Shown here: in pieces, positions 1-64,000 of the stretch | Numbering within the stretch: position 1 is the first letter of the stretch | Layout of the letters: each line of letters starts with the position of its first letter | From: Candidatus Hydrogenedentota bacterium | GTDB lineage: Bacteria; Hydrogenedentota; Hydrogenedentia; Hydrogenedentales; CAILVY01 | Length of the DNA: 64,000 bases | Assembly: GCA_903837785.1 (NCBI GenBank) | Contig: CAILVY010000362.1 | Location: forward strand, 31,616 to 95,615 | Direction of reading: 5' to 3' | Translations under genes and position numbers: made by a program | The notes under the pieces: model-generated | The model's database searches: none | The model's input: the letters and a program-made list of their open reading frames with translations, nothing else | What the model was told of the DNA's origin: nothing

Positions 1-1341
1 GCGGTTCAAGAATTCCTCGAGGTCCGTGTATCCGTCGTTGTCAGCGTCCGCGGCGCCGCCATTGGAAACCCGGGACGACAATCCATGTTCCTGCTCCCAG
101 GCATCCGGCATGCCGTCGGCATCGCTGTCGACATCCGGCGGCGTTGACTCCAGCACCGGCCATCCGCCGAGTTCGCTTTCCGAATCAATGATCTTGCCTG
201 TGCCGTTTCTAATGTCATCCGTGAGCTGCGAATCGAGCCTGTCGCGCTTCGGAAGCGTGGCTCCGCAGTCACTCAGAATGCGCTCCAGGGCCACATCGGC
301 TGTGTCTGTCCGCACGGGCGGGCACGGGAATGCCTCTTTTGCCAGCACCCGCGCCACGAGGTCGTCGCGCTTCCATGGCTTCGGCGCGGCAATCATCTTG
401 CGGTTGTCCTGCGTTTCCAATGGAAAGCCGTCGAGGACATTGCCCTCCCAGAACATCCTGACGGTGTCGTCGCCCGGCTCGAAAAGTCTCGTGCGCTGTT
501 TGGCGTTCGTGGAGGGGCCGGGTTTGAAGTAGTTGTTGATGTAGTTGACGAAGCACGGCGCTTCCCGGGTATATCCGCAGCGGTAACCCCAGTTGTAGAG
601 GACGTTGTTGCGGAAATCGAGCACGATTCCGTGCACCCGGGGATTGCGGGCGGCGTTGTGCGCATAAACGCAATGATGCAGGGAAATGCCGCCGTCGCCC
701 GCGAGGATCGATCCCTTGCTGTGCTCGCCTTTCGGGTGATAGGACTTCGAGAGGCCTTCGGCGATGATGGACCACTGCACCGAGATGTCATGCGCGCCGA
801 ACGAACTCATGACCTCGTCAATCGCCCAACTCATGGAACAATGATCCAGGATGCTGTTGCTTCCCCCGAAAATCCCCACCGCCATCTGTTCCTTCTGGGT
901 CGCACTTCCCGAACGAAATCGCATGTGGCGGATGATGATATCGTGCGCGGCGAGAACCACCTGATAGTCGCGGATGCAGATGCCGCCGCCGGGCGCGCTT
1001 TGGCCGGCGATCGTCACAAAAGGCTTGTCGATGTAGAGGTCTGCCTTCAACCGGATCGTTCCGCTCACGCGAAACAGGATGCACCGGGGACCTTCCGTCG
1101 TGATGGCGGCGCGCAAGCTGCCTTCGATCACCGCTTCCTTGCCGGGTACGTAATCCTCGAGCGTGGTGACGGCGAGAGTCTTGCCGCCGCGTCCGCCGGG
1201 CGTGCACGCGCCATAACCTTCCGCGCCCGGGAACGCTCTGAGCAGCGTGGCGGCCGGTTCCTGTGCGACGGCGGCCATCGCCAGGCTCAGCAGCAACCAT
1301 GACACGAGCGTTTGCAGGAGGCTTCGGTTGATGCAGTTCAC
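1..1341 (-). CDS. Pectate lyase-like (PL1) secreted protein, 3' end cut by window edge
   Basis: This frame is open from a GTG at 1341 to the left edge (447 codons, no stop), so the ORF track missed it and shows only shadows here. The start gives a signal peptide (MNCINRSLLQTLVSWLLLSL...). It then carries the PL1 right-handed beta-helix signature: FPGAEGYG, GGRGGKTL, FRVSGTI, ITIAGQSAPGGG-like turns, IIRHMRFR, and DHCSMSWAIDE. The last ~45 visible residues form a calcium-binding thrombospondin-3-like tail (DSDADGMPDAWE ... DADNDGYTDLEE). The GTG overlaps the TGA of the gene before it (GTGA), which implies translational coupling at the end of the pectin operon. The catalytic half closely parallels the PL1 domain of the 3467-5839 gene. 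Expected activity is beta-elimination of polygalacturonate outside the cytoplasm; the exact substrate is inferred. Confidence 0.85.
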   Translation of the reverse strand, partial: MNCINRSLLQTLVSWLLLSLAMAAVAQEPAATLLRAFPGAEGYGACTPGGRGGKTLAVTTLEDYVPGKEAVIEGSLRAAITTEGPRCILFRVSGTIRLKADLYIDKPFVTIAGQSAPGGGICIRDYQVVLAAHDIIIRHMRFRSGSATQKEQMAVGIFGGSNSILDHCSMSWAIDEVMSSFGAHDISVQWSIIAEGLSKSYHPKGEHSKGSILAGDGGISLHHCVYAHNAARNPRVHGIVLDFRNNVLYNWGYRCGYTREAPCFVNYINNYFKPGPSTNAKQRTRLFEPGDDTVRMFWEGNVLDGFPLETQDNRKMIAAPKPWKRDDLVARVLAKEAFPCPPVRTDTADVALERILSDCGATLPKRDRLDSQLTDDIRNGTGKIIDSESELGGWPVLESTPPDVDSDADGMPDAWEQEHGLSSRVSNGGAADADNDGYTDLEEFLNR

Positions 1342-3398
1342 TTTGCGGCCTCTTCGGACCAGCCGGGAAGCGAGACGATGGCCCGATAGTTTGAATCGTT
1401 GTAGAGTGGACTGCGCACCGGCCTGTAAAGGCGCCCGGGCTTCGGGCTGTTGTCTTGTGTGTACGCCCAGAGTTCATATGGGTCCCACACGACGATTTCA
1501 TCGCGGCAATCGCCGGTGAGGTCGAGTGCCGCGCAGCACATATCCGGATGCCCATCCGCCGGCAGCTTCACCACGCAACGGCCCCAGCCGTCAAAAAGCC
1601 CTCCGTCTTCCACGTTCGCGGACAGCAGCACATATTCGCCCGCTTCGCCGGTCCAATTCACGGGCTGGCACAGACTCCCGTGCTGAAAAGGTTCGAAGTC
1701 GTGATAGACATCGCCGTTCGCGTCATAGAAGTGGATGATGCCCTGATTCCCCCAGAAGTTGACTGTGGCAATCTCGAGGCCCGGCAGGTCCGGACGGAAG
1801 TCGGCGATGCCGGGATTCTGCACGTGGCCGAGATGGAGGTGCTTGAGGATCGCGCCCTTCATGTCCACGTACAGCATCCCCTCGTCGCTTGCCGCACAGA
1901 TGAACACCGGCGCGGCATCCAGTCCCGCTTTCAGCGGCACTATCGCCACGCCGTCATCGTGGTCCTCCAGGTCCTTGTCCAGGCTCCACAGCACCTTGCC
2001 GTCATCATCGAACAGCGAATAGCCCATCGCCAGTTCGTCCTTGCCGTCCTTGTCAATATCGGCCGCGCACGGATAGTGGCCGGTATTGCATTGCGCCTGC
2101 CATCGCAGGTTCAGGTGTTCGTCGTACACCCAGAAGCTCTGATAGCGGTCTTTCAAAACAAGATCGCCTGCCCGGCCTTGACCGCGGAAATCGCAGAAGA
2201 AGAGGCTGTCGCCGAGAATGCGGGGAGTCTGGCCGTAGGGCGTCTTTGTGTTGGCGGGCATCTCCGGCGTGGGGGCCTTCAGCAGCGTCTTGCCCGTCGC
2301 GCCTTCCGCGATTACCAGTTCCATGCCGCGGCAGTAGATCACTTCGTTGCGGCCGTCGCCGTCAATGTCATGGATCTGGAAGGCGACATCGTTCGTCAGA
2401 TGATTCTTCCACGGGTCCGGCGTGCCCACTTGCCAAAGCTGCTTGCCATCGAAAGTCATCGCAGTCAGGCAACTGACTTCGCTGGCGGCATCTTTCGGCC
2501 CGTGATGCACCGGCTGGCAGACCAGGACGTCCTTCTGGCCATCGCCGTCCAGGTCGCCGAAGCGCAGGTTGCGCCCCACGCCAAAGCCGGAGGTCCGCGC
2601 CTTCTTCCAGAGTGCCGGCCGCGGATTCGCCGCACGCAATGCGTCCAGTTCTCCCTCACGATCCCGCACCGCCTGGTCCAGTGCTGATTTCGATTCGGCG
2701 CTCATTCGCACAGCAACTTCGTGGAAGCGCGCCCGGCCGTCGGCCAGCAGTGCGATGCGGCCCCGCGGAAACGCGTCGTGAACAGCGCTGATCGTGACCT
2801 GGCCCAGCGAACCCTGCAGGCGGTTTCCTGCGGCCTCCACATGCGCCGTAAGCCGGTCGCCGGGTTTCCACGCGAAGAGGGCGTCCGCGAGAATCTCTTC
2901 ATGAGGCTTACGGAACGCATCGCCGTCCTTGACGTACTTGATGACCGCCCGCTGGCCTGTGACACCGAAGAAGTAGTAGCAGCGATCGCTTTGATAGCGG
3001 AAGAGCACGCCGGATTGGCCTTTGTCCGCCAGCGGAGTCCAGGCGGCGTCCACGGCATAGTCGCACCAGAGCGGGTCGCCCGCCTCAACGACGGGGTGCA
3101 TGTCTTTCCACTTGTTGTCGTACTCCATGGCCAGGACCCGCCGGCCATCCCATTCCTCGATGCGCCACGCCCGTTGCGATTCGGGCTCCGAGCGATACGT
3201 GGAGACCGCCCAGTTCCCGATGCGCCCGGACTGTGGGACGTAGTGATATTCCGCCTCCGCGCCGACGACCCCCATCCATATCCCGGTCGCATATGCGGTG
3301 AAATCGTCGTGTAGCACCACGGCCCCCTGCGGCGCGTCCGCATGTGGCGTGGAGACCGCCGGCAGAACGAAGAAGAGCAACCATCCGAGCCTTTTCAT
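1338..3398 (-). CDS. Secreted FG-GAP/VCBS-repeat protein, rhamnogalacturonan-lyase-like
   Basis: 686 residues from the ATG at 3398, chosen over the longer ORF start at 3470 because MKRLGWLLFFVLPAVSTPHA is a clean signal peptide and AAAGGTG lies about 8 nt upstream. Residues ~25-225 look like a concanavalin-type (LamG/DUF1080-like) jelly roll. The rest is a beta-propeller with calcium-loop repeats: GDLDGDGQKD, HDIDGDGRNE, ADIDKDGKDE, LDLTGDCRDE. Propellers with such loops occur in PL11 rhamnogalacturonan lyases, and the C-terminal PLYNDSNYR segment is reminiscent of them. It sits between two pectinase genes in one operon. The alternative GTG at 3470 would overlap the upstream stop as GTGA. I cannot identify catalytic residues, so it may be a binding or accessory protein rather than a lyase. 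Confidence 0.75.
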   Translation of the reverse strand: MKRLGWLLFFVLPAVSTPHADAPQGAVVLHDDFTAYATGIWMGVVGAEAEYHYVPQSGRIGNWAVSTYRSEPESQRAWRIEEWDGRRVLAMEYDNKWKDMHPVVEAGDPLWCDYAVDAAWTPLADKGQSGVLFRYQSDRCYYFFGVTGQRAVIKYVKDGDAFRKPHEEILADALFAWKPGDRLTAHVEAAGNRLQGSLGQVTISAVHDAFPRGRIALLADGRARFHEVAVRMSAESKSALDQAVRDREGELDALRAANPRPALWKKARTSGFGVGRNLRFGDLDGDGQKDVLVCQPVHHGPKDAASEVSCLTAMTFDGKQLWQVGTPDPWKNHLTNDVAFQIHDIDGDGRNEVIYCRGMELVIAEGATGKTLLKAPTPEMPANTKTPYGQTPRILGDSLFFCDFRGQGRAGDLVLKDRYQSFWVYDEHLNLRWQAQCNTGHYPCAADIDKDGKDELAMGYSLFDDDGKVLWSLDKDLEDHDDGVAIVPLKAGLDAAPVFICAASDEGMLYVDMKGAILKHLHLGHVQNPGIADFRPDLPGLEIATVNFWGNQGIIHFYDANGDVYHDFEPFQHGSLCQPVNWTGEAGEYVLLSANVEDGGLFDGWGRCVVKLPADGHPDMCCAALDLTGDCRDEIVVWDPYELWAYTQDNSPKPGRLYRPVRSPLYNDSNYRAIVSLPGWSEEAAK

Positions 3399-3466
3399 CC
3401 GACAGCACCTTTCCGTTGGGCTGATCGTATCGCCGACATCCTCTTGCATCTGCTGAACCACGTGCC

Positions 3467-5839
3467 TCACGGGGCAATCGAGTTCAGGTACTCCTCGAGA
3501 TTCGTGTAGCCGTCGCCGTCGGCGTCCTGCGCGCCGTCTTCCGGTTTGCCGGGATCCAGCCCATGCTTGCGTTCCCAGGCGTCCGGCATCCCATCGTGAT
3601 CGGAATCCTCCGGTGCGGGAAGGGAACGGAGTTCCGGCCAGCCGCCGACGGCGGACTGCGAATTGATCAGGCCCTTGCCGCCGCCTCCGTAAGTCTCCCC
3701 GTACTGCGCGGTTCCCGTACGGATTTCGCGCAGCACGCGGGAATCCACGGCGTCCCGATGCAGCGAAGCGCCCGCCTGGCGCAGCACGCGTTTGAAAGCA
3801 CGTTTTGCGGACTGGGTCTTGACCGGCGCCACGACATAGGGCGTGTTCACCCGCAGCGTCTGTTCCGTAGCCTCTCCATCTGGGGCAAAGTCAACGCCGC
3901 CCCGCCAATTGTCCTTGGAGACGGCAGGAAACCCCCACACGAAATTGCCCGCACAATACATCTTCCCGCGCGGGTCCTTCTGGAGGAAGATGCGGTCCAG
4001 GACCTCTTCCGAGGTCGCCGGGCCGTACTTGTAGTAGTTGTTGATCCAGTTGCGCGGCCACAGCTCGCCGCCGTAGGCGCTGTTGAATCCCCAGTTGTAG
4101 ATTACGTTGTTCCGCAGGTCGAGCAAGCCGGAATCCGGATTGCCCGAAGCGCGCGGGTTCCGGCTGGAGTGGTGCGCCAGGATGTTGTGGTGAAACGAAC
4201 CGCCGGGTCCGCCCCAGAGTCCGCCGTAGCCGTGTGCCCCCTTCTTGTGCAGGGACTTCGTGAGGCTCTCGCTGACGAGACACCACTGAACCGTGACATT
4301 GGACGCCTTGTTGATGGAGAGCGTCTCATCGATGCCCCAGCTTACAGAGCAGTGATCGACGAGAATGTGGTCACCGCCGCCGCCGAACGCGTCCTGTTCC
4401 TTCTGCTTTTCATCGCCGGGCCGAAAGCGCATGTGACGGACAATCAGGTGCTGCGTGTCGAAGTTGAACTGATAATTCTTGATGCAGATGCCGTCGCCCG
4501 GCGCCGTCTGGCCGGCGATCGTCAGATACGGATTCCGGACCTTCAATTCGGACTCCAGTGCTATCGTCCCGGAGACGCGGAAGACAATCGTTCGCGGCCC
4601 CCGGGCTTCGCAGGCCTCCCGGAGACTCCCCGGCCCCTTGTCGTTCAGATTCGTGACCTCGATGACCCGGCCGCCGCGCCCGCCAATTGTGTACTTGCCG
4701 AAGCCTTCTGCGCTCGGAAACGCCGGCGCGCGCTCCGGGCGGAAATTGCGCAAGATGAGGCCGGGTTTCTTTCGGCCATAGACGACGTCGCACTGCCATC
4801 CATCAGGGAGCAGAACCTGATCGAAGCGCCCGTCGAGGGCTTCCACGCCTTCGCCAAACACGGAACAGACGGAGTTCTCATGAGGTTCAATTCGCCCCGT
4901 GAAATGCACCTCAAGCACGCCGGACAAGCGCCAGCGGCCCGACGTAACCGGCGCGCATTGATCCGCGTCCCGAATGGCAAAGATCGTTCTCGGTCCCGTC
5001 GTGCTCCAGGAGGATGCCGGGGCCGCGGCTTTCGCGGGCAGGGTTTGCAGGCATGCCCGCAGGGGAAGCTCCTGATCTTCGATGGCATCTACGACCAACC
5101 GGCAAATCGCCCGTGCTCCCGTCTCTTGAAGATGCGTATTGTCCACGGAACCGTCGGGGAAGTTGGGCGAAATCCCCTTTCCGAGGTTCATGAACAATGA
5201 CGCGGTCTTCTCCGAGCCGAGACGCTGAAACAGCCTGTCCGTCCGTGCATGCAGATCGATCAAGGGAACATTCAGTTCCTTGGAGAGTGCCCGCATGGCA
5301 GGAGGATATCCCCCGTGCGTGTCCTTCAGGCTCTTGTCCGGTTCCCAGGCGTTGCGCTGAATGGAAGTCAGCAGGATTGGACAGGCTCCCTTGGAACGCG
5401 TCTCCTCAATGTAGCGCTTCAAGTATTGGCGGTACGATGTGGCAGGATCCGTGAAGCGGTTCGGATCCGACTTCTTCGAATCGTTGTGTCCAAACTGAAT
5501 GAACACGTAGTCGCCCGCCTTCAGGGCATCATATAGGGGCTTCCATGACCCTTCTTCGTAGAAGCTCTTGGCGCTGCGCCCGCCCTTGGCCTTGTCCAGC
5601 ACGCATAGGCGGCTTGCGTCGACGTAGTCCCGGAGGACCTGCGCCCATCCCATCCGGGGATATCGATCCGGCGGATTCTCCGCAGCCGTGGAATCGCCAA
5701 TTACGTACAGACAAGGAACGGCAGCCGCCTCGCTTCCCTCGTGAGCACGAGCGGGCATTCCGGCCGCCACGAAAAGAATCGAGAACAGGAGGCAGGCCTC
5801 GACCGGCGGGAACCATGTCCTGGAATGTGCGAAAAGCAT
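3467..5839 (-). CDS. CE12-like rhamnogalacturonan acetylesterase fused to PL1 pectate lyase
   Basis: 790 residues with a signal peptide at ~1-32. Residues ~42-255 form an SGNH/CE12 esterase: GDS with nucleophile Ser50, GGRS at ~86-89, FGHND (Asn119), and DNTH (Asp233/His236). After a ~110-residue link, residues ~373-690 form a PL1 beta-helix (AFPSAEGFG, GGRGGRVIEV, LTIAGQTAPGDGICIK, DHCSVSWGIDE, KGAHGYGGLWGG). The C-terminus has the calcium tail DSDHDGMPDAWE/DADGDGYTNLEEYLN. One exported polypeptide could remove acetyl groups and then cleave the pectin backbone. The SD (TAAGGAA) includes the stop codon of the preceding gene 10 bp away, so translation is probably coupled. Domain calls are motif-based and solid; substrate specificity is inferred. 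Confidence 0.88.
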   Translation of the reverse strand: MLFAHSRTWFPPVEACLLFSILFVAAGMPARAHEGSEAAAVPCLYVIGDSTAAENPPDRYPRMGWAQVLRDYVDASRLCVLDKAKGGRSAKSFYEEGSWKPLYDALKAGDYVFIQFGHNDSKKSDPNRFTDPATSYRQYLKRYIEETRSKGACPILLTSIQRNAWEPDKSLKDTHGGYPPAMRALSKELNVPLIDLHARTDRLFQRLGSEKTASLFMNLGKGISPNFPDGSVDNTHLQETGARAICRLVVDAIEDQELPLRACLQTLPAKAAAPASSWSTTGPRTIFAIRDADQCAPVTSGRWRLSGVLEVHFTGRIEPHENSVCSVFGEGVEALDGRFDQVLLPDGWQCDVVYGRKKPGLILRNFRPERAPAFPSAEGFGKYTIGGRGGRVIEVTNLNDKGPGSLREACEARGPRTIVFRVSGTIALESELKVRNPYLTIAGQTAPGDGICIKNYQFNFDTQHLIVRHMRFRPGDEKQKEQDAFGGGGDHILVDHCSVSWGIDETLSINKASNVTVQWCLVSESLTKSLHKKGAHGYGGLWGGPGGSFHHNILAHHSSRNPRASGNPDSGLLDLRNNVIYNWGFNSAYGGELWPRNWINNYYKYGPATSEEVLDRIFLQKDPRGKMYCAGNFVWGFPAVSKDNWRGGVDFAPDGEATEQTLRVNTPYVVAPVKTQSAKRAFKRVLRQAGASLHRDAVDSRVLREIRTGTAQYGETYGGGGKGLINSQSAVGGWPELRSLPAPEDSDHDGMPDAWERKHGLDPGKPEDGAQDADGDGYTNLEEYLNSIAP

Positions 5840-5849
5840 GCCGAATTCC

Positions 5850-8558
5850 TTACCGCGAGAACCGCGGCCGTTTTTGGAGCAAGATCACCCAATCCTGATC
5901 GTCCACCTGCGGCGGCTTGCTCAACGTGCGCCAGGCGGCGCCCCGGACTTCCATGCCCTTGATGAGTGCACCGCCAACCCGCGGATTGTACCACTGCACA
6001 CGGAATCGGCCTCGGGGCAGATCGATCGTCACCCCCGCGGGCCTGGGCGCGTAGACAACGTAAACCTTCCCGGGCTTGGCCAGACACCACGCGCCCTCGC
6101 CGCGCACGAGTTCGTCGTGCGCCTGCATCTCGGCAAAAGGCACCAGCCTGAAGAAGGACAAGGCATGGCGCGTCAAATCCCACATTCCGTCGCGGGAGCG
6201 CCAGTCCTCGCAGTGATTGTCACTCTGAAAGAACCACTCGCACCCGGCCCCGCCCGCCATCAAGTTGCCCCACAGCGCGTGGCGGCGCACGTTGTCGTGG
6301 CCGGGATCTTCCGTGTCGGCTTTGACGCCGATATCCGGCGGGCCGATCTCGTCCAGGCACACGAACCAAGGCCGGTTGGCGCCGCGCGATCGCGCGGTCC
6401 ACTGAAGCGTTTCCCCGTGCGTTTCTTTCATGTCGCTTAATTGGAGCGACGGGCCTTCGAGACAGCCGCAACCCAGCAGCGGGGCATAGACCTTTTCCCG
6501 CTGCTTTGGGAACGTGTGCACGACCCGGGGATGATTGTACGGGTCAAGCGCGTGAAGGCACTCCGCAAACGCCCTTTGCTGCGCTTCCGAATTCCGGTTC
6601 TCTTCGCCCAGGTTCCAGACCAGTGCCAGATGATGCGCAAACCGCGCGGCCAGTTCGCGATAATAGAGCCGGCGTTCAGGGCCGAGTTCGCCCCCGTCCA
6701 GCAAATGATCGTTTTCCTGTTCCTGCAAGACGACATGCAGGAGCAGGCCCAGGCGATCCATGTGTGAAAACACGATCCCCCACTGATCCAATTTGCTGCA
6801 ATCAAACCGGACACGTTCCGAATCACTGATCCACGGCCACACGTCTTTCCCGTCACCGTTCACGTTCATTGTCAGAAAATACACGGAATTCATTTCCTTG
6901 CCGGAAAGATAGTTCAACGCGCCGATGATGCCCTTGCCCTTGGCGTCGCCCCACAGCGGATCGCCCGGGCGCCAGTCGCCGGCATGGGGTTCAAAGTGGT
7001 GCGTGGGCGGCGTCTGATCGAAGTCGGCAAAGGCCAGGAAGTTCTCCGGACTGTCCGCGCCGCCTTTCAGGAAGTATTCGCCTGTTTCCGCGAATTGGAG
7101 ATAGCGCTTTCCGGCATAGCGCAACAGGCCTCTTGCGCGGAAATCGGGCGCAAGCTTGTCCGACGGCTGAATCCTGAGCGTGCCCGATGCGCCATCAAAC
7201 GCCTCGGGGGTTCCGGCGTTTGGATCGCTGCTGATCGCAACACCCGGCCCGGATCTGAAGGAAGCCTTATAGCGCCAGGTTCCCGTGGCGTCCGGCACAA
7301 AATGCGTCCGCCAGACCTTGCCCTTTTCCGCACCGGTGTTCGCTGCATTGCCGTCCGCGGCAAAGTAGCCGGGCATGACGATATGCTTTCGTCCGCGCGT
7401 AAAGGTTACGTCAAGACGATAGTCCATGAACGGATTGGGCGTGCCCTCTTCACAGGCATCCGGGCCAGTAAAAGAGAGGGTCACGTCATGCCATTTCCGC
7501 AACTCGCCGGTGATGCGCACCACAGGGACCCGAAAGCCCGCGGCGCCGGCCGCCAGACCGAGAATGCGATTCATCTTTGACGCGGGATCTCCCGGCTGCT
7601 CTTTTCCCCAGTCGCCATTGGCGCAAACGACCATTAGCCGGAGACTCGGGAAGATCGCCGAGCAGTTGCCCGCGTGCCCCAGCGACATGATCGTGTCGGG
7701 CGGCGCATCGGGCCAGGTCAGGTTGTCCGGGTTCAAGCGGCTCGTGGCGTTGTGCCACCAGTTGAAGCCATAGATGCCCGGCCCCGCGGACGTTTGATCC
7801 GAAGCGCCTCCGTAGGAAGCGATCTTGAGATAATCCTCCTCGTGATCCGTGGAGCGGGTTCGGGGCAAGTTCTCGGGAACAACCGGCTTCATGTACTCGT
7901 CGAAATAGCGACGCGGGAGGATTTGCTTGCCGTCCCATTCGCCCTTGTTCAGCCAGAACCACGCGATCCGCGAGAAATCGCGAACCGACGCCTTGAGCCG
8001 GCTTTTTTGCGTGAACGTGAGCCCGTCCTGGAATCCGAGCGCGCCCAAACGTTCCGGAGCTTCTGCCACGGCCTTTGCCCTGGCATGAAAGACCTTCTCA
8101 AACAGGGTCTTTTGATAGAGTTGGATGGCGAAATCGTTGTAGGCCCAGGCCTCTCCCGGACCCTCCGGCCGGGCATAGCCGCTGGTCATCGCGCCGAGAT
8201 GGCGAAACGTGATCCCCTGGTCTTTTGCCTGAAGCGGCCATCCGAAATCCGCGATCGGCTGATCCACGCTTGTGACCCGCCCCTCCTGCAGCGCAAAGAA
8301 CAGCAGCGTGCTCAGCACCGGCTTGGCCGAAGAGTACCAGTCGCCCACCTCCGCCTGATCGCCCCAGGTCTTGGCCAGATAGCCGTCCTTGACGATGCAC
8401 CCGCGTCCGCCGAGTTCTTCCGCGATGCGATCAAGCGCGGCGGCATCAAGCCCCAGCTTCTCCGCATCCCTCCGTTCCCATGCGCTGCCGGGGAAGGTCG
8501 CTTGTGCTTGGCCGGAGGCAACAACACTTGATGCCAGGAGCAGACCGAGCGTAAACAT
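5850..8558 (-). CDS. Serine beta-lactamase-like domain fused to DUF5060 TIM-barrel glycoside hydrolase
   Basis: 902 residues from the ATG at 8558. This start is preferred to the ATG at 8567 because AGGAG is 9 nt away from 8558 but directly abuts 8567; the ORF's longer N-terminus is not signal-like. Signal peptide ~1-20. Residues ~30-355 form a PF00144-type serine hydrolase: SSAK (Ser76/Lys79), a YND where YxN is usual, and HAG as the third motif. Residues ~360 on match the DUF5060 beta-sandwich, then a TIM-barrel glycosidase-like part (GEYFLKGGADSPEN, NLGEEN, CLDEIG) and a PF12904-like C-terminal domain. The fusion suggests coupled ester/amide removal and glycoside cleavage, which is inference. 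It is the first gene of the minus-strand pectin operon, 10 bp before the CE12-PL1 gene. Confidence 0.8.
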   Translation of the reverse strand: MFTLGLLLASSVVASGQAQATFPGSAWERRDAEKLGLDAAALDRIAEELGGRGCIVKDGYLAKTWGDQAEVGDWYSSAKPVLSTLLFFALQEGRVTSVDQPIADFGWPLQAKDQGITFRHLGAMTSGYARPEGPGEAWAYNDFAIQLYQKTLFEKVFHARAKAVAEAPERLGALGFQDGLTFTQKSRLKASVRDFSRIAWFWLNKGEWDGKQILPRRYFDEYMKPVVPENLPRTRSTDHEEDYLKIASYGGASDQTSAGPGIYGFNWWHNATSRLNPDNLTWPDAPPDTIMSLGHAGNCSAIFPSLRLMVVCANGDWGKEQPGDPASKMNRILGLAAGAAGFRVPVVRITGELRKWHDVTLSFTGPDACEEGTPNPFMDYRLDVTFTRGRKHIVMPGYFAADGNAANTGAEKGKVWRTHFVPDATGTWRYKASFRSGPGVAISSDPNAGTPEAFDGASGTLRIQPSDKLAPDFRARGLLRYAGKRYLQFAETGEYFLKGGADSPENFLAFADFDQTPPTHHFEPHAGDWRPGDPLWGDAKGKGIIGALNYLSGKEMNSVYFLTMNVNGDGKDVWPWISDSERVRFDCSKLDQWGIVFSHMDRLGLLLHVVLQEQENDHLLDGGELGPERRLYYRELAARFAHHLALVWNLGEENRNSEAQQRAFAECLHALDPYNHPRVVHTFPKQREKVYAPLLGCGCLEGPSLQLSDMKETHGETLQWTARSRGANRPWFVCLDEIGPPDIGVKADTEDPGHDNVRRHALWGNLMAGGAGCEWFFQSDNHCEDWRSRDGMWDLTRHALSFFRLVPFAEMQAHDELVRGEGAWCLAKPGKVYVVYAPRPAGVTIDLPRGRFRVQWYNPRVGGALIKGMEVRGAAWRTLSKPPQVDDQDWVILLQKRPRFSR

Positions 8559-8775
8559 GGACAACATCTCCTGAATTGTGGTGGGGTCCCATCGACTGGC
8601 GATTATCGCCCATACCCGTCCGGGACTCAATCACGCCCGCGCCTGCGGGATGGAGCGCGCTTCGGGACCTCCTCCCCGTGAGGCTCTTGTGTTCCGCGCA
8701 ATACTCCCGTATCGTTGTCGCAAGCGTCCGGGCCTCGGTTCCAGGGACACTCCATTTCAACCGGGAGAACAGGAA

Positions 8776-10800
8776 ATGAACGGAAGAATCTCCTTGAGAG
8801 TGGTCGCCGCGGGAGTGCTCAGCCTTGCCGCGTGGCATGCCGGCGCTGAATCGGGCCCTTGGCCGGTGGATAAGGCCTGGGCGTGGTACGGCAAGCAGGC
8901 GTGGGTCTGCGGTTTCAATTACGTCCCGAGCACGGCCTGTAACACGACGGAATTCTGGAGCGCGGAGACCTTTGATGAAGCAGTCATCGGACGGGAACTC
9001 GCCTGGGCCCGCGACCTGGGTTTCAACTCCTGCCGTGTCTTCGTGCAGTATCTCGTCTGGAAGAACGATCCGAACGGACTGAAGACGCGCTTTGACCGCT
9101 TCCTTTCCCTCGCGAACAAGAACGGCATCACAGTGGTTCCCGTGCTCTTCGATGATTGCACGTTTGGCGATCCGCCTGTGACCGAGCCTTATCTCGGGAA
9201 ACAGCGGGAACCGATTCCCGGCATGATCCTGCCCAGTTGGACGCCCAGTCCCGGCCTGAGCGCGGTCACAAATCACGACACATGGCCGGACCTGCGGGCG
9301 TATGTCGAGGACCTTGCCGGCGCCTTCGGAAGAGACGCGCGGGTGCTCTTCTGGGACCTCTACAACGAGCCGGGCAATTCGGGGATGGGCGACCAGTCGC
9401 TGCCCCTGGCCGAAGCCGCCTTCGCGTGGGCACGCAACGCGCACCCCGAACAGCCGCTCACGATCGCACTCTGGGCGAAGATGGATGCCATGAACGAGAA
9501 GCTCCGGGCGCTTTCCGATGTGATCACGTATCACGCCTATACGGACCTCGCAGGCATGAAGGCCGCCATCGCCGGCCACAAGGCGCAGGGCCGGCCGCTG
9601 ATTTGTTCGGAATGGATGTCTCGCCATCTCGGCAGCCGTTGGGACACGGACCTGCCGCTGTTCAAGCAGGAACGAATCGGCTGCTATTGCTGGGGGCTCG
9701 TCAATGGCCGAACGCAAGCCCAATTCGCCTGGAATTCGAAGAAAGGCGACCCGGAGCCCAAGATTTGGTTCCATGATCTCTTTCACGCAGACGGCACGCC
9801 CTACGACGCGAAGGAAGTGGAACTGATAAAGAGTGTGTGCGTAGGGTCCATGGGAAGCAACGGAGCGGCGCCGGCCCCCTTGTTTGTCGACCCCGTCTAC
9901 GACGGCGCCGCGGACCCCACCCTAATCTGGAACCGGCAGGAGAAGACGTGGTGGATCTTCTACACGAGCCGCCGCGCCAATCAGAGCAACGAGCCCGGCG
10001 TGCGCTGGTGCCATCAGACCGATATCGGCATTGCCGTGTCGCCGGACGGCGGCCATAGCTGGCAATATCACGGCACGGCCCGCGGTCTCGCGTTTGAAGA
10101 AGGGCCAAACACGTGGTGGGCCCCCGAACTCATTTGGCACGCCGATGTGTACCACATGTTCGTCAGCTACGTGCCCGGGGTCCACGATGACTGGTCCGGA
10201 GACCGCTTCATCCTCCATTACACGAGCGGCAATCTCCTTGACTGGAAATTCGAGGGGAAGCTCCCGCTGTCCAGCAACCGCGTAATTGACCCGTGTGTAT
10301 TTCGCCTTCCCGACGGCACCTGGCGAATGTGGTACAAGGACGAGGCGGACGATTCACACATATACGCCGCCGAAAGCCCCGATCTCTCCGCGTGGAAAGT
10401 GACCGGTCCCGCGGAGACAAGCCGCGGACAAGAGGCGCCGAATGTTTTTCGCCTTGGCGGGTGTTTCTGGCTCGTGACGGACAGCGGCGGCCTCAATTTC
10501 TATCGCTCGGGGGACTTGAAACATTGGGAGGACCAGGGAGCATTCATGCGGGAGCCGGGCGCGCGCAAGGACGACCACTATGTCGCGCAGCATCCCGACA
10601 TCGTCGTGCTCGATGATGCTGCCTATGCCATCTACTTCGTGCATCCCTTCGGAAAGAAACACGTGAAGCCGGGCAAGCATCGTTCCGTTCTTCAGATGGC
10701 CAAGCTGGAATGCCGTGATGGCAGACTGACGGCTGTTCGGGACGAGCCGTTCGCAATCGATTTGAAACCGCCCAAGGAGGGGCGCTACCACGGCGAATAG
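8776..10800 (+). CDS. GH5-like TIM barrel fused to five-bladed propeller glycosidase-like domain
   Basis: 674 residues from the ATG at 8776 (GGGAG and AGGAA upstream). The longer ORF start at 8578 lacks a signal; MNGRISLRVVAAGVLSLAAWHAGA is one. Residues ~25-360 look like a clan-A cellulase barrel: the acid/base candidate lies in FWDLYNEPGN and the nucleophile candidate in LICSEWMSR. Residues ~375-660 look like a GH43/GH117-type five-bladed propeller with repeated strand motifs (DPTLIWN, WWAPELIWH, DPCVFRLPDGTWRMWY). The gene diverges from the pectin operon across 217 bp. A weak promoter-like pair, TTGTGT-N17-TATCGT at 8687-8715, lies ~60 bp upstream. Bond specificity cannot be read from the sequence. 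Confidence 0.78.
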   Translation: MNGRISLRVVAAGVLSLAAWHAGAESGPWPVDKAWAWYGKQAWVCGFNYVPSTACNTTEFWSAETFDEAVIGRELAWARDLGFNSCRVFVQYLVWKNDPNGLKTRFDRFLSLANKNGITVVPVLFDDCTFGDPPVTEPYLGKQREPIPGMILPSWTPSPGLSAVTNHDTWPDLRAYVEDLAGAFGRDARVLFWDLYNEPGNSGMGDQSLPLAEAAFAWARNAHPEQPLTIALWAKMDAMNEKLRALSDVITYHAYTDLAGMKAAIAGHKAQGRPLICSEWMSRHLGSRWDTDLPLFKQERIGCYCWGLVNGRTQAQFAWNSKKGDPEPKIWFHDLFHADGTPYDAKEVELIKSVCVGSMGSNGAAPAPLFVDPVYDGAADPTLIWNRQEKTWWIFYTSRRANQSNEPGVRWCHQTDIGIAVSPDGGHSWQYHGTARGLAFEEGPNTWWAPELIWHADVYHMFVSYVPGVHDDWSGDRFILHYTSGNLLDWKFEGKLPLSSNRVIDPCVFRLPDGTWRMWYKDEADDSHIYAAESPDLSAWKVTGPAETSRGQEAPNVFRLGGCFWLVTDSGGLNFYRSGDLKHWEDQGAFMREPGARKDDHYVAQHPDIVVLDDAAYAIYFVHPFGKKHVKPGKHRSVLQMAKLECRDGRLTAVRDEPFAIDLKPPKEGRYHGE

Positions 10801-10857
10801 TGAATCACCCGGAAGTGCAGCGGACGAAAACATGAGGCGAGCCAACGCGGGGCGGCT

Positions 10858-12765
10858 TCATTCCAGCAGCTTGACGGCATCGGCCTCGCGTCTGCGCGGC
10901 GCGGCGAGTGCAAGCGGCGAAGCCCGGCGACTTCCACCGTCGCCATTCCGGGAACTCGTACCGCGATCAACCACCGAGATGAGCTCATGGACAAGCGTGT
11001 CCAATTCCTTCGCCTGCGCGGAGAGTTCCTCGCTGGCTGATGCCGTCTCTTCCGAGGTGGCCGAGTTGCCGTGAGTGACCTCCTCCAGGGCGGACATTGC
11101 CGTGCTGACCTGCGATATGCCCAGGGACTGCTCCTTAGTGGCGGTCGCAATCTCCGCGAGCAATGCTCCAACCTTGTCGGCGCTCTGCTGAATCGAAGCG
11201 AGGAACTTTGCCACCTCGCCGGTTACGCGGACGCCCCGGTCGGCATTGCGCTGGGATTCCTCTATCAATGTCGATGTGTCCTTCGCTGAATGGGCGCAAC
11301 GCTGGGCCAGGCTGCGCACCTCCTCCGCGACGACCGCGAAGCCTTTCCCGACTTCCCCGGCACGCGCCGCCTCGACCGCCGCGTTCAAGGCCAGGAGATT
11401 TGTCTGGAAGGCCACTTCGTCTATCGTCTTGACAATCCGCGCCGTCTGATCGGACGAACGCTTGATCTCTCCGATCGTGTCCGACATTTGCTGCATCGCG
11501 GTGCTCCCCTCTGACAACATGGATTTGACCTCCGCCATGAGTTGATCCGCCGCACCCGCGTTGTCCGCGTTCCGAGTCGTCATCGAAGACAATTCCTCAA
11601 TCGACGACGCCGTCGTTTCGAGTGACGAGGCCGATTGGCAAGCGCCGTTAGCCATGTGCTGGCTCGACTGTGCGACCTCGTCTGACGCCGCCGCGAGTTG
11701 GACCGAGCCTTCGCGCAACGATGCAATGACCCCTTGGATGGGCCTAACAATGCTGCGTGTGATGAGCCAGCCCAGGACCGTTCCCAGCAGCACGCCGGCG
11801 ATGGCCAATCCAAGCACCACCTGGGTCACCACCCGCTGCATCGCGTCTGCGCGAGTTACCGCCGCGGTCTTTGCCGGATCGATCACCTCCGTCATGGCCT
11901 TCTCGAGCTTTGCCAGCAGATCGTGCGTGGCTGAAGTCACACGCGTTTCCGCCGCCAGCATGGCGACCACGCTATCGTGGAAGTCGCCGCTCAGATCAGC
12001 GTATTCCTTCAGGCGCCCCTCGATGCGGTCCGCTGCGGCCTTCATTTCGCTTTCGCCATCCAATGTCTGGCGCCATTCGGACAACCCATCGGACGCCTTC
12101 TGCTGCGCATCCTGAAATGCCGCCCACTTCTCCTCCGTCCGGGTTTCGGCGTAGTCATGCGCGGAAGTCTGAAGCCGGAGCGCGTTCGCGATGACAGACT
12201 CGTTCATGATCATGTCAATGTCGCCCCATTTCTTCATCTCCGGCACGTCTTTCCGCTCGCTCGAAGTCAGTTTGGCCGGGTCAATCACCTTCTTCATCGT
12301 AGCGTCCAGATCCGCGAGGCAGTCGGTGATTATGGCGTCCCATTTCTCACGAATCCCGCTCTGTTCTTCCTGGCGCGCACGATACTCATCCGCCAGTTTC
12401 CGATAGCCAGATACGAGCCCGGCGATGTCTGAAGAACCCGTGGCGAGTTCCGCATGGGAGCTGGCCAGCGCCGTCCAGTCGTTTGCGCCGCCCTCCGCCG
12501 CGTCGATGGCTTCATGGAGCCGGGCCAGCGTCGTCGTGCCTGGCGAGGCCTTGTACCCCGCCAGAGCGACCTGCAATTGAAATGCCGGCTGAATCACCCG
12601 TTCGTTCATGACCGCGTCGATATGCCCCCACTCGGCGTATAGAAGCAGATTGCCGCGCGCTTGCGTCACGCCAAACCATCCTACGAGCCCCAAGACGGCC
12701 GCGATCGCGACCAGCAGGCCAAAGCCCAACGCCATTTTTGCTGACATCCTCAAGTGCTTGAACAC
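10858..12765 (-). CDS. Methyl-accepting chemotaxis protein
   Basis: 635 residues if started at the GTG at 12765, which has GGGAGGGG 6 nt upstream and gives the usual MCP opening MFKHLRMSAKMALGFGLL. The ORF-track start at 13005 adds ~80 unlike residues. TM1 is ~12-33. The periplasmic helical sensor domain contains two similar segments (WGHIDAVMNERVI and WGDIDMIMNESVI). TM2 is near ~315 (VVLGLAIAGVLLGTVLGWLI), followed by a HAMP linker and the signalling hairpin whose tip is EVAFQTNLLALNAAVEAARAGE. It would signal through CheW/CheA, but no other chemotaxis gene is in the window. It reads convergently to the GH5-like fusion, 57 bp apart. The ligand is unknown. Confidence 0.93.
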   Translation of the reverse strand: MFKHLRMSAKMALGFGLLVAIAAVLGLVGWFGVTQARGNLLLYAEWGHIDAVMNERVIQPAFQLQVALAGYKASPGTTTLARLHEAIDAAEGGANDWTALASSHAELATGSSDIAGLVSGYRKLADEYRARQEEQSGIREKWDAIITDCLADLDATMKKVIDPAKLTSSERKDVPEMKKWGDIDMIMNESVIANALRLQTSAHDYAETRTEEKWAAFQDAQQKASDGLSEWRQTLDGESEMKAAADRIEGRLKEYADLSGDFHDSVVAMLAAETRVTSATHDLLAKLEKAMTEVIDPAKTAAVTRADAMQRVVTQVVLGLAIAGVLLGTVLGWLITRSIVRPIQGVIASLREGSVQLAAASDEVAQSSQHMANGACQSASSLETTASSIEELSSMTTRNADNAGAADQLMAEVKSMLSEGSTAMQQMSDTIGEIKRSSDQTARIVKTIDEVAFQTNLLALNAAVEAARAGEVGKGFAVVAEEVRSLAQRCAHSAKDTSTLIEESQRNADRGVRVTGEVAKFLASIQQSADKVGALLAEIATATKEQSLGISQVSTAMSALEEVTHGNSATSEETASASEELSAQAKELDTLVHELISVVDRGTSSRNGDGGSRRASPLALAAPRRREADAVKLLE

Positions 12766-12906
12766 GCCTGACCCCTCCCATGCCATCACGCACACTCGGT
12801 CAACCTTTGCCCATGGATGCCGAGGCATACACTGAATGCGCGTGTTTGCCCTCTGTTGCTTGTCCATGACGCGGCCTTGACGCCTGCCCTTAACTACCCA
12901 TTCTTT

Positions 12907-12924
12907 GAACATCCCTTGATGTTC
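12907..12924. promoter_or_regulatory. 18-bp palindrome upstream of chemoreceptor gene
   Basis: GAACATC-CCTT-GATGTTC is a perfect 7-bp inverted repeat with a 4-nt centre, 142 bp upstream of the chemoreceptor start. It fits a dimeric repressor site or a small hairpin. No transcription factor is encoded nearby and I do not recognise the motif. Confidence 0.35.
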
Positions 12925-12990
12925 TATTGTTCCCGCACACCCGAGGTTTCGTGTGGCTACTCCGGGCCGGGAGCGGAAAGGAGACATGGA

Positions 12991-13027
12991 AGGCCCCATC
13001 TTCATCCACGCGATAAAGATGGGGCCT
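12991..13027 (-). terminator. Hairpin terminator after multicopper oxidase gene
   Basis: AGGCCCCATCTT and AAGATGGGGCCT form a perfect 12-bp stem with a 13-nt loop, 20 bp beyond the stop of the 13047-18158 gene. On the minus strand the stem is followed by pyrimidine-rich sequence (TCCATGTCTCCTTTCC) rather than a pure T run, so the terminator is strong in stem and weak in tail. Confidence 0.7.
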
Positions 13028-13046
13028 GTCGTGTCTTACACAGAGG

Positions 13047-16000
13047 CTAGGCGTGCAGCTTCCGTCTGCGCGCCAGCATCAGCATGCTGGCCACCGAGGC
13101 AATGAGCAGGACGTCGCCCCAGGGCTGGCCGCCAGTCACACTGGCTGCCGCCGCCTTTTGAGCAACGTAGGTGCCCGTCGCCGTGGTGGTTTGATCCGCA
13201 GTGATCGTGACCGTCTGGTTGACCGGCGTGGTCCAAGGCTTGCCTTGTCCTCCGAAGCATCCGAAGAACGGCGCTTCCTGAGAAATGGCCTTGAATTCGA
13301 GCGTGTGCTGGCCAACCGCGAGACCCGAGAGCGTCATCCCGCTGCTCATCCAGGCGCCGCCATCGACCCGCCACTTCGCGCCATCTTCCCGGGCATCCGC
13401 GGGTTCGATGGTCACCATCAGCGATCCGGATTGCTCGCCTTCACCCTCGCCTTCGCCTTCGCCTTCGCCTTCCGCCGCGACCGCCGCGCCACCGCAGGAA
13501 CCGTCCGTAATGACAGTCACCTCGTTTGCCTCGATCTCGGGGACGTCCGTCGACGCTGCTTCGGCGTCCAACGGATCATCCGTGAGGTTCAGCAACGGGC
13601 TCAAGCCGACACAGTCGCTGTGCATGTCGAGCAAGTTCTCCGCCACACTGTCTTCGGCCACCTGCAAGGCGCCGAACTTTGTGGCCGCTGCCAGCCCGGC
13701 AATGCTGCTGACCTGGTTCTGCGCCAGGTTCAGCCAGAACATCTCGCCGGAGGGCAGGTTCGCCGGAACCGCGGACATGCCATTTCCAGAGAGGTCCAGT
13801 TGGCGCAGCCGGGATTCGGCCGACAACACCGGCAGATCGCTGATGTTATTGCCCGCCAAGCCAACGTATTCGAGGCTCGGAAGGTCCGCGAGCACCGACG
13901 CGTCAGATACGCCCGCGCTCTCCGCGCGCAACTGGATCAGGCCCGGCAACCCGGCCACCGAGCTGAGAACGCTGAACTTGCCGCCGCGCAGGATGAGATA
14001 CAGAAGACTCTGCGCACGGCCCGCCAGGAAGCTCATGTCGCTCACCTGGTTCGAAGAAACGCCCAACGCCTGCAGCGCCGGCCACGTGTCGAGCATGCTC
14101 TGGATGTTGCCCGACGGATTCCCGTCCACCCGGAGCATGGTGAGTGAATCGATGGCCGCCAGCGGGCTCAGGTCGCTGATCTGGTTGTCCGCGATGAACA
14201 AGGCTTCCAGCGGCAGTGCACCGATGCCTGCGACCGAGGTCAACTGGTTCCGGTTCAGCGCCAGGGCTTTCAGGCTCGTCAGCCCCACAATGTCCGACAG
14301 GGTCGCCAGGTTCACATTGTGCGCTTCGAGCTCTTCCAGCTTGTTCAGCGCCCCGACTCCGGGAAGCCCCGGAAGCGGATTGTCCGACACGTCCAGATGC
14401 TCGAGCGTGATCATGCCCGCGATTTCCGTGAACGACGTGATCGCATTGCCTTCCACTTCGAGTTCGGCCAGGGCCGGCAGGTTCGCCGCGCCGCCGATCG
14501 ATGTCAGCAAGTTGCTGCGAACTTCCAGTGTCGTCAGCTTGGTCAACGCGCTCATATCCGGCAGGGTGGTCAGCGCATTGTAGCTGGCTTCCAGGTACTC
14601 GAGGTTCACGAAGTTCTCAATCCCCGACAGATCGCTGATCCCGCTGTGGGACAGGTCAAGCGACGTGATGGGTTCCACGTCCGTATCGAGGATATCCCCG
14701 TCCAGGATGTTCAGGGCGATCCGCACGGACGCCTCGAAATTCCAGTCCGCGAACGTGATGGGCTGGCCGGTCGCCGCCGAGGCGCTGACCGCGTCCGCTC
14801 GCGCCGACTTGACCGGCAGGGTAGTGGCAATCAGCACGTTCGTGGGTGCGCTTGTGCCGTCGAGGTTGTACGCAACGATTCGGTACATGTACGTCGTGTT
14901 CAATTTCAACGGCGTGTTCGTGAACGTGACGGTGTTTGCCGGCAGGCGGGCAATCGTCGCCCACACGCCCAGCAGGCTCACCCGCTGCACATAGAACGCC
15001 GTCTCATTCAGCGAGTTGTCCTTCCACGACATCGTGATCGACGTGCCGAGAACCGCCGTCTGCACCAGGTTCGACGGAGCCGCCGCCAGTTGGCCGCGCG
15101 TTGTGACTTTGGCCGCGGGCGAGGCCAGGGAGGGGCCGGCGCCGTTGCTCGCCGTTACGTGGTAGTAATAGAGGGTCTTCGGAAGCGGCGTCGTATCCGT
15201 GAACGTGGTCGTGTTCGCAGGCACCACAAACGGCGTCAGGCCCAGGGTGAACAGGGCGTCGGTGGCCCGCGTCACGGTGAAGCCCGTCTCGTTGTCGGAG
15301 CGATCAAGCCAGGTGATCGTCACCGAGGGCGGAGTCGGACTGAGGGGCGCCGCCGTGGCCGTCAGGTTCGAAGGCGGCGCCGGCACGGCATCCGTGATGG
15401 CAATGGCCGGGGAGGGGGCAGCACTGCCCACCCCGTTAATCGACACGACGCGATAACTGTACGTTGTGCCCGCCACCGCAGTCAGATCGCTGTACGTCGT
15501 CACGTTCGAGGCGACCGTCGCCAAGGCGGTGTACGCTCCGGCCACGCCGGCCACGACCGTCGCCCGTTCGATCCGGAAGCTCGTCTGGGTGCCGGCCGGC
15601 ACCGTCCACGCCAGATTGATCTGTGTCGCGCTGAACAACGTGGCGGTCACACTGGTCACGGCGGGAGGCAGCACCATCAGCACCAGCGGGCGCATCATGT
15701 CTGCTTCTTCGTGACCGAGGATGTGGCAGTGGTAAACATACTCCCACTCGAAATTGTACAGTGGGTTGGGATTGAGCACCGGGTCAATCACGCTGCCCAA
15801 AGGGCCGGTCGTTGGCATCATCGGGTCCAGCGGCCGGATACTGTCGGGAACGGCGAAGGGCAGGATGGGCACCATCGGACGGAACGCAACGACGACGTTC
15901 TCCATCGGGTTCATCCGGAGGGTTTCCTTCCAGCCTTGGTCCCGTGGGTCGACCGGAAGCACGTTGCCGGCCCAGTCAATCCGGTTGATCACCTGCACTT

Positions 16001-18158
16001 CAAACAGGTGGAAGTGCAACGGATGATTGTCCACACAATTGTTCACAACCATCCAGACTTGGGGTTGGCCGGGAATGAGGAATTCTTGCGGCGCTTCTGT
16101 GTACGCATGCGGCGTGATCGTCCAACCCATGACCGGATCGTACACCCCATTCCCAAGCAGGACCGTGCCGCGTCCATAGGCGTCGGTCCCCATCTCAATG
16201 GTCTTCACCTCGATCGGCAGGGTGAGCGCGCCCACGGGCAACGAAACGGTCGTGCCGTTGGCGGTGATGCCCGGGGCGACCAGCGGCGCCGGTTGCCCGG
16301 CCGTAAAGGCCGCAGGCAACTGCGTCTGCAAGGCCGCCAGCGTCGTCGCGTGGTCCGGATATAGCGCCGAATCTGCGGGCAGAGTCCCCGTCGGGGCGAT
16401 GACGCGGAACTGCATCAGGGTGCGCATGTTCGGCCCCATACCTGGCAAGGTCGAGGGCGCGCCGCCTGCCGGCGTCTGATCGAGATTGCCCGTATAGTAG
16501 TCATAGCGCGGGTCGCCCGCCGGCGTCGGGGCCGGGCAATCGTTGTACAGGATCAGGTTCTCGCCGGGCACGCATGCCGAAAAATCGACGATGATGTCGG
16601 CGCGTTCCGCCGGCATCAGGATCATGTTGCTCTGATTGACCAGGCCCATCGTGGGACTACCCACGGCCGTGTCCCAGCCAATCTGCACCGGCGGGTTGTT
16701 CAGTTCCACCGGCGCCGGCAGGAAGCCCGCCTCGTTGGCGATCTGAATGAACGCCGGGGGGATCGGCGCCACTAAGTCGGCTTCACCCGCCAGTGGGTCT
16801 GCAATCACGTGTGTGACGGGGTCCGGCGCCGCCATGGATTGCGCCCAATACAACTGCAGGTTGAACACGCGATCATTGCAGGCATTGAGCAGCCGGAACC
16901 GGTAGCGGCGCGGCTCCACATTCAGGAAGGGATAGGCCGTGCCATTGATGACCGGCGTGTCCATGAACGCTTCGGGTACGAAGGAAATGGCTGGCAGTGG
17001 GAGGGCGGCCGGCATCGGAGGCCACATACCGGGAGCGTAGTCCCAGCGGCCCATCGGATTGAGCAGGCCGGTGGCAAACTGGTTCGGCTGGAAGACGTGC
17101 GGGAACCACAGGTTGCCCATTCCGCCCCAATTGACCGTGTCCCACAGGGGATCGTTCGCGGCCACCGACACGGGATCGGGCACGAAAGTCTTGTCTTGGA
17201 GAATGAGAGGAATTTGAACGGAAGGAATCAAGCCTGCGGTGACCAGGCCTTGCTCGGTCGGGTCTTGGACCAGATACCCGGCGGCCACGCCGGCATATAC
17301 GTTCAGCCGGGTGATGCCCCACGCATGATCGTGATAGAACATCAATCGCGCACTCTGCTGGTTCGTCCAGTAGTACGTGCTCGCGCCGGGACCCGGATCA
17401 TTCGTCGCGCCAACCGTGCCGGCCGGCACTATCGCATGCGTCACGGGATCAAACCACATGTCCGGAACATTCTGACAGGCCACGCCCTTCGGATACGAGG
17501 TCACCTCCCCAGCGGGGGTGACCCACTGATGCGGTGTGCCGTCGCTGATCCACGGCGAGAACCCGCCGTGCAGGTGGACATCCGAACGGTTCTGCGTGAA
17601 CATCTCCATCATGCCGGGCATGCCCGGCATCGGGACGGGCCCCATGCCGGCGCCCATGAGCGTCGTGTCCACCGGGATGAACAAGTTGCCTGCCGCGCCC
17701 GTCGGAAGCATGTTCACGAACTTGACGCGCACCGCACGGTCCTTCTGGGCGATGATGAGCGGGCCTAGGTAATGCGCCGGGGCGGGCGCAACCGTGTTCG
17801 CGCCCAAGGCGTCCGTACCCAGGTTCAACTGCACGTAGCCGCGCAGCTTCGTCCCGGTCACCGGCAGGTCCGAGTGCATCCTTTCGGTGTACTGGACCAG
17901 GCCGATCTCGTAGTAGTCCGATCCCGGAAACGTAATCGTATCCGGGGTCGCGACCGGGATGAACTGCCCCAGGTTGTTCGCACCCGCAGCCCCAAGGCCC
18001 GGCAGTGAATCCACGAACTTCCGCAGGGGCGGACTGTTCAGATAATTGGGCAACGCCAGATTCGGCGCCGGAGGCACCTGGCCTGCCGCTTCAAAGAGTC
18101 CCCAGGAAAAGACAATCACCATTAAACACAACATCACACCACACTTTTTCGGAAACAT
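13047..18158 (-). CDS. Multicopper oxidase fused to FN3 domains, leucine-rich repeats and C-terminal sorting segment
   Basis: 1703 residues with a signal peptide at ~1-27 and GGGAGG 8 nt before the ATG. Residues ~30-825 are a CotA/bilirubin-oxidase-like multicopper oxidase with all four copper motifs: HLHGG, FYHDHA, HPLHFHLF, and HCHILGHEEADMM. Residues ~826-1110 are about three fibronectin type III domains. From ~1134 there is an internalin-type cap (ITFADWNFEASVRIAL) and roughly 15 leucine-rich repeats to ~1500. A GEGEGE linker at ~1562, a PEGA-like beta domain, and a C-terminal GDVLLIASVASMLML helix followed by ARRRK complete it. It should oxidise a substrate and reduce oxygen at the cell surface, with the LRR part binding a partner; substrate and anchoring route are inferred. 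Laccases are usually ~500-600 residues, so the extension is exceptional. Confidence 0.9.
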   Translation of the reverse strand: MFPKKCGVMLCLMVIVFSWGLFEAAGQVPPAPNLALPNYLNSPPLRKFVDSLPGLGAAGANNLGQFIPVATPDTITFPGSDYYEIGLVQYTERMHSDLPVTGTKLRGYVQLNLGTDALGANTVAPAPAHYLGPLIIAQKDRAVRVKFVNMLPTGAAGNLFIPVDTTLMGAGMGPVPMPGMPGMMEMFTQNRSDVHLHGGFSPWISDGTPHQWVTPAGEVTSYPKGVACQNVPDMWFDPVTHAIVPAGTVGATNDPGPGASTYYWTNQQSARLMFYHDHAWGITRLNVYAGVAAGYLVQDPTEQGLVTAGLIPSVQIPLILQDKTFVPDPVSVAANDPLWDTVNWGGMGNLWFPHVFQPNQFATGLLNPMGRWDYAPGMWPPMPAALPLPAISFVPEAFMDTPVINGTAYPFLNVEPRRYRFRLLNACNDRVFNLQLYWAQSMAAPDPVTHVIADPLAGEADLVAPIPPAFIQIANEAGFLPAPVELNNPPVQIGWDTAVGSPTMGLVNQSNMILMPAERADIIVDFSACVPGENLILYNDCPAPTPAGDPRYDYYTGNLDQTPAGGAPSTLPGMGPNMRTLMQFRVIAPTGTLPADSALYPDHATTLAALQTQLPAAFTAGQPAPLVAPGITANGTTVSLPVGALTLPIEVKTIEMGTDAYGRGTVLLGNGVYDPVMGWTITPHAYTEAPQEFLIPGQPQVWMVVNNCVDNHPLHFHLFEVQVINRIDWAGNVLPVDPRDQGWKETLRMNPMENVVVAFRPMVPILPFAVPDSIRPLDPMMPTTGPLGSVIDPVLNPNPLYNFEWEYVYHCHILGHEEADMMRPLVLMVLPPAVTSVTATLFSATQINLAWTVPAGTQTSFRIERATVVAGVAGAYTALATVASNVTTYSDLTAVAGTTYSYRVVSINGVGSAAPSPAIAITDAVPAPPSNLTATAAPLSPTPPSVTITWLDRSDNETGFTVTRATDALFTLGLTPFVVPANTTTFTDTTPLPKTLYYYHVTASNGAGPSLASPAAKVTTRGQLAAAPSNLVQTAVLGTSITMSWKDNSLNETAFYVQRVSLLGVWATIARLPANTVTFTNTPLKLNTTYMYRIVAYNLDGTSAPTNVLIATTLPVKSARADAVSASAATGQPITFADWNFEASVRIALNILDGDILDTDVEPITSLDLSHSGISDLSGIENFVNLEYLEASYNALTTLPDMSALTKLTTLEVRSNLLTSIGGAANLPALAELEVEGNAITSFTEIAGMITLEHLDVSDNPLPGLPGVGALNKLEELEAHNVNLATLSDIVGLTSLKALALNRNQLTSVAGIGALPLEALFIADNQISDLSPLAAIDSLTMLRVDGNPSGNIQSMLDTWPALQALGVSSNQVSDMSFLAGRAQSLLYLILRGGKFSVLSSVAGLPGLIQLRAESAGVSDASVLADLPSLEYVGLAGNNISDLPVLSAESRLRQLDLSGNGMSAVPANLPSGEMFWLNLAQNQVSSIAGLAAATKFGALQVAEDSVAENLLDMHSDCVGLSPLLNLTDDPLDAEAASTDVPEIEANEVTVITDGSCGGAAVAAEGEGEGEGEGEGEQSGSLMVTIEPADAREDGAKWRVDGGAWMSSGMTLSGLAVGQHTLEFKAISQEAPFFGCFGGQGKPWTTPVNQTVTITADQTTTATGTYVAQKAAAASVTGGQPWGDVLLIASVASMLMLARRRKLHA
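13434..13472. repeat. Short tandem repeat encoding Gly-Glu linker
   Basis: About six copies of a CGCCTT-type hexamer (minus strand GGCGAA/GGCGAG) encode the GEGEGEGEGEGE linker between the LRR region and the terminal PEGA-like domain of the multicopper oxidase. Such hexamers can change copy number in frame. Confidence 0.85.
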
Positions 18159-19553
18159 GTTCTGGCCTCCCAGTCAAATGTCTTGACGCCTCTTCACTTA
18201 CGCTCTGCGCTGCCCCTGCATGCTCAAGGGCACCGCCTCATTCCGTGTTGGATTGCGCGATGCGCACGAACAGACGGACGCTCTGCGAGACAACACCCTC
18301 CTCGTTAGTCTTCTCCGAATGACAGCGCGCCGCATTCCAGCTTCACCTGGGCGAGGAGCGGGCTTGCCCTGCCCCTTCATTGGGCGCTTCGCATCCGCAG
18401 CGAAAACCTGGCTACGCTTCACACCCTCGCGATGCGCGAAAAGACACCTGACACCTCTTGCTCTGTTTTCCGCGCTGACCTTGACATGCCCAAACACTTC
18501 GGCCTCTGCAACAACACTTCTCGGCCCGCAGATTCCTGCGGCAGCAACAAAGTCTGCAGTTGAACCCGTGCTTCAAGTTTGTCTTTGAGCAATGCATCTA
18601 CGCTCTGCTAAGCAATCCGCATACCATTTGCAGCTAGCCCTGCAAGTGCCGCTGTAATGGAGGGTTGCGCGGTAGCGACACATAGAACACTAAGATAAAA
18701 GGGGTGCGCGTTTTGTGACGCCTCTTCGCAGCGCACTTCCACAAGTAATGTGTGTGAAGGCAGTTACAGTCTGCCTCTCCTCGACTGGATGTGAAAATTC
18801 TCACGCCGGTTGACTGCCAGAGACTCGGAAGCACGGCACCACAAGCCAAATTCAAGATTCGGGAAGATATTACGCGGCCGGAAAGCCCCTGAAGATGTGC
18901 ATCGCCGCGCTGCAAACGCGCAGAGAAAAGAGAGTAAGAATCCACGTCCTTCAGCGTGCAGTGCAGCAACGATGCTGCCGGCGTGTTTGAGAGAACACGC
19001 TCTCCGATAGCTCTTCTTCGACTTGCATAATGGAGCGAAGAAGGGCAGCTGTCCGCAAGAGAGGGAGAGCAGGAGCGCGCGCGTCTGGCGATGTGTGCGG
19101 CGGCGACATCTTGTCGTTGGACTGGCCAGGCCTGCTCGCGATAGTACTGATTCATGTTGCTGATAATTGGACCGGCTCCACGGCGGCTTCAGTCAAGAAG
19201 GCAGGCGAATGAGCCGTAGCTTGCCCAAGCGGGAATCCGTGCGAGTGGCGGCCGAAATTCTCTAAGCGGCGTGAGTGGCCCGCGCCGGATAGTGGATATT
19301 CGTAATCAAGAAGCGTTCTGTCCCCTGGCGCAGCCGCAATACCCCGCCCGGAGCGTTTCGGAAGGTCTGCATCGAGTTTCTTGTGCCCGTGTTGAAATCG
19401 CGATGACGACAAGAAGTTCGAGCCAGGAAACCTATGGCGATTGAGGCCGCCTGAAGAACGCAAAGGAATCCCTTCTCCTCTGCGGGGGGACGTCTCCTGT
19501 GCGGTGAATGATTCAGGCCGCTATGCGGAGCGGCGCGGCAACGTGGCGGCCGG
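18159..19553. other. 1.4-kb stretch without a supportable gene
   Basis: ORFs here (such as 18220-18588 and 18634-19155) have no signal peptide, family motif, or convincing SD and an odd Arg/Ser/Cys-rich composition, so I call none. The stretch separates the oxidase start (18158) from the peroxidase stop (19554), so the part nearest 18159 should hold the oxidase promoter. A 12-mer, TGACGCCTCTTC, occurs twice in the same orientation (18184-18195 and 18716-18727), and a CRP-like palindrome lies at 18790. Confidence 0.5.
18790..18804. promoter_or_regulatory. CRP/FNR-type palindrome
   Basis: TGTGA-AAATTC-TCAC matches 9 of 10 conserved bases of the E. coli CRP consensus TGTGA-N6-TCACA. It is ~630 bp upstream of the oxidase start, far for a classical activator site, so function is uncertain. 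No CRP-family regulator is in the window; only a cNMP-binding domain fused to an enzyme is present. Confidence 0.3.
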
Positions 19554-20621
19554 CTACTCCTGAACGGGCGGTGGATTGCCTTCCAACGTCCCGAGAAACG
19601 CAACAAGATCGGCTGTGTCGCCCGGATGGAGTTCCAGGCCGAGCTGGAGTTGGCCCATGAGGTGCACAGCACCCGAAAGCGTGGGAATCTTGCCGTCATG
19701 GAAGTAGGGGCCGGTCCGCGTGATGTTCCGAAGCATCGGAACCTTGAAAACGAACCGGTCTTCTTCATTCTTTGTGACTTCGTAACGGCCCACGTCCTCG
19801 TTCCCCGCGAGCGCATGGCGAACCCCGATCTTGCGATAGAGTTGGCCGCCGACGGTCACGCCCGTATGACAATCCACGCAGCCATGATCCATGAAGGCCA
19901 TGAGTCCCATCTTCTCTTGTTCAGTGATGGCGTCTTCCTCGCCTGCGAGGTACTTATCGAAACGTCCTGGCGCTATCAGCGTGCGTTCGAAGGCCGCAAT
20001 CGCCACGGCCATGTTGTCATACGTCATGGGTTGCGGATCGTTGGGAAACGCGCGCTGAAACGCTTCTGCATATCCCTCGATCCCCCGGAGCCGGTCCATC
20101 ACCTCCATCGGTGTCTTCATGCCCATCTCAATCGGATTCAGGACCGGGCCTTTCGCCTGGTCAACCAAATCCGGAGAACGGCCGTCCCAGAATTGCGCAA
20201 ACTGAAAGCCCGCGTTGATCACGGTGGGAGAGTTGCGCTTGCCGAATTCCCCGATCGTACCCTTTGACGTAGGCGTGTGATCCGTGCCCGCACGGCCTTC
20301 CGTGAGCAGATGGCAGTCGTGGCAGGCCTGATTCTTGTGGGTCGAAATGCCTCGCTCGAAATAGAGGCGCTTCCCCAAGGCGATTCTCTCCGGAGTATCG
20401 TTTTGGCTTCCCGGCATCGCCGCGGGAAGCCGCCCGAGAAACACCCTCGATGATAAGAGCAACTGATCCGGATCCATCATGGAACTCATGGCCGGGTCGG
20501 AGGTGCTGTGTTCTTCCGGCCCGGTGGCCGCAGCCGCCATTCCCGGGGCGAGGACCATGAATGAAACGACTGTGCCTCGCAGCACGAAGGCGCTTATGTA
20601 TCGGATGACTAGGGACTTCAT
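19554..20621 (-). CDS. Di-haem cytochrome c peroxidase (CcpA/MauG family)
   Basis: 355 residues with an N-terminal signal peptide (to ~32) and GGGAGG 7 nt before the ATG. Two haem c motifs are present: CHDCH (100-104) and CVDCH (248-252). The family segments GKRNSPTVINAGF, FWDGRS, and FKVPMLRNI are also visible. The length is typical for bacterial di-haem peroxidases, which reduce hydrogen peroxide in the periplasm with electrons from small cytochromes; MauG-type relatives modify proteins instead. It lies 146 bp after the Cys-rich protein gene on the same strand, with a hairpin in between. No dedicated electron donor is seen nearby. Confidence 0.93.
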   Translation of the reverse strand: MKSLVIRYISAFVLRGTVVSFMVLAPGMAAAATGPEEHSTSDPAMSSMMDPDQLLLSSRVFLGRLPAAMPGSQNDTPERIALGKRLYFERGISTHKNQACHDCHLLTEGRAGTDHTPTSKGTIGEFGKRNSPTVINAGFQFAQFWDGRSPDLVDQAKGPVLNPIEMGMKTPMEVMDRLRGIEGYAEAFQRAFPNDPQPMTYDNMAVAIAAFERTLIAPGRFDKYLAGEEDAITEQEKMGLMAFMDHGCVDCHTGVTVGGQLYRKIGVRHALAGNEDVGRYEVTKNEEDRFVFKVPMLRNITRTGPYFHDGKIPTLSGAVHLMGQLQLGLELHPGDTADLVAFLGTLEGNPPPVQE

Positions 20622-20668
20622 GGGGGTGCCTCCCGTTGTTCGCGTGTGAATCTGCCGGTGATCCTTGC

Positions 20669-20708
20669 CGCCCTCTTTCCCGGGGCATCGGCCGCAGGAA
20701 AGAGGGCG
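20669..20708 (-). terminator. 12-bp stem hairpin between Cys-rich protein and peroxidase genes
   Basis: CGCCCTCTTTCC and GGAAAGAGGGCG form a perfect 12-bp stem with a 16-nt loop. It lies 60 bp past the stop of the 20768-21163 gene and 48 bp before the peroxidase start on the same strand. There is no T tract on either side, so it may terminate, partly attenuate, or stabilise the upstream mRNA. Confidence 0.5.
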
Positions 20709-20767
20709 TTCAAGACGTTATCGTGCAAGACAAATGCCGGGCTGTGTGTGGCAACCCGCACCCGGAC

Positions 20768-21163
20768 CTACTTCTTCTCCGCGGCCTTGGTCTCCGCCGC
20801 CTTCTCGATGTTCTCAACGTAGATCGCCTGCAGGCCGTTGGCCTTCACCATGATCCCTTTGACATTGACCTTCTCGCCCATCAGCGCAAGACGCTCGGGA
20901 TTAATGACCGGCTTCTCCTTGTCCTTGCTCACCAGCATGAACAGCCCACCCTTGTCGTCTTGCAGAAGGGCCGTGTCCCCGCCCTTCAGGCAGGCTTGGC
21001 AGCACTCCTTTGAGCACTTGTGGTCCGGACCGCCGGCCAGCTTGCAGAACGAGCAGCTCAGGGTGCCGGTCATGGTCATTTCCTCACCCTTCTTGGCCTC
21101 TACGGCCCACACGGCCGCGCTCAACACCGCTACGACGACACACAGAACCAATGTCTTCTTCAT
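20768..21163 (-). CDS. Small exported Cys-rich protein
   Basis: 131 residues from the ATG at 21163 (AAGGAGAGGATC upstream); the ORF start at 21202 adds a non-signal leader. MKKTLVLCVVVAVLSAAVWA is a signal peptide. The mature part has a cysteine cluster (LSCSFCKL, then KCSKECCQAC), a GGLFML strand, a beta-rich VNVKGIMVKANGLQAIYVENI half, and a Lys/Glu/Ala tail. I have seen similar short exported proteins (a C-x-CxxxCxxxG pattern followed by an OB-like half) of unknown role in PVC-type bacteria. Metal binding is plausible from the cysteines. It is upstream of the cytochrome c peroxidase gene and may share its transcript. Confidence 0.75.
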   Translation of the reverse strand: MKKTLVLCVVVAVLSAAVWAVEAKKGEEMTMTGTLSCSFCKLAGGPDHKCSKECCQACLKGGDTALLQDDKGGLFMLVSKDKEKPVINPERLALMGEKVNVKGIMVKANGLQAIYVENIEKAAETKAAEKK

Positions 21164-21837
21164 GATCCTCTCCTTTCCGATTTCCTCTTGCTGCATGTAC
21201 ACTAATCACCCCGCCACCCAGACGAGGCGCAAACGGCCTTGACTCATGCGTTTTTCAGGCCTCACCGACTCCCAACAGAACGGGACTTCCGCGGATGCTC
21301 TCGCCGTTAGGAGCATCGATAACCTGTAAGCAAACCCTGTATACCCGACTTGAAAAACAGTGATGCGGGCGAGGTCTATTCCCAGCCCGCCAAGTCCAAG
21401 ATCCGCGCGTGCCTCAAGGAAGGCGTAAGCACAACATACACGGCTGAGATGAACGTTAAGCACACTTCAGGGCTTGACTGGCGCTCCGCCTGTCCGAGTA
21501 CAGAGGCGACCGTGGGCCCCGGCAAGCGCAAATTTCGGGGACCTGCGGCAACCGGCTCAAGTGTTGATGCGCTGGAAGACCCGCCCGGATTTCTCTTGCG
21601 TGCCTCTTGGCGGCAATAGGTTCATGACAACGAAACCAGGATGGGAAGGGAGCGCTGCGGGGTGCTCGTATTCATTTGCTACAACGGTCATGTTTCCGTC
21701 ATCATGCGTTGAAGAAGCGTGGCCTGTGGGATTCGATGCTGCGCAAAACGAAGCCGGCGCGATGAACGGCATCGTCCGTCTATCACCGGCGGAGGCAACA
21801 CCGACGCTTTCTCTGAACTTGGAACGGAGGTTCGGCC
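21164..21837. other. Intergenic region between divergent genes
   Basis: This 674-bp stretch separates the Cys-rich protein (minus) and the sialidase-like gene (plus), so it must hold both promoters. The small ORFs in it show no motif or signal peptide. I see no clear -35/-10 pair, tRNA, or large inverted repeat. Confidence 0.5.
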
Positions 21838-22914
21838 ATGAGACTCTGCTGCTTGACGGGTTTGCTGCTTACGAGCATAGCGGCGAGTGTCTTTGCCGCG
21901 GAAGACATCATGATGGAGCGCGTCATCGGAACCGAGGTTCCTGGCGCGTATAAGCACCCATGTACTATTACTGCCTTGAACAACGGCGATCTCTATCTCG
22001 CGTACTACGGCGGGACCGGCGAATACGAGGATGACTCGAAAGTGTGGGGAATGCGCAAGGCAAAGGGCTCGGATGTCTGGACCGCCCCGGTGTGTATCGC
22101 CGACACGCCCTTCCTCGGAGAGGGCAATCCCGTCGTGTGGCAGGCCCCGGACGGACGCGTCTGGCTCTTCTACGTCCAACGATACGGAAACACCTGGTCC
22201 GACTCGCGCGTCCAGGCCAAAATCTCCAAGGATGGCGCAGCGACGTGGTCCGATTCCTTCATGATCACTTTCCAGCAGGGCATGATGGTTCAGGGGCTCC
22301 CCATCGCGCTCAAGAACGGCGACTATCTGCTCCCCGCCTATTTCGAGACCGGACATGATCAGGAGAAGACCGATCCCGACACCGCCTCGTTCTTCTTCCG
22401 CATCAACCCGCGCACGAACACCTGGACCGAAACCGGACGGATCGTCTCCGACAAGGGGAATCTACAGCCCCAGGCAGTCCAACTCACGGATGAACACCTC
22501 ATCGCCTACTGCCGCCGCGGCGGTTCCTTCGATCCTTTGCCCGACGGCCGTATCATCCGCGCCGAATCGCATGACGGCGGCGCCACCTGGAGCCGGGGCA
22601 CGCCCTCGCAATTCAAGAACCCCAACGCGGGCATCGCGTTCATCAAGCTGCAAAACGGGCATCTCCTGCTCGTGTTCAACGACAGCATCTCCGACCGCAC
22701 GCCGCTCACCGTGTCCATTTCAACGGATACGGACAAGACGTGGCCCTTCAAGCGCGACATCGCCGTGGGAGATGAAACCCGGGACTTTGCCTATCCCGTG
22801 GCCATCCAAACTGAGGATGGCCTGATTCACGTGGCATGCACCACCGACAATCGAAAGGCCATCCTCCACTTCACGTTCAAAGAGGAGGCGATTCTGAGCC
22901 ATCCCGTCAAGTGA
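21838..22914 (+). CDS. Secreted sialidase-like BNR-repeat protein
   Basis: 358 residues with a signal peptide at ~1-20 (MRLCCLTGLLLTSIAASVFA) and GGAGG 7 nt upstream of the ATG. It is a six-bladed propeller by pattern, with Asp-box-type loops SKDGAATWS, SHDGGATWS, and STDTDKTW. The family (PF13088-like exo-sialidase/BNR domain) includes sialidases and many environmental members of unknown specificity; I do not see the full arginine triad clearly. It reads convergently to the SSS symporter 39 bp away, a common pairing of extracellular glycosidase-like protein and importer. Confidence 0.82.
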   Translation: MRLCCLTGLLLTSIAASVFAAEDIMMERVIGTEVPGAYKHPCTITALNNGDLYLAYYGGTGEYEDDSKVWGMRKAKGSDVWTAPVCIADTPFLGEGNPVVWQAPDGRVWLFYVQRYGNTWSDSRVQAKISKDGAATWSDSFMITFQQGMMVQGLPIALKNGDYLLPAYFETGHDQEKTDPDTASFFFRINPRTNTWTETGRIVSDKGNLQPQAVQLTDEHLIAYCRRGGSFDPLPDGRIIRAESHDGGATWSRGTPSQFKNPNAGIAFIKLQNGHLLLVFNDSISDRTPLTVSISTDTDKTWPFKRDIAVGDETRDFAYPVAIQTEDGLIHVACTTDNRKAILHFTFKEEAILSHPVK

Positions 22915-22938
22915 GCTGCGCCCCGGCCCGCGCTGGGT

Positions 22939-22961
22939 CCGCCGGAAGGCGGTTCACTTTT
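22939..22961 (+). terminator. Weak hairpin after sialidase-like gene
   Basis: CCGCC-GGAA-GGCGG followed by TTCACTTTT resembles a short intrinsic terminator for the plus-strand gene. Its tail overlaps the end of the convergent symporter gene. The stem is only 5 bp. Confidence 0.35.
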
Positions 22962-24945
22962 CCAGCGTAACGCCGGCTTCCTCGCCCGGATCAAAGTAGT
23001 TCTCCTTGGGCAGATGCCGGAACCAGAACACGTACACGCCGCCCAAGCCGATGAAGAAGAGAACAAGCGTTGGCCAGAATGGTTTCCACGCGCCGATGAC
23101 CGCCTGCATGGGCAGGAGGAACATCGTGACTTGCCACAGCAACGCGAAGGGCACGCAGAGAATATCGCGCCGGTGCTCCAGTTGCATGGCAACGCGATCC
23201 GCTTCCGGAAGGGCTTTCCGGAAAGGCCCCCACAATCCGAAGGGCCGCGTGATGCGATAGAAGCGCGCCACGACCTCGTGGTCTTCCGGGGCGCTGAGAT
23301 AGGTGCCTATAATCGAGGCGGCGGCGCCGATCGCCCCGATGTAGAGGAACTGCAGGCGCGAATCCAGCTCGGGCCAGATCATGCGCTGCACAATGGCCGC
23401 CGTCATGCCGACGAAGGTGCCCATGGCGAAGCCCCCGCCGTTAAAACGCCACCACAACAACCGCAGGAACCCGGGAATCATGAGTCCGGCGCCCAGGCCC
23501 ATGATGATCCAATCCCAGACATCGTTGATGCTCTTCACGTAGTAGGCGAACATGAACGACAAGACGACAATGACGGCGACGGCCGCCCAATTGGCATAAA
23601 TGAGTTCCCGCGTGGATGCGCCGCGCCGGAAGTACTTCTGGTAAATGTCCCGCGTCACGAATCCCGTTGTGCCGTTGACCTGTGCGTTGAACGTGGACAT
23701 GGCGGCGGCCAGCAGCACGATGAGCAGGAGTCCGCGCAACCCCGGCGGGATGTTGAACAGCAGGACCGCGGGCAGGATCCGCTCCGGATCGATCCCGCCC
23801 TCATAACCGACCAGCATGAGCTTCCTCGTCCACGTATCCGCGCCCAGCAATTGCTTCAAACCGCTGATGAGGCCCTCCGAATACTTCTCGGGATGGTTCG
23901 CAATGCCCGACACAACGCTGTCCCATTGCGCCTTGTCGGCAACCGTCACATGCTGCTTGATCAGATCCGAGGTCTGCGCCAGCACAGACTGATCCGGGAA
24001 GAGATCATGCACGAGGAGGATGCCGAGCGCCGCGAAACCCATCATCATGGGCCAGCGGAACGTCATCAGTGTGGTCCAGAAGGCCGTCAGCAACCCGCAT
24101 TCCCTATCGTTGCGCGCGCCGAAATAGCGGGGATCGGCGCCCGAACCGATGCCGAGGAACACGTTCTTCATCAGATAGAAGAAGGCGAACATGGCAAGCG
24201 ACTGATACATCTCGTAGCCCGGCGGCATCGTCGTGTTCCACTGCGGCGTGGTGCTCATCCACTGCGCGTTGTGCGTGACCTGGCTGGCCAGCGCGCCGAA
24301 ATCCGGCACGCTGCCCACCTTGATCACCGCCATCGCGGAGATGATGAAGACGCCCGCCAGGATGATCGTGGACTGAAACAAGTCCGTGAACACCACGCCA
24401 TAGAAGCCCGAAACCATCGTGTAGACCGTCGTGATGCCGATCATGACGACATTGCACCAGAAGGGCGAGAAGGGGAAGAACATCGTCAAGAAGAGGCCGG
24501 CCCCCTTGATGAGGTAGGCCAGCATGCCGATCGATGAGACGATGCCCGCCAGGGCCATGACGAACTGGGCAAAGCGGCCGCCGGGACCGTCGCCAAAGCG
24601 GAACACCATCCACTCCGCGGCGGTCAGGCATTTCGAGCGCCGGTGCCACTTGCCGCCCCAGAGCATCATGAACGCGAGGCAAAGCACCGCCCCCCCGCGA
24701 AACTCGATGAACAACCCCCGCGGGCCAAGCAGGAACAGGAAGGACGTAATGATCATCGTTCCCGTCATGTCGAGGAAATAGGCCGTCCCCGACACGCCCA
24801 GCGCCCACCACGGCAGTTGCCGTCCGCCAATCAGGTAATCCTCGAGGCTCTTGGACGCCATCCGTTCAAGCGCCAGGCCGAGCACCACCAGAGCCAAGAA
24901 GTACGCGCCTATCACCGAGTAATCGATCGCATTAAGAGACCACAT
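22954..24945 (-). CDS. Sodium:solute symporter (SSS family)
   Basis: 663 residues, an inner-membrane protein with about 13-14 hydrophobic segments. The first ones are typical for SSS permeases: IDYSVIGAYFLALVVLGLAL, then SLEDYLIGGRQLPWWALGVSG, and a GFYGVVFTDLFQ segment in the middle. AAAGGTG lies 7 nt before the ATG. SSS members use the sodium gradient to import sugars, sialic acid, amino acids, or vitamins. The neighbouring sialidase-like gene suggests a sugar or sugar acid, but that is inference. It is the only obvious importer among the carbohydrate genes here. The hydrophilic loop near residues ~310-370 is longer than usual. Confidence 0.93.
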   Translation of the reverse strand: MWSLNAIDYSVIGAYFLALVVLGLALERMASKSLEDYLIGGRQLPWWALGVSGTAYFLDMTGTMIITSFLFLLGPRGLFIEFRGGAVLCLAFMMLWGGKWHRRSKCLTAAEWMVFRFGDGPGGRFAQFVMALAGIVSSIGMLAYLIKGAGLFLTMFFPFSPFWCNVVMIGITTVYTMVSGFYGVVFTDLFQSTIILAGVFIISAMAVIKVGSVPDFGALASQVTHNAQWMSTTPQWNTTMPPGYEMYQSLAMFAFFYLMKNVFLGIGSGADPRYFGARNDRECGLLTAFWTTLMTFRWPMMMGFAALGILLVHDLFPDQSVLAQTSDLIKQHVTVADKAQWDSVVSGIANHPEKYSEGLISGLKQLLGADTWTRKLMLVGYEGGIDPERILPAVLLFNIPPGLRGLLLIVLLAAAMSTFNAQVNGTTGFVTRDIYQKYFRRGASTRELIYANWAAVAVIVVLSFMFAYYVKSINDVWDWIIMGLGAGLMIPGFLRLLWWRFNGGGFAMGTFVGMTAAIVQRMIWPELDSRLQFLYIGAIGAAASIIGTYLSAPEDHEVVARFYRITRPFGLWGPFRKALPEADRVAMQLEHRRDILCVPFALLWQVTMFLLPMQAVIGAWKPFWPTLVLFFIGLGGVYVFWFRHLPKENYFDPGEEAGVTLEK

Positions 24946-25267
24946 AGAAACACCTTTCCCAAAAAGTGTCGCATTTTAGCACGTTGGACCGCGCGGATCA
25001 GCCCTCTTCTGGCCCGACGCCAAGACCGTCGTCCTGGGCACGACTTTTCCGGTGATCAAGGAGAAGAACGATCATGCGGCTGATTCCTGCCGTTCCGAGC
25101 ATCCAACCATGCATCTTGCAGAATGCCGGCGAAGGATTTCGCGATACCCGGCGGCTGCGCCGTTTGACCTTTCGTCGCCGAATTTTGCCTACACACGGAG
25201 TTGTGACTTCACAGAAGGTGCGTTATTATGTAAAAGGTGAAAAACTGGGCAAGGGGTGAAGTGTGCC
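24946..25267. other. Divergent control region, symporter / sensor kinase
   Basis: This 322-bp non-coding region lies between two divergent starts. The kinase side holds a good promoter (25201-25229, separate entry). On the symporter side, TAAAAT (minus strand, 24973-24978) is a possible -10 box without a good -35 partner. Confidence 0.55.
25201..25229 (+). promoter_or_regulatory. Sigma-70-type promoter of the sensor kinase, with overlapping palindrome
   Basis: TTGTGA (25201-25206) and TATTAT (25224-25229) are spaced by 17 bp, ~40 bp before the kinase ATG. The -35 box overlaps TGTGA-CT-TCACA (25202-25213), an inverted repeat placed where a repressor would block polymerase. Confidence 0.55.
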
Positions 25268-28200
25268 ATGACAAGGCGGTACAAGCAGTCCAAGAAGGCC
25301 CGTCCGCACAATGAATCGGCCACTTCTCAGTGTTCAGAGGCGTCAGCCGATGGCCCGAGGCCGCACGTGCCCCGCCTGGCCCGCCTCCGGCAGCACACGC
25401 CTTTGGGATGGATGACGCGTTACGGCCTGGCAATCCTGGCGGTGGCGCTTGCCTTCGGAATGCGGCTCCTCTTGACCGCCTGGGTCGGCCCAGGCTTGCC
25501 TCCCTACATCACCTTCTATCCCGCGGTGATGACCGCGGCCTTGTTGGCCGGTTTCGGGCCGGGATTAGCGGCCACGGCCTTGACGGGCGTTGTTGTGGGG
25601 TGTTGGATTCTGCCGCCATTTGGGCAATTCGGTTTCGAGTCGCCGGTGGATCGCCTGGGGATGCTGATCTTCGTGCTGATGGGCGTGTTCATGAGCGTCG
25701 TCGCCGGTCTCTACCGGCGCAACCGCGACAAGGCCGCGGACTTTGACCGCGAAGCGGCGCTCCGCGAAACGCAGGAGGCGTTGCGCACGCAAGCGGAACA
25801 GATTGACCCCGTTCGCGCGGATATCATTGCGCGTGAGATGCTGCGCGTCATGAGCGGCCGTGGCGGCGTGGCCGCGGCGCCCGCCGAAACCTCGGACAAG
25901 ACCCTGCGCCACGTTCCGTCCGTAGCGGGCGCGGCCGTGGCGGCGGTGGGCTTTCTAGTTCTGACCGGTTGGCTCTTTGGCGTGGAATCGTTCAAGAGCA
26001 TCCTTCCGGGCCTGGCCACGATGAAGGCCAATACCGCCCTGTGCTTCCTGCTCTTGGGAGCAGCATTGGCGCTCCGGGAATTCAGCGCCGTGCGGCTGGC
26101 CTGCACGGGATTCGTGCTGGCTATCGCCGGACTCACGATGTTTGAATATCTCTCCGGGATGGACCTTCTCCTGGATCAGCTCCTCTTCCGCGACACAAGA
26201 GATGTGCACACCATCTTTCCGGGCCGGATGGTTGAGGCCACCGCTCTGGGATTCCTGTTGAGCGGCACCTCGCTGCTCTTGCTGAGAGTGCGCGGCAACG
26301 CCGCGCTGCGCGTGCAACAGGCGCTGGCCGTGGGCGCCGCCATGATCGGCCTGGTCGCGGTCCTGGGCTACGTCTATGACGCCAGGCAGTTGTATCGTTT
26401 CGCCGGCTATTCGAGCATGGCCCTGCACACCGCGGTTTCACTGATTCTCTTCGCAGCCGGACTGCTCTTCGCACGGGATGGCGGGTTGCGGACGGCGTTG
26501 AGCATGCCCAAGGCCGGCGCTCAACTCCTGCGCCGGCTGCTGCCTGCGGTGCTCCTGGCGCCGGCGGCATTGGGCTGGCTCTTCCTCATGGGAGTCCGTC
26601 TGGGCATCTATGGCCATGGCATGGATGCCGTTCTCTTCGCCCTCGGGATGATGGTGTCGCTCACCGCATTCGTGTTCTGGGCGGCGCATGCGCTCAATCT
26701 TACGGACAAAGTGCGCCGCGACGCCGAAGTGCAACTGCGCAATCTGGCCGAGCTGATAAACCACGCCCAGGAGCCGCTGATTGTTCGCGAACCGGGCGGC
26801 CTCATCCGCGCATGGAACCACGGCGCCGAGGCGCTCTATGGCTGGCCGGCCGCCGAGGTGCTGGGACAGAGCATGCACCGCCTGCTCCGCACGGAAGGCC
26901 TGCCGCCCGACGAACTGGATTCGCACCTGGAAATGACGGGGCATTGGGAAGGCGAACTCGTCCACACCACTCGCGACAGCCGTCGTGTAATCGTGGAGAG
27001 CCGTCAGACCGCTCACCGCATCGATGACGGCCAGGTGTTTATCCTGGAAAGCAACCGGGACATCACCGAGCGTAAGCGCGCCGGGGACGCATTGCGCGAG
27101 AGTGAGATCTTCAAGGCGGCCATTCTGAACTCCCTGTCGGCGCATATCGCCGTGCTCGACCGCGAGGGCCAGGTCATCAGCGTCAATGAACCGTGGACGC
27201 GCTTCGCCCTCGAAAACACGCCCGCAGGCGTGTCTGCTCCGGCCGTGGGCGCCGGCTATCTGGAGGTTTGCCGCCGTGCCGCAGAAGCCCGGGATCCGCT
27301 GGCTCGTGAAGCGCTCGAAGGCATCCTCAGCGTATTGCGCGGAGAATCCCCCCACTTTGCGATGGAGTACCCCTGTCATGCGCCCGCCGAACAGCGCTGG
27401 TTCCTCATGACGGTGACGCCGATCGCGGCGCCGGGAGGCGCCGTTGTCACCCATCTCGACATCACCCGCCGGAAACAGGCCGAGGCAGCGCTGCTGGCAA
27501 GCGAGAACCGCCTGCGGCGGCTCTACGATGCCGGGCTCATCGGGGTCATTTACTGGAACATGAATGGCGAAATCACCGACGCCAATGACAAGTTCCTCGA
27601 TATGGTTGGCTACGACCGCGCGGACTTGGCCGCAGGCCGAATCCGGTGGAGCCAGATGACACCCCCGGAGTACCGGCACCTCGACGAGCACTCCGTCGTC
27701 GAAATGAAGACTACCGGCGCCAACCAGAAGCCCTTCGAGAAGGAATACTTACGCAAAGACGGTTCGCGCATTCCGGTCCTCGTTGCCGGCGTCATGCTGG
27801 ACGAAGAACGTTACAATGGAGCGGCCTTCGTGCTGGATATCACCGCGCGCAAACTGGCCGAAAAGGCCCTCAATCAGAGCGAAGAGCGATTCCGGCTCTT
27901 CATGGACAACAGTCCGGCCATCGCGTGGATCAAAGACGAAAACGGCCGCTACACGTATCTGAACAAAACCCATCAGGAGCGATTTGGTATCCGGCCCGAA
28001 GACTGGCTCGGGAAGACAGACGCCGAACTCTGGCCGCCCGAGATTGCCGCCGAGATGCGCAAGAACGATTTGGCCGTCCTGGCCGCCGGCCATGCCATCG
28101 AGGTGTCCGAAAAGACCCTGGACGCAACCGGGGCTTCCGTCCACTGGCTGAATTCGAAATTCCCCTTCGCAGACCTCGCCGGCAACCGCTTCGTGGCGGG

Positions 28201-31200
28201 TATTGGCCTGGACATGACTATGCGTTTGCACGCCGAAAAACAACTCTCGGAGACGATGCAACGGCTCCAAGCCTTGATGCAGGCCGTTCCGGTGGGAATC
28301 AGTTTCTCCAACGATACCACGTGCCGTGAGATCACGGGAAACCCGGCCGTGCTCGCCCAATTCGAAGTGTCGGCCCGGGACAACCTGTCTGCCTCTGCGC
28401 CTGACCTCGCCGCGTCCGGCCGGCAAGTGCGGTTCTTTGCCGACGGACGCCGCATCCCGGATGCCGAACTGCCCCTCCAACGCGCGGTGGCGGAAAACCG
28501 CGAAATCGCCGCTATGGAACTGGAGATCGTGCTGCCCAACGGCCGGCGCTGGTTTGCCGACGCTTCTGGCGCGCCCGTGCGCGACGCGCAAGGGAACGTT
28601 GTCGGGGGACTTGCCGTGACAGTGGACATCACCCGACGCAAGTTGACGGAGGACACCCTGCGTTTCCTGCTGGCGCAGGACAGGAGTTCCGGCGAAGATT
28701 TCTTCCGGGCCCTGGCGCAGTTTCTGTCGCACAAACTCGACATGGATGTCGTGTGTATTGACCGCCTGCAATCCGACCTCCTGGCCGCCGAAACCTTGGC
28801 GGTCTATCACGACGGAAACTTCGCGGATAATGTGGCCTATACACTCAAGGACACCCCCTGCGGCGATGTCGTGGAGAACTCCGTCTGCTGCATCGCGCGC
28901 GAGGTACGCCAACTCTTTCCCAAAGACGCCGTGCTCCAGGAGATGCTCGCCGAGAGTTATGTCGGAACCGTCCTCTGGAGTTCGCAGGGCGAGCCCATCG
29001 GCCTGATCGCCGTCATCGGGCGCAAACCGCTTTCAAACCCCGAGCTCGCGACGTCGATTCTGCAACTCGTCGCCGTGCGCGCCGCCGGTGAATTGGAGCG
29101 ACGCCAGGCCGAAGCCGCCCTGCGGGAGAGCGAAGAACGCCTGCGTCTGCTCGGGGACAATCTCCCGAAGAGCGCCGTATATCAGTACGTCCATGAGTTG
29201 GACGGCAGCGTCCGGTTCCTCTACTTCAGTGCGGGCATCGAGCGCCTCAACGGCGTCACCGCGGCCGACGTCTTGCGCGACCCCGGCACGCTGCACCGGC
29301 AGATCCCGCAGGACTACCTTGCGCGCCTCGTTGAAGCGGAAGCCCGCAGCAAGCGCGAGTTGTCCGATTTCGACATGGAATTGCCGATGAAACGCCCCGA
29401 TGGCGAATGGCGTTGGATGCACCTGCACTCACGGCCCCGCCGCCTGCCCGATGGCCGCACCGTCTGGGACGGGGTGCAAATCGACATTACCCAGCGGAAA
29501 CACATGGACAGCGAACTGGAGCGCATGAAGACCATCCTTGAAGAAGGCCAACGGCTCGCGCACTTCGGAAGTTGGGAATATGTGGCCGAGACAAGGGAAA
29601 CGATTTGGTCCGAGGAAGAACTCCGCATCTATGGATTCGACCCGGCCGGGCCATCGCCCGATTATCAGAACATGCTCAGGAACTGCATCCACCCGGAGGA
29701 CGCCGAACGGCTCGACCAGGTCTTTGGAGAGGCCCTTCGAAATGGCTCCGTCTACGAAATGGAGCACCGCATCGTGCGCCCCGACGGCACCGTCCGCCTC
29801 GTCTACGATCTCGCACAACCCCACTTCGATGAACAGGGGAAACTGCTCAAGTATGTGGGCGCGACGCTCGACATCACCGAGCGCAGGCAAGCCGAACGGG
29901 CATTGCGTGAGAGCGAACAGCGCGTACGACGGAAACTGGAGAGCGTGCTCTCGCCCGAAGGCGACCTGAGCGTGCTGGAATTGCCCGACCTCGTGGACGC
30001 CGAGGCGCTTCAGCGCCTCATGGAAGACTTCTATGCGGTGGCATGCATTCCAATGAGCCTGATGGATGCCCAGGGACGCATCCTCGTCGGCGTCGGCTGG
30101 CAGGACATCTGCACCCGTTTCCACCGCGTCCATCCGGAAACATGCCGCCATTGCCTGGAAAGCGACCTGCAGCTGGCGGGCGGCCTGGCCCCGGGCGAGC
30201 ACCGCCTGTACAGGTGCAAGAACAACATGTGGGACATGGCCACCCCCATCGTCGTGGCCGGCCAGCATCTGGGAAACATATTCAGCGGACAGTTCTTCTT
30301 CGATGACGAGACGCCGGACCGCGGGCTCTTCCGGGCCCAGGCCCGACAGTACGGCTTTGACGAGAACGACTACCTGGCGGCCCTGGACCGCGTGCCCAAA
30401 CTCAGCCGCGATACTGTCGAGCGCGGCGTGAAATTCCTCCTCACACTGGCCGGTATGATTTCCCAACTCGGCTACAGCAACGTCAAGCTTGCCCGCTTGC
30501 TGGCCGAACGCGACCGGCTTATGGCGTCCCTGCGCGAGACCGAACAGCGCTTCCGGCTGGCATTGCGCAATGCGCCGGTCTCGGTCGCAGTACAGGATCG
30601 CGAGCTCCGCTACTTGTGGGCCTATAACCAGCGCACGGCGCGGCCCGAGGACATCGTCGGGCACGTCGACGGCGATATCTTCACGCCGGAGGAGGCGGCG
30701 CGGGTCACGGCGATTAAGCAGCGTGTGCTTGAGGAAGGTGTCGAAATGCGCGAACAGATGTGGTTCCAGCGTCCCGGCGGCCCGATCTTCCTGGACCTCT
30801 GCTGGGAACCTGTTCGCGACGATGCCGGCCATGTGATCGGCGTGGCCTCCGCGACGGTTGATCTGACGCCCATCAAGAAGGCCGAGGAGGCGTTGCGCGC
30901 GAGCCAGCGGGCGCTGCAGGAGTCCCACGATCAACTGGAGCAACGGGTCCAGGAACGCACGCAGGAACTTGTGCGCGTCAACGAACTGCTCCTCAGCCAG
31001 ATAGAACAGCACGGAAGGACGCTCGATGCGCTGCGCGAGAGCGCGGCACGCCTGGCCGAAGCCCAGCGCAGGGCCCACCTCGGCGATTGGGATTGGGATT
31101 ATGCCGCAAACGCGGCCACGTGGTCCGACGAGACGTTCCGAATCCTCGGCTTTGAAGCGCAGGCCGTGGCGCCCTCGTACGAACTCTTCCTCCAGCGCGT

Positions 31201-32209
31201 CTATCCGGACGATCGCCAACACGTTGACGCGTGCCTGAACCCGTCGCGGGCCGCCATCGAGGCCAACGCCGTCGAGTGCCGCATCGTCTTGCCCGGCAGC
31301 GAGGTGCGGCACGTGTCCGTCCAAAGCGAAGTCATCCTGGACACCAGGGGCCAGCCCGGGCGCATGGCCGGCACGATCATGGATATCACTGAACAAGTCC
31401 GCGCCCGGGAAGAGGCGAAGATCCGCCAACAGCAACTTGTCCAGGCCGACAAGATGGTTTCACTCGGCATTCTCGTGGCCGGTGTCGCCCACGAAATCAA
31501 CAACCCGAACCACGCCATCATGTCCAACGCGACCCTGCTCAACGATGCCTGGACGAGCATCCGTCCGCTGTTGGAACGCACGTACAAGGACTTCGGCGAT
31601 TTTGTAGTGGGCGGCTTCGACTACTCAGACGCCCGCGACGAACTCCCCAAGATGTTCAGGGACATCGTGGCCGCCGCGCGGCGCATCGAGGCGATTGTCA
31701 CCGAACTGCGTGATTTCGCCCGCTACACCCCGGAAGAGACCATGGCCCCCGTGGAAGTGCCCCCGGTCATCGAGTCCGCCACAGTGCTCTTGTCCAACAT
31801 GATCAAGAAATCCACGGACCACTTCTCCGTCATAACCGACGGGGAGCTGCCGCCGGTCTTTGCCAACCGCCAGCGCATCGAGCAGGTCCTGATCAACCTC
31901 ATCCAGAACGCGTGCCAGTCCCTCGCCGATCGCGAGAAAAGCGTGGCGGTGAAGGCTTCCTACTCGCCCGTAACCGACGCCGTCATCATCGAAGTTGCGG
32001 ACCAGGGCGGCGGGATCTCCGAGGAGAACCTCAAGCATCTCGGGGACCCCTTCTTCACAACCAAACGCGGCTTTGGCGGGACCGGCCTCGGGCTCTGGGT
32101 TTCCTTCAACATCGTCCACGAGCACGGGGGCACGCTCGAATTCCACTCCCAACCCGGAGAAGGCACCCGCGCCGTCTTGACCCTGCCTGCCAGCCGGCGG
32201 CACGATTGA
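25268..32209 (+). CDS. Giant membrane sensor histidine kinase (DUF4118-like, 9 PAS, GAF, PocR)
   Basis: 2313 residues from the ATG at 25268 (AGGGG 11 nt upstream; a GTG at 25256 in frame is the alternative). N-terminal hydrophobic blocks: a KdpD/DUF4118-like segment (~45-140) and a multi-helix region (~220-480). Then five PAS repeats (~490-1125), a GAF-like domain (~1130-1280), two PAS (~1290-1540), a PocR-type domain with CRHC and CKNNMWDMATP (~1557-1737), a PAS, a coiled coil (~1875-1935), and a ninth PAS. The transmitter has VAHEINNPNH (H box, ~2072), NLIQNACQSL (N), DQGGGIS (G1), FFTTK (F), and GGTGLGL (G2). It should autophosphorylate on His; no receiver domain or response regulator gene is adjacent, so the partner is elsewhere. 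The many sensors suggest integration of several small-molecule or redox inputs. Confidence 0.93.
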   Translation: MTRRYKQSKKARPHNESATSQCSEASADGPRPHVPRLARLRQHTPLGWMTRYGLAILAVALAFGMRLLLTAWVGPGLPPYITFYPAVMTAALLAGFGPGLAATALTGVVVGCWILPPFGQFGFESPVDRLGMLIFVLMGVFMSVVAGLYRRNRDKAADFDREAALRETQEALRTQAEQIDPVRADIIAREMLRVMSGRGGVAAAPAETSDKTLRHVPSVAGAAVAAVGFLVLTGWLFGVESFKSILPGLATMKANTALCFLLLGAALALREFSAVRLACTGFVLAIAGLTMFEYLSGMDLLLDQLLFRDTRDVHTIFPGRMVEATALGFLLSGTSLLLLRVRGNAALRVQQALAVGAAMIGLVAVLGYVYDARQLYRFAGYSSMALHTAVSLILFAAGLLFARDGGLRTALSMPKAGAQLLRRLLPAVLLAPAALGWLFLMGVRLGIYGHGMDAVLFALGMMVSLTAFVFWAAHALNLTDKVRRDAEVQLRNLAELINHAQEPLIVREPGGLIRAWNHGAEALYGWPAAEVLGQSMHRLLRTEGLPPDELDSHLEMTGHWEGELVHTTRDSRRVIVESRQTAHRIDDGQVFILESNRDITERKRAGDALRESEIFKAAILNSLSAHIAVLDREGQVISVNEPWTRFALENTPAGVSAPAVGAGYLEVCRRAAEARDPLAREALEGILSVLRGESPHFAMEYPCHAPAEQRWFLMTVTPIAAPGGAVVTHLDITRRKQAEAALLASENRLRRLYDAGLIGVIYWNMNGEITDANDKFLDMVGYDRADLAAGRIRWSQMTPPEYRHLDEHSVVEMKTTGANQKPFEKEYLRKDGSRIPVLVAGVMLDEERYNGAAFVLDITARKLAEKALNQSEERFRLFMDNSPAIAWIKDENGRYTYLNKTHQERFGIRPEDWLGKTDAELWPPEIAAEMRKNDLAVLAAGHAIEVSEKTLDATGASVHWLNSKFPFADLAGNRFVAGIGLDMTMRLHAEKQLSETMQRLQALMQAVPVGISFSNDTTCREITGNPAVLAQFEVSARDNLSASAPDLAASGRQVRFFADGRRIPDAELPLQRAVAENREIAAMELEIVLPNGRRWFADASGAPVRDAQGNVVGGLAVTVDITRRKLTEDTLRFLLAQDRSSGEDFFRALAQFLSHKLDMDVVCIDRLQSDLLAAETLAVYHDGNFADNVAYTLKDTPCGDVVENSVCCIAREVRQLFPKDAVLQEMLAESYVGTVLWSSQGEPIGLIAVIGRKPLSNPELATSILQLVAVRAAGELERRQAEAALRESEERLRLLGDNLPKSAVYQYVHELDGSVRFLYFSAGIERLNGVTAADVLRDPGTLHRQIPQDYLARLVEAEARSKRELSDFDMELPMKRPDGEWRWMHLHSRPRRLPDGRTVWDGVQIDITQRKHMDSELERMKTILEEGQRLAHFGSWEYVAETRETIWSEEELRIYGFDPAGPSPDYQNMLRNCIHPEDAERLDQVFGEALRNGSVYEMEHRIVRPDGTVRLVYDLAQPHFDEQGKLLKYVGATLDITERRQAERALRESEQRVRRKLESVLSPEGDLSVLELPDLVDAEALQRLMEDFYAVACIPMSLMDAQGRILVGVGWQDICTRFHRVHPETCRHCLESDLQLAGGLAPGEHRLYRCKNNMWDMATPIVVAGQHLGNIFSGQFFFDDETPDRGLFRAQARQYGFDENDYLAALDRVPKLSRDTVERGVKFLLTLAGMISQLGYSNVKLARLLAERDRLMASLRETEQRFRLALRNAPVSVAVQDRELRYLWAYNQRTARPEDIVGHVDGDIFTPEEAARVTAIKQRVLEEGVEMREQMWFQRPGGPIFLDLCWEPVRDDAGHVIGVASATVDLTPIKKAEEALRASQRALQESHDQLEQRVQERTQELVRVNELLLSQIEQHGRTLDALRESAARLAEAQRRAHLGDWDWDYAANAATWSDETFRILGFEAQAVAPSYELFLQRVYPDDRQHVDACLNPSRAAIEANAVECRIVLPGSEVRHVSVQSEVILDTRGQPGRMAGTIMDITEQVRAREEAKIRQQQLVQADKMVSLGILVAGVAHEINNPNHAIMSNATLLNDAWTSIRPLLERTYKDFGDFVVGGFDYSDARDELPKMFRDIVAAARRIEAIVTELRDFARYTPEETMAPVEVPPVIESATVLLSNMIKKSTDHFSVITDGELPPVFANRQRIEQVLINLIQNACQSLADREKSVAVKASYSPVTDAVIIEVADQGGGISEENLKHLGDPFFTTKRGFGGTGLGLWVSFNIVHEHGGTLEFHSQPGEGTRAVLTLPASRRHD

Positions 32210-32213
32210 AACT

Positions 32214-32235
32214 GTGGCGGGGGCAGACCCGCCAC
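32214..32235. terminator. Hairpin between convergent kinase and GH172 genes
   Basis: GTGGCGGG-GGCAGA-CCCGCCAC is a perfect 8-bp stem with a 6-nt loop, 4 bp after the kinase stop and 46 bp after the convergent GH172 stop. It could end transcription from both sides, although no T tract follows. Confidence 0.5.
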
Positions 32236-32281
32236 CTTATCGGGAGGCAAGAAAGTTCCGGTCGCCCCAATCGGGAAGGGG

Positions 32282-33424
32282 CTACTCCGTGATGATGAGC
32301 TTCTCCTTCGCGGGCAAGGCAGGAAACGCCTTGTGCGGCTCCACTTGATACCAGTAGGCCACCGACGCAAGGTCGTCCTGGAGCGGCAGGTAGCGTCCTT
32401 CGCTCTGCCAGCCGAGACTCTGGATCGTGACGCGCAGCTCCTTTTCGAAGCGGATGGGGTCCGTGATGTGCCAGCGGTATTGGCCAAAGCGGCGCTGGTC
32501 GCCCGCATCGGGCACGCGATAGAAGCCCGTGTACGGGCTGCTGAAATTCTCGTAGACGTCCTTCCCGCCCTTCTTGCGTTCCGCATAGCCATACGACCCG
32601 CAGAAGTAGTCCTCCTCGCCCGTGCCGCAGATTGTGGGGAACTCCTTGTCGTCGTCCAGGTAGAACTTGATTTCGCCCTCGCCCCACCACCCGGGACTGT
32701 TCGCGCCATGGGCCAGATAGGTTCCGACGTAGTTGCCGCGGCCCTGGATGCCGTCCACGATCGTGTAAACATCCTTCGATGGCAACGGATTCACCCGGCG
32801 GAACTGGGCGTGAAAGCAGGGCGTCGCTTCCGGAACTGCCTCGAGCGAATAGCTGATCTGATAATACACAGTCGCCCGCTCCGCCCCCAGATTCTCCATC
32901 GTCACCCGGCATCCCTTCTGGAAGGGCATCTGCCAATAGGAATTGAGGCCGCTCCTCGGGTTCACGCACATCGCCAGCGACGAAATCCGCGGTTCCTTGC
33001 CCATGCCCCAGCCTGACGCGAAGAAATCGCCCACGGGGACTTCCACCGACGGCGCTTCTTCGCCGTTCCAGTAGAAGCGCAGGATCATGAGGCGATAGTC
33101 GCCCACCGGCGTCATCCAGATGTGCGTGATAATGCCCGCCCCGTCAATCTGGCCCAGCGTGAAGGTCGCACCCGGCTCAATGTGGACATACGGGTTCACT
33201 TTCCAACCCTGCCCCAACTCGCGCGCCGCCTTCGCCGCGCTCCCCGTCTCCAGCGTCGCCATGCCGCCCTTGCCCTTCTCCCCCGTGAAGTTCTCCGGGC
33301 TGATGGATCGCGTCTGGGCATCCTTCAACTGAAACAGGGAGTCCATGCCGGCCGGCTGCGCCTGCACAAGCGGGACACAGCAAGTCAGGAGGATCATCGA
33401 TAGAAACAAATGGCATGCTTTCAT
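32282..33424 (-). CDS. GH172 (DUF2961) family glycoside hydrolase
   Basis: 380 residues with a signal peptide at ~1-22 (MKACHLFLSMILLTCCVPLVQA). The DUF2961 signatures are complete: DGAGIITHIWMT, LRFYWNGEEAPSVEVPVGDFF, GWWGEGEIKFYLD, and GTGEEDYF. GH172 was founded on difructose-anhydride synthase and contains alpha-D-arabinofuranosidases acting on fructan or arabinan; the Glu residues in GEGEIKF and GTGEEDY match its conserved acidic core. The exact substrate here is unknown, with an arabinofuranose- or fructofuranose-containing glycan most likely. It is convergent with the kinase gene and 186 bp downstream of the AckA fusion on the same strand. GAGGAG lies 11 nt before the ATG. Confidence 0.88.
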   Translation of the reverse strand: MKACHLFLSMILLTCCVPLVQAQPAGMDSLFQLKDAQTRSISPENFTGEKGKGGMATLETGSAAKAARELGQGWKVNPYVHIEPGATFTLGQIDGAGIITHIWMTPVGDYRLMILRFYWNGEEAPSVEVPVGDFFASGWGMGKEPRISSLAMCVNPRSGLNSYWQMPFQKGCRVTMENLGAERATVYYQISYSLEAVPEATPCFHAQFRRVNPLPSKDVYTIVDGIQGRGNYVGTYLAHGANSPGWWGEGEIKFYLDDDKEFPTICGTGEEDYFCGSYGYAERKKGGKDVYENFSSPYTGFYRVPDAGDQRRFGQYRWHITDPIRFEKELRVTIQSLGWQSEGRYLPLQDDLASVAYWYQVEPHKAFPALPAKEKLIITE

Positions 33425-33610
33425 GTTGTGCTGCGCTCCTCATCTTGGGGTTGTCGTGTCGGCCTTGAGAACCGGCCTGGCGCAACGACGGCCTCTCCGC
33501 TGCCCGCTTGCGCCCACCGCTTCCCTTCAACTTACCGCTTTGCCCCGCCGAAGATCAACGGCCGCCCATGCGGCTTCTCCCTTCGCGGAACGCGCCCCGC
33601 GGTTCCCGGT

Positions 33611-35938
33611 TCAGCGCCGGCTCTCGATGCCGTCAATATACCCCAAGGCTCCCGTGGGGATGTTGGCGGCATTCCCTTCGTCCGTATCGAGGTGCATCGC
33701 GAGCTTGTAGTCCGGACTGACGCGCACCAGCACGTCGCCGAAAAGGAGATCGCGGTCACTCTCCACACGGACCCGGACAACGTCTTTGTTTCTGAGTCCG
33801 AAATGCAGCGCGTCCTCCGGCATCATGTGGATATGCCGCAACGCGCAGATCACCCCGTGACTCAGTGTTATCGAACCGCTGGGTCCTTCCATTGTAATCC
33901 CGGGCGTCCCTTCAAGTGCCCCGGACTCTCGGATGGGCGGCTGCACGCCCAGCTTGAACTGCTCCGTCATGGCGATCTCCACCTGGGACTCGTTCCGGAC
34001 CGGTCCCAGGATGCGGACATTGTCGATCCGGCCGCGCGGGCCAATCAGGTTCACTTTCTCCTTGCACGCGAACTGGCCCGGCTGAGAAAGCATCTGATGA
34101 ACCGTCAGCGCGTAACCCCGGCCGAAGAGCGCCTCAACATGCTCCTGGGTCAAATGCACGTGATGCGCCGAGATCTCGATCGGGACCGGCATCGGCGCCT
34201 GGGTCCGCAGGATATCCGCGACATACTGCCGTTCGATCGCACGCAGGGTTTCCCGCGCGATCATGCGCTCCTCGTCCGTCGGCACCACGAGCACGCGCAC
34301 CGCGGACCCGTCCGCGCTGATGTCCCAGATCTCCTCGAAGCCGCGCGCTTCGCGGTTCTTCGCCTCGTCGATCCGGATGCCCATGAACCCCAGGCCCTGG
34401 CACGCAAGGCTGCGCGCCCACACGCTCCCCTGGCCGATGCCGCCCGTGAAGACCAGCGCGTCCAGGCCGCCCATGGCCGCCCCGTACGCGCCCACATATT
34501 TGCGAATCCGATAGCAGAACGTCTTGATCGCCTGCAGCGCCCGCGCATTCCCGGCGTCGGCCGCCGATTCGATCTCGCGCATGTCGTTCGAAACGCCCGA
34601 AAGCCCCTTCAGCCCTCCGTCCTTGTTGATGAGCCGATTCAGTTGCTCCGCGTCCAGATGCTCCGTGCGCATGAGGTGAACCAGGATGGCGGGGTCTATG
34701 TCGCCGCAGCGGCTGCCCATGATGAGCCCCTCTGTCGGTGTCAGCCCCATTGATGTGTCGACAGATCGCCCATGATCAATCGCGCAGACAGACGCGCCGT
34801 TGCCCAGATGGCAGACGATCGTCTCCAGCTCGTTGTAGGGACGCTTCAGAAACTCGGCCGCCTTCAGCGAAACGTACTTGTGCGAAATGCCGTGAAACCC
34901 GTAGCGGCGTATCCCCTTCTGCTCGAAGTACTCATAGGGCAGCCCGTACAAATACGCGTACGGAGGCATGACCTGATGGAATGCCGTGTCGAACACCGCC
35001 ACGTGCGGCACCTCAGGCAGGAGTCGTTGGGCCTCGCGGATGCCGCACAAATTCGCGGGATTGTGCAGCGGCGCCAAGGCCGCGGCCTTCTCGATCTCCT
35101 GGACAACCTCGTCCGTGAGGATCGCCTGATGGCTGTACATGCTGCCGCCGTGCACCACCCGGTGGCCCACCGCCGAAACCTCGGACAGCGACCGCAGAAC
35201 ACCGCTGCCCGGCGCGGTAAGCGCGGCAATCATGGCCGCAAATGCTTCCGCGAAACCCGCGTTCGGCAAGGGCTGCGCCGATCTTCCTTTGCCGGATTCA
35301 TGCGTGTGCGTGGTCCCCTCCGCGCCTATCCGTTCCACGGCGCCGTGCGCATTGCCGCCCTCATTCCATGTGTCGAAGAGGTCGTACTTGAGCGAGGACG
35401 ACCCGCAGTTGATCACGAGCAGCTTCATGGGCTTGTCGGTTCTCAATTTGAACCCGTACGGATCGTCGCTGCGCTTGATCGCCGACGCGGCCACATCCGG
35501 CATCGTGCCGGCCGAGGCGGTCTTCTGAAGGCGTTCCACGATAGTCTTGGAGAGGCACGAAATGGCCGGGAGATTCGTGGCGATCATCGTCGCGAACAAC
35601 GGCCCCTGAATCTGAAGCACTTGACACGGCGTGAGCGCCACCACATCCGCCACCGTCTTGTTCCCCGTCATCATCTCCATCTCGCCGAAGATCATGCCGG
35701 GCTCCAGGATGATCAGTTGATGCTTGTCGCCGCCGTCGTCTGTCACAGACGCTTCCGCCGTCCCATCCAGCAGCACCCCCAGGAACCGGCCCTCCTCGCC
35801 GAACTCGATGATGGACTCGTTTGACTCATATGTGACGACGCTCGACGCTCCGGCCAGCGAAACAAGCGCGGCATCCGTGAACGCATGGAAGAGCGCAACT
35901 TGTGTCTTGAGGTAGTGTGGAATGGCAGTCTGGTCCAT
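33611..35938 (-). CDS. Cyclic-nucleotide-binding / acetate kinase / phosphotransacylase (PduL) fusion
   Basis: 775 residues from the ATG at 35938 (GGGAGAG 6 nt upstream); the ORF start at 36058 would run into the preceding gene. Residues ~10-150 form a CRP-type cNMP-binding beta barrel (FGEEGRFLGVLLDGTAEA, FGEMEMMTG). Residues 171-~570 are a complete acetate kinase: NCGSSSLKYDLFD, GHRVVHGG, DTAFHQ, RRYGFHGISHKYV, HLGNGAS, GSRCGDIDP, FTGGIGQ, and PTDEERMIARE. Residues ~585-775 are PduL phosphate acyltransferase (SAHHVHL, VRNESQVE, GSITLSHGVICALRHIHM, KLAMHLDTDEGNAA). It should convert acyl-CoA plus phosphate to acyl phosphate and then to acid plus ATP in one chain. Allosteric control by cAMP/cGMP or anchoring is inferred. 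No SD precedes the inner AckA methionine, so separate translation is unlikely. Confidence 0.93.
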   Translation of the reverse strand: MDQTAIPHYLKTQVALFHAFTDAALVSLAGASSVVTYESNESIIEFGEEGRFLGVLLDGTAEASVTDDGGDKHQLIILEPGMIFGEMEMMTGNKTVADVVALTPCQVLQIQGPLFATMIATNLPAISCLSKTIVERLQKTASAGTMPDVAASAIKRSDDPYGFKLRTDKPMKLLVINCGSSSLKYDLFDTWNEGGNAHGAVERIGAEGTTHTHESGKGRSAQPLPNAGFAEAFAAMIAALTAPGSGVLRSLSEVSAVGHRVVHGGSMYSHQAILTDEVVQEIEKAAALAPLHNPANLCGIREAQRLLPEVPHVAVFDTAFHQVMPPYAYLYGLPYEYFEQKGIRRYGFHGISHKYVSLKAAEFLKRPYNELETIVCHLGNGASVCAIDHGRSVDTSMGLTPTEGLIMGSRCGDIDPAILVHLMRTEHLDAEQLNRLINKDGGLKGLSGVSNDMREIESAADAGNARALQAIKTFCYRIRKYVGAYGAAMGGLDALVFTGGIGQGSVWARSLACQGLGFMGIRIDEAKNREARGFEEIWDISADGSAVRVLVVPTDEERMIARETLRAIERQYVADILRTQAPMPVPIEISAHHVHLTQEHVEALFGRGYALTVHQMLSQPGQFACKEKVNLIGPRGRIDNVRILGPVRNESQVEIAMTEQFKLGVQPPIRESGALEGTPGITMEGPSGSITLSHGVICALRHIHMMPEDALHFGLRNKDVVRVRVESDRDLLFGDVLVRVSPDYKLAMHLDTDEGNAANIPTGALGYIDGIESRR

Positions 35939-35990
35939 GCAAGGCTCTCCCATCGTAACGGCATTCTGGCGCTTCTGGTGGCGCATCATG

Positions 35991-37748
35991 CTACAGGGTT
36001 GGGCGCGCCACGGCAAGCCTGCATGCGGCGCGGCGCAAGCCTTCAAAGAACAACACACTCAGAGCGAACTGCACCGCAAACGTGATACCCGCTGATATGG
36101 CGGGATTGAACCCCCACGGAGCAAGGCCCGCCTTGCTTGCCAATTGGATGTTCACGGAACCGATCGCCAAGAGCAGAAACAAGGCCGCAAAGAGAGGGAC
36201 AGCGGAGGCCAGCACAGCGCCCAACACTCTTCCCTGCCACGATCTTGACGAGAAGTTGACGAGGGCGCCGCATGACGCGAGGTGAAACGTGGAAAGCACC
36301 GAGAGAGGATAGAACCTCACGGGATTCGCGGTCACAGTCACTGCGTCAAGACGGAACAGCACATAGGCGCCATGGAACGAGGCAAGCGCCATTCCAGCGA
36401 TTACCGCGAGCACGATGGACTGCACCTTGGCCCCGCTCTTGCCCATCCTGACGAGTGCGATGGCCAACCCGAGACCGGCGAGCGCGGCAAGGATGAAATG
36501 CGTCCCTGAATCGGGCGCGTACAGCGTCAACAGGGCAGCATCCAGAGAATCCAGGATTGTGTCACTGCATTTCCAGAGTGCCGGCGCACGTTCCGCAAGG
36601 CTGCACACGAAATCCCGGCCGTCACTGCCGTAGAGCACGCACTTGTCCTCGCCGAAGTTGGCAATCTGAAGGCGCGAATTGCTGAACACGTCATCCTGCG
36701 AAACCGAGGTGACGCCGATCACGCTGACGAAACCGTAGCCGGCAGCGCCGGCAATGCGCAACGGGACGATTCCCGAGGATGTGGGATGAACGGAGATGAT
36801 GCGCGACTTGCCTTCGATGCGGTCGCCAGTGATCGTGTAGGGCGGCTCTGGGCGAAAGGCAATGCGCGGATCGCCCAGGAGGCAATACCCCGCGACTTGC
36901 GCGTTTCCGCGGAGGCCTTCCCTCAATACGGATACGGCCGTGCCCACGGGAAATCCCGGCCACGTGAGCGAAAACGGCGCCTCTCCCTTCATTCCCCAGC
37001 CCGACATCGGACTGATGAAGTACCCCGCATAGGCGGCCGCGCCCCGCTCAATGAACTCAAGGGCAATGCTGCGCCCTTCCCAGATGCGCAGGGTCTGGCA
37101 GCCCCGCGAGTCTGCTATCAAGGGCCGCAGCGGGGGCACGTCCCGGCTCTCAATAGCGCTACCCGCTTCATCAAGTGTGAACTGCACAGCGCTGCCGTGC
37201 CCGTTGAAGACAAAGTAGTCCGTGGATTGCAGACGGGCGAGAACTGCCCCCTTGTTGAGCGTGCTTTCTTCGCGACTGTCGTCCCTCAGATGAATAATCC
37301 CGGCGCGTCTATGGCTCGGCCGATTCTGCGTATTGACGATAAGGACATCCTGTCCTTTGACGCCTTGGGCGCGGCGATACAGTTCCCGGCTCGTTTCCAG
37401 CGACCGGCCCGTGATGAGCCCCACCGCAATCGAACGGCCGCCTTCACGGAGTTGGGCGCCAAACTCGGCCAGACGCTTGTCGGACAGGCGTTCCGGCGCC
37501 ACCACCCAGAGCAGAAAGAGTGGCGATGGCGCCAAGGCATCCTCCAAGGTTTCCGCCAGAAGGAGCCGCTCCTCTTGGGCGATCTCCCGCGCCAATGCAG
37601 TGTAGGGATCATCGGGATACGCCAGAACCACGGTCCGAAGAACGGGAAATGCCTGTGGAGCGGCTGAGGAAGGACCCTGGCCTCTGGTAGCATCTGCCGC
37701 GCTTGCCGCGACGGCTGCGATGATGAACCCCGACAAGAAGCTGCACAT
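35991..37748 (-). CDS. Membrane-anchored gingipain-like (C25, caspase-fold) cysteine peptidase
   Basis: 585 residues from the ATG at 37748 (GGAAGAGG upstream), with a signal peptide at ~1-22. The extracytoplasmic domain (~40-330) has the clan CD dyad: His184 in VFNGHGS and Cys217 in ADSRGCQT. The 33-residue spacing equals that of His211/Cys244 which I recall for gingipain RgpB. C25-like features follow: IERGAAAYAGYF, SGWG, and YCLLGDPRIAF. A beta-rich stretch then leads to about five transmembrane segments from ~420 to the end, which is not usual for secreted gingipains. The AckA-PduL fusion follows 52 bp downstream on the same strand, so they may be co-transcribed. Cleavage specificity (Arg/Lys or other) is unknown. 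Confidence 0.72.
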   Translation of the reverse strand: MCSFLSGFIIAAVAASAADATRGQGPSSAAPQAFPVLRTVVLAYPDDPYTALAREIAQEERLLLAETLEDALAPSPLFLLWVVAPERLSDKRLAEFGAQLREGGRSIAVGLITGRSLETSRELYRRAQGVKGQDVLIVNTQNRPSHRRAGIIHLRDDSREESTLNKGAVLARLQSTDYFVFNGHGSAVQFTLDEAGSAIESRDVPPLRPLIADSRGCQTLRIWEGRSIALEFIERGAAAYAGYFISPMSGWGMKGEAPFSLTWPGFPVGTAVSVLREGLRGNAQVAGYCLLGDPRIAFRPEPPYTITGDRIEGKSRIISVHPTSSGIVPLRIAGAAGYGFVSVIGVTSVSQDDVFSNSRLQIANFGEDKCVLYGSDGRDFVCSLAERAPALWKCSDTILDSLDAALLTLYAPDSGTHFILAALAGLGLAIALVRMGKSGAKVQSIVLAVIAGMALASFHGAYVLFRLDAVTVTANPVRFYPLSVLSTFHLASCGALVNFSSRSWQGRVLGAVLASAVPLFAALFLLLAIGSVNIQLASKAGLAPWGFNPAISAGITFAVQFALSVLFFEGLRRAACRLAVARPTL

Positions 37749-37939
37749 CCGTCCTCTTCCTTGTCCGGCTTGCCCGCCGGCCATCTTCCGGCCCGGCGTC
37801 ATGCTAATAGAATGAGCGGCGCACGCACAACAGGCAACAAGAGAACAAGGAATCGGCTATGTTTCCGTTCCGCCCGACTGCCCTGCCCCTGTTGCGCTTG
37901 GAGTTTGAATCCAGGCGCCCTCCTGACGCAACGGCCTCG

Positions 37940-37968
37940 TTGTCGCTTCGTTGCCGCAATGCTATACT
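37940..37968 (+). promoter_or_regulatory. Sigma-70-type promoter of metallophosphoesterase gene
   Basis: TTGTCG (37940-37945) and TATACT (37963-37968) with a 17-bp spacer, 33 bp before the ATG at 38002. It is the best promoter match in the 253-bp region between this gene and the divergent C25 peptidase. Confidence 0.55.
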
Positions 37969-38001
37969 CCAAGTGACATCCGCCATGCGGAACGGGGTGG
38001 C

Positions 38002-39615
38002 ATGAAGCCAAAGGAACGAACAGCGGCGGGGGGGAGGCGGTCAAGCGCCGGGCTCATATTCGTCTTGCTCCACGCCGCGGCCGTGTTGAATCTCGCGGTC
38101 TTTTCACTTGTCCTCTGGCTCCTCAGACCGTTCTGGTCGCCAATCGACGATTCCCTGGCCGCCTTGCTGGGGAGGAGTCTCCCCTGGACCTCCATGGTCT
38201 TCGCCTTTGCGGCAGTCCTGTCTTGCCTGTTGGCTGCCCTCTTGAGGCGATACGCAGGCGCGCTGGTTGCCGGTGAGCGCCGCCTCACGATCTTTGTCTT
38301 GGCTCCCGCCGCCGCGGTTGTCGCACTCATCGGCGATGTCTTGCTGTTCAAGCTGTTTGAAGAGCTCGAAAAAGACAGCTTGCTCCTCCCACTTCGCGCG
38401 CTCGAATTCGGTCCACATCTCCTCATCTTCGCGGGGCTCGCGCTGCTCATGCTCATTCTGCCGGATCTCGCCTGCTGGAAGTCGCGGCGTGTACGCGGCG
38501 CTGCCTTGGGCATCCTGACAGGCCTGCTCATCATTGCATTGTCCAGGCCATGGCCGCCCCGTATTGTCGCGGGCCCTTGGCTGGAATTCTCGGGAAACGG
38601 AGGCATAACTGTTTCCTGGATGACCGACCGGCCCACCCTGGGCTGGGTCGAGTATGGGCCCGGCTTGTGCCAACGTGCCCAGTCATTCCAGTCCGGCCTC
38701 AACGACGCTGACCGCCGGGTGCATCGCGTCTCCCTGACGGATCTTCCGGCGGGAACCAGGATTCCGTATCGCGTCGTTTCTCGGGACGTCCGTGCCATCG
38801 AACCCATGGGGGTCCGGCTGGGGACGACGACCGCCAGTGCTCAGCATGCGCTCGGCATTCCCGGCAATGATTCGGAGGAAGTCTCCTTCGTGCTCTTCAG
38901 CGACCTTCACGAGAGTTTCCATTTACTGCCGGATTTGCTGAACTCTGTTGATTTGACCCACTGCGACTTTGTTGTATTCAACGGCGATACGCTTTTTCAG
39001 GTCCACAACGAGTATCAGGTGCGCCGCTTCCTGAAGACCGTCTCCAGACAGTTCGCGGCCGACCTGCCCTTCATTTTCGTCCGGGGCAATCATGACGCCA
39101 CCGGCGCGTTTGCCCGGCGCCTGCCGGACTATATCGGCTTCGCCGGGAGCCCCTTCATGGGATGTCTGCGGGTCGGGCCAGTCGCACTCCTCGTCCTGGA
39201 CACAGGCAGCGATCAGTACAGGGTTGATGCAGAGACGCCTGCCATGATGGATTTCCCCGGTTGGCTGGAGGAACAGAAGCGAACGCTGAACCCCCTCCTA
39301 CTGAGCAACGAGTGGACCGAGGCCCCCTTTCGAGTTCTCAGTTGTCACATTCCTGTCGAAGCCGGGGATCCCAATTGGCAGCCCCTGATGACGGAAGGGG
39401 GGCTCGACCTGGAATTGGCGGCGCATATTCACACAACAAGGTTAACCCCGGGAAACGGCCGTCCAGCGGTCTTGACTGCCAGCGGAGAATCCTGGTTCAA
39501 CCCCGGGTCATATCCCGCCTACCTGGTGACGGCGACCCGCCGGAAGATTGTCGTGGAGAAACTGTTGCCCGGTGGAAAGAGAGAGGGGTTGTGCGAAATC
39601 GCTCCCGCGAAGTGA
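38002..39615 (+). CDS. Membrane-anchored calcineurin-like metallophosphoesterase
   Basis: 537 residues from the ATG at 38002 (GGGGTGG upstream; the ORF start at 37951 lies upstream of the predicted -10). Four hydrophobic segments (~18-190) come first. A small beta domain like the purple acid phosphatase N-terminal domain follows (LEFSGNGGITVSWMTDRP, ~200-285), then the phosphoesterase: SDLHE, NGDTLF, VRGNHD, CHIP, and AHIH where GHxH is usual. These supply the two-metal site. The catalytic part should be outside the membrane. It diverges from the C25 peptidase gene. Substrate unknown; related proteins hydrolyse phosphomonoesters or diesters. Confidence 0.85.
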   Translation: MKPKERTAAGGRRSSAGLIFVLLHAAAVLNLAVFSLVLWLLRPFWSPIDDSLAALLGRSLPWTSMVFAFAAVLSCLLAALLRRYAGALVAGERRLTIFVLAPAAAVVALIGDVLLFKLFEELEKDSLLLPLRALEFGPHLLIFAGLALLMLILPDLACWKSRRVRGAALGILTGLLIIALSRPWPPRIVAGPWLEFSGNGGITVSWMTDRPTLGWVEYGPGLCQRAQSFQSGLNDADRRVHRVSLTDLPAGTRIPYRVVSRDVRAIEPMGVRLGTTTASAQHALGIPGNDSEEVSFVLFSDLHESFHLLPDLLNSVDLTHCDFVVFNGDTLFQVHNEYQVRRFLKTVSRQFAADLPFIFVRGNHDATGAFARRLPDYIGFAGSPFMGCLRVGPVALLVLDTGSDQYRVDAETPAMMDFPGWLEEQKRTLNPLLLSNEWTEAPFRVLSCHIPVEAGDPNWQPLMTEGGLDLELAAHIHTTRLTPGNGRPAVLTASGESWFNPGSYPAYLVTATRRKIVVEKLLPGGKREGLCEIAPAK

Positions 39616-39771
39616 CACTCTGACCCGGACACCCGTTCGCACGGCCCGTTTTGAAGTCAAGTGCCGGAACGGCGTAAAAGGGAGCGTCTCGGAAGACAGA
39701 TGGGGGTTCAACCTTTCCGGAGCATGTGAAGGAGCGTGTGGAATGCAGGACGGCCAGGGAGACTCGCAAGC

Positions 39772-42195
39772 ATGAATAAGAATGCCGCATGGATAACGAT
39801 CACGATCTCCGCGCTTCTGTTGGCCCAGTCGTCGACAGCAGACAATTCGGAGAAGAAGCTGCGTATCGTCGTATTCGGCGCGCATTGTGATGATCCAGAG
39901 ACGGGCGCGGGCGGACTCGTGGCGCAGTTGACCCAGGCAGGCCATGAAGTGATCCTGGCCTATGCCGCCACGTTCCGCGGCGACCGCAAGATTGACGGCG
40001 AACCCGAGGACACAGTGCGCCGCCGGGAATCCACCGCGGCCTGCAATGTCCTTGGCGCCAAACCCTACTTCTTCCCCTACGACATGGCCACGCTCACGGC
40101 CGATCCGGCCACTGCCAGGCAATTCTACGACTGGATCAACGGGGTCAATCCGGACATCGTTTTGGCCCATTGGCCCCTGGATACACACCCCAACCACCAG
40201 GTGGTCGGCGCGCTGGCCTGGCAGGCCTACCGCCACGAGGGCGGCTGGTCGTTGTACTACTTTGAAGTGCTCACGGATACGCAGTCCATGAGCTTCCGGC
40301 CTGACGTGTACGTGGACATCGCGCCGGTCATTGACCGCAAGAAGGAGGCGGTTGACTGCGTTGTGAGCCAGGACCCGAAGGAACTGTGGGACCTGCACGA
40401 CACCATGCATCTCGCGCGCGGAAGGGAATGCGGCTGCGAACGCGCCGAGGCCTACTTCCTCGTCGAAGCCAAGCCGGGCTCGGCCTTGCTCCCGTTGCCC
40501 GTCAGGACCCGTTCCGACTGTCCTGAAGCCCGCGGTCGTCAGCAAGAGAATCTCGACCGGGGATTGGCCGCAATGCCCCTGGACAAAGGAGTCTATTTGT
40601 GTTGGCGCCTCTTCAAGAAGGACTTCCCGGGACTGGCCTTCAATGTCTATCGCGCTCTCGACTCCGGCGTTGGCGAGAAACTGAATGAGACGCCGATCGA
40701 GAAGACGACAGACTTTACGGACGTCTCTGCGCCCCCCGACAAAGACAAGACGTACTGGATTGAGCCGCTCCTCTACAAGATGCCGCAGGGAATATCGAAG
40801 AAAGTGAACGTAAACGCCGGCGCAGCGGCGACGCCCTTCCGTTCCATCAAGCTCAACGGCGACTATGACGTGCAGAAAGTCGGCATCGGCGATCTCGACG
40901 GCGACGGCCGTTATGACTTCGTTCTCAAGCAGCCCGATGCAAACGTGGATCCCGGCAATTCCTACTGGAATCCCAGCCCGGGCACATACAAGCTCGAAGC
41001 CTATCTGCAGGACGGCGCCTTCCTCTGGCAGAAGGACCTGGGCTGGTCCATCGAACAAGGCATCTGGTACTCCCCCTACGTCGTCTATGATTTTGACGGC
41101 GACGGAAAGGCCGAGGTGGCTGTCAAGACCGGCGAGGGCGACCCGCGCCAGGACGAGGGCCGTGTCAAGGCCGGCCCCGAGTACGTGTCCCTACTGAATG
41201 GCATGACGGGCGAAGAACTCACCCGTGCGCCGTGGCTGCCCCGCCTGGACGTCTACAAGCTCTCCAGCCGGAATCAATTGGGCGTGGCCTTTCTGGACGG
41301 CAAGACGCCGCATCTCATGATGGCCAGAGGTACTTACGAAGACATGCGCCTGGCCGCGTTTCGCTTCCGCAACGGCGCTTTGGAATGCGTTTGGGAGTGG
41401 TCCAACGCCGGAGAACCCAAGACGTTTTGGGGGCAGGGGGCCCATTTCATGCATTGCGCGGACATCGACGGCGACGGCCGCGACGAAGTGGTCCTGGGCT
41501 CCTGCGCCGTCGATGATAACGGCAAAAGCCTCTGGGCCACCGGCCTCGGCCATCCCGACCACTGCTATCTGGGCGAAATCGATCCCGCCCATCCGGGCCT
41601 GGAGATTTACTACGGCATCGAAGGCGAACGCGCGGAACGGGACAAGAACGGCCTCTGCCTCGTGGACGCCAAGACCGGCGCTTTGCTCTGGGGGCTCGAT
41701 GAACACACATGGCACGTGCATGCCTCAGGACTGTGTGCCGACATCGACGCCCGTTATCCCGGCCTCGAATGCTACAGCGGCGAGACGGATATGCCCAAGG
41801 AGAAGCCCCACCGCTGGCTGCGCGCCGCATACGGCCAGATGCTGGCCAGGGAAGACACTTGTGACATGGGCCTTTCGCCTCGAACCGCATTCTGGGACGC
41901 CGATCTCCAGCGGGAACTCATCAACGATTCCCGCATCTACAAGTTCGAATCCGGCGCCGTCTGTCTCGAACCCATCGCCGGCCGCCAACTGGCCTGGGCC
42001 GACCTGTTTGGCGATTGGCGCGAGGAAGTCATCACGGGCCTCCCCGGCGAGCTGCGCATCTACTCGACCTCGATCCCGGCCGCAGACCGGCGCCCCTGCC
42101 TCATGCAGGACCCGCTGTACCGCCAGGACGTGGCGCATCTCGCCATGGGCTATGCACAACCGCCCATGCTGTCCTACGGGCTTGCCGGATACTGA
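39772..42195 (+). CDS. PIG-L/LmbE-type deacetylase fused to PL11 rhamnogalacturonan lyase
   Basis: 807 residues from the ATG at 39772 (AGGGAG 10 nt upstream), with a signal peptide at ~1-24. Residues ~30-215 are a PIG-L family zinc deacetylase (AHCDDPETGAGG, HWPLDTHPNHQ). Residues ~240-807 are a PL11 lyase: RQQENLDRGLAAMPLDKGVYLCWR, then an eight-bladed propeller with calcium loops (GDLDGDGRYD, YDFDGDGKAE, ADIDGDGRDE) and the terminal CLMQDPLYRQDVA/GYAQPP motif. PL11 cleaves the rhamnogalacturonan-I backbone by beta-elimination. The PIG-L domain could remove N- or O-acyl groups; which one is not readable. It starts the plus-strand cluster and is 54 bp before the next gene. Confidence 0.9.
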   Translation: MNKNAAWITITISALLLAQSSTADNSEKKLRIVVFGAHCDDPETGAGGLVAQLTQAGHEVILAYAATFRGDRKIDGEPEDTVRRRESTAACNVLGAKPYFFPYDMATLTADPATARQFYDWINGVNPDIVLAHWPLDTHPNHQVVGALAWQAYRHEGGWSLYYFEVLTDTQSMSFRPDVYVDIAPVIDRKKEAVDCVVSQDPKELWDLHDTMHLARGRECGCERAEAYFLVEAKPGSALLPLPVRTRSDCPEARGRQQENLDRGLAAMPLDKGVYLCWRLFKKDFPGLAFNVYRALDSGVGEKLNETPIEKTTDFTDVSAPPDKDKTYWIEPLLYKMPQGISKKVNVNAGAAATPFRSIKLNGDYDVQKVGIGDLDGDGRYDFVLKQPDANVDPGNSYWNPSPGTYKLEAYLQDGAFLWQKDLGWSIEQGIWYSPYVVYDFDGDGKAEVAVKTGEGDPRQDEGRVKAGPEYVSLLNGMTGEELTRAPWLPRLDVYKLSSRNQLGVAFLDGKTPHLMMARGTYEDMRLAAFRFRNGALECVWEWSNAGEPKTFWGQGAHFMHCADIDGDGRDEVVLGSCAVDDNGKSLWATGLGHPDHCYLGEIDPAHPGLEIYYGIEGERAERDKNGLCLVDAKTGALLWGLDEHTWHVHASGLCADIDARYPGLECYSGETDMPKEKPHRWLRAAYGQMLAREDTCDMGLSPRTAFWDADLQRELINDSRIYKFESGAVCLEPIAGRQLAWADLFGDWREEVITGLPGELRIYSTSIPAADRRPCLMQDPLYRQDVAHLAMGYAQPPMLSYGLAGY

Positions 42196-42249
42196 AGATC
42201 GAACGGGAACATTGGCCTGCGGGCCGGGATCGAAGGAAGGAGGACGTCC

Positions 42250-44439
42250 GTGACACGCTTACGTGCATTTCGAGCCCCCGCGGCAGTGCTCGGAGGTGCG
42301 GCGGTCATGATGATCTGCTGCGCGGCCGCGGCGTCAGACCCGCCGGCGAGCTTTGCGCCCTCACCCGGCATGCCCATATGCATGCCGGGCGCTTCCCGCG
42401 TCCACAGCACGGCGCTGCGGGAGATCGCGGCGGCATTTCACAATGTTCGTCCGGAAGAGCTGCGTCGCGTCGCCGATGACGCCCCGCAGGCGGGCAGCCT
42501 CTTCGTGGGCCTGCTGGGCGAATCAAGAACCGTGCAGGATCTGGCGCGCCGCGGCAGCATCAATCTTCATAATCTCCCTCTGGATTCGGACGCCTTTGAA
42601 TTGCTCGTGCAGGACGGCGTCCTCTATCTGATCGGCAATACCCCGCGCGGCATGCTGCACGCCGTCTATGAGTTTCAGGAACTCGTGCGCGAAGGAGCGG
42701 TGCTCACTGCGGAGACGCGCCGGCAGGGCGTCTTCCAAATCAGACAGCGCTACTTCCATCAACGATTCGACGGATGGCCGGGAGAGCCCGCCGACATTCG
42801 TTACATCAGCCATCTCGGCGCGAGCCACTGCCTGCTGACCCACGACTGGAGCGGCGACCTCCGCCATCTGCAGGCCTACGTGACAAGCACCGTCTTCCCC
42901 AACGCCATTGATCCCGGCGCGGTCGACTCAAACCGGGCCGGGTTGCGGGGCATGATCGAGGCCTGCCTCGACTACGGGCTCGAACCGGCCCTCTGGATCA
43001 CCGAATTCCCTTGTCAGGGCGGCCCCTGGGTGCCCGAGCCGGCGCGGCAGCAATTCCTCACGCGCTTTCCCGGGGACGTACTCAGCGAGTGCGGCACGTA
43101 TCAAGGCAAGGTCCTGTGCTTCGGACACCCGATGGTTCAGGAGTTCTATCGCGACCTCATCTCCCGGTTCTTCAAAGAATTCCCCGAGATATCCACGCTG
43201 TTTCTCTTCGGCCTCGACTCCGGGGGCGAGTTCTGCGATCCGCAGCAATGCGAACGATGCCGCGGCATGAGCAAGTTTGAGCAGCGCGACCGCCTCATCC
43301 GCTTCCTGCTCGACGAAGGGCACAACGTCCGCCCCGGCCTCCGCGTTCTCACCACCGGATGGGGATGGGCAGGCGATACGGAACAGTTCCTCGCCCGGCA
43401 ACGGCAACTGCCGTCGGACAGCGGCCTGTATCTCGCCGCGGAAACTGACGGATGGCAACCGGAACGCCAACGGCACGACTTGCTCTTCAGCGCGCGCGCC
43501 GTGTGCCGCGAACGGGGACAGGCTTTTGTCGGCTACGATGATCTGCACTGGGGCGACGACTCCGTCCACGACTTGAACGATATTCAGGACTATCCGATGG
43601 GCATTGGCGCGAAGATTCGCCGCTGGCACGAATTGGACGTGGACGGCGTCTTTGATCACTGGGGCGGATTCAACAAGGATATCTCCTGCAACTCAATCGC
43701 CTGCCGCGCCTTCTTCCTGAATCCGCTGCAGGACCCGGAAATCGTCTGCCGGAGCATCGCCCTGCATCAATTCGGCGAAGCGGCCGGTCCGTCCGTCCTG
43801 CAAGCCTGGAAATCGCTCGAACGCGCCCACGCCACGCTCTCGAATGCCTGTTCGTGGGCCCCCACCCAATGGCCCGGGTGGTATCCCGGGCGCGAGTGCG
43901 CGCCTGTGCCCGAAGACTTCGAGAAATGCGGCGTAAAGGGCGGGGAACCGCCGAGAATGGCCGCATCAATCCTGTACAACCCCCCCGAGCTCGCAGAGCG
44001 CCTCCAACGCGTCGGCGATGCGTGGCGGATGGCCTTCCCCCACTACGAACAGGCCATCAAGCACATGCACGAGGCGGCGGAAAAGGCGGACGACGTTCCC
44101 GTATTCTACAGCTACTGGTGGTCCGGCGATGCAAAGAGCCCCTCGCGGCGCGAACATCTCCGGAGACAGGGCATCTATCTGGAATCCATGGCTTTTGTGG
44201 GCCGCGAAATCGGCATTCATTTCAGCCTCAATGCCCTCTATGAGCGCGTGCAGCACGATCCGGACGCGTATCGGGAACAGGCGAAGCCCCTGCTTGCCGA
44301 GGACGTTCAAGCCTGCCGCGAAACGGCCGATCTGTTTGACAGGCTGAAGCGGCAATGCGATGACAAACGGGCCGGCCGCGATTGGGCAACGCTGTATCGC
44401 GCGAAAGCAGAACGCATCAAGACGTACTTGGAGCCGTGA
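42250..44439 (+). CDS. Secreted TIM-barrel glycosidase-like protein with GH67/GH20-type N-domain
   Basis: 729 residues starting at a GTG at 42250 with AAGGAGG upstream; the N-terminus is signal-like (AAVLGGAAVMMICCAAAAS). Residues ~90-150 resemble the small alpha/beta domain before GH67 and GH20 barrels (DGVLYLIGNTPRGMLHAVYEFQELV). A barrel-like region follows, with FLFGLDSGGEFCD, a CERCRG cysteine pair, and HWGGFNKD, and then a helical C-terminus. I cannot assign it to a numbered GH family. Alpha-glucuronidase or hexosaminidase-type action is a guess. It lies between the PL11 fusion and the sialidase-like gene with short gaps, so it is probably co-transcribed. Confidence 0.72.
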   Translation: MTRLRAFRAPAAVLGGAAVMMICCAAAASDPPASFAPSPGMPICMPGASRVHSTALREIAAAFHNVRPEELRRVADDAPQAGSLFVGLLGESRTVQDLARRGSINLHNLPLDSDAFELLVQDGVLYLIGNTPRGMLHAVYEFQELVREGAVLTAETRRQGVFQIRQRYFHQRFDGWPGEPADIRYISHLGASHCLLTHDWSGDLRHLQAYVTSTVFPNAIDPGAVDSNRAGLRGMIEACLDYGLEPALWITEFPCQGGPWVPEPARQQFLTRFPGDVLSECGTYQGKVLCFGHPMVQEFYRDLISRFFKEFPEISTLFLFGLDSGGEFCDPQQCERCRGMSKFEQRDRLIRFLLDEGHNVRPGLRVLTTGWGWAGDTEQFLARQRQLPSDSGLYLAAETDGWQPERQRHDLLFSARAVCRERGQAFVGYDDLHWGDDSVHDLNDIQDYPMGIGAKIRRWHELDVDGVFDHWGGFNKDISCNSIACRAFFLNPLQDPEIVCRSIALHQFGEAAGPSVLQAWKSLERAHATLSNACSWAPTQWPGWYPGRECAPVPEDFEKCGVKGGEPPRMAASILYNPPELAERLQRVGDAWRMAFPHYEQAIKHMHEAAEKADDVPVFYSYWWSGDAKSPSRREHLRRQGIYLESMAFVGREIGIHFSLNALYERVQHDPDAYREQAKPLLAEDVQACRETADLFDRLKRQCDDKRAGRDWATLYRAKAERIKTYLEP

Positions 44440-44502
44440 GGCGCGCTCGAGCGCCGGAACGACCTCGGAGACTTGGCACTGACTCGATGGAGGAGCACTG
44501 GC

Positions 44503-46917
44503 ATGTATTACATCGCTGTATTGACTTCATTGCTCGCCGCCAGCCTGTCCGCAGCGGCCGAGACGCCGCGCGAGTTGTTCTGGGCATGGGGCAATCCGGA
44601 AATGGCCCAGCCCGGTCCGCACACTTCGTCCTCGTTTGCACAGGCCAGCCCGATGGAGCGTGCGCGGATCCTCGGCGCGCCCAACGTGATCATGGCTGGG
44701 CAGGGACTGCCGGACTCGGATGAAGCGGCCGAGACTGGAATGGCGGCGCTCCAAGATGCGCACAGCATCGTCTGGGAAATCAGTTCTCCCAAAGTGAACG
44801 GGCAGGCCACCTTCGACTACAGCGCCTTGATCGCCCGCGTCAAGCGGCTCGCCGCGCGCCACGCGAAGATTGAGGGCGTGTTGCTTGACGATATGAGCAC
44901 TGTCTCCGTCAGCGCGGGACTCAAACCGGAACACATCCGCGGCATCCGCGATCAACTCGGCGCGGACCACAGCCGCATTCGCATCTGGGGGGTGGTCTAC
45001 ACGATGAATCTGCGGGACGCCGGGTTGGCGGCGTATATCCAGGAATTGGATGTCATCAATCTGTGGACATGGCACGCGCGCGACCTGCCCAAACTCGAAG
45101 AGAACGTCGCCTATTGCTCGGCGCAGTGGCCCGACAAGCCCATCGTCCTCGGACTCTATCTCCATGACTACGGCGAGGGCAGAAGCATGCCCGCCGATTT
45201 GCTGCGGCAGGAGAACGCCACCGCGCTCGCGCTCGCGCGCGATAAGCGCATCCAGGGAATCGTCTATCTCACGATCGACAACGAGCCGGAGGCAGTCGCG
45301 CAAACCGCGCAATGGCTCCGCGGACAGACCGGCGAGGCCCCGGCCGAACGCCCCCTGCAACTCACCGCTCCGCAGGAATGGAGCTTCTCCGGCGACCCCT
45401 GGACCCAGGATCAGGACGGCGTCATGCGCCCGCCCGATGCGCGAAACCTGCATAGCCGCGCATTCTGGACGGCCTCTCAGTTCGCCGACGCCACGATCGA
45501 GTTCGAATACAATGCGAGCTACCGCGAGACGGGCACAGGCAACGCGGGACTCATCATGCGCGCGTCAGGCCCGAACCACTTCTACTACGTCCACTTCCCT
45601 TGGGGCGGCCAACAACTGCGGGCCAAGCATTTCTGGGCCGGCGTAGCCAAAGTCGAGGGGGATGCGTATCAGCGCAATCTTGCCTTCGAGTATGTGCCCG
45701 GCGTGCCGAGCGAAACCGATCGCTGGTATCATGTGCGGGTCGAGGCGAAAGGGCCGCGGCTTCGCGTTTGGGTGGACGGCCGCGCTGCCCTGGACCTCAC
45801 GGATGATACGTACGCCCAAGGCTGCGTGGGCTTCGCCGGATACGGGTGGTACGCCTTCCGAAACGTGCGCGTATCCGGCGCGGCGCTCTCCGCGCAGGAA
45901 TGGAAACCGGCCCCGCTCCCCGCCCATCATTTCAACGTCGGACTCGACAGCCAGGTGATGCCCAGCGGATGCATCGCGCCAAACGGCGACATCCTTCTCG
46001 CCCAGGCCAGCAAACTCGTCCGCTCGAAGGACAAAGGCCGTACTTGGAATGCCCTCGAATCGCTTCCGGCAGCGCTTGGCGAGGTCGGCGATTACGGATG
46101 TTCCCTCTTCCGTGCCGGCGACTCCCTCCGCGTAATGATATATCGATCCCAGGATGCGGTGAAGAAACCCGTCCCGGAGATTGCGATCGCCGCCTCCGAT
46201 GACGACGGTGCCACTTGGACGGAGCCCGTCGCCTCGCAGGTCGCCCCGGAATGGCCCGCGCTCCCGAAGAACCTCGTGCCGTACGGCCCCGTGCATGTCA
46301 CACAGGACGGCGCATGGCTCCGCTTTCTGCTCGGAAGCGCGAAGGAAGACACGGCCGCGTTCACCGACGTGCGCACCTGGAGCGCGACGCACGCGAAGGC
46401 CTACGTCATACGCAGCACGGATCAGGGCGCGAGTTGGACGGCCCCCATCGATATCGACTGGCCCTCCTGGACCGATGCGAAACGCGGCACGCTCCCCGGC
46501 TCGCTCGATCTGACCGAACCCTCGGCCGTCGTCATGGGCAACACGGTCATGGTCCTCGTCCGGCCCGTGTACAGCCAGACGATGTGGCAATGCTGGTCAA
46601 ACGACGCCGGTGCCACGTGGGACGCCGCGTCCCGGGTCACGTTCCCGGGCTACGCGCAATCCATCGCGCGCACCCAGTCCGGAGCGCTCGTGTGCGCGCA
46701 CCGCTATCCGCAGTATGCGCTCAACGTGAGCCGGGACGGCGGATTGAACTGGGACGCCGGGACCATCATCGACTATCCCGTGTGGGGGATGGGATGCGCC
46801 CTCGAAGTCGAAGCGGAGCTGCTCCTCTGCACGTACATGAACGCTGAACGCAGTCAGCCGCTGCTCGCACAGCTTGTCCGCGTCACGCAGGACCGAATCG
46901 AGCCCGTGATGCCGTAG
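44503..46917 (+). CDS. Three-domain secreted protein with C-terminal sialidase-like propeller
   Basis: 804 residues from the ATG at 44503 (GGAGGAG 7 nt upstream), with a signal peptide at ~1-22. Residues ~25-290 look like an alpha/beta barrel of unknown family (GVLLDDMS, LGLYLHDYGEGR, GIVYLTIDNE). Residues ~300-465 are a LamG/DUF1080-like jelly roll (IEFEYNASYRETGTGNAGLIMRAS, WYHVRVEAKG). Residues ~480-804 are a BNR propeller with five Asp boxes, including SKDKGRTW, SDDDGATW, STDQGASW, and SNDAGATW. It is likely a glycan-binding or glycan-cleaving extracellular protein. No catalytic residue can be named with confidence. It ends 27 bp from the convergent GH120 gene. Confidence 0.78.
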   Translation: MYYIAVLTSLLAASLSAAAETPRELFWAWGNPEMAQPGPHTSSSFAQASPMERARILGAPNVIMAGQGLPDSDEAAETGMAALQDAHSIVWEISSPKVNGQATFDYSALIARVKRLAARHAKIEGVLLDDMSTVSVSAGLKPEHIRGIRDQLGADHSRIRIWGVVYTMNLRDAGLAAYIQELDVINLWTWHARDLPKLEENVAYCSAQWPDKPIVLGLYLHDYGEGRSMPADLLRQENATALALARDKRIQGIVYLTIDNEPEAVAQTAQWLRGQTGEAPAERPLQLTAPQEWSFSGDPWTQDQDGVMRPPDARNLHSRAFWTASQFADATIEFEYNASYRETGTGNAGLIMRASGPNHFYYVHFPWGGQQLRAKHFWAGVAKVEGDAYQRNLAFEYVPGVPSETDRWYHVRVEAKGPRLRVWVDGRAALDLTDDTYAQGCVGFAGYGWYAFRNVRVSGAALSAQEWKPAPLPAHHFNVGLDSQVMPSGCIAPNGDILLAQASKLVRSKDKGRTWNALESLPAALGEVGDYGCSLFRAGDSLRVMIYRSQDAVKKPVPEIAIAASDDDGATWTEPVASQVAPEWPALPKNLVPYGPVHVTQDGAWLRFLLGSAKEDTAAFTDVRTWSATHAKAYVIRSTDQGASWTAPIDIDWPSWTDAKRGTLPGSLDLTEPSAVVMGNTVMVLVRPVYSQTMWQCWSNDAGATWDAASRVTFPGYAQSIARTQSGALVCAHRYPQYALNVSRDGGLNWDAGTIIDYPVWGMGCALEVEAELLLCTYMNAERSQPLLAQLVRVTQDRIEPVMP

Positions 46918-46944
46918 CCCGCAACGCCATTGCTTTTCCTGGGT

Positions 46945-48807
46945 CTATCTAGGCCAGACTTTAAGCTTCTGGGTTCCGCCTTCGGGCAGCTCGAACGGGC
47001 CGGGATACGGATTGGCCGCATTCCGTTTCGCGCCGAGATAATCCGTATCCAGGCTCAGCGGCGTGTCGTCCGGACGCACATAGGGAAGCCCCGGGATCTT
47101 CGCCTTGCCGAGGGACTCCGTCGTGACCAGCGCGTGCACCTGTTCCGCGCCCCAGGCCTTGTCCAGCGTGATGTGCAGATACACGCCGTCCTGTTCCTCG
47201 ACAAGCTTGATGCCGGGGTCAACGTTCTTCTGCACGAACGGGTGCTCTTCCTGTTTCGAAGGTTTGGCTCCGTGCAGAAACACGTTGCCCGACATCCAGA
47301 CCGGCAGGACCGCTTTGTCGTAGTCTCCCAGCCCGTTGCCGCTCACGAAAAGGTTGTTGTAGAAGCGATCATCGCCGCCTTCGATATTCCGGAGACCGGC
47401 CACCTCAGTGGAATGCGCCTTGTGAAACGGCGTCTCCCGGCTCAGTTCCGGCCGGGGATTGAGCCGGCCCGCCATCAGGTTGTGCGCATACGCCCCGCCT
47501 TCCGACATGTCGAGCAGCGCGTTCTTCGAAAGGAACACGTTGTTGTCCACCACAAACGGGCCATGATCCACCTCGACAAACAGGTCCTCACTCGCGTTCT
47601 CGTGAAGCAGGTTGCCGGTCACCCGCGTGCCCTGCGCCATCCAGTCCAGCCAGATGCCCCGCGTCGTGCGGAAAATGTGGTTGCGGCTGATCTCCGTGTC
47701 GATGGCCGCGTGAATCTTGATGCCCGCCATTTCGGCCCCGGTGAACAGGCATCGAACATGAATGTCATGAATCGTGTTCCCCGTGATGACACTGAACGCC
47801 GCCCCCAGGCTCCCCACGATTCCCGATTGTTCGCAGTGCGATATCGTGTTGTTGCGCACGACGTGATGGCCGATCGTCTCCCGGTGCCAGCCATTCGCCA
47901 GGGCGCGCTCGATGGTTTTCACGTAGCCTTCGGCAGTGTCGGCCGACGTGTTGTCCCACTGATCGCCGTACTTCCCAAGCGTTATGCCCGTGCACTTCGA
48001 ATGGCTGATCACGTTGTTCTCGATGACCCAGCCCATGCTCCAGTGCGTGCCCAACAGCCCGATTTGCTCCGCCGTCGGCGGCGCCCACTGCGTGGCCGCA
48101 TGCCGCATGATGAAACCGCGCACGGTTAGATAGTTCACGCCCGGCTTCTCCGGATAGAAAACAGCCCAGCGGACATTGATCTCCACGAGTTCCTCGTTGG
48201 GATTCTTCTTGCCGAACTGTCCCCAGAGCGTCGTGGACGTCTCGTTCACCTGGCCGAACCACAGCGGCGTGGCGCCGGCCGGCTTGAGCACTTCCTCCAG
48301 CGAAGCCCCTTCCATGAGCCAGTCCCCGTTCAGATACACCGCGCCCGTGTGATGCGCCTGCTTCAGGGGATTGAACCAGTCCCCGTGAATGAGATCCTGA
48401 TAGGGATTGTAGGCCCCGAAGAACGTGTTCGGGATCGTCACTTTCCACGTCTCGTTCTCAGCTTTCTCCCAGCCTTTGACGGCTTCGGATCCCCTGATCT
48501 CGACTGTCTCGCCCGGGGCGGCTTGATAGACAATGCGCTTTGCATCGGATTCCCCGCCGCGCGGCGGGCTCACGCGCTCGCGATACAGCCCCGCGTGAAC
48601 CGTCACAGCATCGCCCGGCTGCGCCAGCGCGGCCGCCGCCGAGATCGTCCGCAGCGGATGCGCCGCGGAACCGTCATTGGCATCGTCCCCGTTCACGGAG
48701 ACATGCAGTTCCCTCGGCGCGGGCGTGGACGGCGCTGCGAATGCGGTGGCCGCGCTCATGCCCGCGGCAACGAGAACAAGAATGGAAAACGCAGTGAGGC
48801 TTCTCAT
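46945..48807 (-). CDS. GH120 beta-xylosidase-like parallel beta-helix protein
   Basis: 620 residues from the ATG at 48807, which starts the signal peptide MRSLTAFSILVLVAAGMSAATA; the ORF start at 48900 is not signal-like. It is a right-handed beta helix. From memory it parallels the Thermoanaerobacterium GH120 xylosidase along its length: PGDAVTVHAGLYRERV, IPNTFFGAYNP, HAATQWAPPTAEQ, MAGIKIHAAID, GIWLDWMAQGTRV, and DLFVEVDHGP. The Asp in LWLDW and the Glu in FVEV are the positions used for catalysis in that family. It should release xylose from xylo-oligosaccharides. It is the only minus-strand gene inside the plus-strand cluster. Confidence 0.85.
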   Translation of the reverse strand: MRSLTAFSILVLVAAGMSAATAFAAPSTPAPRELHVSVNGDDANDGSAAHPLRTISAAAALAQPGDAVTVHAGLYRERVSPPRGGESDAKRIVYQAAPGETVEIRGSEAVKGWEKAENETWKVTIPNTFFGAYNPYQDLIHGDWFNPLKQAHHTGAVYLNGDWLMEGASLEEVLKPAGATPLWFGQVNETSTTLWGQFGKKNPNEELVEINVRWAVFYPEKPGVNYLTVRGFIMRHAATQWAPPTAEQIGLLGTHWSMGWVIENNVISHSKCTGITLGKYGDQWDNTSADTAEGYVKTIERALANGWHRETIGHHVVRNNTISHCEQSGIVGSLGAAFSVITGNTIHDIHVRCLFTGAEMAGIKIHAAIDTEISRNHIFRTTRGIWLDWMAQGTRVTGNLLHENASEDLFVEVDHGPFVVDNNVFLSKNALLDMSEGGAYAHNLMAGRLNPRPELSRETPFHKAHSTEVAGLRNIEGGDDRFYNNLFVSGNGLGDYDKAVLPVWMSGNVFLHGAKPSKQEEHPFVQKNVDPGIKLVEEQDGVYLHITLDKAWGAEQVHALVTTESLGKAKIPGLPYVRPDDTPLSLDTDYLGAKRNAANPYPGPFELPEGGTQKLKVWPR

Positions 48808-49084
48808 GGCTCCGCGACTCCTTGCTTTGTGTCCCTGGCGATGTCGTCCTGAAGTATCTTCCGTGCGGCCATGAAACCAGAAAACCCGTTCCAGGTGCAA
48901 TACGCTGGCGCCCGCTCGCCCCGTTCCCGTCCGATAGACTGCTCATCTTTGCACGGCGAAAACTGCCCGGGCGCTCTGATAGACTTCCGGAGTTCGGGTG
49001 CAGGCGCCTCGAAGGCCGGCGGTCTGTGCGGCCGATCTGTCAGGAACAAGGCGATTGAACACGGCCAAACCTGGGAAGCAATCC

Positions 49085-52000
49085 ATGATGAATATGCACG
49101 TTGCACGCACACTCGTTGCACGACTCTCCGCACGGCTTAGGAACGGGCTCCCTCTGAGCTTCGGCATGCTCGCCGCCTGTGTCTTCTGCGCGTCTTTGGC
49201 AAGTGCCGAAGCGGACAGCCTGAAGGAGGAATTCGTCTCGCCGCCCGACGCCGCGCGCCCGTGGGTCTACTGGTTCTTCATGGACGGCAACCTCACGCGC
49301 GATGGCATCACGGCCGATCTCGAAGCCATGAACAAGGCCGGCATCGGCGGCGCCATCTGCATGGAAGTGGGCATCGGCATTGAACGCGGACCCGTGGAAT
49401 TCATGAGTCCAGCCTGGCAGGAACTGATCGGGCATGCCTTCTCCGAGGCCAATCGCCTCGGCCTGCAACTGGCCATGGCGGCGGGTCCCGGGTGGTGCGG
49501 CACCGGCGGGCCGTGGGTGAAGCCCGACCAATCCATGCAGCACCTCGTTGCGAGCGAAACCGCTGCGCGGGGCCCCGCCAGGTTCGACGCGGTCCTGCCG
49601 CGGCCCCAACCGCGCAAGCCCTTCTTTGGCGAGGACACACTCACGCCCGAACTGCACAAGGCCTGGCAGGACTTCTATCAGGACGTGGCCCTGCTCGCCT
49701 TTCCCACGCCCGCAGGGAATGCCCGGCTGGCCGATGCCGACGAGAAGGCGCTCTACTTTCGCGCCCCCTACTCCTCGCAGCCCGGCGTGAAACCCTTCCT
49801 TCCGGCCCCGGCCGAACATCCCGAAACACCGGGGGATCACTGCATCGACGCCGGCAAGACTATCGAGTTAACCGGGAAACTCGACCCGGACGGGCGTCTC
49901 CTGTGGGACGTTCCGCCGGGCGATTGGACGATCATGCGTTTCGGACGCACGATCACCGGCCAGACGTCGCGGCCCGCTCCCGCGCCGGGACTGGGACTCG
50001 AATCGGACAAGTTCGACCCCGCCGCAATGGACGCCCATTTCGCGGCCTTCATCGAAACCCTCCTGAGGAAGGTGGGCGAACCCGTGGCGCCGGGACGCGG
50101 ATTGACCACGCTGCACTTTGACAGTTGGGAAATGAGTTCGCAGAACTGGTCGCCGAAATTCCGCGACGAGTTCAAGGCGAGGCGAGGCTATGATCCGGCG
50201 CCCTTCCTGCCGGCCATGAGCGGACGCATCGTGGACTCCGTCGAAGTCTCCGAGCGCTTTCTCTGGGACCTGCGCCAAACGGCCCAGGAACTCGTGATCG
50301 AGAATCATGTGCTGCGCCTCAAGACCCTGGGGCAAAAGCATGGACTTGAACTCTCCATTGAGCCGTACGACCTGAATCCCTGTTCCGATCTCCTGCTGGG
50401 CAGTGCGGCGGACGTGCCCATGTGCGAGTTCTGGTCCAAAGGTTGGGACTTCCCCACGGAGTATGGCTGCGTCGAGGCCTCCTCAATCGCGCATGTCACG
50501 GGAAAGTCCATCGTCGGTGCCGAGGCGTTCACCGGAAAACCGGGCGAAGACTGGCAACAGTATCCCGCTTCCATGAAAGAACAGGGCGACTGGGCGCTGT
50601 GCGCCGGCATCAACCGCTTCGTCTTTCACCGCTATCAGGCGCAGCCCTGGCTCGACCGCTATCCCGGCATGACTATGGGCCCATACGGCGTCCACTGGGA
50701 ACGCACGCAGACGTGGTGGGATTTCGCGGGTGCCTATCACCGCTATCTGAGCCGGTGCCAGCAGATGCTTCGCCGAGGCCTCTTCGTCGCAGACATCCTC
50801 TATCTCGCGCCCGAAGGCGCGCCGAGCGTCTTCTGCCCGCCGCCTTCCGCCTTCCAGGACGGATTCCAGGACCGGCGTGGTTATACGTTTGATGGATGCG
50901 CGCCCGATATCCTGATCGATCACGCTTCCGTACAGGATGGGCGAATTGTCTTCCCCGACGGCATGAGCTATCGGATGCTCGTATTGCCGCGCTTCGACAC
51001 CATGACACCCCGCCTGCTCCAGAAGATCACCGAACTCGTTGAAGACGGCGCTGTTGTCCTGGGCGCGCCGCCCCGCAAGTCGCCCAGCCTTTCGGGCTAC
51101 CCCGCGTGTGACGGGCACGTGCGCGAACTTGCCGCGAAACTCTGGGGCGCAGGCGAAGCGGTGCCCCGGCGCGATATGGGCACGGGACAGATCATCCTCG
51201 ACACCGCAGCGCCGGCCGGCGGACAGGCAAAGGCTTCAGAACTCTATCCCGACTACGCCACGACCGCAAAATTGCTCTCGGATATGGGGCTGCCCCCCGA
51301 TTTCGATACGGACGGCAACCTCCGCCACATCCATCGCCGCGACGGGGGGGCGGACTTCTATTTCATCGCCAACCGTAACGGCGAAACGCAGGCCGCAACC
51401 TGCCGTTTCCGTGTCTCCGGCCGTCAGCCCGAGTGGTGGAATCCCATGACCGGCGCCTGCCGCGACTTGCCGGATTTCATCACGAAAGAGGGCGTCACGG
51501 CCCTTCCCGTGCGCCTGGATGCGTATGAAAGCGGATTCGTCATATTCCGAAAACCGATTGCAACGGACGCGCGAAGGGGAGCGAACTTCCCGGAGCGCAG
51601 CACCGTCCTCACGCTTGCGGCGCCGTGGAACGTCTCTTTCGATCCCAAATGGGGCGGCCCGGAACGGGTTGTGTTCGCCCATCTTGAAGACTGGAGCAAG
51701 CGCCCCGAACCAGGCATCAGGCACTACTCCGGAAAGGCCGTGTACCGCACCACGTTTGACTGTCCCGCGGATGCGGCAAAGGGCCGCTGTTATCTCTCCC
51801 TGGGGGCGGTGAAGAATCTTGCCGCGATAGCCCTCAACGGCACGGACCTCGGCGTCGTGTGGTGCGACCCGTGGCGGGCGGAGATTCCGGGCGGAGTACT
51901 CAAAGAGCACGGCAACGCGCTCGAAATCACGGTCGCGAATCTCTGGATCAACCGGCTCATTGGCGATGCCGCCTTGCCCCAGGAGAAACGGCTGACGTGG

Positions 52001-52099
52001 ACCACCTATAACCCGTTCCATCCGGATTCCCCCCTGCAGGAATCAGGCCTGCTCGGGCCGGTCACCATTCAGTGTGAAGACCCGGCAAGGGCCAACTGA
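49085..52099 (+). CDS. GH106 alpha-L-rhamnosidase
   Basis: 1004 residues from the ATG at 49085 (GGGAAG upstream), with a signal-anchor-like N-terminus ending near SLASA (~43). The GH106 opening is clear (PWVYWFFMDGNLTRDGITADLEAMNKAGIGG), as are the core motifs HFDSWEM, VGAEAFTG, and FVFHRYQAQPW, and a C-terminal jelly roll (LSLGAVKNLAAIALNGTDLGVVW). The size is normal for the family. GH106 inverting enzymes remove terminal alpha-L-rhamnose, fitting rhamnogalacturonan debranching beside the lyases. The next gene starts 27 bp later, so this is an operon. It diverges from GH120 across 277 bp, in which I see no strong promoter. Confidence 0.92.
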   Translation: MMNMHVARTLVARLSARLRNGLPLSFGMLAACVFCASLASAEADSLKEEFVSPPDAARPWVYWFFMDGNLTRDGITADLEAMNKAGIGGAICMEVGIGIERGPVEFMSPAWQELIGHAFSEANRLGLQLAMAAGPGWCGTGGPWVKPDQSMQHLVASETAARGPARFDAVLPRPQPRKPFFGEDTLTPELHKAWQDFYQDVALLAFPTPAGNARLADADEKALYFRAPYSSQPGVKPFLPAPAEHPETPGDHCIDAGKTIELTGKLDPDGRLLWDVPPGDWTIMRFGRTITGQTSRPAPAPGLGLESDKFDPAAMDAHFAAFIETLLRKVGEPVAPGRGLTTLHFDSWEMSSQNWSPKFRDEFKARRGYDPAPFLPAMSGRIVDSVEVSERFLWDLRQTAQELVIENHVLRLKTLGQKHGLELSIEPYDLNPCSDLLLGSAADVPMCEFWSKGWDFPTEYGCVEASSIAHVTGKSIVGAEAFTGKPGEDWQQYPASMKEQGDWALCAGINRFVFHRYQAQPWLDRYPGMTMGPYGVHWERTQTWWDFAGAYHRYLSRCQQMLRRGLFVADILYLAPEGAPSVFCPPPSAFQDGFQDRRGYTFDGCAPDILIDHASVQDGRIVFPDGMSYRMLVLPRFDTMTPRLLQKITELVEDGAVVLGAPPRKSPSLSGYPACDGHVRELAAKLWGAGEAVPRRDMGTGQIILDTAAPAGGQAKASELYPDYATTAKLLSDMGLPPDFDTDGNLRHIHRRDGGADFYFIANRNGETQAATCRFRVSGRQPEWWNPMTGACRDLPDFITKEGVTALPVRLDAYESGFVIFRKPIATDARRGANFPERSTVLTLAAPWNVSFDPKWGGPERVVFAHLEDWSKRPEPGIRHYSGKAVYRTTFDCPADAAKGRCYLSLGAVKNLAAIALNGTDLGVVWCDPWRAEIPGGVLKEHGNALEITVANLWINRLIGDAALPQEKRLTWTTYNPFHPDSPLQESGLLGPVTIQCEDPARAN

Positions 52100-52126
52100 C
52101 CGCCGGAAATAAGAGAGGAGCTTGTC

Positions 52127-53224
52127 ATGCGAAAACAAATGCTGTTGCTGGGCCTGCTTGCAGGCGCGTCTCTTCTGGCTCCTTCCGCAGGCGCTGCGGG
52201 AACAACGATTGTCCCGACGGCGAAGAAGACGGTGTACCCCGACGGCCGCCCTTCCGCCGCCCTCCGCCTCGACGCGGTCGATCAGGGCGTCGTGCTCAAG
52301 CACGGCGACGGGCCGGGACAATGCGATTATCTCGGCGCTCGCGATATCTGGGTCTTCGAAGCGGATGGCACCTACTACATGCATTATGACGGCGCCGGGC
52401 CCAAAGGCTGGCTGGCCTGCCTCGCCACAAGCAAGGACTTGCTGCATTGGGAGAAGAAAGGTCCCGTGCTCGATTTCGGCAAGCCGGGCCAGGACGACTC
52501 CGCCTCCGCCTCCTACGGTGTGACCCATTTCGACGGCAAGACGTGGCACATGTTCTACCTCGGCACGCCGCACACGTCTCCGGCCCCCGACCTCATTCCC
52601 GCATTCCCTTATCTCACGATGAAGGCACGCGCTGACTCGCCGGCCGGGCCGTGGACGAAACAGCGCGACGTCATCCCGTTCCGATGCACCCCCAATACGT
52701 ACTACGATGTGACCGCCAGCCCCGGACACATCATCCAGCAGGGCGGGGAATACCGGATGTTCTTCAGTGCCGCGTCCGAGGACAGCAAAGGCACGCACCG
52801 CACGATCAGCATCGCGCGAAGCAACAACTTGAACGGCCCGTGGCGAATCGATCCCCAGCCCATCGTGCCCCCGGCCGAACAAATCGAGAATACGTCCCTC
52901 TACTTCGAACCGGCCAATCAAACGTGGTTCCTGTTCACGAACCACATTGGATTGGATGGCGGCGAATTCACCGATGCCGTCTGGGTCTACTGGACGAAAG
53001 ACCTCAACACGTGGGACGTGAAGAACAAAGCCGTCGTGCTCGACGGCGCGAATTGCGCCTGGAGCCGGAAGTGCATCGGCCTGCCCTCCGTCGTCAAATC
53101 CGGCAATCGCCTGGCCGTCTTCTACGACGCCCCCGGCGGCGACAGCACAAGCCACATGAAGCGCGACGTTGGCTTGGCCTGGCTGGACCTGCCTTTGCTG
53201 CTGCCAGCGAAAACGGAACAATGA
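52127..53224 (+). CDS. Secreted five-bladed propeller glycosidase-like protein (GH43/GH117 type)
   Basis: 365 residues with a signal peptide at ~1-23 and GAGGAG 7 nt before the ATG. The repeated blade pattern (ARDIWVFEADGTYYMHYDG, ATSKDLLHWEKKGPVL, SYGVTHFDGKTWHMFY, FEPANQTWFLFTNH) is that of clan-F/GH117 and DUF377-like propellers. The family number and catalytic acids are uncertain. It lies between GH106 and the GH127-like gene, and its TGA overlaps the first possible ATG of the next gene (ATGA at 53221). Side-chain arabinose or galactose removal would suit the context. Confidence 0.8.
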   Translation: MRKQMLLLGLLAGASLLAPSAGAAGTTIVPTAKKTVYPDGRPSAALRLDAVDQGVVLKHGDGPGQCDYLGARDIWVFEADGTYYMHYDGAGPKGWLACLATSKDLLHWEKKGPVLDFGKPGQDDSASASYGVTHFDGKTWHMFYLGTPHTSPAPDLIPAFPYLTMKARADSPAGPWTKQRDVIPFRCTPNTYYDVTASPGHIIQQGGEYRMFFSAASEDSKGTHRTISIARSNNLNGPWRIDPQPIVPPAEQIENTSLYFEPANQTWFLFTNHIGLDGGEFTDAVWVYWTKDLNTWDVKNKAVVLDGANCAWSRKCIGLPSVVKSGNRLAVFYDAPGGDSTSHMKRDVGLAWLDLPLLLPAKTEQ

Positions 53225-53274
53225 CGCAGTACGCGTGTGATACGACCGCGCACGGAGCAACGGAGAGAATGAGC

Positions 53275-55098
53275 ATGCGATCAGGGATTCTGTGCCTGTT
53301 TGTGGCCTTGTGCGCCGCGTCCGTCGGCGGCCAGGACGTGAATTCCGAAATTCACCCGGAGAGACTGCGGCCGCAAGGCGAACGTTACGAAGCGGACGTG
53401 CCCGATACGCTCGACCTCGCCGACCGCGCACGCCTCGCCGTGCATGGCCTCAGCAGCTTTCTGAATCCTGATGCCCAATTCGCGCCCTACGGCCACACGT
53501 ACTTCAATGCGAATCCGCCGTACATGTCGGACATGCCCGGCGGCCCGCCAAACTGGGGGAAGATCGCCGAAAGCCTGCTCATGGCGCGTGTGATGTCCGG
53601 CAGCGAAGAGAACCTTGAAGTGGATGCCAAAATGCTGGCGGGCATGCTCGCCTCGCCCTGGATGACGCTCAATCCCGTCGCGCCCACGCCCGTCTCTCGC
53701 GCCATGCTCGCGCTGATGGCCCTGTATCAGCTTGATCCAAATCCGGCCCTGAAGAACCGGATCGACGACATGGCGCTCGCCCATATCCGCGCCGCGCGCC
53801 CGGCCGGCGACGGAATGTTCTTTAATAATGAGATGCCCGACCGGCGGGAAACCGCCCTGGGCGTCAACGGCACCTGGATGCCCGTCTTCATTCAGGGCAG
53901 TGCGATCCGGCCATTGACCCGCTGGTCGCTACTGGCAGGAAACGCGCCCTGCATGGATCTCGCCTCGAAGCTCGCGCAGCACCTCCTGAATCCCGAACTG
54001 TGGGTGCCCGAAGCGGAACCCAAGGCCGTTGTGGGCGCCGAGCACGGCCATTTCGCCGGACATCATCATTCGTATACGCAAGGACTCCTCGGACTCCTCT
54101 ACTATGCCGAGGCTGCCCGCGATGCCCGGCTCAAGCAGTTCGTGCGCGACAGCTACGAGTACATGCGCAATTTCGGCATCGGCCGCATCGGACTCTTCGG
54201 CGAAGGCTGCACGACGGGCGACATGACCCTGCTTGCCCTGAAGCTCAGCCGGGCGGGCGTCGGCGACTACTGGGACGACGCCGATCAGTACGTGCGTAAT
54301 CATCTCGCCGAACTACAGATAACCGGCGCCGAGAAACTCCGGCAAGCCTGTACCGCCATGCCGTCCGGACGCGGCAAGAACGACACGACCCAAGGCGCTT
54401 TTGACCCGGCGAACGAAACACGCGACGAGGTTATCGAGCGTAATGTCGGCGTTTTCCTCTCGGACGGAACGCATCCCACCCGCATCCCCGAACTCTGCTT
54501 CCTGTACACGATCTGCTGCACGGGCAATTGCACGCCGGCGCTCTACGCGGCCTGGGAATCCATCGTGACTTGCGAAGACGGACTCTCAGAAGTCAATCTC
54601 CTGCTGAACCGCGCCTCGCCATGGCTCGATGTGGACAGCTGCCTCCCGTTTGAGGGCAAAGTGCTGATTCGAAACAAGACCGCCGGGAAGATCGCCGTGC
54701 GGTTGCCAGGATGGGTGGATCGCGCGGCCGTCGATGTGCAAGTGAACGGTCAGGCAGTGACGCCCGTCTGGCTCGGAAAACGAATGCTGCTGCAAACATT
54801 GACGCCCGGCGACGCTATTCACATCTCCTTTCCCGTGGCCGAAACTGTGGAAAAGTACACGCTCAAATGGAAGCAATCGGAATTCTGGAAGGAATCCACG
54901 AATCCCGGCAACGCCTGGGAACCCTTGAAGGAGCCCGCCCAATACACCTGCCGATTCCGCGGCAATACGCTCATCGAGATCACCCCGCGCGACGAAGGAA
55001 ACGGCTTCCCCCTGTACGAACGAGACAATCTCAAACAGCCCGGCGCTCCCATGAAGAAGACAACACGTTTCGTTCCGCAGGTTCTTCTGAAGTGGTGA
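53275..55098 (+). CDS. GH127-like (alpha/alpha)6-barrel protein
   Basis: 607 residues if started at the ATG at 53275 (GGAGAG 7 nt upstream; alternatives at 53269 and 53221). The ORF-track start at 52651 is the shadow of the preceding gene. Signal peptide MRSGILCLFVALCAASVGG. The barrel is helical, followed by a beta C-terminus (VLIRNKTAGKIAVRLPGWV, QVNGQAV). The segment YTICCTGNC matches the paired cysteines that bind zinc in GH127 beta-L-arabinofuranosidases, and RLPGWV is also typical there. Activity is plausibly on arabinofuranose, but overall similarity may be distant. Confidence 0.75.
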   Translation: MRSGILCLFVALCAASVGGQDVNSEIHPERLRPQGERYEADVPDTLDLADRARLAVHGLSSFLNPDAQFAPYGHTYFNANPPYMSDMPGGPPNWGKIAESLLMARVMSGSEENLEVDAKMLAGMLASPWMTLNPVAPTPVSRAMLALMALYQLDPNPALKNRIDDMALAHIRAARPAGDGMFFNNEMPDRRETALGVNGTWMPVFIQGSAIRPLTRWSLLAGNAPCMDLASKLAQHLLNPELWVPEAEPKAVVGAEHGHFAGHHHSYTQGLLGLLYYAEAARDARLKQFVRDSYEYMRNFGIGRIGLFGEGCTTGDMTLLALKLSRAGVGDYWDDADQYVRNHLAELQITGAEKLRQACTAMPSGRGKNDTTQGAFDPANETRDEVIERNVGVFLSDGTHPTRIPELCFLYTICCTGNCTPALYAAWESIVTCEDGLSEVNLLLNRASPWLDVDSCLPFEGKVLIRNKTAGKIAVRLPGWVDRAAVDVQVNGQAVTPVWLGKRMLLQTLTPGDAIHISFPVAETVEKYTLKWKQSEFWKESTNPGNAWEPLKEPAQYTCRFRGNTLIEITPRDEGNGFPLYERDNLKQPGAPMKKTTRFVPQVLLKW

Positions 55099-55198
55099 TG
55101 GCTGCGCATTCTTGCGGCGGTCCTGCCCCCGGAAGCGTGCCGCCAGGCCGAACACCGGCGAGCAGCGAAAGCGCTATTGTCATCGGGAGGACGTGATC

Positions 55199-57979
55199 AT
55201 GCCCATCCTTGCACTGATACTCTGTATGCAGTTCACACAATCACCGGCGCCGCCGCCCGGCGAGGGAAGCTCCGCCTGGTTCGGCAAGCAGCCGCCGCTG
55301 GGCGCCCAGGACGAACGCAGGCACCTGTTCCGGCCGTATTCCGCGGTGGAGCTGGACTATCTCGCGGCCAACTACTGCGAGAACCTGCTCGACAAGCGCC
55401 TCAACATCACCAGCTACACCCATCAGGGTTTCGACAGCAACCGATGGGACGCCTGGCATCTTCAGTTCCCGGACGATGCCGCACGCCTGGTCGAATCGCT
55501 TGTCTGGGAAGACGAATACTCGGGGATTGCCCGCCTGGAAACCGTGCGCAGGATCGCACTCGGCCTGCTCGCGGCCCACATTCCCGGCACGCAGGGTTAT
55601 CACTTCTTCCGGCATCGAACGGGCGGAAAAACCTATCTCATCTTTGATCATCCCGGCGGCGAAGGGCGCCTGCTGCTGTCCACCTGGGGCGATGAGATCC
55701 AGGGCTTGGCCAGCATAGGATTTCGTGCGCGATTCGGCGGCGCGTGGTTCGAGCAAAAGGACTTCGCGAGAAACGATGTACCAGCGGATGCCGCCACGCC
55801 CGCGGTTGCGCGCGCTCCGGAATACTGGAACGAGTCGCCGTTCATATTCACCCGCGACTTTCAGGCCCCCGATCGCGCAGTGCGCTTCACCGGCCGCTAT
55901 TGGCTGAGCGATGAGGACAAACCCATCGAATGCGCCTATGAGTCGGCCGACGCGGAAGAACTGGCCATAGAGATCGGCGAACCGGGCAAGTCCATTCCGC
56001 TGCTCTGGGATGCCGCCGCGCCCGGCATCATTGAGTTTGGCGACCGCAAGACCCTGTGGCGCTCGGACAAGGACGGCGCCCAAGTCATGCACACGCCCGA
56101 ATGCCGCTACCTCGTGCTGCGCAAGGACGCGACCTGGGCCTGCCCCGGCTATGGCTCGTGCCTCCTGGTCCTCTGGGAAGGACAACCGGCGGCCATCGAA
56201 GCCGTGCCGGGAAACGGATTCGGCCAAATTCGGATTCTCTATGCGAAACAGAATGCCGCCGTCAAAGGCCGTGTTTGGCTCTATCCCTTCCATTGGATCA
56301 ATCCGGACGACTTCGACTACGTGTTCCGAAACGCGGAATCCTTCCTTGCGCAGGGCCGCCTGTTACACAATGGATTCCCGTCGCAACAAATGATAAACGC
56401 CATTCCTTCGGGACTGGCTGCCGCGGCCTTCCTCCTGTCCAAGTACCGCGACCCCTCGGCGCAAACCGTCCGGATCGAGGCGCTCAACACCGTCGATGCC
56501 TTCCTCGAACCGGAACATAAGAACCGCCGCTTCGCCCGCCTCTTCCTCGAGGTGAAAGCCGCCGCCTGGATGACGCAACTCGGAAAACTCACGAACGATG
56601 CCGCCATCGCGGACGAGTACGCGGCCTGGGTGAAGCTCACGATGGAACGCCTGCTCTCGCCCGAGGCAGGCTATGACGGAACAGCGTGGCCGGACGGATG
56701 GACTCACTTCAACAACATGAAGGCCACGTGGCTGGCGCACGAGGCCACCGGCATCCCCGCGTATCGGGACGCCTATGAACGCGCCATGGCCGTTTACTCC
56801 ATTGATGCAAAGGGCGTCTATCGCCATGGCGAAGCCCTCAAAGCCCCGGGTGGCTTCGAAGTCTACGCCGGCGCCCTGCCCATGGCCGTGTGGGGGCACT
56901 GGGGGTTGAAGGACCGCGTCGATCAACTCATCACGCTTCAGGTCCCGAACGGATGGCATCATCCCGAGATTCCCGTGGCCGATCTCTGGAACGACGCGGG
57001 CGCGGGGCCGTGGTCACAGGACGATGCGCAGCCCGACATGATCGGCTACATGCTTCGGGGATACGACCTGCCGCGCTCGCCCAAGCGGCTCTTGCCCACC
57101 GGCGCGTTTCCGACTTCCTCCGAGGCAGGCGCCTTCGAGGCGACCTACGCGCCGATCGTGGACAACCCCTTCTTCCTCGCAGGGCCACGGGTCGACAAGG
57201 AGCTCAAGGAAGGCGAACTCCCGCCGGTTCCACAAGTCAAGACAGTTGAAATCGATCTCTCGGGCCAAAACGCCACGCCGCCCTGCATCACCCAGCGCAT
57301 CGATGTCACTGGCGCGGCTGGCGCCGCCCTCGACATGGGCATGGCGCGCGGAGCGTATCTTGTCGAGGCGTCGCCCGACGGCGAACACTGGTTCCCGCGG
57401 CTGGACACGTGGTGCGACAAACCCACCGCCCGTTCCGTCGATTTGTCCTTTCTTGTTGGGGCGCGCGATGAACTCGTCCGCACCCTGACGCTCGCGCCGC
57501 CGGACGATACCCCCTTCCTGCAATCCGCCGTCAACGACGCCATCGTTCGAACCCATTGCCGCTGCGTCACGCCGGAAGGAAGCCTCGTCTACCGCTTCGA
57601 CTTGCCCGGCGTGGAACAATGTCACATCGAATTCCTGCTGGGCAACAACTATCGGATCGACCTCTCCCGTGACGGCCAGTCCTGGGACGAAGCACTGTCC
57701 CCCGGCCAAATCACCCCCTCCAAAGCCGACAACCAGAAGAACGCCGGCTGGATTCGGATGGTCGATGCGAGCGCGTATGCCCGCTCGGAGGCCAAAGTCT
57801 TCGTGCGCTTTCGCAACGCAGGAAACGACCCCGCTTACGGCGGCGAACCCGCCTTTCTCCGCCGCGTGACGATCTACTCTGCGTACAAAGCCGCGACGAT
57901 CCATGTGCGGGTGAGGACCGCTCCCTACGCAAGGCAGCAGGGCTTTGTGGCGGAGTGGCTGCGCCTGCGCACGTGGTAA
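55199..57979 (+). CDS. Large exported protein of unknown function
   Basis: 926 residues from the ATG at 55199 (GGGAGG 9 nt upstream); the earlier ATG at 55112 lacks an SD. The N-terminus (MPILALILCMQFTQSPAPPP) is a short signal peptide. Residues ~40-400 are beta-rich, ~405-660 are helical and barrel-like (TAWPDGWTHFNNMKATWLAHEATG), and the last ~250 residues hold two beta-sandwich segments that look like discoidin/CBM modules (VDLSFLVGARDELVRTLTLAP, YRIDLSRDGQSWDEAL, VFVRFRNAG). I do not recognise the family. The position at the end of the rhamnogalacturonan cluster suggests a polysaccharide lyase or hydrolase. Confidence 0.75.
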   Translation: MPILALILCMQFTQSPAPPPGEGSSAWFGKQPPLGAQDERRHLFRPYSAVELDYLAANYCENLLDKRLNITSYTHQGFDSNRWDAWHLQFPDDAARLVESLVWEDEYSGIARLETVRRIALGLLAAHIPGTQGYHFFRHRTGGKTYLIFDHPGGEGRLLLSTWGDEIQGLASIGFRARFGGAWFEQKDFARNDVPADAATPAVARAPEYWNESPFIFTRDFQAPDRAVRFTGRYWLSDEDKPIECAYESADAEELAIEIGEPGKSIPLLWDAAAPGIIEFGDRKTLWRSDKDGAQVMHTPECRYLVLRKDATWACPGYGSCLLVLWEGQPAAIEAVPGNGFGQIRILYAKQNAAVKGRVWLYPFHWINPDDFDYVFRNAESFLAQGRLLHNGFPSQQMINAIPSGLAAAAFLLSKYRDPSAQTVRIEALNTVDAFLEPEHKNRRFARLFLEVKAAAWMTQLGKLTNDAAIADEYAAWVKLTMERLLSPEAGYDGTAWPDGWTHFNNMKATWLAHEATGIPAYRDAYERAMAVYSIDAKGVYRHGEALKAPGGFEVYAGALPMAVWGHWGLKDRVDQLITLQVPNGWHHPEIPVADLWNDAGAGPWSQDDAQPDMIGYMLRGYDLPRSPKRLLPTGAFPTSSEAGAFEATYAPIVDNPFFLAGPRVDKELKEGELPPVPQVKTVEIDLSGQNATPPCITQRIDVTGAAGAALDMGMARGAYLVEASPDGEHWFPRLDTWCDKPTARSVDLSFLVGARDELVRTLTLAPPDDTPFLQSAVNDAIVRTHCRCVTPEGSLVYRFDLPGVEQCHIEFLLGNNYRIDLSRDGQSWDEALSPGQITPSKADNQKNAGWIRMVDASAYARSEAKVFVRFRNAGNDPAYGGEPAFLRRVTIYSAYKAATIHVRVRTAPYARQQGFVAEWLRLRTW

Positions 57980-57997
57980 AGTCGGCTGCGGCCCCGC

Positions 57998-60040
57998 CTA
58001 CCGGTGGCGCACTGTGGCGAACACGGCCATGGACTTCGGCGCGAGCGTAAAGAAGTCACCGGACACGAACGGCGCGGTTTCCGCCGGCAGGATGTCGTTC
58101 GGCGCGGCGTTCGCTGTGTTGATGCGCACCTGCCAGTGTCCCGGCGGAACAGCAAAAGGAACCTCTTTATCCGTGCTGTTGAACATGAGGTAGAGGCCGA
58201 TGTCCGCATTCTCCTTGGGATGGATGCGGCAGGCGAGATGCGAGTCCTGCGCATGCCATTCCACCGGCGAGCCGTCGGGTGAAAACCAGAGCAGATCGGC
58301 GGCTTCCTCGGGGATGCCCTCTACCACCCCCTCGAAGTACTTGCAGCGCGAGAAGACCCGATTCTCCTTGCGGAAGGCGATGACCTCGCGCGTGAACCGA
58401 AGTATCTCGCGGTTTCTTTCGACGAGGCTCCAATTCAGCCAGGAAATCTCGTTATCCTGGCAATATGCGTTGTTGTTGCCCCGTTGCGTACGGCCGAATT
58501 CGTCGCCCCCAAGCAGCATCGGAACCCCGAGCGAGAGAAACAGCGTCGCGATGTAGTTCTTGCGCATGCGCAGCCGCAGCGCGTTGATCGCCGGATCGTC
58601 CGTCTCGCCTTCGGCCCCGCAGTTCCAGCTGAAATTCTCGTCCTGGCCATCCCGGTTGTTCTCGCCGTTGGCCTCGTTGTGCTTCTCGTTGTAGGAAACG
58701 AGATCGTACAGCGTAAAGCCGTCGTGGCACGTGATGAAATTGATGCTGTTCTCTGGCGTGCGGCTCGTGACCCGATATAGATCGCTGCTGCCCGTGATCC
58801 GCGAGGCAAACACCCCGCGCATCCCCGCATCGCCCCGCCAGTAGCGCCGAACGTCGTCCCGATACAGGCCGTTCCATTCGGCCCAGCGCACGCCGCCGAA
58901 GGATCCGACCTGATACGCGCCCCCGGCGTCCCACGCCTCGGCTATCAGCTTCACATCACGAAGCACCGGATCCTCGGAGATTCGGCGCACGAGCGGCGGG
59001 TCCGGGAGCACATGCCCGTACTGATCCCGCCCCAAAATCGAGGCAAGGTCGAACCGGAACCCGTCGATATGCATGACCGCCACCCAGTAGCGTAGGCAGT
59101 CGAGAATGAAATCGTGGACAAGCGGATGATTGCAGTTGACTGTGTTGCCGCACCCCGAATAATTGAGGTAGGCCCCGTCATTCAACAGATAGTAGATTGC
59201 ATTGTCGATGCCGCGAAAACAGAGCGTCGGCCCGCGTTCGTCGCCTTCCGACGTGTGGTTGAACACCACATCCAGGATGACTTCGATGCCTGCGAAGTGC
59301 AGCGCATGAATCATGTCCCGGAATTCTTCGAGGTGCTCGAGGCTGATGGCCGAACACGCGTAACGGCCGGCCGGGGCGAAGAAGCCGATGTTGCTGTAGC
59401 CCCAGTAGTTATTCAGCTCCGTGCCCGTGAGCAGGCTGCACCGGCCCAGGAGATTCTCGCCAAATTCCTGGATCGGCAGCAGTTCAACCGCCGTCACGCC
59501 CAGGTCCAGGAGATGCGGGATTTTCTCGATGAGCCCCCGGTACGTTCCGCCGTGGACAACACCTGACGACGCGTGCTTCGTGAAACCGCGCACGTGCGTC
59601 TCGTAAATGATCGTATTCTTCACCGCGATGCGCGGGTGCATGTCGTCGGTCCAGTCCATGGCATCGTGCGCGGTGACGCATTTCATCGAACCATCGTGAA
59701 CGTCGCCGACCATCGCTTTCGCGTAGGGATCCAGGAGATATCCGTCCGGATTGAAGCGATGGCCGTGCTTGGGATCAAAAGGACCGTCCATCCGGTACTT
59801 GTAGTAGACCCCGGGCCGGAGTCCCTTGACGTAAATCGACCACACATCGCCCACGCGATGGTTCTCCGGGTCGAATTCATATTCCCAGGCCGGTTCCCGG
59901 TCTTCGATACGGTTGAACAGCCCCAGCCAGACCCGCGTCGCGTTGCGTGAAAAGATCGTGAACCGCACGCCCTCTTCATAGACTGCCGTGCCCATTGGAT
60001 AGGGACGTCCTGGAATCACCTGTAAATTGGAATAGTCCAT
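57998..60040 (-). CDS. glgX: Glycogen debranching enzyme GlgX (GH13 isoamylase type)
   Basis: 680 residues, cytoplasmic, no signal peptide, AAGGG 9 nt upstream. Residues ~10-130 are a CBM48 (GVRFTIFSRNATRVWLGLF), then the GH13 barrel with DVVFNHT, DGFRFDLA (nucleophile Asp), LIAEAWD (acid/base Glu), and FITCHDG, and a C-terminal beta domain. The long isoamylase-type inserts (NGENNRDGQDENFSWNCG, LLGGDEFGRTQRGNNNAYCQDNE) identify GlgX rather than a branching enzyme. It hydrolyses alpha-1,6 branches of glycogen limit dextrins. It is convergent with the unknown 926-residue gene (18 bp) and is the last gene of a minus-strand set. Confidence 0.95.
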   Translation of the reverse strand: MDYSNLQVIPGRPYPMGTAVYEEGVRFTIFSRNATRVWLGLFNRIEDREPAWEYEFDPENHRVGDVWSIYVKGLRPGVYYKYRMDGPFDPKHGHRFNPDGYLLDPYAKAMVGDVHDGSMKCVTAHDAMDWTDDMHPRIAVKNTIIYETHVRGFTKHASSGVVHGGTYRGLIEKIPHLLDLGVTAVELLPIQEFGENLLGRCSLLTGTELNNYWGYSNIGFFAPAGRYACSAISLEHLEEFRDMIHALHFAGIEVILDVVFNHTSEGDERGPTLCFRGIDNAIYYLLNDGAYLNYSGCGNTVNCNHPLVHDFILDCLRYWVAVMHIDGFRFDLASILGRDQYGHVLPDPPLVRRISEDPVLRDVKLIAEAWDAGGAYQVGSFGGVRWAEWNGLYRDDVRRYWRGDAGMRGVFASRITGSSDLYRVTSRTPENSINFITCHDGFTLYDLVSYNEKHNEANGENNRDGQDENFSWNCGAEGETDDPAINALRLRMRKNYIATLFLSLGVPMLLGGDEFGRTQRGNNNAYCQDNEISWLNWSLVERNREILRFTREVIAFRKENRVFSRCKYFEGVVEGIPEEAADLLWFSPDGSPVEWHAQDSHLACRIHPKENADIGLYLMFNSTDKEVPFAVPPGHWQVRINTANAAPNDILPAETAPFVSGDFFTLAPKSMAVFATVRHR

Positions 60041-60134
60041 TTGCCGCGCCCTTCAACGTGTCTATTGTGCCTGAGCAGAAGGAAGAAGGCAATCCCAGCC
60101 TCTCGGGTGACGCCCAGGCCCGCACTATCCGGGC

Positions 60135-61082
60135 TCAGCCGCGCCGCCCCTCGAGAATCCGGAACATCCACTCCAGATTCTTCAGAAGGCTCTCGCCGCG
60201 CACTGTCGGAACACCCTTGAGACTGTCACGGATCAGCAGGCGCATGAAATCATCCACCAGAACCGTGCTCCGCGCTGTGACAATCCGTGCGCAGAAAACG
60301 CCCTCGCTGTCGCGGCCCGCTTCCACCGTGAAGAGTGAGTCGTTGAACGTGAATTCGCGGATATTCGTGGGTGCCTCGTTTCGATTCCGCGTCTGGAATT
60401 CACAGGCGATGTCCGGCTGTCCCGGAATATGGATCGTCATGGACGCCGTGGCGGCATGTCCGTCAAAACGGTGTTCCAGCGAATCCCACCAGGGTTCCGC
60501 GTCGGGATACCACGCAAGAATGACGCTCAGCACATGCGGCGAAAGATCCGTCCAGATCCGGATTGGATCGGCCGGCCGGCCTTTTGCCGGCGCTTCGAGG
60601 CGCCCGCAGTACCGCGTAATCACGCCGCCGCCGCGCTCGTCCCACAGCCGGCGAAACACCCGGGCAGCCGCGGCATACTGTGCACACACGCCCAACTGCC
60701 GCTGCTGCCGCTCCGCCAGATTCACGAGTTCCAGGGCCTGCGCCTGCAAGGCGGCCACGGTGGCGGACGCATCGTATACAAAGGGCTTCTCGCAGAGCAC
60801 GTGGCATCCCGCCTCCAGGCTCAGCCGCACCTGTTCCGCGTGGCAGGGATGCGGAGAACAGATGTCCACGAAATCCGGCTGCTCCTTCAGCAGTAGTCGT
60901 CGCAGGTCCGTGTAGCCTCGCCCGCGAAAACCGACGGTTTCCTGAAGAATGGCTTGCGTGCGCGCCACGGATTCGTTGGACGTCCCGACAAACGCGCAAA
61001 CTTCGGCTCCTTCCAGAGTCCACCAGTTCGCGTGATGCTTCCCGATTCCGCTTGCGCCGATGATTGCTATCCGTGCCGCCAT
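60135..61082 (-). CDS. Gfo/Idh/MocA family NAD(P)-dependent oxidoreductase
   Basis: 315 residues from the ATG at 61082 (GAGGAG 8 nt upstream); the ORF start at 61316 lies inside the preceding gene. The Rossmann motif is slightly unusual (IAIIGASGIGKHHANWW), followed by FVDICSPHPCHAEQV and the family's CEKPF. The start overlaps the end of the peptidase MA gene by 16 bp, so the two are co-transcribed. Members act on sugars, inositols, or glycosidic 3-keto intermediates; the substrate here cannot be read. GlgX lies 94 bp downstream. Confidence 0.92.
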   Translation of the reverse strand: MAARIAIIGASGIGKHHANWWTLEGAEVCAFVGTSNESVARTQAILQETVGFRGRGYTDLRRLLLKEQPDFVDICSPHPCHAEQVRLSLEAGCHVLCEKPFVYDASATVAALQAQALELVNLAERQQRQLGVCAQYAAAARVFRRLWDERGGGVITRYCGRLEAPAKGRPADPIRIWTDLSPHVLSVILAWYPDAEPWWDSLEHRFDGHAATASMTIHIPGQPDIACEFQTRNRNEAPTNIREFTFNDSLFTVEAGRDSEGVFCARIVTARSTVLVDDFMRLLIRDSLKGVPTVRGESLLKNLEWMFRILEGRRG

Positions 61083-62053
61083 GAATCGTGCTCCTCGTCG
61101 TGTGTCCCCCCCTTCCAGGCATCCGGATCCTCCACCACCTCTTCCCAGGAAAACGGGTGAATGCCAAGGGCCGACTCTTCCGCTTCTTCCGCCGCCATCC
61201 GCGCGATGATGCGCCGCGATGCAAAATGCTTGCGGATATACGCGATCACCAGGAGCACGGCGACCGGCGCGAAGAAGGAGCCCGACGCGAGCGACGCGAG
61301 CAGCGCGATGAACCACAGTGAGTGAACGTAAGCGTCCCAGAACTCGGTCAACGACTTGCCCGCGAATCGCTGCAGGGCATCGGCAAAGGACATCTCCTTC
61401 GTGCCGAACACGATCTTCCAGAAGTTCTCTTCGCCAACCCAGCGCCGCAGGAAACGTGTCATCGAGAGCCCCTGCGCGTAGGCCTCGCCAAACTCCATCT
61501 CGTCGCCCGGCGCCAGAAACGCAAACTCGAGCTTGCGGTAATCGATCAGGCGGCCCGTCATGAAGAGCCGCGCCATCGTGAAAAGGCTGTCCCAGTGGTG
61601 TTCATTCGCCAGGCTCATGGCGATCCCTTCGTTGAGCCACGGCGGTATCGCGTCCGGATTGGCGTTGCGATAGAGCAGAATGTGAACCAGCTCGTGGCGC
61701 AATGTGCCCGGATAGTCGCCGGTGATCGGCTGAAGCCGAGGCCCCTTCACGACAATGAAGCCCTCGCGGGGTTTCGCGATGCCCGTGACGGAAAGCTGAG
61801 AGAAGCGGCTGGCATAACCCAGGAACTCGTCGTAGCTGTGGGCAATGATCACCCGGATCGGCGCTTCCCCCATGGGCAGCCGCTTGGAGAACTCGTTCAC
61901 CGCCTGGTTCAGCACCTCCATGCTCTGCTGCGCCACTTCAAGATCGTCGGCATGATATTCGACGCGAATGTTCTTCTGCGCCAACACGCCGGACTGCGCC
62001 GCCGCCGAAATCAGGATCAGGACCGCGCAGCCTATGAGAACCCGGCATTTCAT
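61067..62053 (-). CDS. Peptidase MA-like zinc metalloprotease with C-terminal membrane segment
   Basis: 328 residues from the ATG at 62053, which begins a signal peptide (MKCRVLIGCAVLILISAAA); the ATG at 62071 overlaps the previous gene and is the alternative. The gluzincin site is clear: HELVH (~120-124) and WLNEG with the third ligand Glu (~142). The region LWFIALLASLASGSFFAPVAVLLVIAYI near ~247-275 makes one or two transmembrane helices, followed by a charged cytoplasmic tail. It would cleave peptides at the outer face of the membrane. Peptidase MA-like proteins of this layout are common in PVC bacteria but their targets are not known. The next gene overlaps its 3' end. Confidence 0.85.
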   Translation of the reverse strand: MKCRVLIGCAVLILISAAAQSGVLAQKNIRVEYHADDLEVAQQSMEVLNQAVNEFSKRLPMGEAPIRVIIAHSYDEFLGYASRFSQLSVTGIAKPREGFIVVKGPRLQPITGDYPGTLRHELVHILLYRNANPDAIPPWLNEGIAMSLANEHHWDSLFTMARLFMTGRLIDYRKLEFAFLAPGDEMEFGEAYAQGLSMTRFLRRWVGEENFWKIVFGTKEMSFADALQRFAGKSLTEFWDAYVHSLWFIALLASLASGSFFAPVAVLLVIAYIRKHFASRRIIARMAAEEAEESALGIHPFSWEEVVEDPDAWKGGTHDEEHDSWRHG

Positions 62054-62060
62054 AACTCGA

Positions 62061-63542
62061 TCATACATCATGGGCGAGGAATGCGCGAATTCCGGCCGCG
62101 AGACGGCTCAGCAACAGGCCCAGCAGGGCGATGTAGAACGCGTCCGTGACAAAGCGGTAACGTGCGGCGTCCAGAAAGTCCAGCGAGCATCCCAGCGCGG
62201 CAACCATCGCGATATGGAAACAGAAGAAGGCCAGCACGGCACGCCGTGGAAAATCCAGCGCATCCATCCCCTGTGGACGCCGTACCGCCGCCTGGAGGCC
62301 GAAGAGAAACAGCACGGGCAGGCCCAGAAGGAAAAACAGGAACGGGCGGTGCCCGACACGTTCCCAGAAGCTCTCCAGCGGCCCCAACGAGAACGGAACC
62401 TTGCCGTGCAGCGCGTCATAAAACGCAATGATTCCCCGGATCTGCTGCTGGTTTCCCGGCGAGACCGGCAAATCGCTGCTTGGGACAAAATAGCGAAATG
62501 TGGCAAAGACGACCGACGTCAGGAATGCCTGGGGGCGATGAAAAAGGCCATAACGCGCGTCTTTGGCGTAGACCCGGCAGATCGCGATATTGCCATAGTG
62601 GTTGTAGTTCACCGCCCCCGTCGACTTGTACGGCCGGGCAAGCGCAGGGATTTCCCGAAATCGTTCGGGCACGGCCGCGTACTCCGGCGGATACGCGCCG
62701 AGATGCGCCCAACGATTAATCAACGACAGCGGCGACAACTTCCCTTCCTTCACTAAACGGGCCCGGTCGTCCCGGTTCAGGTTCCCAACGGTCATGATCC
62801 AGAGGTTCTTCCCGGAGAAGGAGCAGACATTGAACTCGCCGAACAGCGCCCAGTTCTTGGCGTACACCGCGGTCAGCAGGAGCACGGGAATCAGCCCAAT
62901 CAGCATAACGCGCCGGCGCTTCTCCCGCATCGCCACCGCCAAGGCCAGCCAGACAAGCACGAGATACGAGAGATGGAACATGCTCCACGTCGCGCACAGC
63001 AGGAAGATCGCCGTGAAGAACGCCGCCACAGCCCACGCGCGCCCGTGCGCGGCAATTTCGAAGAGCAACACCGCCGCCAGCGCAAGCAAGGCTGCGCACG
63101 GCATCATATAGAGAAGATAGTGTTCCCACAGGATGAACGGCGGACTCGCCATGAACACAGTGCTCAATGCCAGGGCGAGCATCCTATGAACGCGGAGCCG
63201 CACCTGCAGCACAAAGAGCGAGGCGTACAGCGAAAAACCGAAGAGCAGAAAGACGGCCTGGAACAACCAGGCGCTGGACGGCGTGAGTTTCAGGATCAGC
63301 CCGGTGAGGAGGTTCAGCAGCGGCGGTTGAATGTGCAAGTGCCAGAGGCTTTCCGCCAGCCGGGTTCGCAGCAATTCCGGATCGAGATAGTGCATCACCT
63401 CGATCAACGTGCTGCGGTCGAAACGAACGCCCAGGACGTAGTAGAGGGCGTGAACCAGCGCGAAGATCGCGGCCAGCGCCGCGGCCCAGCGCCACGGGCG
63501 ATTTGCACCCCGATCGCAGCTGCTGTTCATCGGCGGATTCAT
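62061..63542 (-). CDS. Polytopic membrane protein, GT-C glycosyltransferase-like
   Basis: 493 residues from the ATG at 63542, one nucleotide after the stop of the nuclease gene; the ATG at 63530 is possible. About ten hydrophobic segments. An early loop with FDRSTLIEVMHYLDPELL and HIQPPLLNLL resembles the acidic/HxPP loop of GT39-type lipid-linked sugar transferases, but I see no full family signature. It is likely to move sugars from a lipid carrier onto a protein or glycan, or it is a hypothetical membrane protein. Tight spacing on both sides (1 bp and 7 bp) places it in one operon with the neighbours. Confidence 0.7.
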   Translation of the reverse strand: MNPPMNSSCDRGANRPWRWAAALAAIFALVHALYYVLGVRFDRSTLIEVMHYLDPELLRTRLAESLWHLHIQPPLLNLLTGLILKLTPSSAWLFQAVFLLFGFSLYASLFVLQVRLRVHRMLALALSTVFMASPPFILWEHYLLYMMPCAALLALAAVLLFEIAAHGRAWAVAAFFTAIFLLCATWSMFHLSYLVLVWLALAVAMREKRRRVMLIGLIPVLLLTAVYAKNWALFGEFNVCSFSGKNLWIMTVGNLNRDDRARLVKEGKLSPLSLINRWAHLGAYPPEYAAVPERFREIPALARPYKSTGAVNYNHYGNIAICRVYAKDARYGLFHRPQAFLTSVVFATFRYFVPSSDLPVSPGNQQQIRGIIAFYDALHGKVPFSLGPLESFWERVGHRPFLFFLLGLPVLFLFGLQAAVRRPQGMDALDFPRRAVLAFFCFHIAMVAALGCSLDFLDAARYRFVTDAFYIALLGLLLSRLAAGIRAFLAHDV

Positions 63543-63543
63543 G

Positions 63544-64000
63544 TCACTGTCCCGCGCGCATGGCTTGTGTTTGGAGCTTCGCTTCGCGCACCGCGGCGTC
63601 AATCTGTTCGTTCGTGATCTCGACCTCGTGAAGCGCGTCCTCATCAACGTAATAGAGCAAGCCGCGCGGCGGCGTTACGCCCTGAAGGGCGCGCACCGCC
63701 GCAGCGTACAGGAGCAACTGCCACTCATAGCGCGCATGACGTTCTTCGGTCAGCGCGCCTGTTTTGTAGTCCAGGATGGACGCGTCGTCCAGGATCGCGT
63801 CGATCGTGCCGCTGATCAGCGTCTCGCCCAGATTGAGCACAAACGGCGCCTCGCGCTGAAGTTTCTGCTGCGCCGCAAGTTGCGAATACAGCACGGAGCC
63901 GCGGAAGCGGGTCACAATCGCGGATAAGTCATCAAGCAGCGCATGGCGCCGCGAAAGCCCGGTCCGCGCTTCCGCTACAAGCTGATCGAGCGCAGGCGCG
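63544..64000 (-). CDS. PD-(D/E)XK nuclease C-terminus (AddA/RecB-like), 5' end beyond window
   Basis: The frame is open to the right edge (about 152 codons visible). It shows the RecB-family nuclease motifs: a helix (LYSQLAAQQKLQREAPFVLN), then SGTIDAILDD, ASILDYKTG (Asp and Lys of the active site), and YEWQLLLYAAAV. This is the arrangement at the C-terminus of AddA, AddB, and RecB recombination nucleases, where it trims DNA ends. Which subunit it is depends on the missing N-terminal helicase part. The ORF-track start at 63915 is internal. Confidence 0.85.
   Translation of the reverse strand, partial: APALDQLVAEARTGLSRRHALLDDLSAIVTRFRGSVLYSQLAAQQKLQREAPFVLNLGETLISGTIDAILDDASILDYKTGALTEERHARYEWQLLLYAAAVRALQGVTPPRGLLYYVDEDALHEVEITNEQIDAAVREAKLQTQAMRAGQ

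Follow-up and report, generated by a model that had tools for sequence, protein, structure and literature searches.

Gingipain-type peptidases are known as secreted or surface enzymes, and a literature search yielded no polytopic peptidase of family C25 among the papers listed. In RgpB, a caspase-type subdomain, whose strands 3 and 4 carry the His and Cys at their ends, precedes an Ig-like domain, and the enzyme carries a prodomain of about 229 residues (PMC4357240). The PF01364 proteins of the phylum Hydrogenedentota (L002-L004, L023-L051) are mostly large, their open frames spanning roughly 900-1,400 aa, and are clear members of the family, unlike the protein described here. We read the latter, with a probability of roughly 0.6, as a compact C25-like cysteine peptidase of clan CD that is exported via Sec, anchored in the inner membrane and facing the periplasm.

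The window, i.e., the whole stretch of 64,000 nucleotides of Candidatus Hydrogenedentota DNA that was analysed, carries on its minus strand an open reading frame at 35991-37802 (603 aa), or at 35991-37748 (585 aa) with the start chosen in the original prediction. ATG 37748 is the better start because AAGGAAGAGGACGG stands before it; such a preceding site is absent at the upstream ATG 37802. According to codon statistics, coding bias is found only in the gene's own frame when compared with the other five; it extends over the catalytic part and, at a weak level, over the membrane part. The open reading frame 35991-37748 is a real gene. Unless stated otherwise, residues are numbered from ATG 37748. 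The gene and its N-terminal part comprise:

35991-37748, minus strand: gene of the putative C25-like membrane peptidase, 585 aa (603 aa from the in-frame upstream ATG 37802), based on the open reading frame and codon bias
37683-37748, minus strand: predicted export signal or N-terminal hydrophobic segment MCSFLSGFIIAAVAASAADATR, mean KD 1.66
37323-37646, minus strand: N-terminal alpha/beta region, which by position only may correspond to the N-terminal subdomain of C25, with low-confidence alternation of strands and helices

The features of the presumed catalytic part, including a core placed by motif register, a matrix scan and the alignment with a distant relative (L110, see below), are:

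36849-37355, minus strand: putative catalytic C25-like (caspase-type) core
37197-37199, minus strand: proposed catalytic His184 (His202 of 603), aligned with the C25 His
37098-37100, minus strand: proposed nucleophile Cys217 (Cys235 of 603), aligned with the C25 Cys
36996-36998, minus strand: Trp251 (Trp269 of 603), 34 residues past the Cys, at the position of the SxxSYW Trp
36867-36875, minus strand: GDP motif (YCLLGDPRIAF), from the sequence

A His-Gly and Cys dyad spaced as in gingipain R and a GDP-R/L motif had been predicted, and both can be read from the translation: His184 and Cys217 are 33 residues apart, as are His211 and Cys244 of RgpB (PMC9559808), and the GDP motif continues as GDPRI. 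The order of the two residues and the layout of a strand with HG and a strand with Cys also resemble RgpB (C25, clan CD), and so may a division of the core into two parts, with a linker behind it at the place of the RgpB Ig-like domain (PMC4357240). A spacing of exactly 33 is shared by 13 PF01364 proteins of the phylum, and the distance of 34 residues from Cys to Trp, without gaps, is that of most C25 proteins of the phylum with a spacing of 33. The window protein has GHGS, the Cys at +33, SxxS(Y)W, and LLGDP in the same register as the PF01364 proteins, and judging by this register it is probably related to C25. The GDP motif is not exclusive to C25, being also found in CHAT-type proteins of the phylum. 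In three genomes of the phylum, we observed proteins (L072, L073, and L119) in which an FHA-like domain precedes a CHAT-like part with YGDP at its end, these domains being named by eye.

Searched as an ordered set (HG, a hydrophobic strand with Cys at +28 to +44, and a hydrophobic stretch with GDP at +95 to +170), the motifs came up in one of 200,000 shuffles, a figure which overstates the case because the pattern was written after the protein had been seen; among 462 other ORFs, the set was confined to true C25 proteins. A gapless matrix built from the 33-spaced C25 proteins yielded equal or higher scores in 42 of 20,000 shuffles and in one of 1,393 decoy ORFs, and its best placement on the window protein fell exactly at the His, with the expected residues in register.

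Searches with whole families gave a different picture. No peptidase match to the window protein was obtained in Pfam, NCBIfam, PADLOC, PHROGs or PDB sequences, and PF01364 gave none at E<=10. A profile of 33 C25 segments from the phylum scored -2.5 bits, with the HG and GDP pieces alone aligned, hhalign against the phylum C25 profile gave P 0.18, and the score of a core-only C25 profile was reached by 29 of 5,000 shuffles. In an ordered-block test, one of 1,000 shuffles reached the score, yet real decoy ORFs score equally high; the C25 block “PDxxxGR” (PDLAVGR) and its neighbouring blocks were absent from the window protein in this test. Compared with RgpB, the core is shorter and lacks the PDxxxGR segment, there is no significant sequence match, and the protein has neither the prodomain of about 229 aa nor the T9SS sorting tail. 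With about 16-20 residues from the signal to the first core strand, a long inhibitory prodomain is absent. Structure prediction with AlphaFold, run without an alignment, produced unusable models (pLDDT 37.7 for the whole protein and 39.6 for the core); the first 100 residues of the core showed an alternation of strands and helices at pLDDT 48-69 per ten-residue block, and the catalytic half was left without a model. Matches obtained by Foldseek with this poor core model (TM about 0.25) were meaningless.

A possible link to the family is L110 (G125:C1), a protein of 452 aa from a distant genome that Pfam assigns to Peptidase_C25 with 34.2 bits at a cut-off of 23. It was among the handful of weak matches of a core-only search in 386 genomes, with an E of 5.5e-4 for the single genome, which is not significant over all 386, and its alignment with the window core runs through His, Cys, GAAA, and GDP. 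With L110 as the query, the window protein outranked all others in a set of 1,809 ORFs, true C25 proteins included. The shuffle z-score of L110 (15) is not proof because this protein was selected for its similarity, and L019, an unrelated ORF chosen likewise as best match, nears the same value (13); L110 carries weight because a rare family appears, in register, among few matches. It keeps a stretch, SDxxY...vDegl.isRfP, which resembles the PD..GR module of C25 and has no counterpart in the window protein, and, unlike the latter, it has no membrane tail. When L110 was used to look for bridging C25 relatives, matches were confined to its N-terminal part, outside the core. Of the weak matches to the whole protein, which also include L007-L010, L012-L014, L017, L018, L021, and L088, those inspected (L005, L006, L011, L015, L016, L019, L020, and L022) looked unrelated or were wrong-frame ORFs.

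Membership of peptidase family C25, which the motifs had been said to indicate, is thus partly supported: the motif register and L110 argue for it, while the missing library and profile matches, the GDP motif in CHAT-type proteins and the absent PDxxxGR block do not. The enzyme assignment depends on few key residues plus a single bridging relative and not on a clear family match. That the motifs match by chance, in an unrelated exported membrane protein of another fold, would agree with the non-significant profile tests and with a regular expression chosen after the protein was seen; we consider this very improbable, given that the matrix scan gives the correct register and that a C25 protein is found among the few best matches.

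The sole other weak Pfam match of the core was separase C50 (E 0.42), at the His motif, and separase C50 is a caspase-fold family too, so that this match also fits the reading as a C25-like peptidase. Because CHAT-like proteins share the layout of HG, Cys, and GDP, we also weighed a place in another clan CD (caspase-fold) group than C25, such as a CHAT-like or lineage-specific family with a peptidase or regulatory role. This pattern is common to the FHA-CHAT-like proteins L072, L073, and L119, an FHA-CHAT-like protein is also among the matches of a profile made from the window core and L110 (E 0.0365), and both the C50 match and the absence of the C25 module “PDxxxGR” point in the same direction. 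We nevertheless hold such an origin to be rather unlikely, since L110, the sole relative that aligns along the entire catalytic core, belongs to C25 by Pfam, and since an exported N-terminus is, to our knowledge, not expected for CHAT or C50 proteins.

Behind the core, the reading as an anchored C25-like peptidase draws on the following features, the linker being placed by position only and the transmembrane (TM) helices by hydropathy and loop charges:

36513-36848, minus strand: linker region of about 110 aa, occupying the place of the RgpB Ig-like domain (PMC4357240)
36441-36497, minus strand: predicted TM helix 1
36360-36416, minus strand: predicted TM helix 2
36258-36314, minus strand: predicted TM helix 3, weak (KD 1.35)
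36162-36218, minus strand: predicted TM helix 4
36045-36101, minus strand: predicted TM helix 5

Four C-terminal helices are clear from hydropathy (peak mean KD 2.12, 1.94, 2.62, and 1.96), and a fifth hydrophobic segment, residues 497-515 in the 603-aa numbering, is weak at KD 1.35. Lys and Arg were counted in the would-be cytoplasmic parts, with two in loop 455-462, two in loop 516-528 (both in the 603-aa numbering) and four at the C-terminus, while the remaining two loops hold two and one. Five helices with the C-terminus inside are suggested because the loop charges fit that topology, and the peptidase tail likely has five helices, the third being the soft one. The five helices originally predicted therefore stand as four clear ones plus one weak segment that the charges favour.

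In analogy to RgpB, we propose a peptidase that is held in the inner membrane and faces the periplasm. Its N-terminal signal would carry the chain across the membrane via Sec, so that the alpha/beta region and the caspase-type core (about residues 35-300 of 585), with the dyad His184/Cys217, would be periplasmic. The linker of about 110 aa would connect this core to about five helices, and the arginine-rich C-terminus would be left in the cytoplasm. Such an enzyme would likely cut proteins of the periplasm or membrane, or else imported peptides, and probably do so at a defined P1 residue. We also considered the more far-reaching idea of a new clan CD family beside C25, its members being integral inner-membrane proteases for processing or sorting, whose catalytic domain would be periplasmic and whose polytopic tail would recognise or present membrane substrates; we regard this idea as tentative and doubtful. 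If the proposal is true, an inner-membrane version would extend C25 and clan CD to membrane-bound processing and would offer an entry point to the role of a caspase-type peptidase at the bacterial inner membrane, although the value is limited by the single known copy.

The polytopic C-terminal tail sets the window protein apart from RgpB, and no ordinary gingipain relative read in the phylum shares its apparent combination of export with anchoring by about five helices. A C-terminal helix bundle was found in none of the true C25 proteins of the phylum that were read, some of whose frames end at the locus edge; one of them, L050, has a short hydrophobic stretch at its end. In four other genomes (G003, G025, G004, and G012), we observed proteins of 317-378 aa (L075, L077, L079, and L080, respectively) with several N-terminal helices followed by a part with HG and CDSG or CKSG. 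For the two of them that were tested, PF01364 stayed below threshold (E 0.0016 and 0.02). Like the window protein, they combine a caspase-type HG and Cys with several membrane helices, but their helices precede the catalytic part, they have no GDP motif, and the spacing in L080 is 35. No sequence relation was found between the window protein and these four, which suggests that attachment to the membrane may have evolved repeatedly.

Homologues of the protein were not detected in 68 genomes of the phylum, one from the same genus included, nor in about 320 further genomes; the gene was thus seen in a single one of about 390 genomes searched. Whole-protein searches of the 68 phylum genomes and of 386 relatives gave only sub-significant matches. 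Pattern scans of the GTDB contigs, which catch close relatives only, revealed no relative whether they started from the protein or from an alignment anchored on C25, and neither did a viral contig scan or tblastn against plasmids. “Orphan” here means that none was detected, because the searches see weak relatives poorly. Orphan status across these phylum and further genomes would fit rapid divergence, and together with the other C25 blocks missing from the core it might suggest a degenerate or inactive caspase-fold domain with a sensing or binding role for the membrane tail. However, the protein retains both dyad residues at the proper spacing, which a degenerate copy would not need, and coding bias is kept in frame, and we judge this reading quite improbable in comparison with an active C25-like peptidase.

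The peptidase gene is flanked by the following genes:

33611-35938, minus strand: fusion of cNMP-binding, acetate kinase and PduL-type phosphotransacylase domains, downstream, from domain matches (ORF 33611-36058, likely start 35938)
37951-39615, plus strand: divergent membrane-anchored metallophosphoesterase, purple acid phosphatase-like, with four N-terminal hydrophobic segments

The ORF of the fusion encodes 815 aa, and GGGAGAG lies just upstream of its likely start. The stop of the peptidase gene (35991) is about 53 bp upstream of this start on the same strand, so that the neighbourhood with a metabolic fusion was predicted correctly, and both genes may be co-transcribed. The fusion itself (33611-36058, minus strand) comprises a complete route from acyl-CoA via acyl phosphate to ATP, with a possible cNMP switch; its position gives no clear hint to the substrate of the peptidase. 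The single promoter-like site found lies at the divergent gene, and one such site is no more than expected by chance.

The contrast originally drawn with secreted gingipains that carry sorting domains needs softening. The window protein is indeed without the T9SS sorting tail TIGR04183, for which a search of the genome with the tail model found no match; the three true PF01364 proteins encoded elsewhere in the same genome lack this tail too, and C25 proteins with dockerins are on record (PMC8542988).

Farther along the plus strand, a fusion of PIG-L and rhamnogalacturonan lyase 11, a BNR protein and a GH106 rhamnosidase are encoded. Two further large genes of the window were noticed: a plus-strand ORF of 2,317 aa (25256-32209) resembles a multi-PAS sensor histidine kinase, its translation having been read by eye, and a minus-strand protein of 1,703 aa (13047-18158) combines part of a multicopper oxidase with fibronectin III and a long leucine-rich repeat. 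A neighbourhood scan of 19 relatives of the metallophosphoesterase found no linked peptidase beside them. A paralogue of this metallophosphoesterase, L084 (G000:C182:12114-13163), lies in a frame of 406 aa and matches only query residues 194-546, with an identity of 46%.
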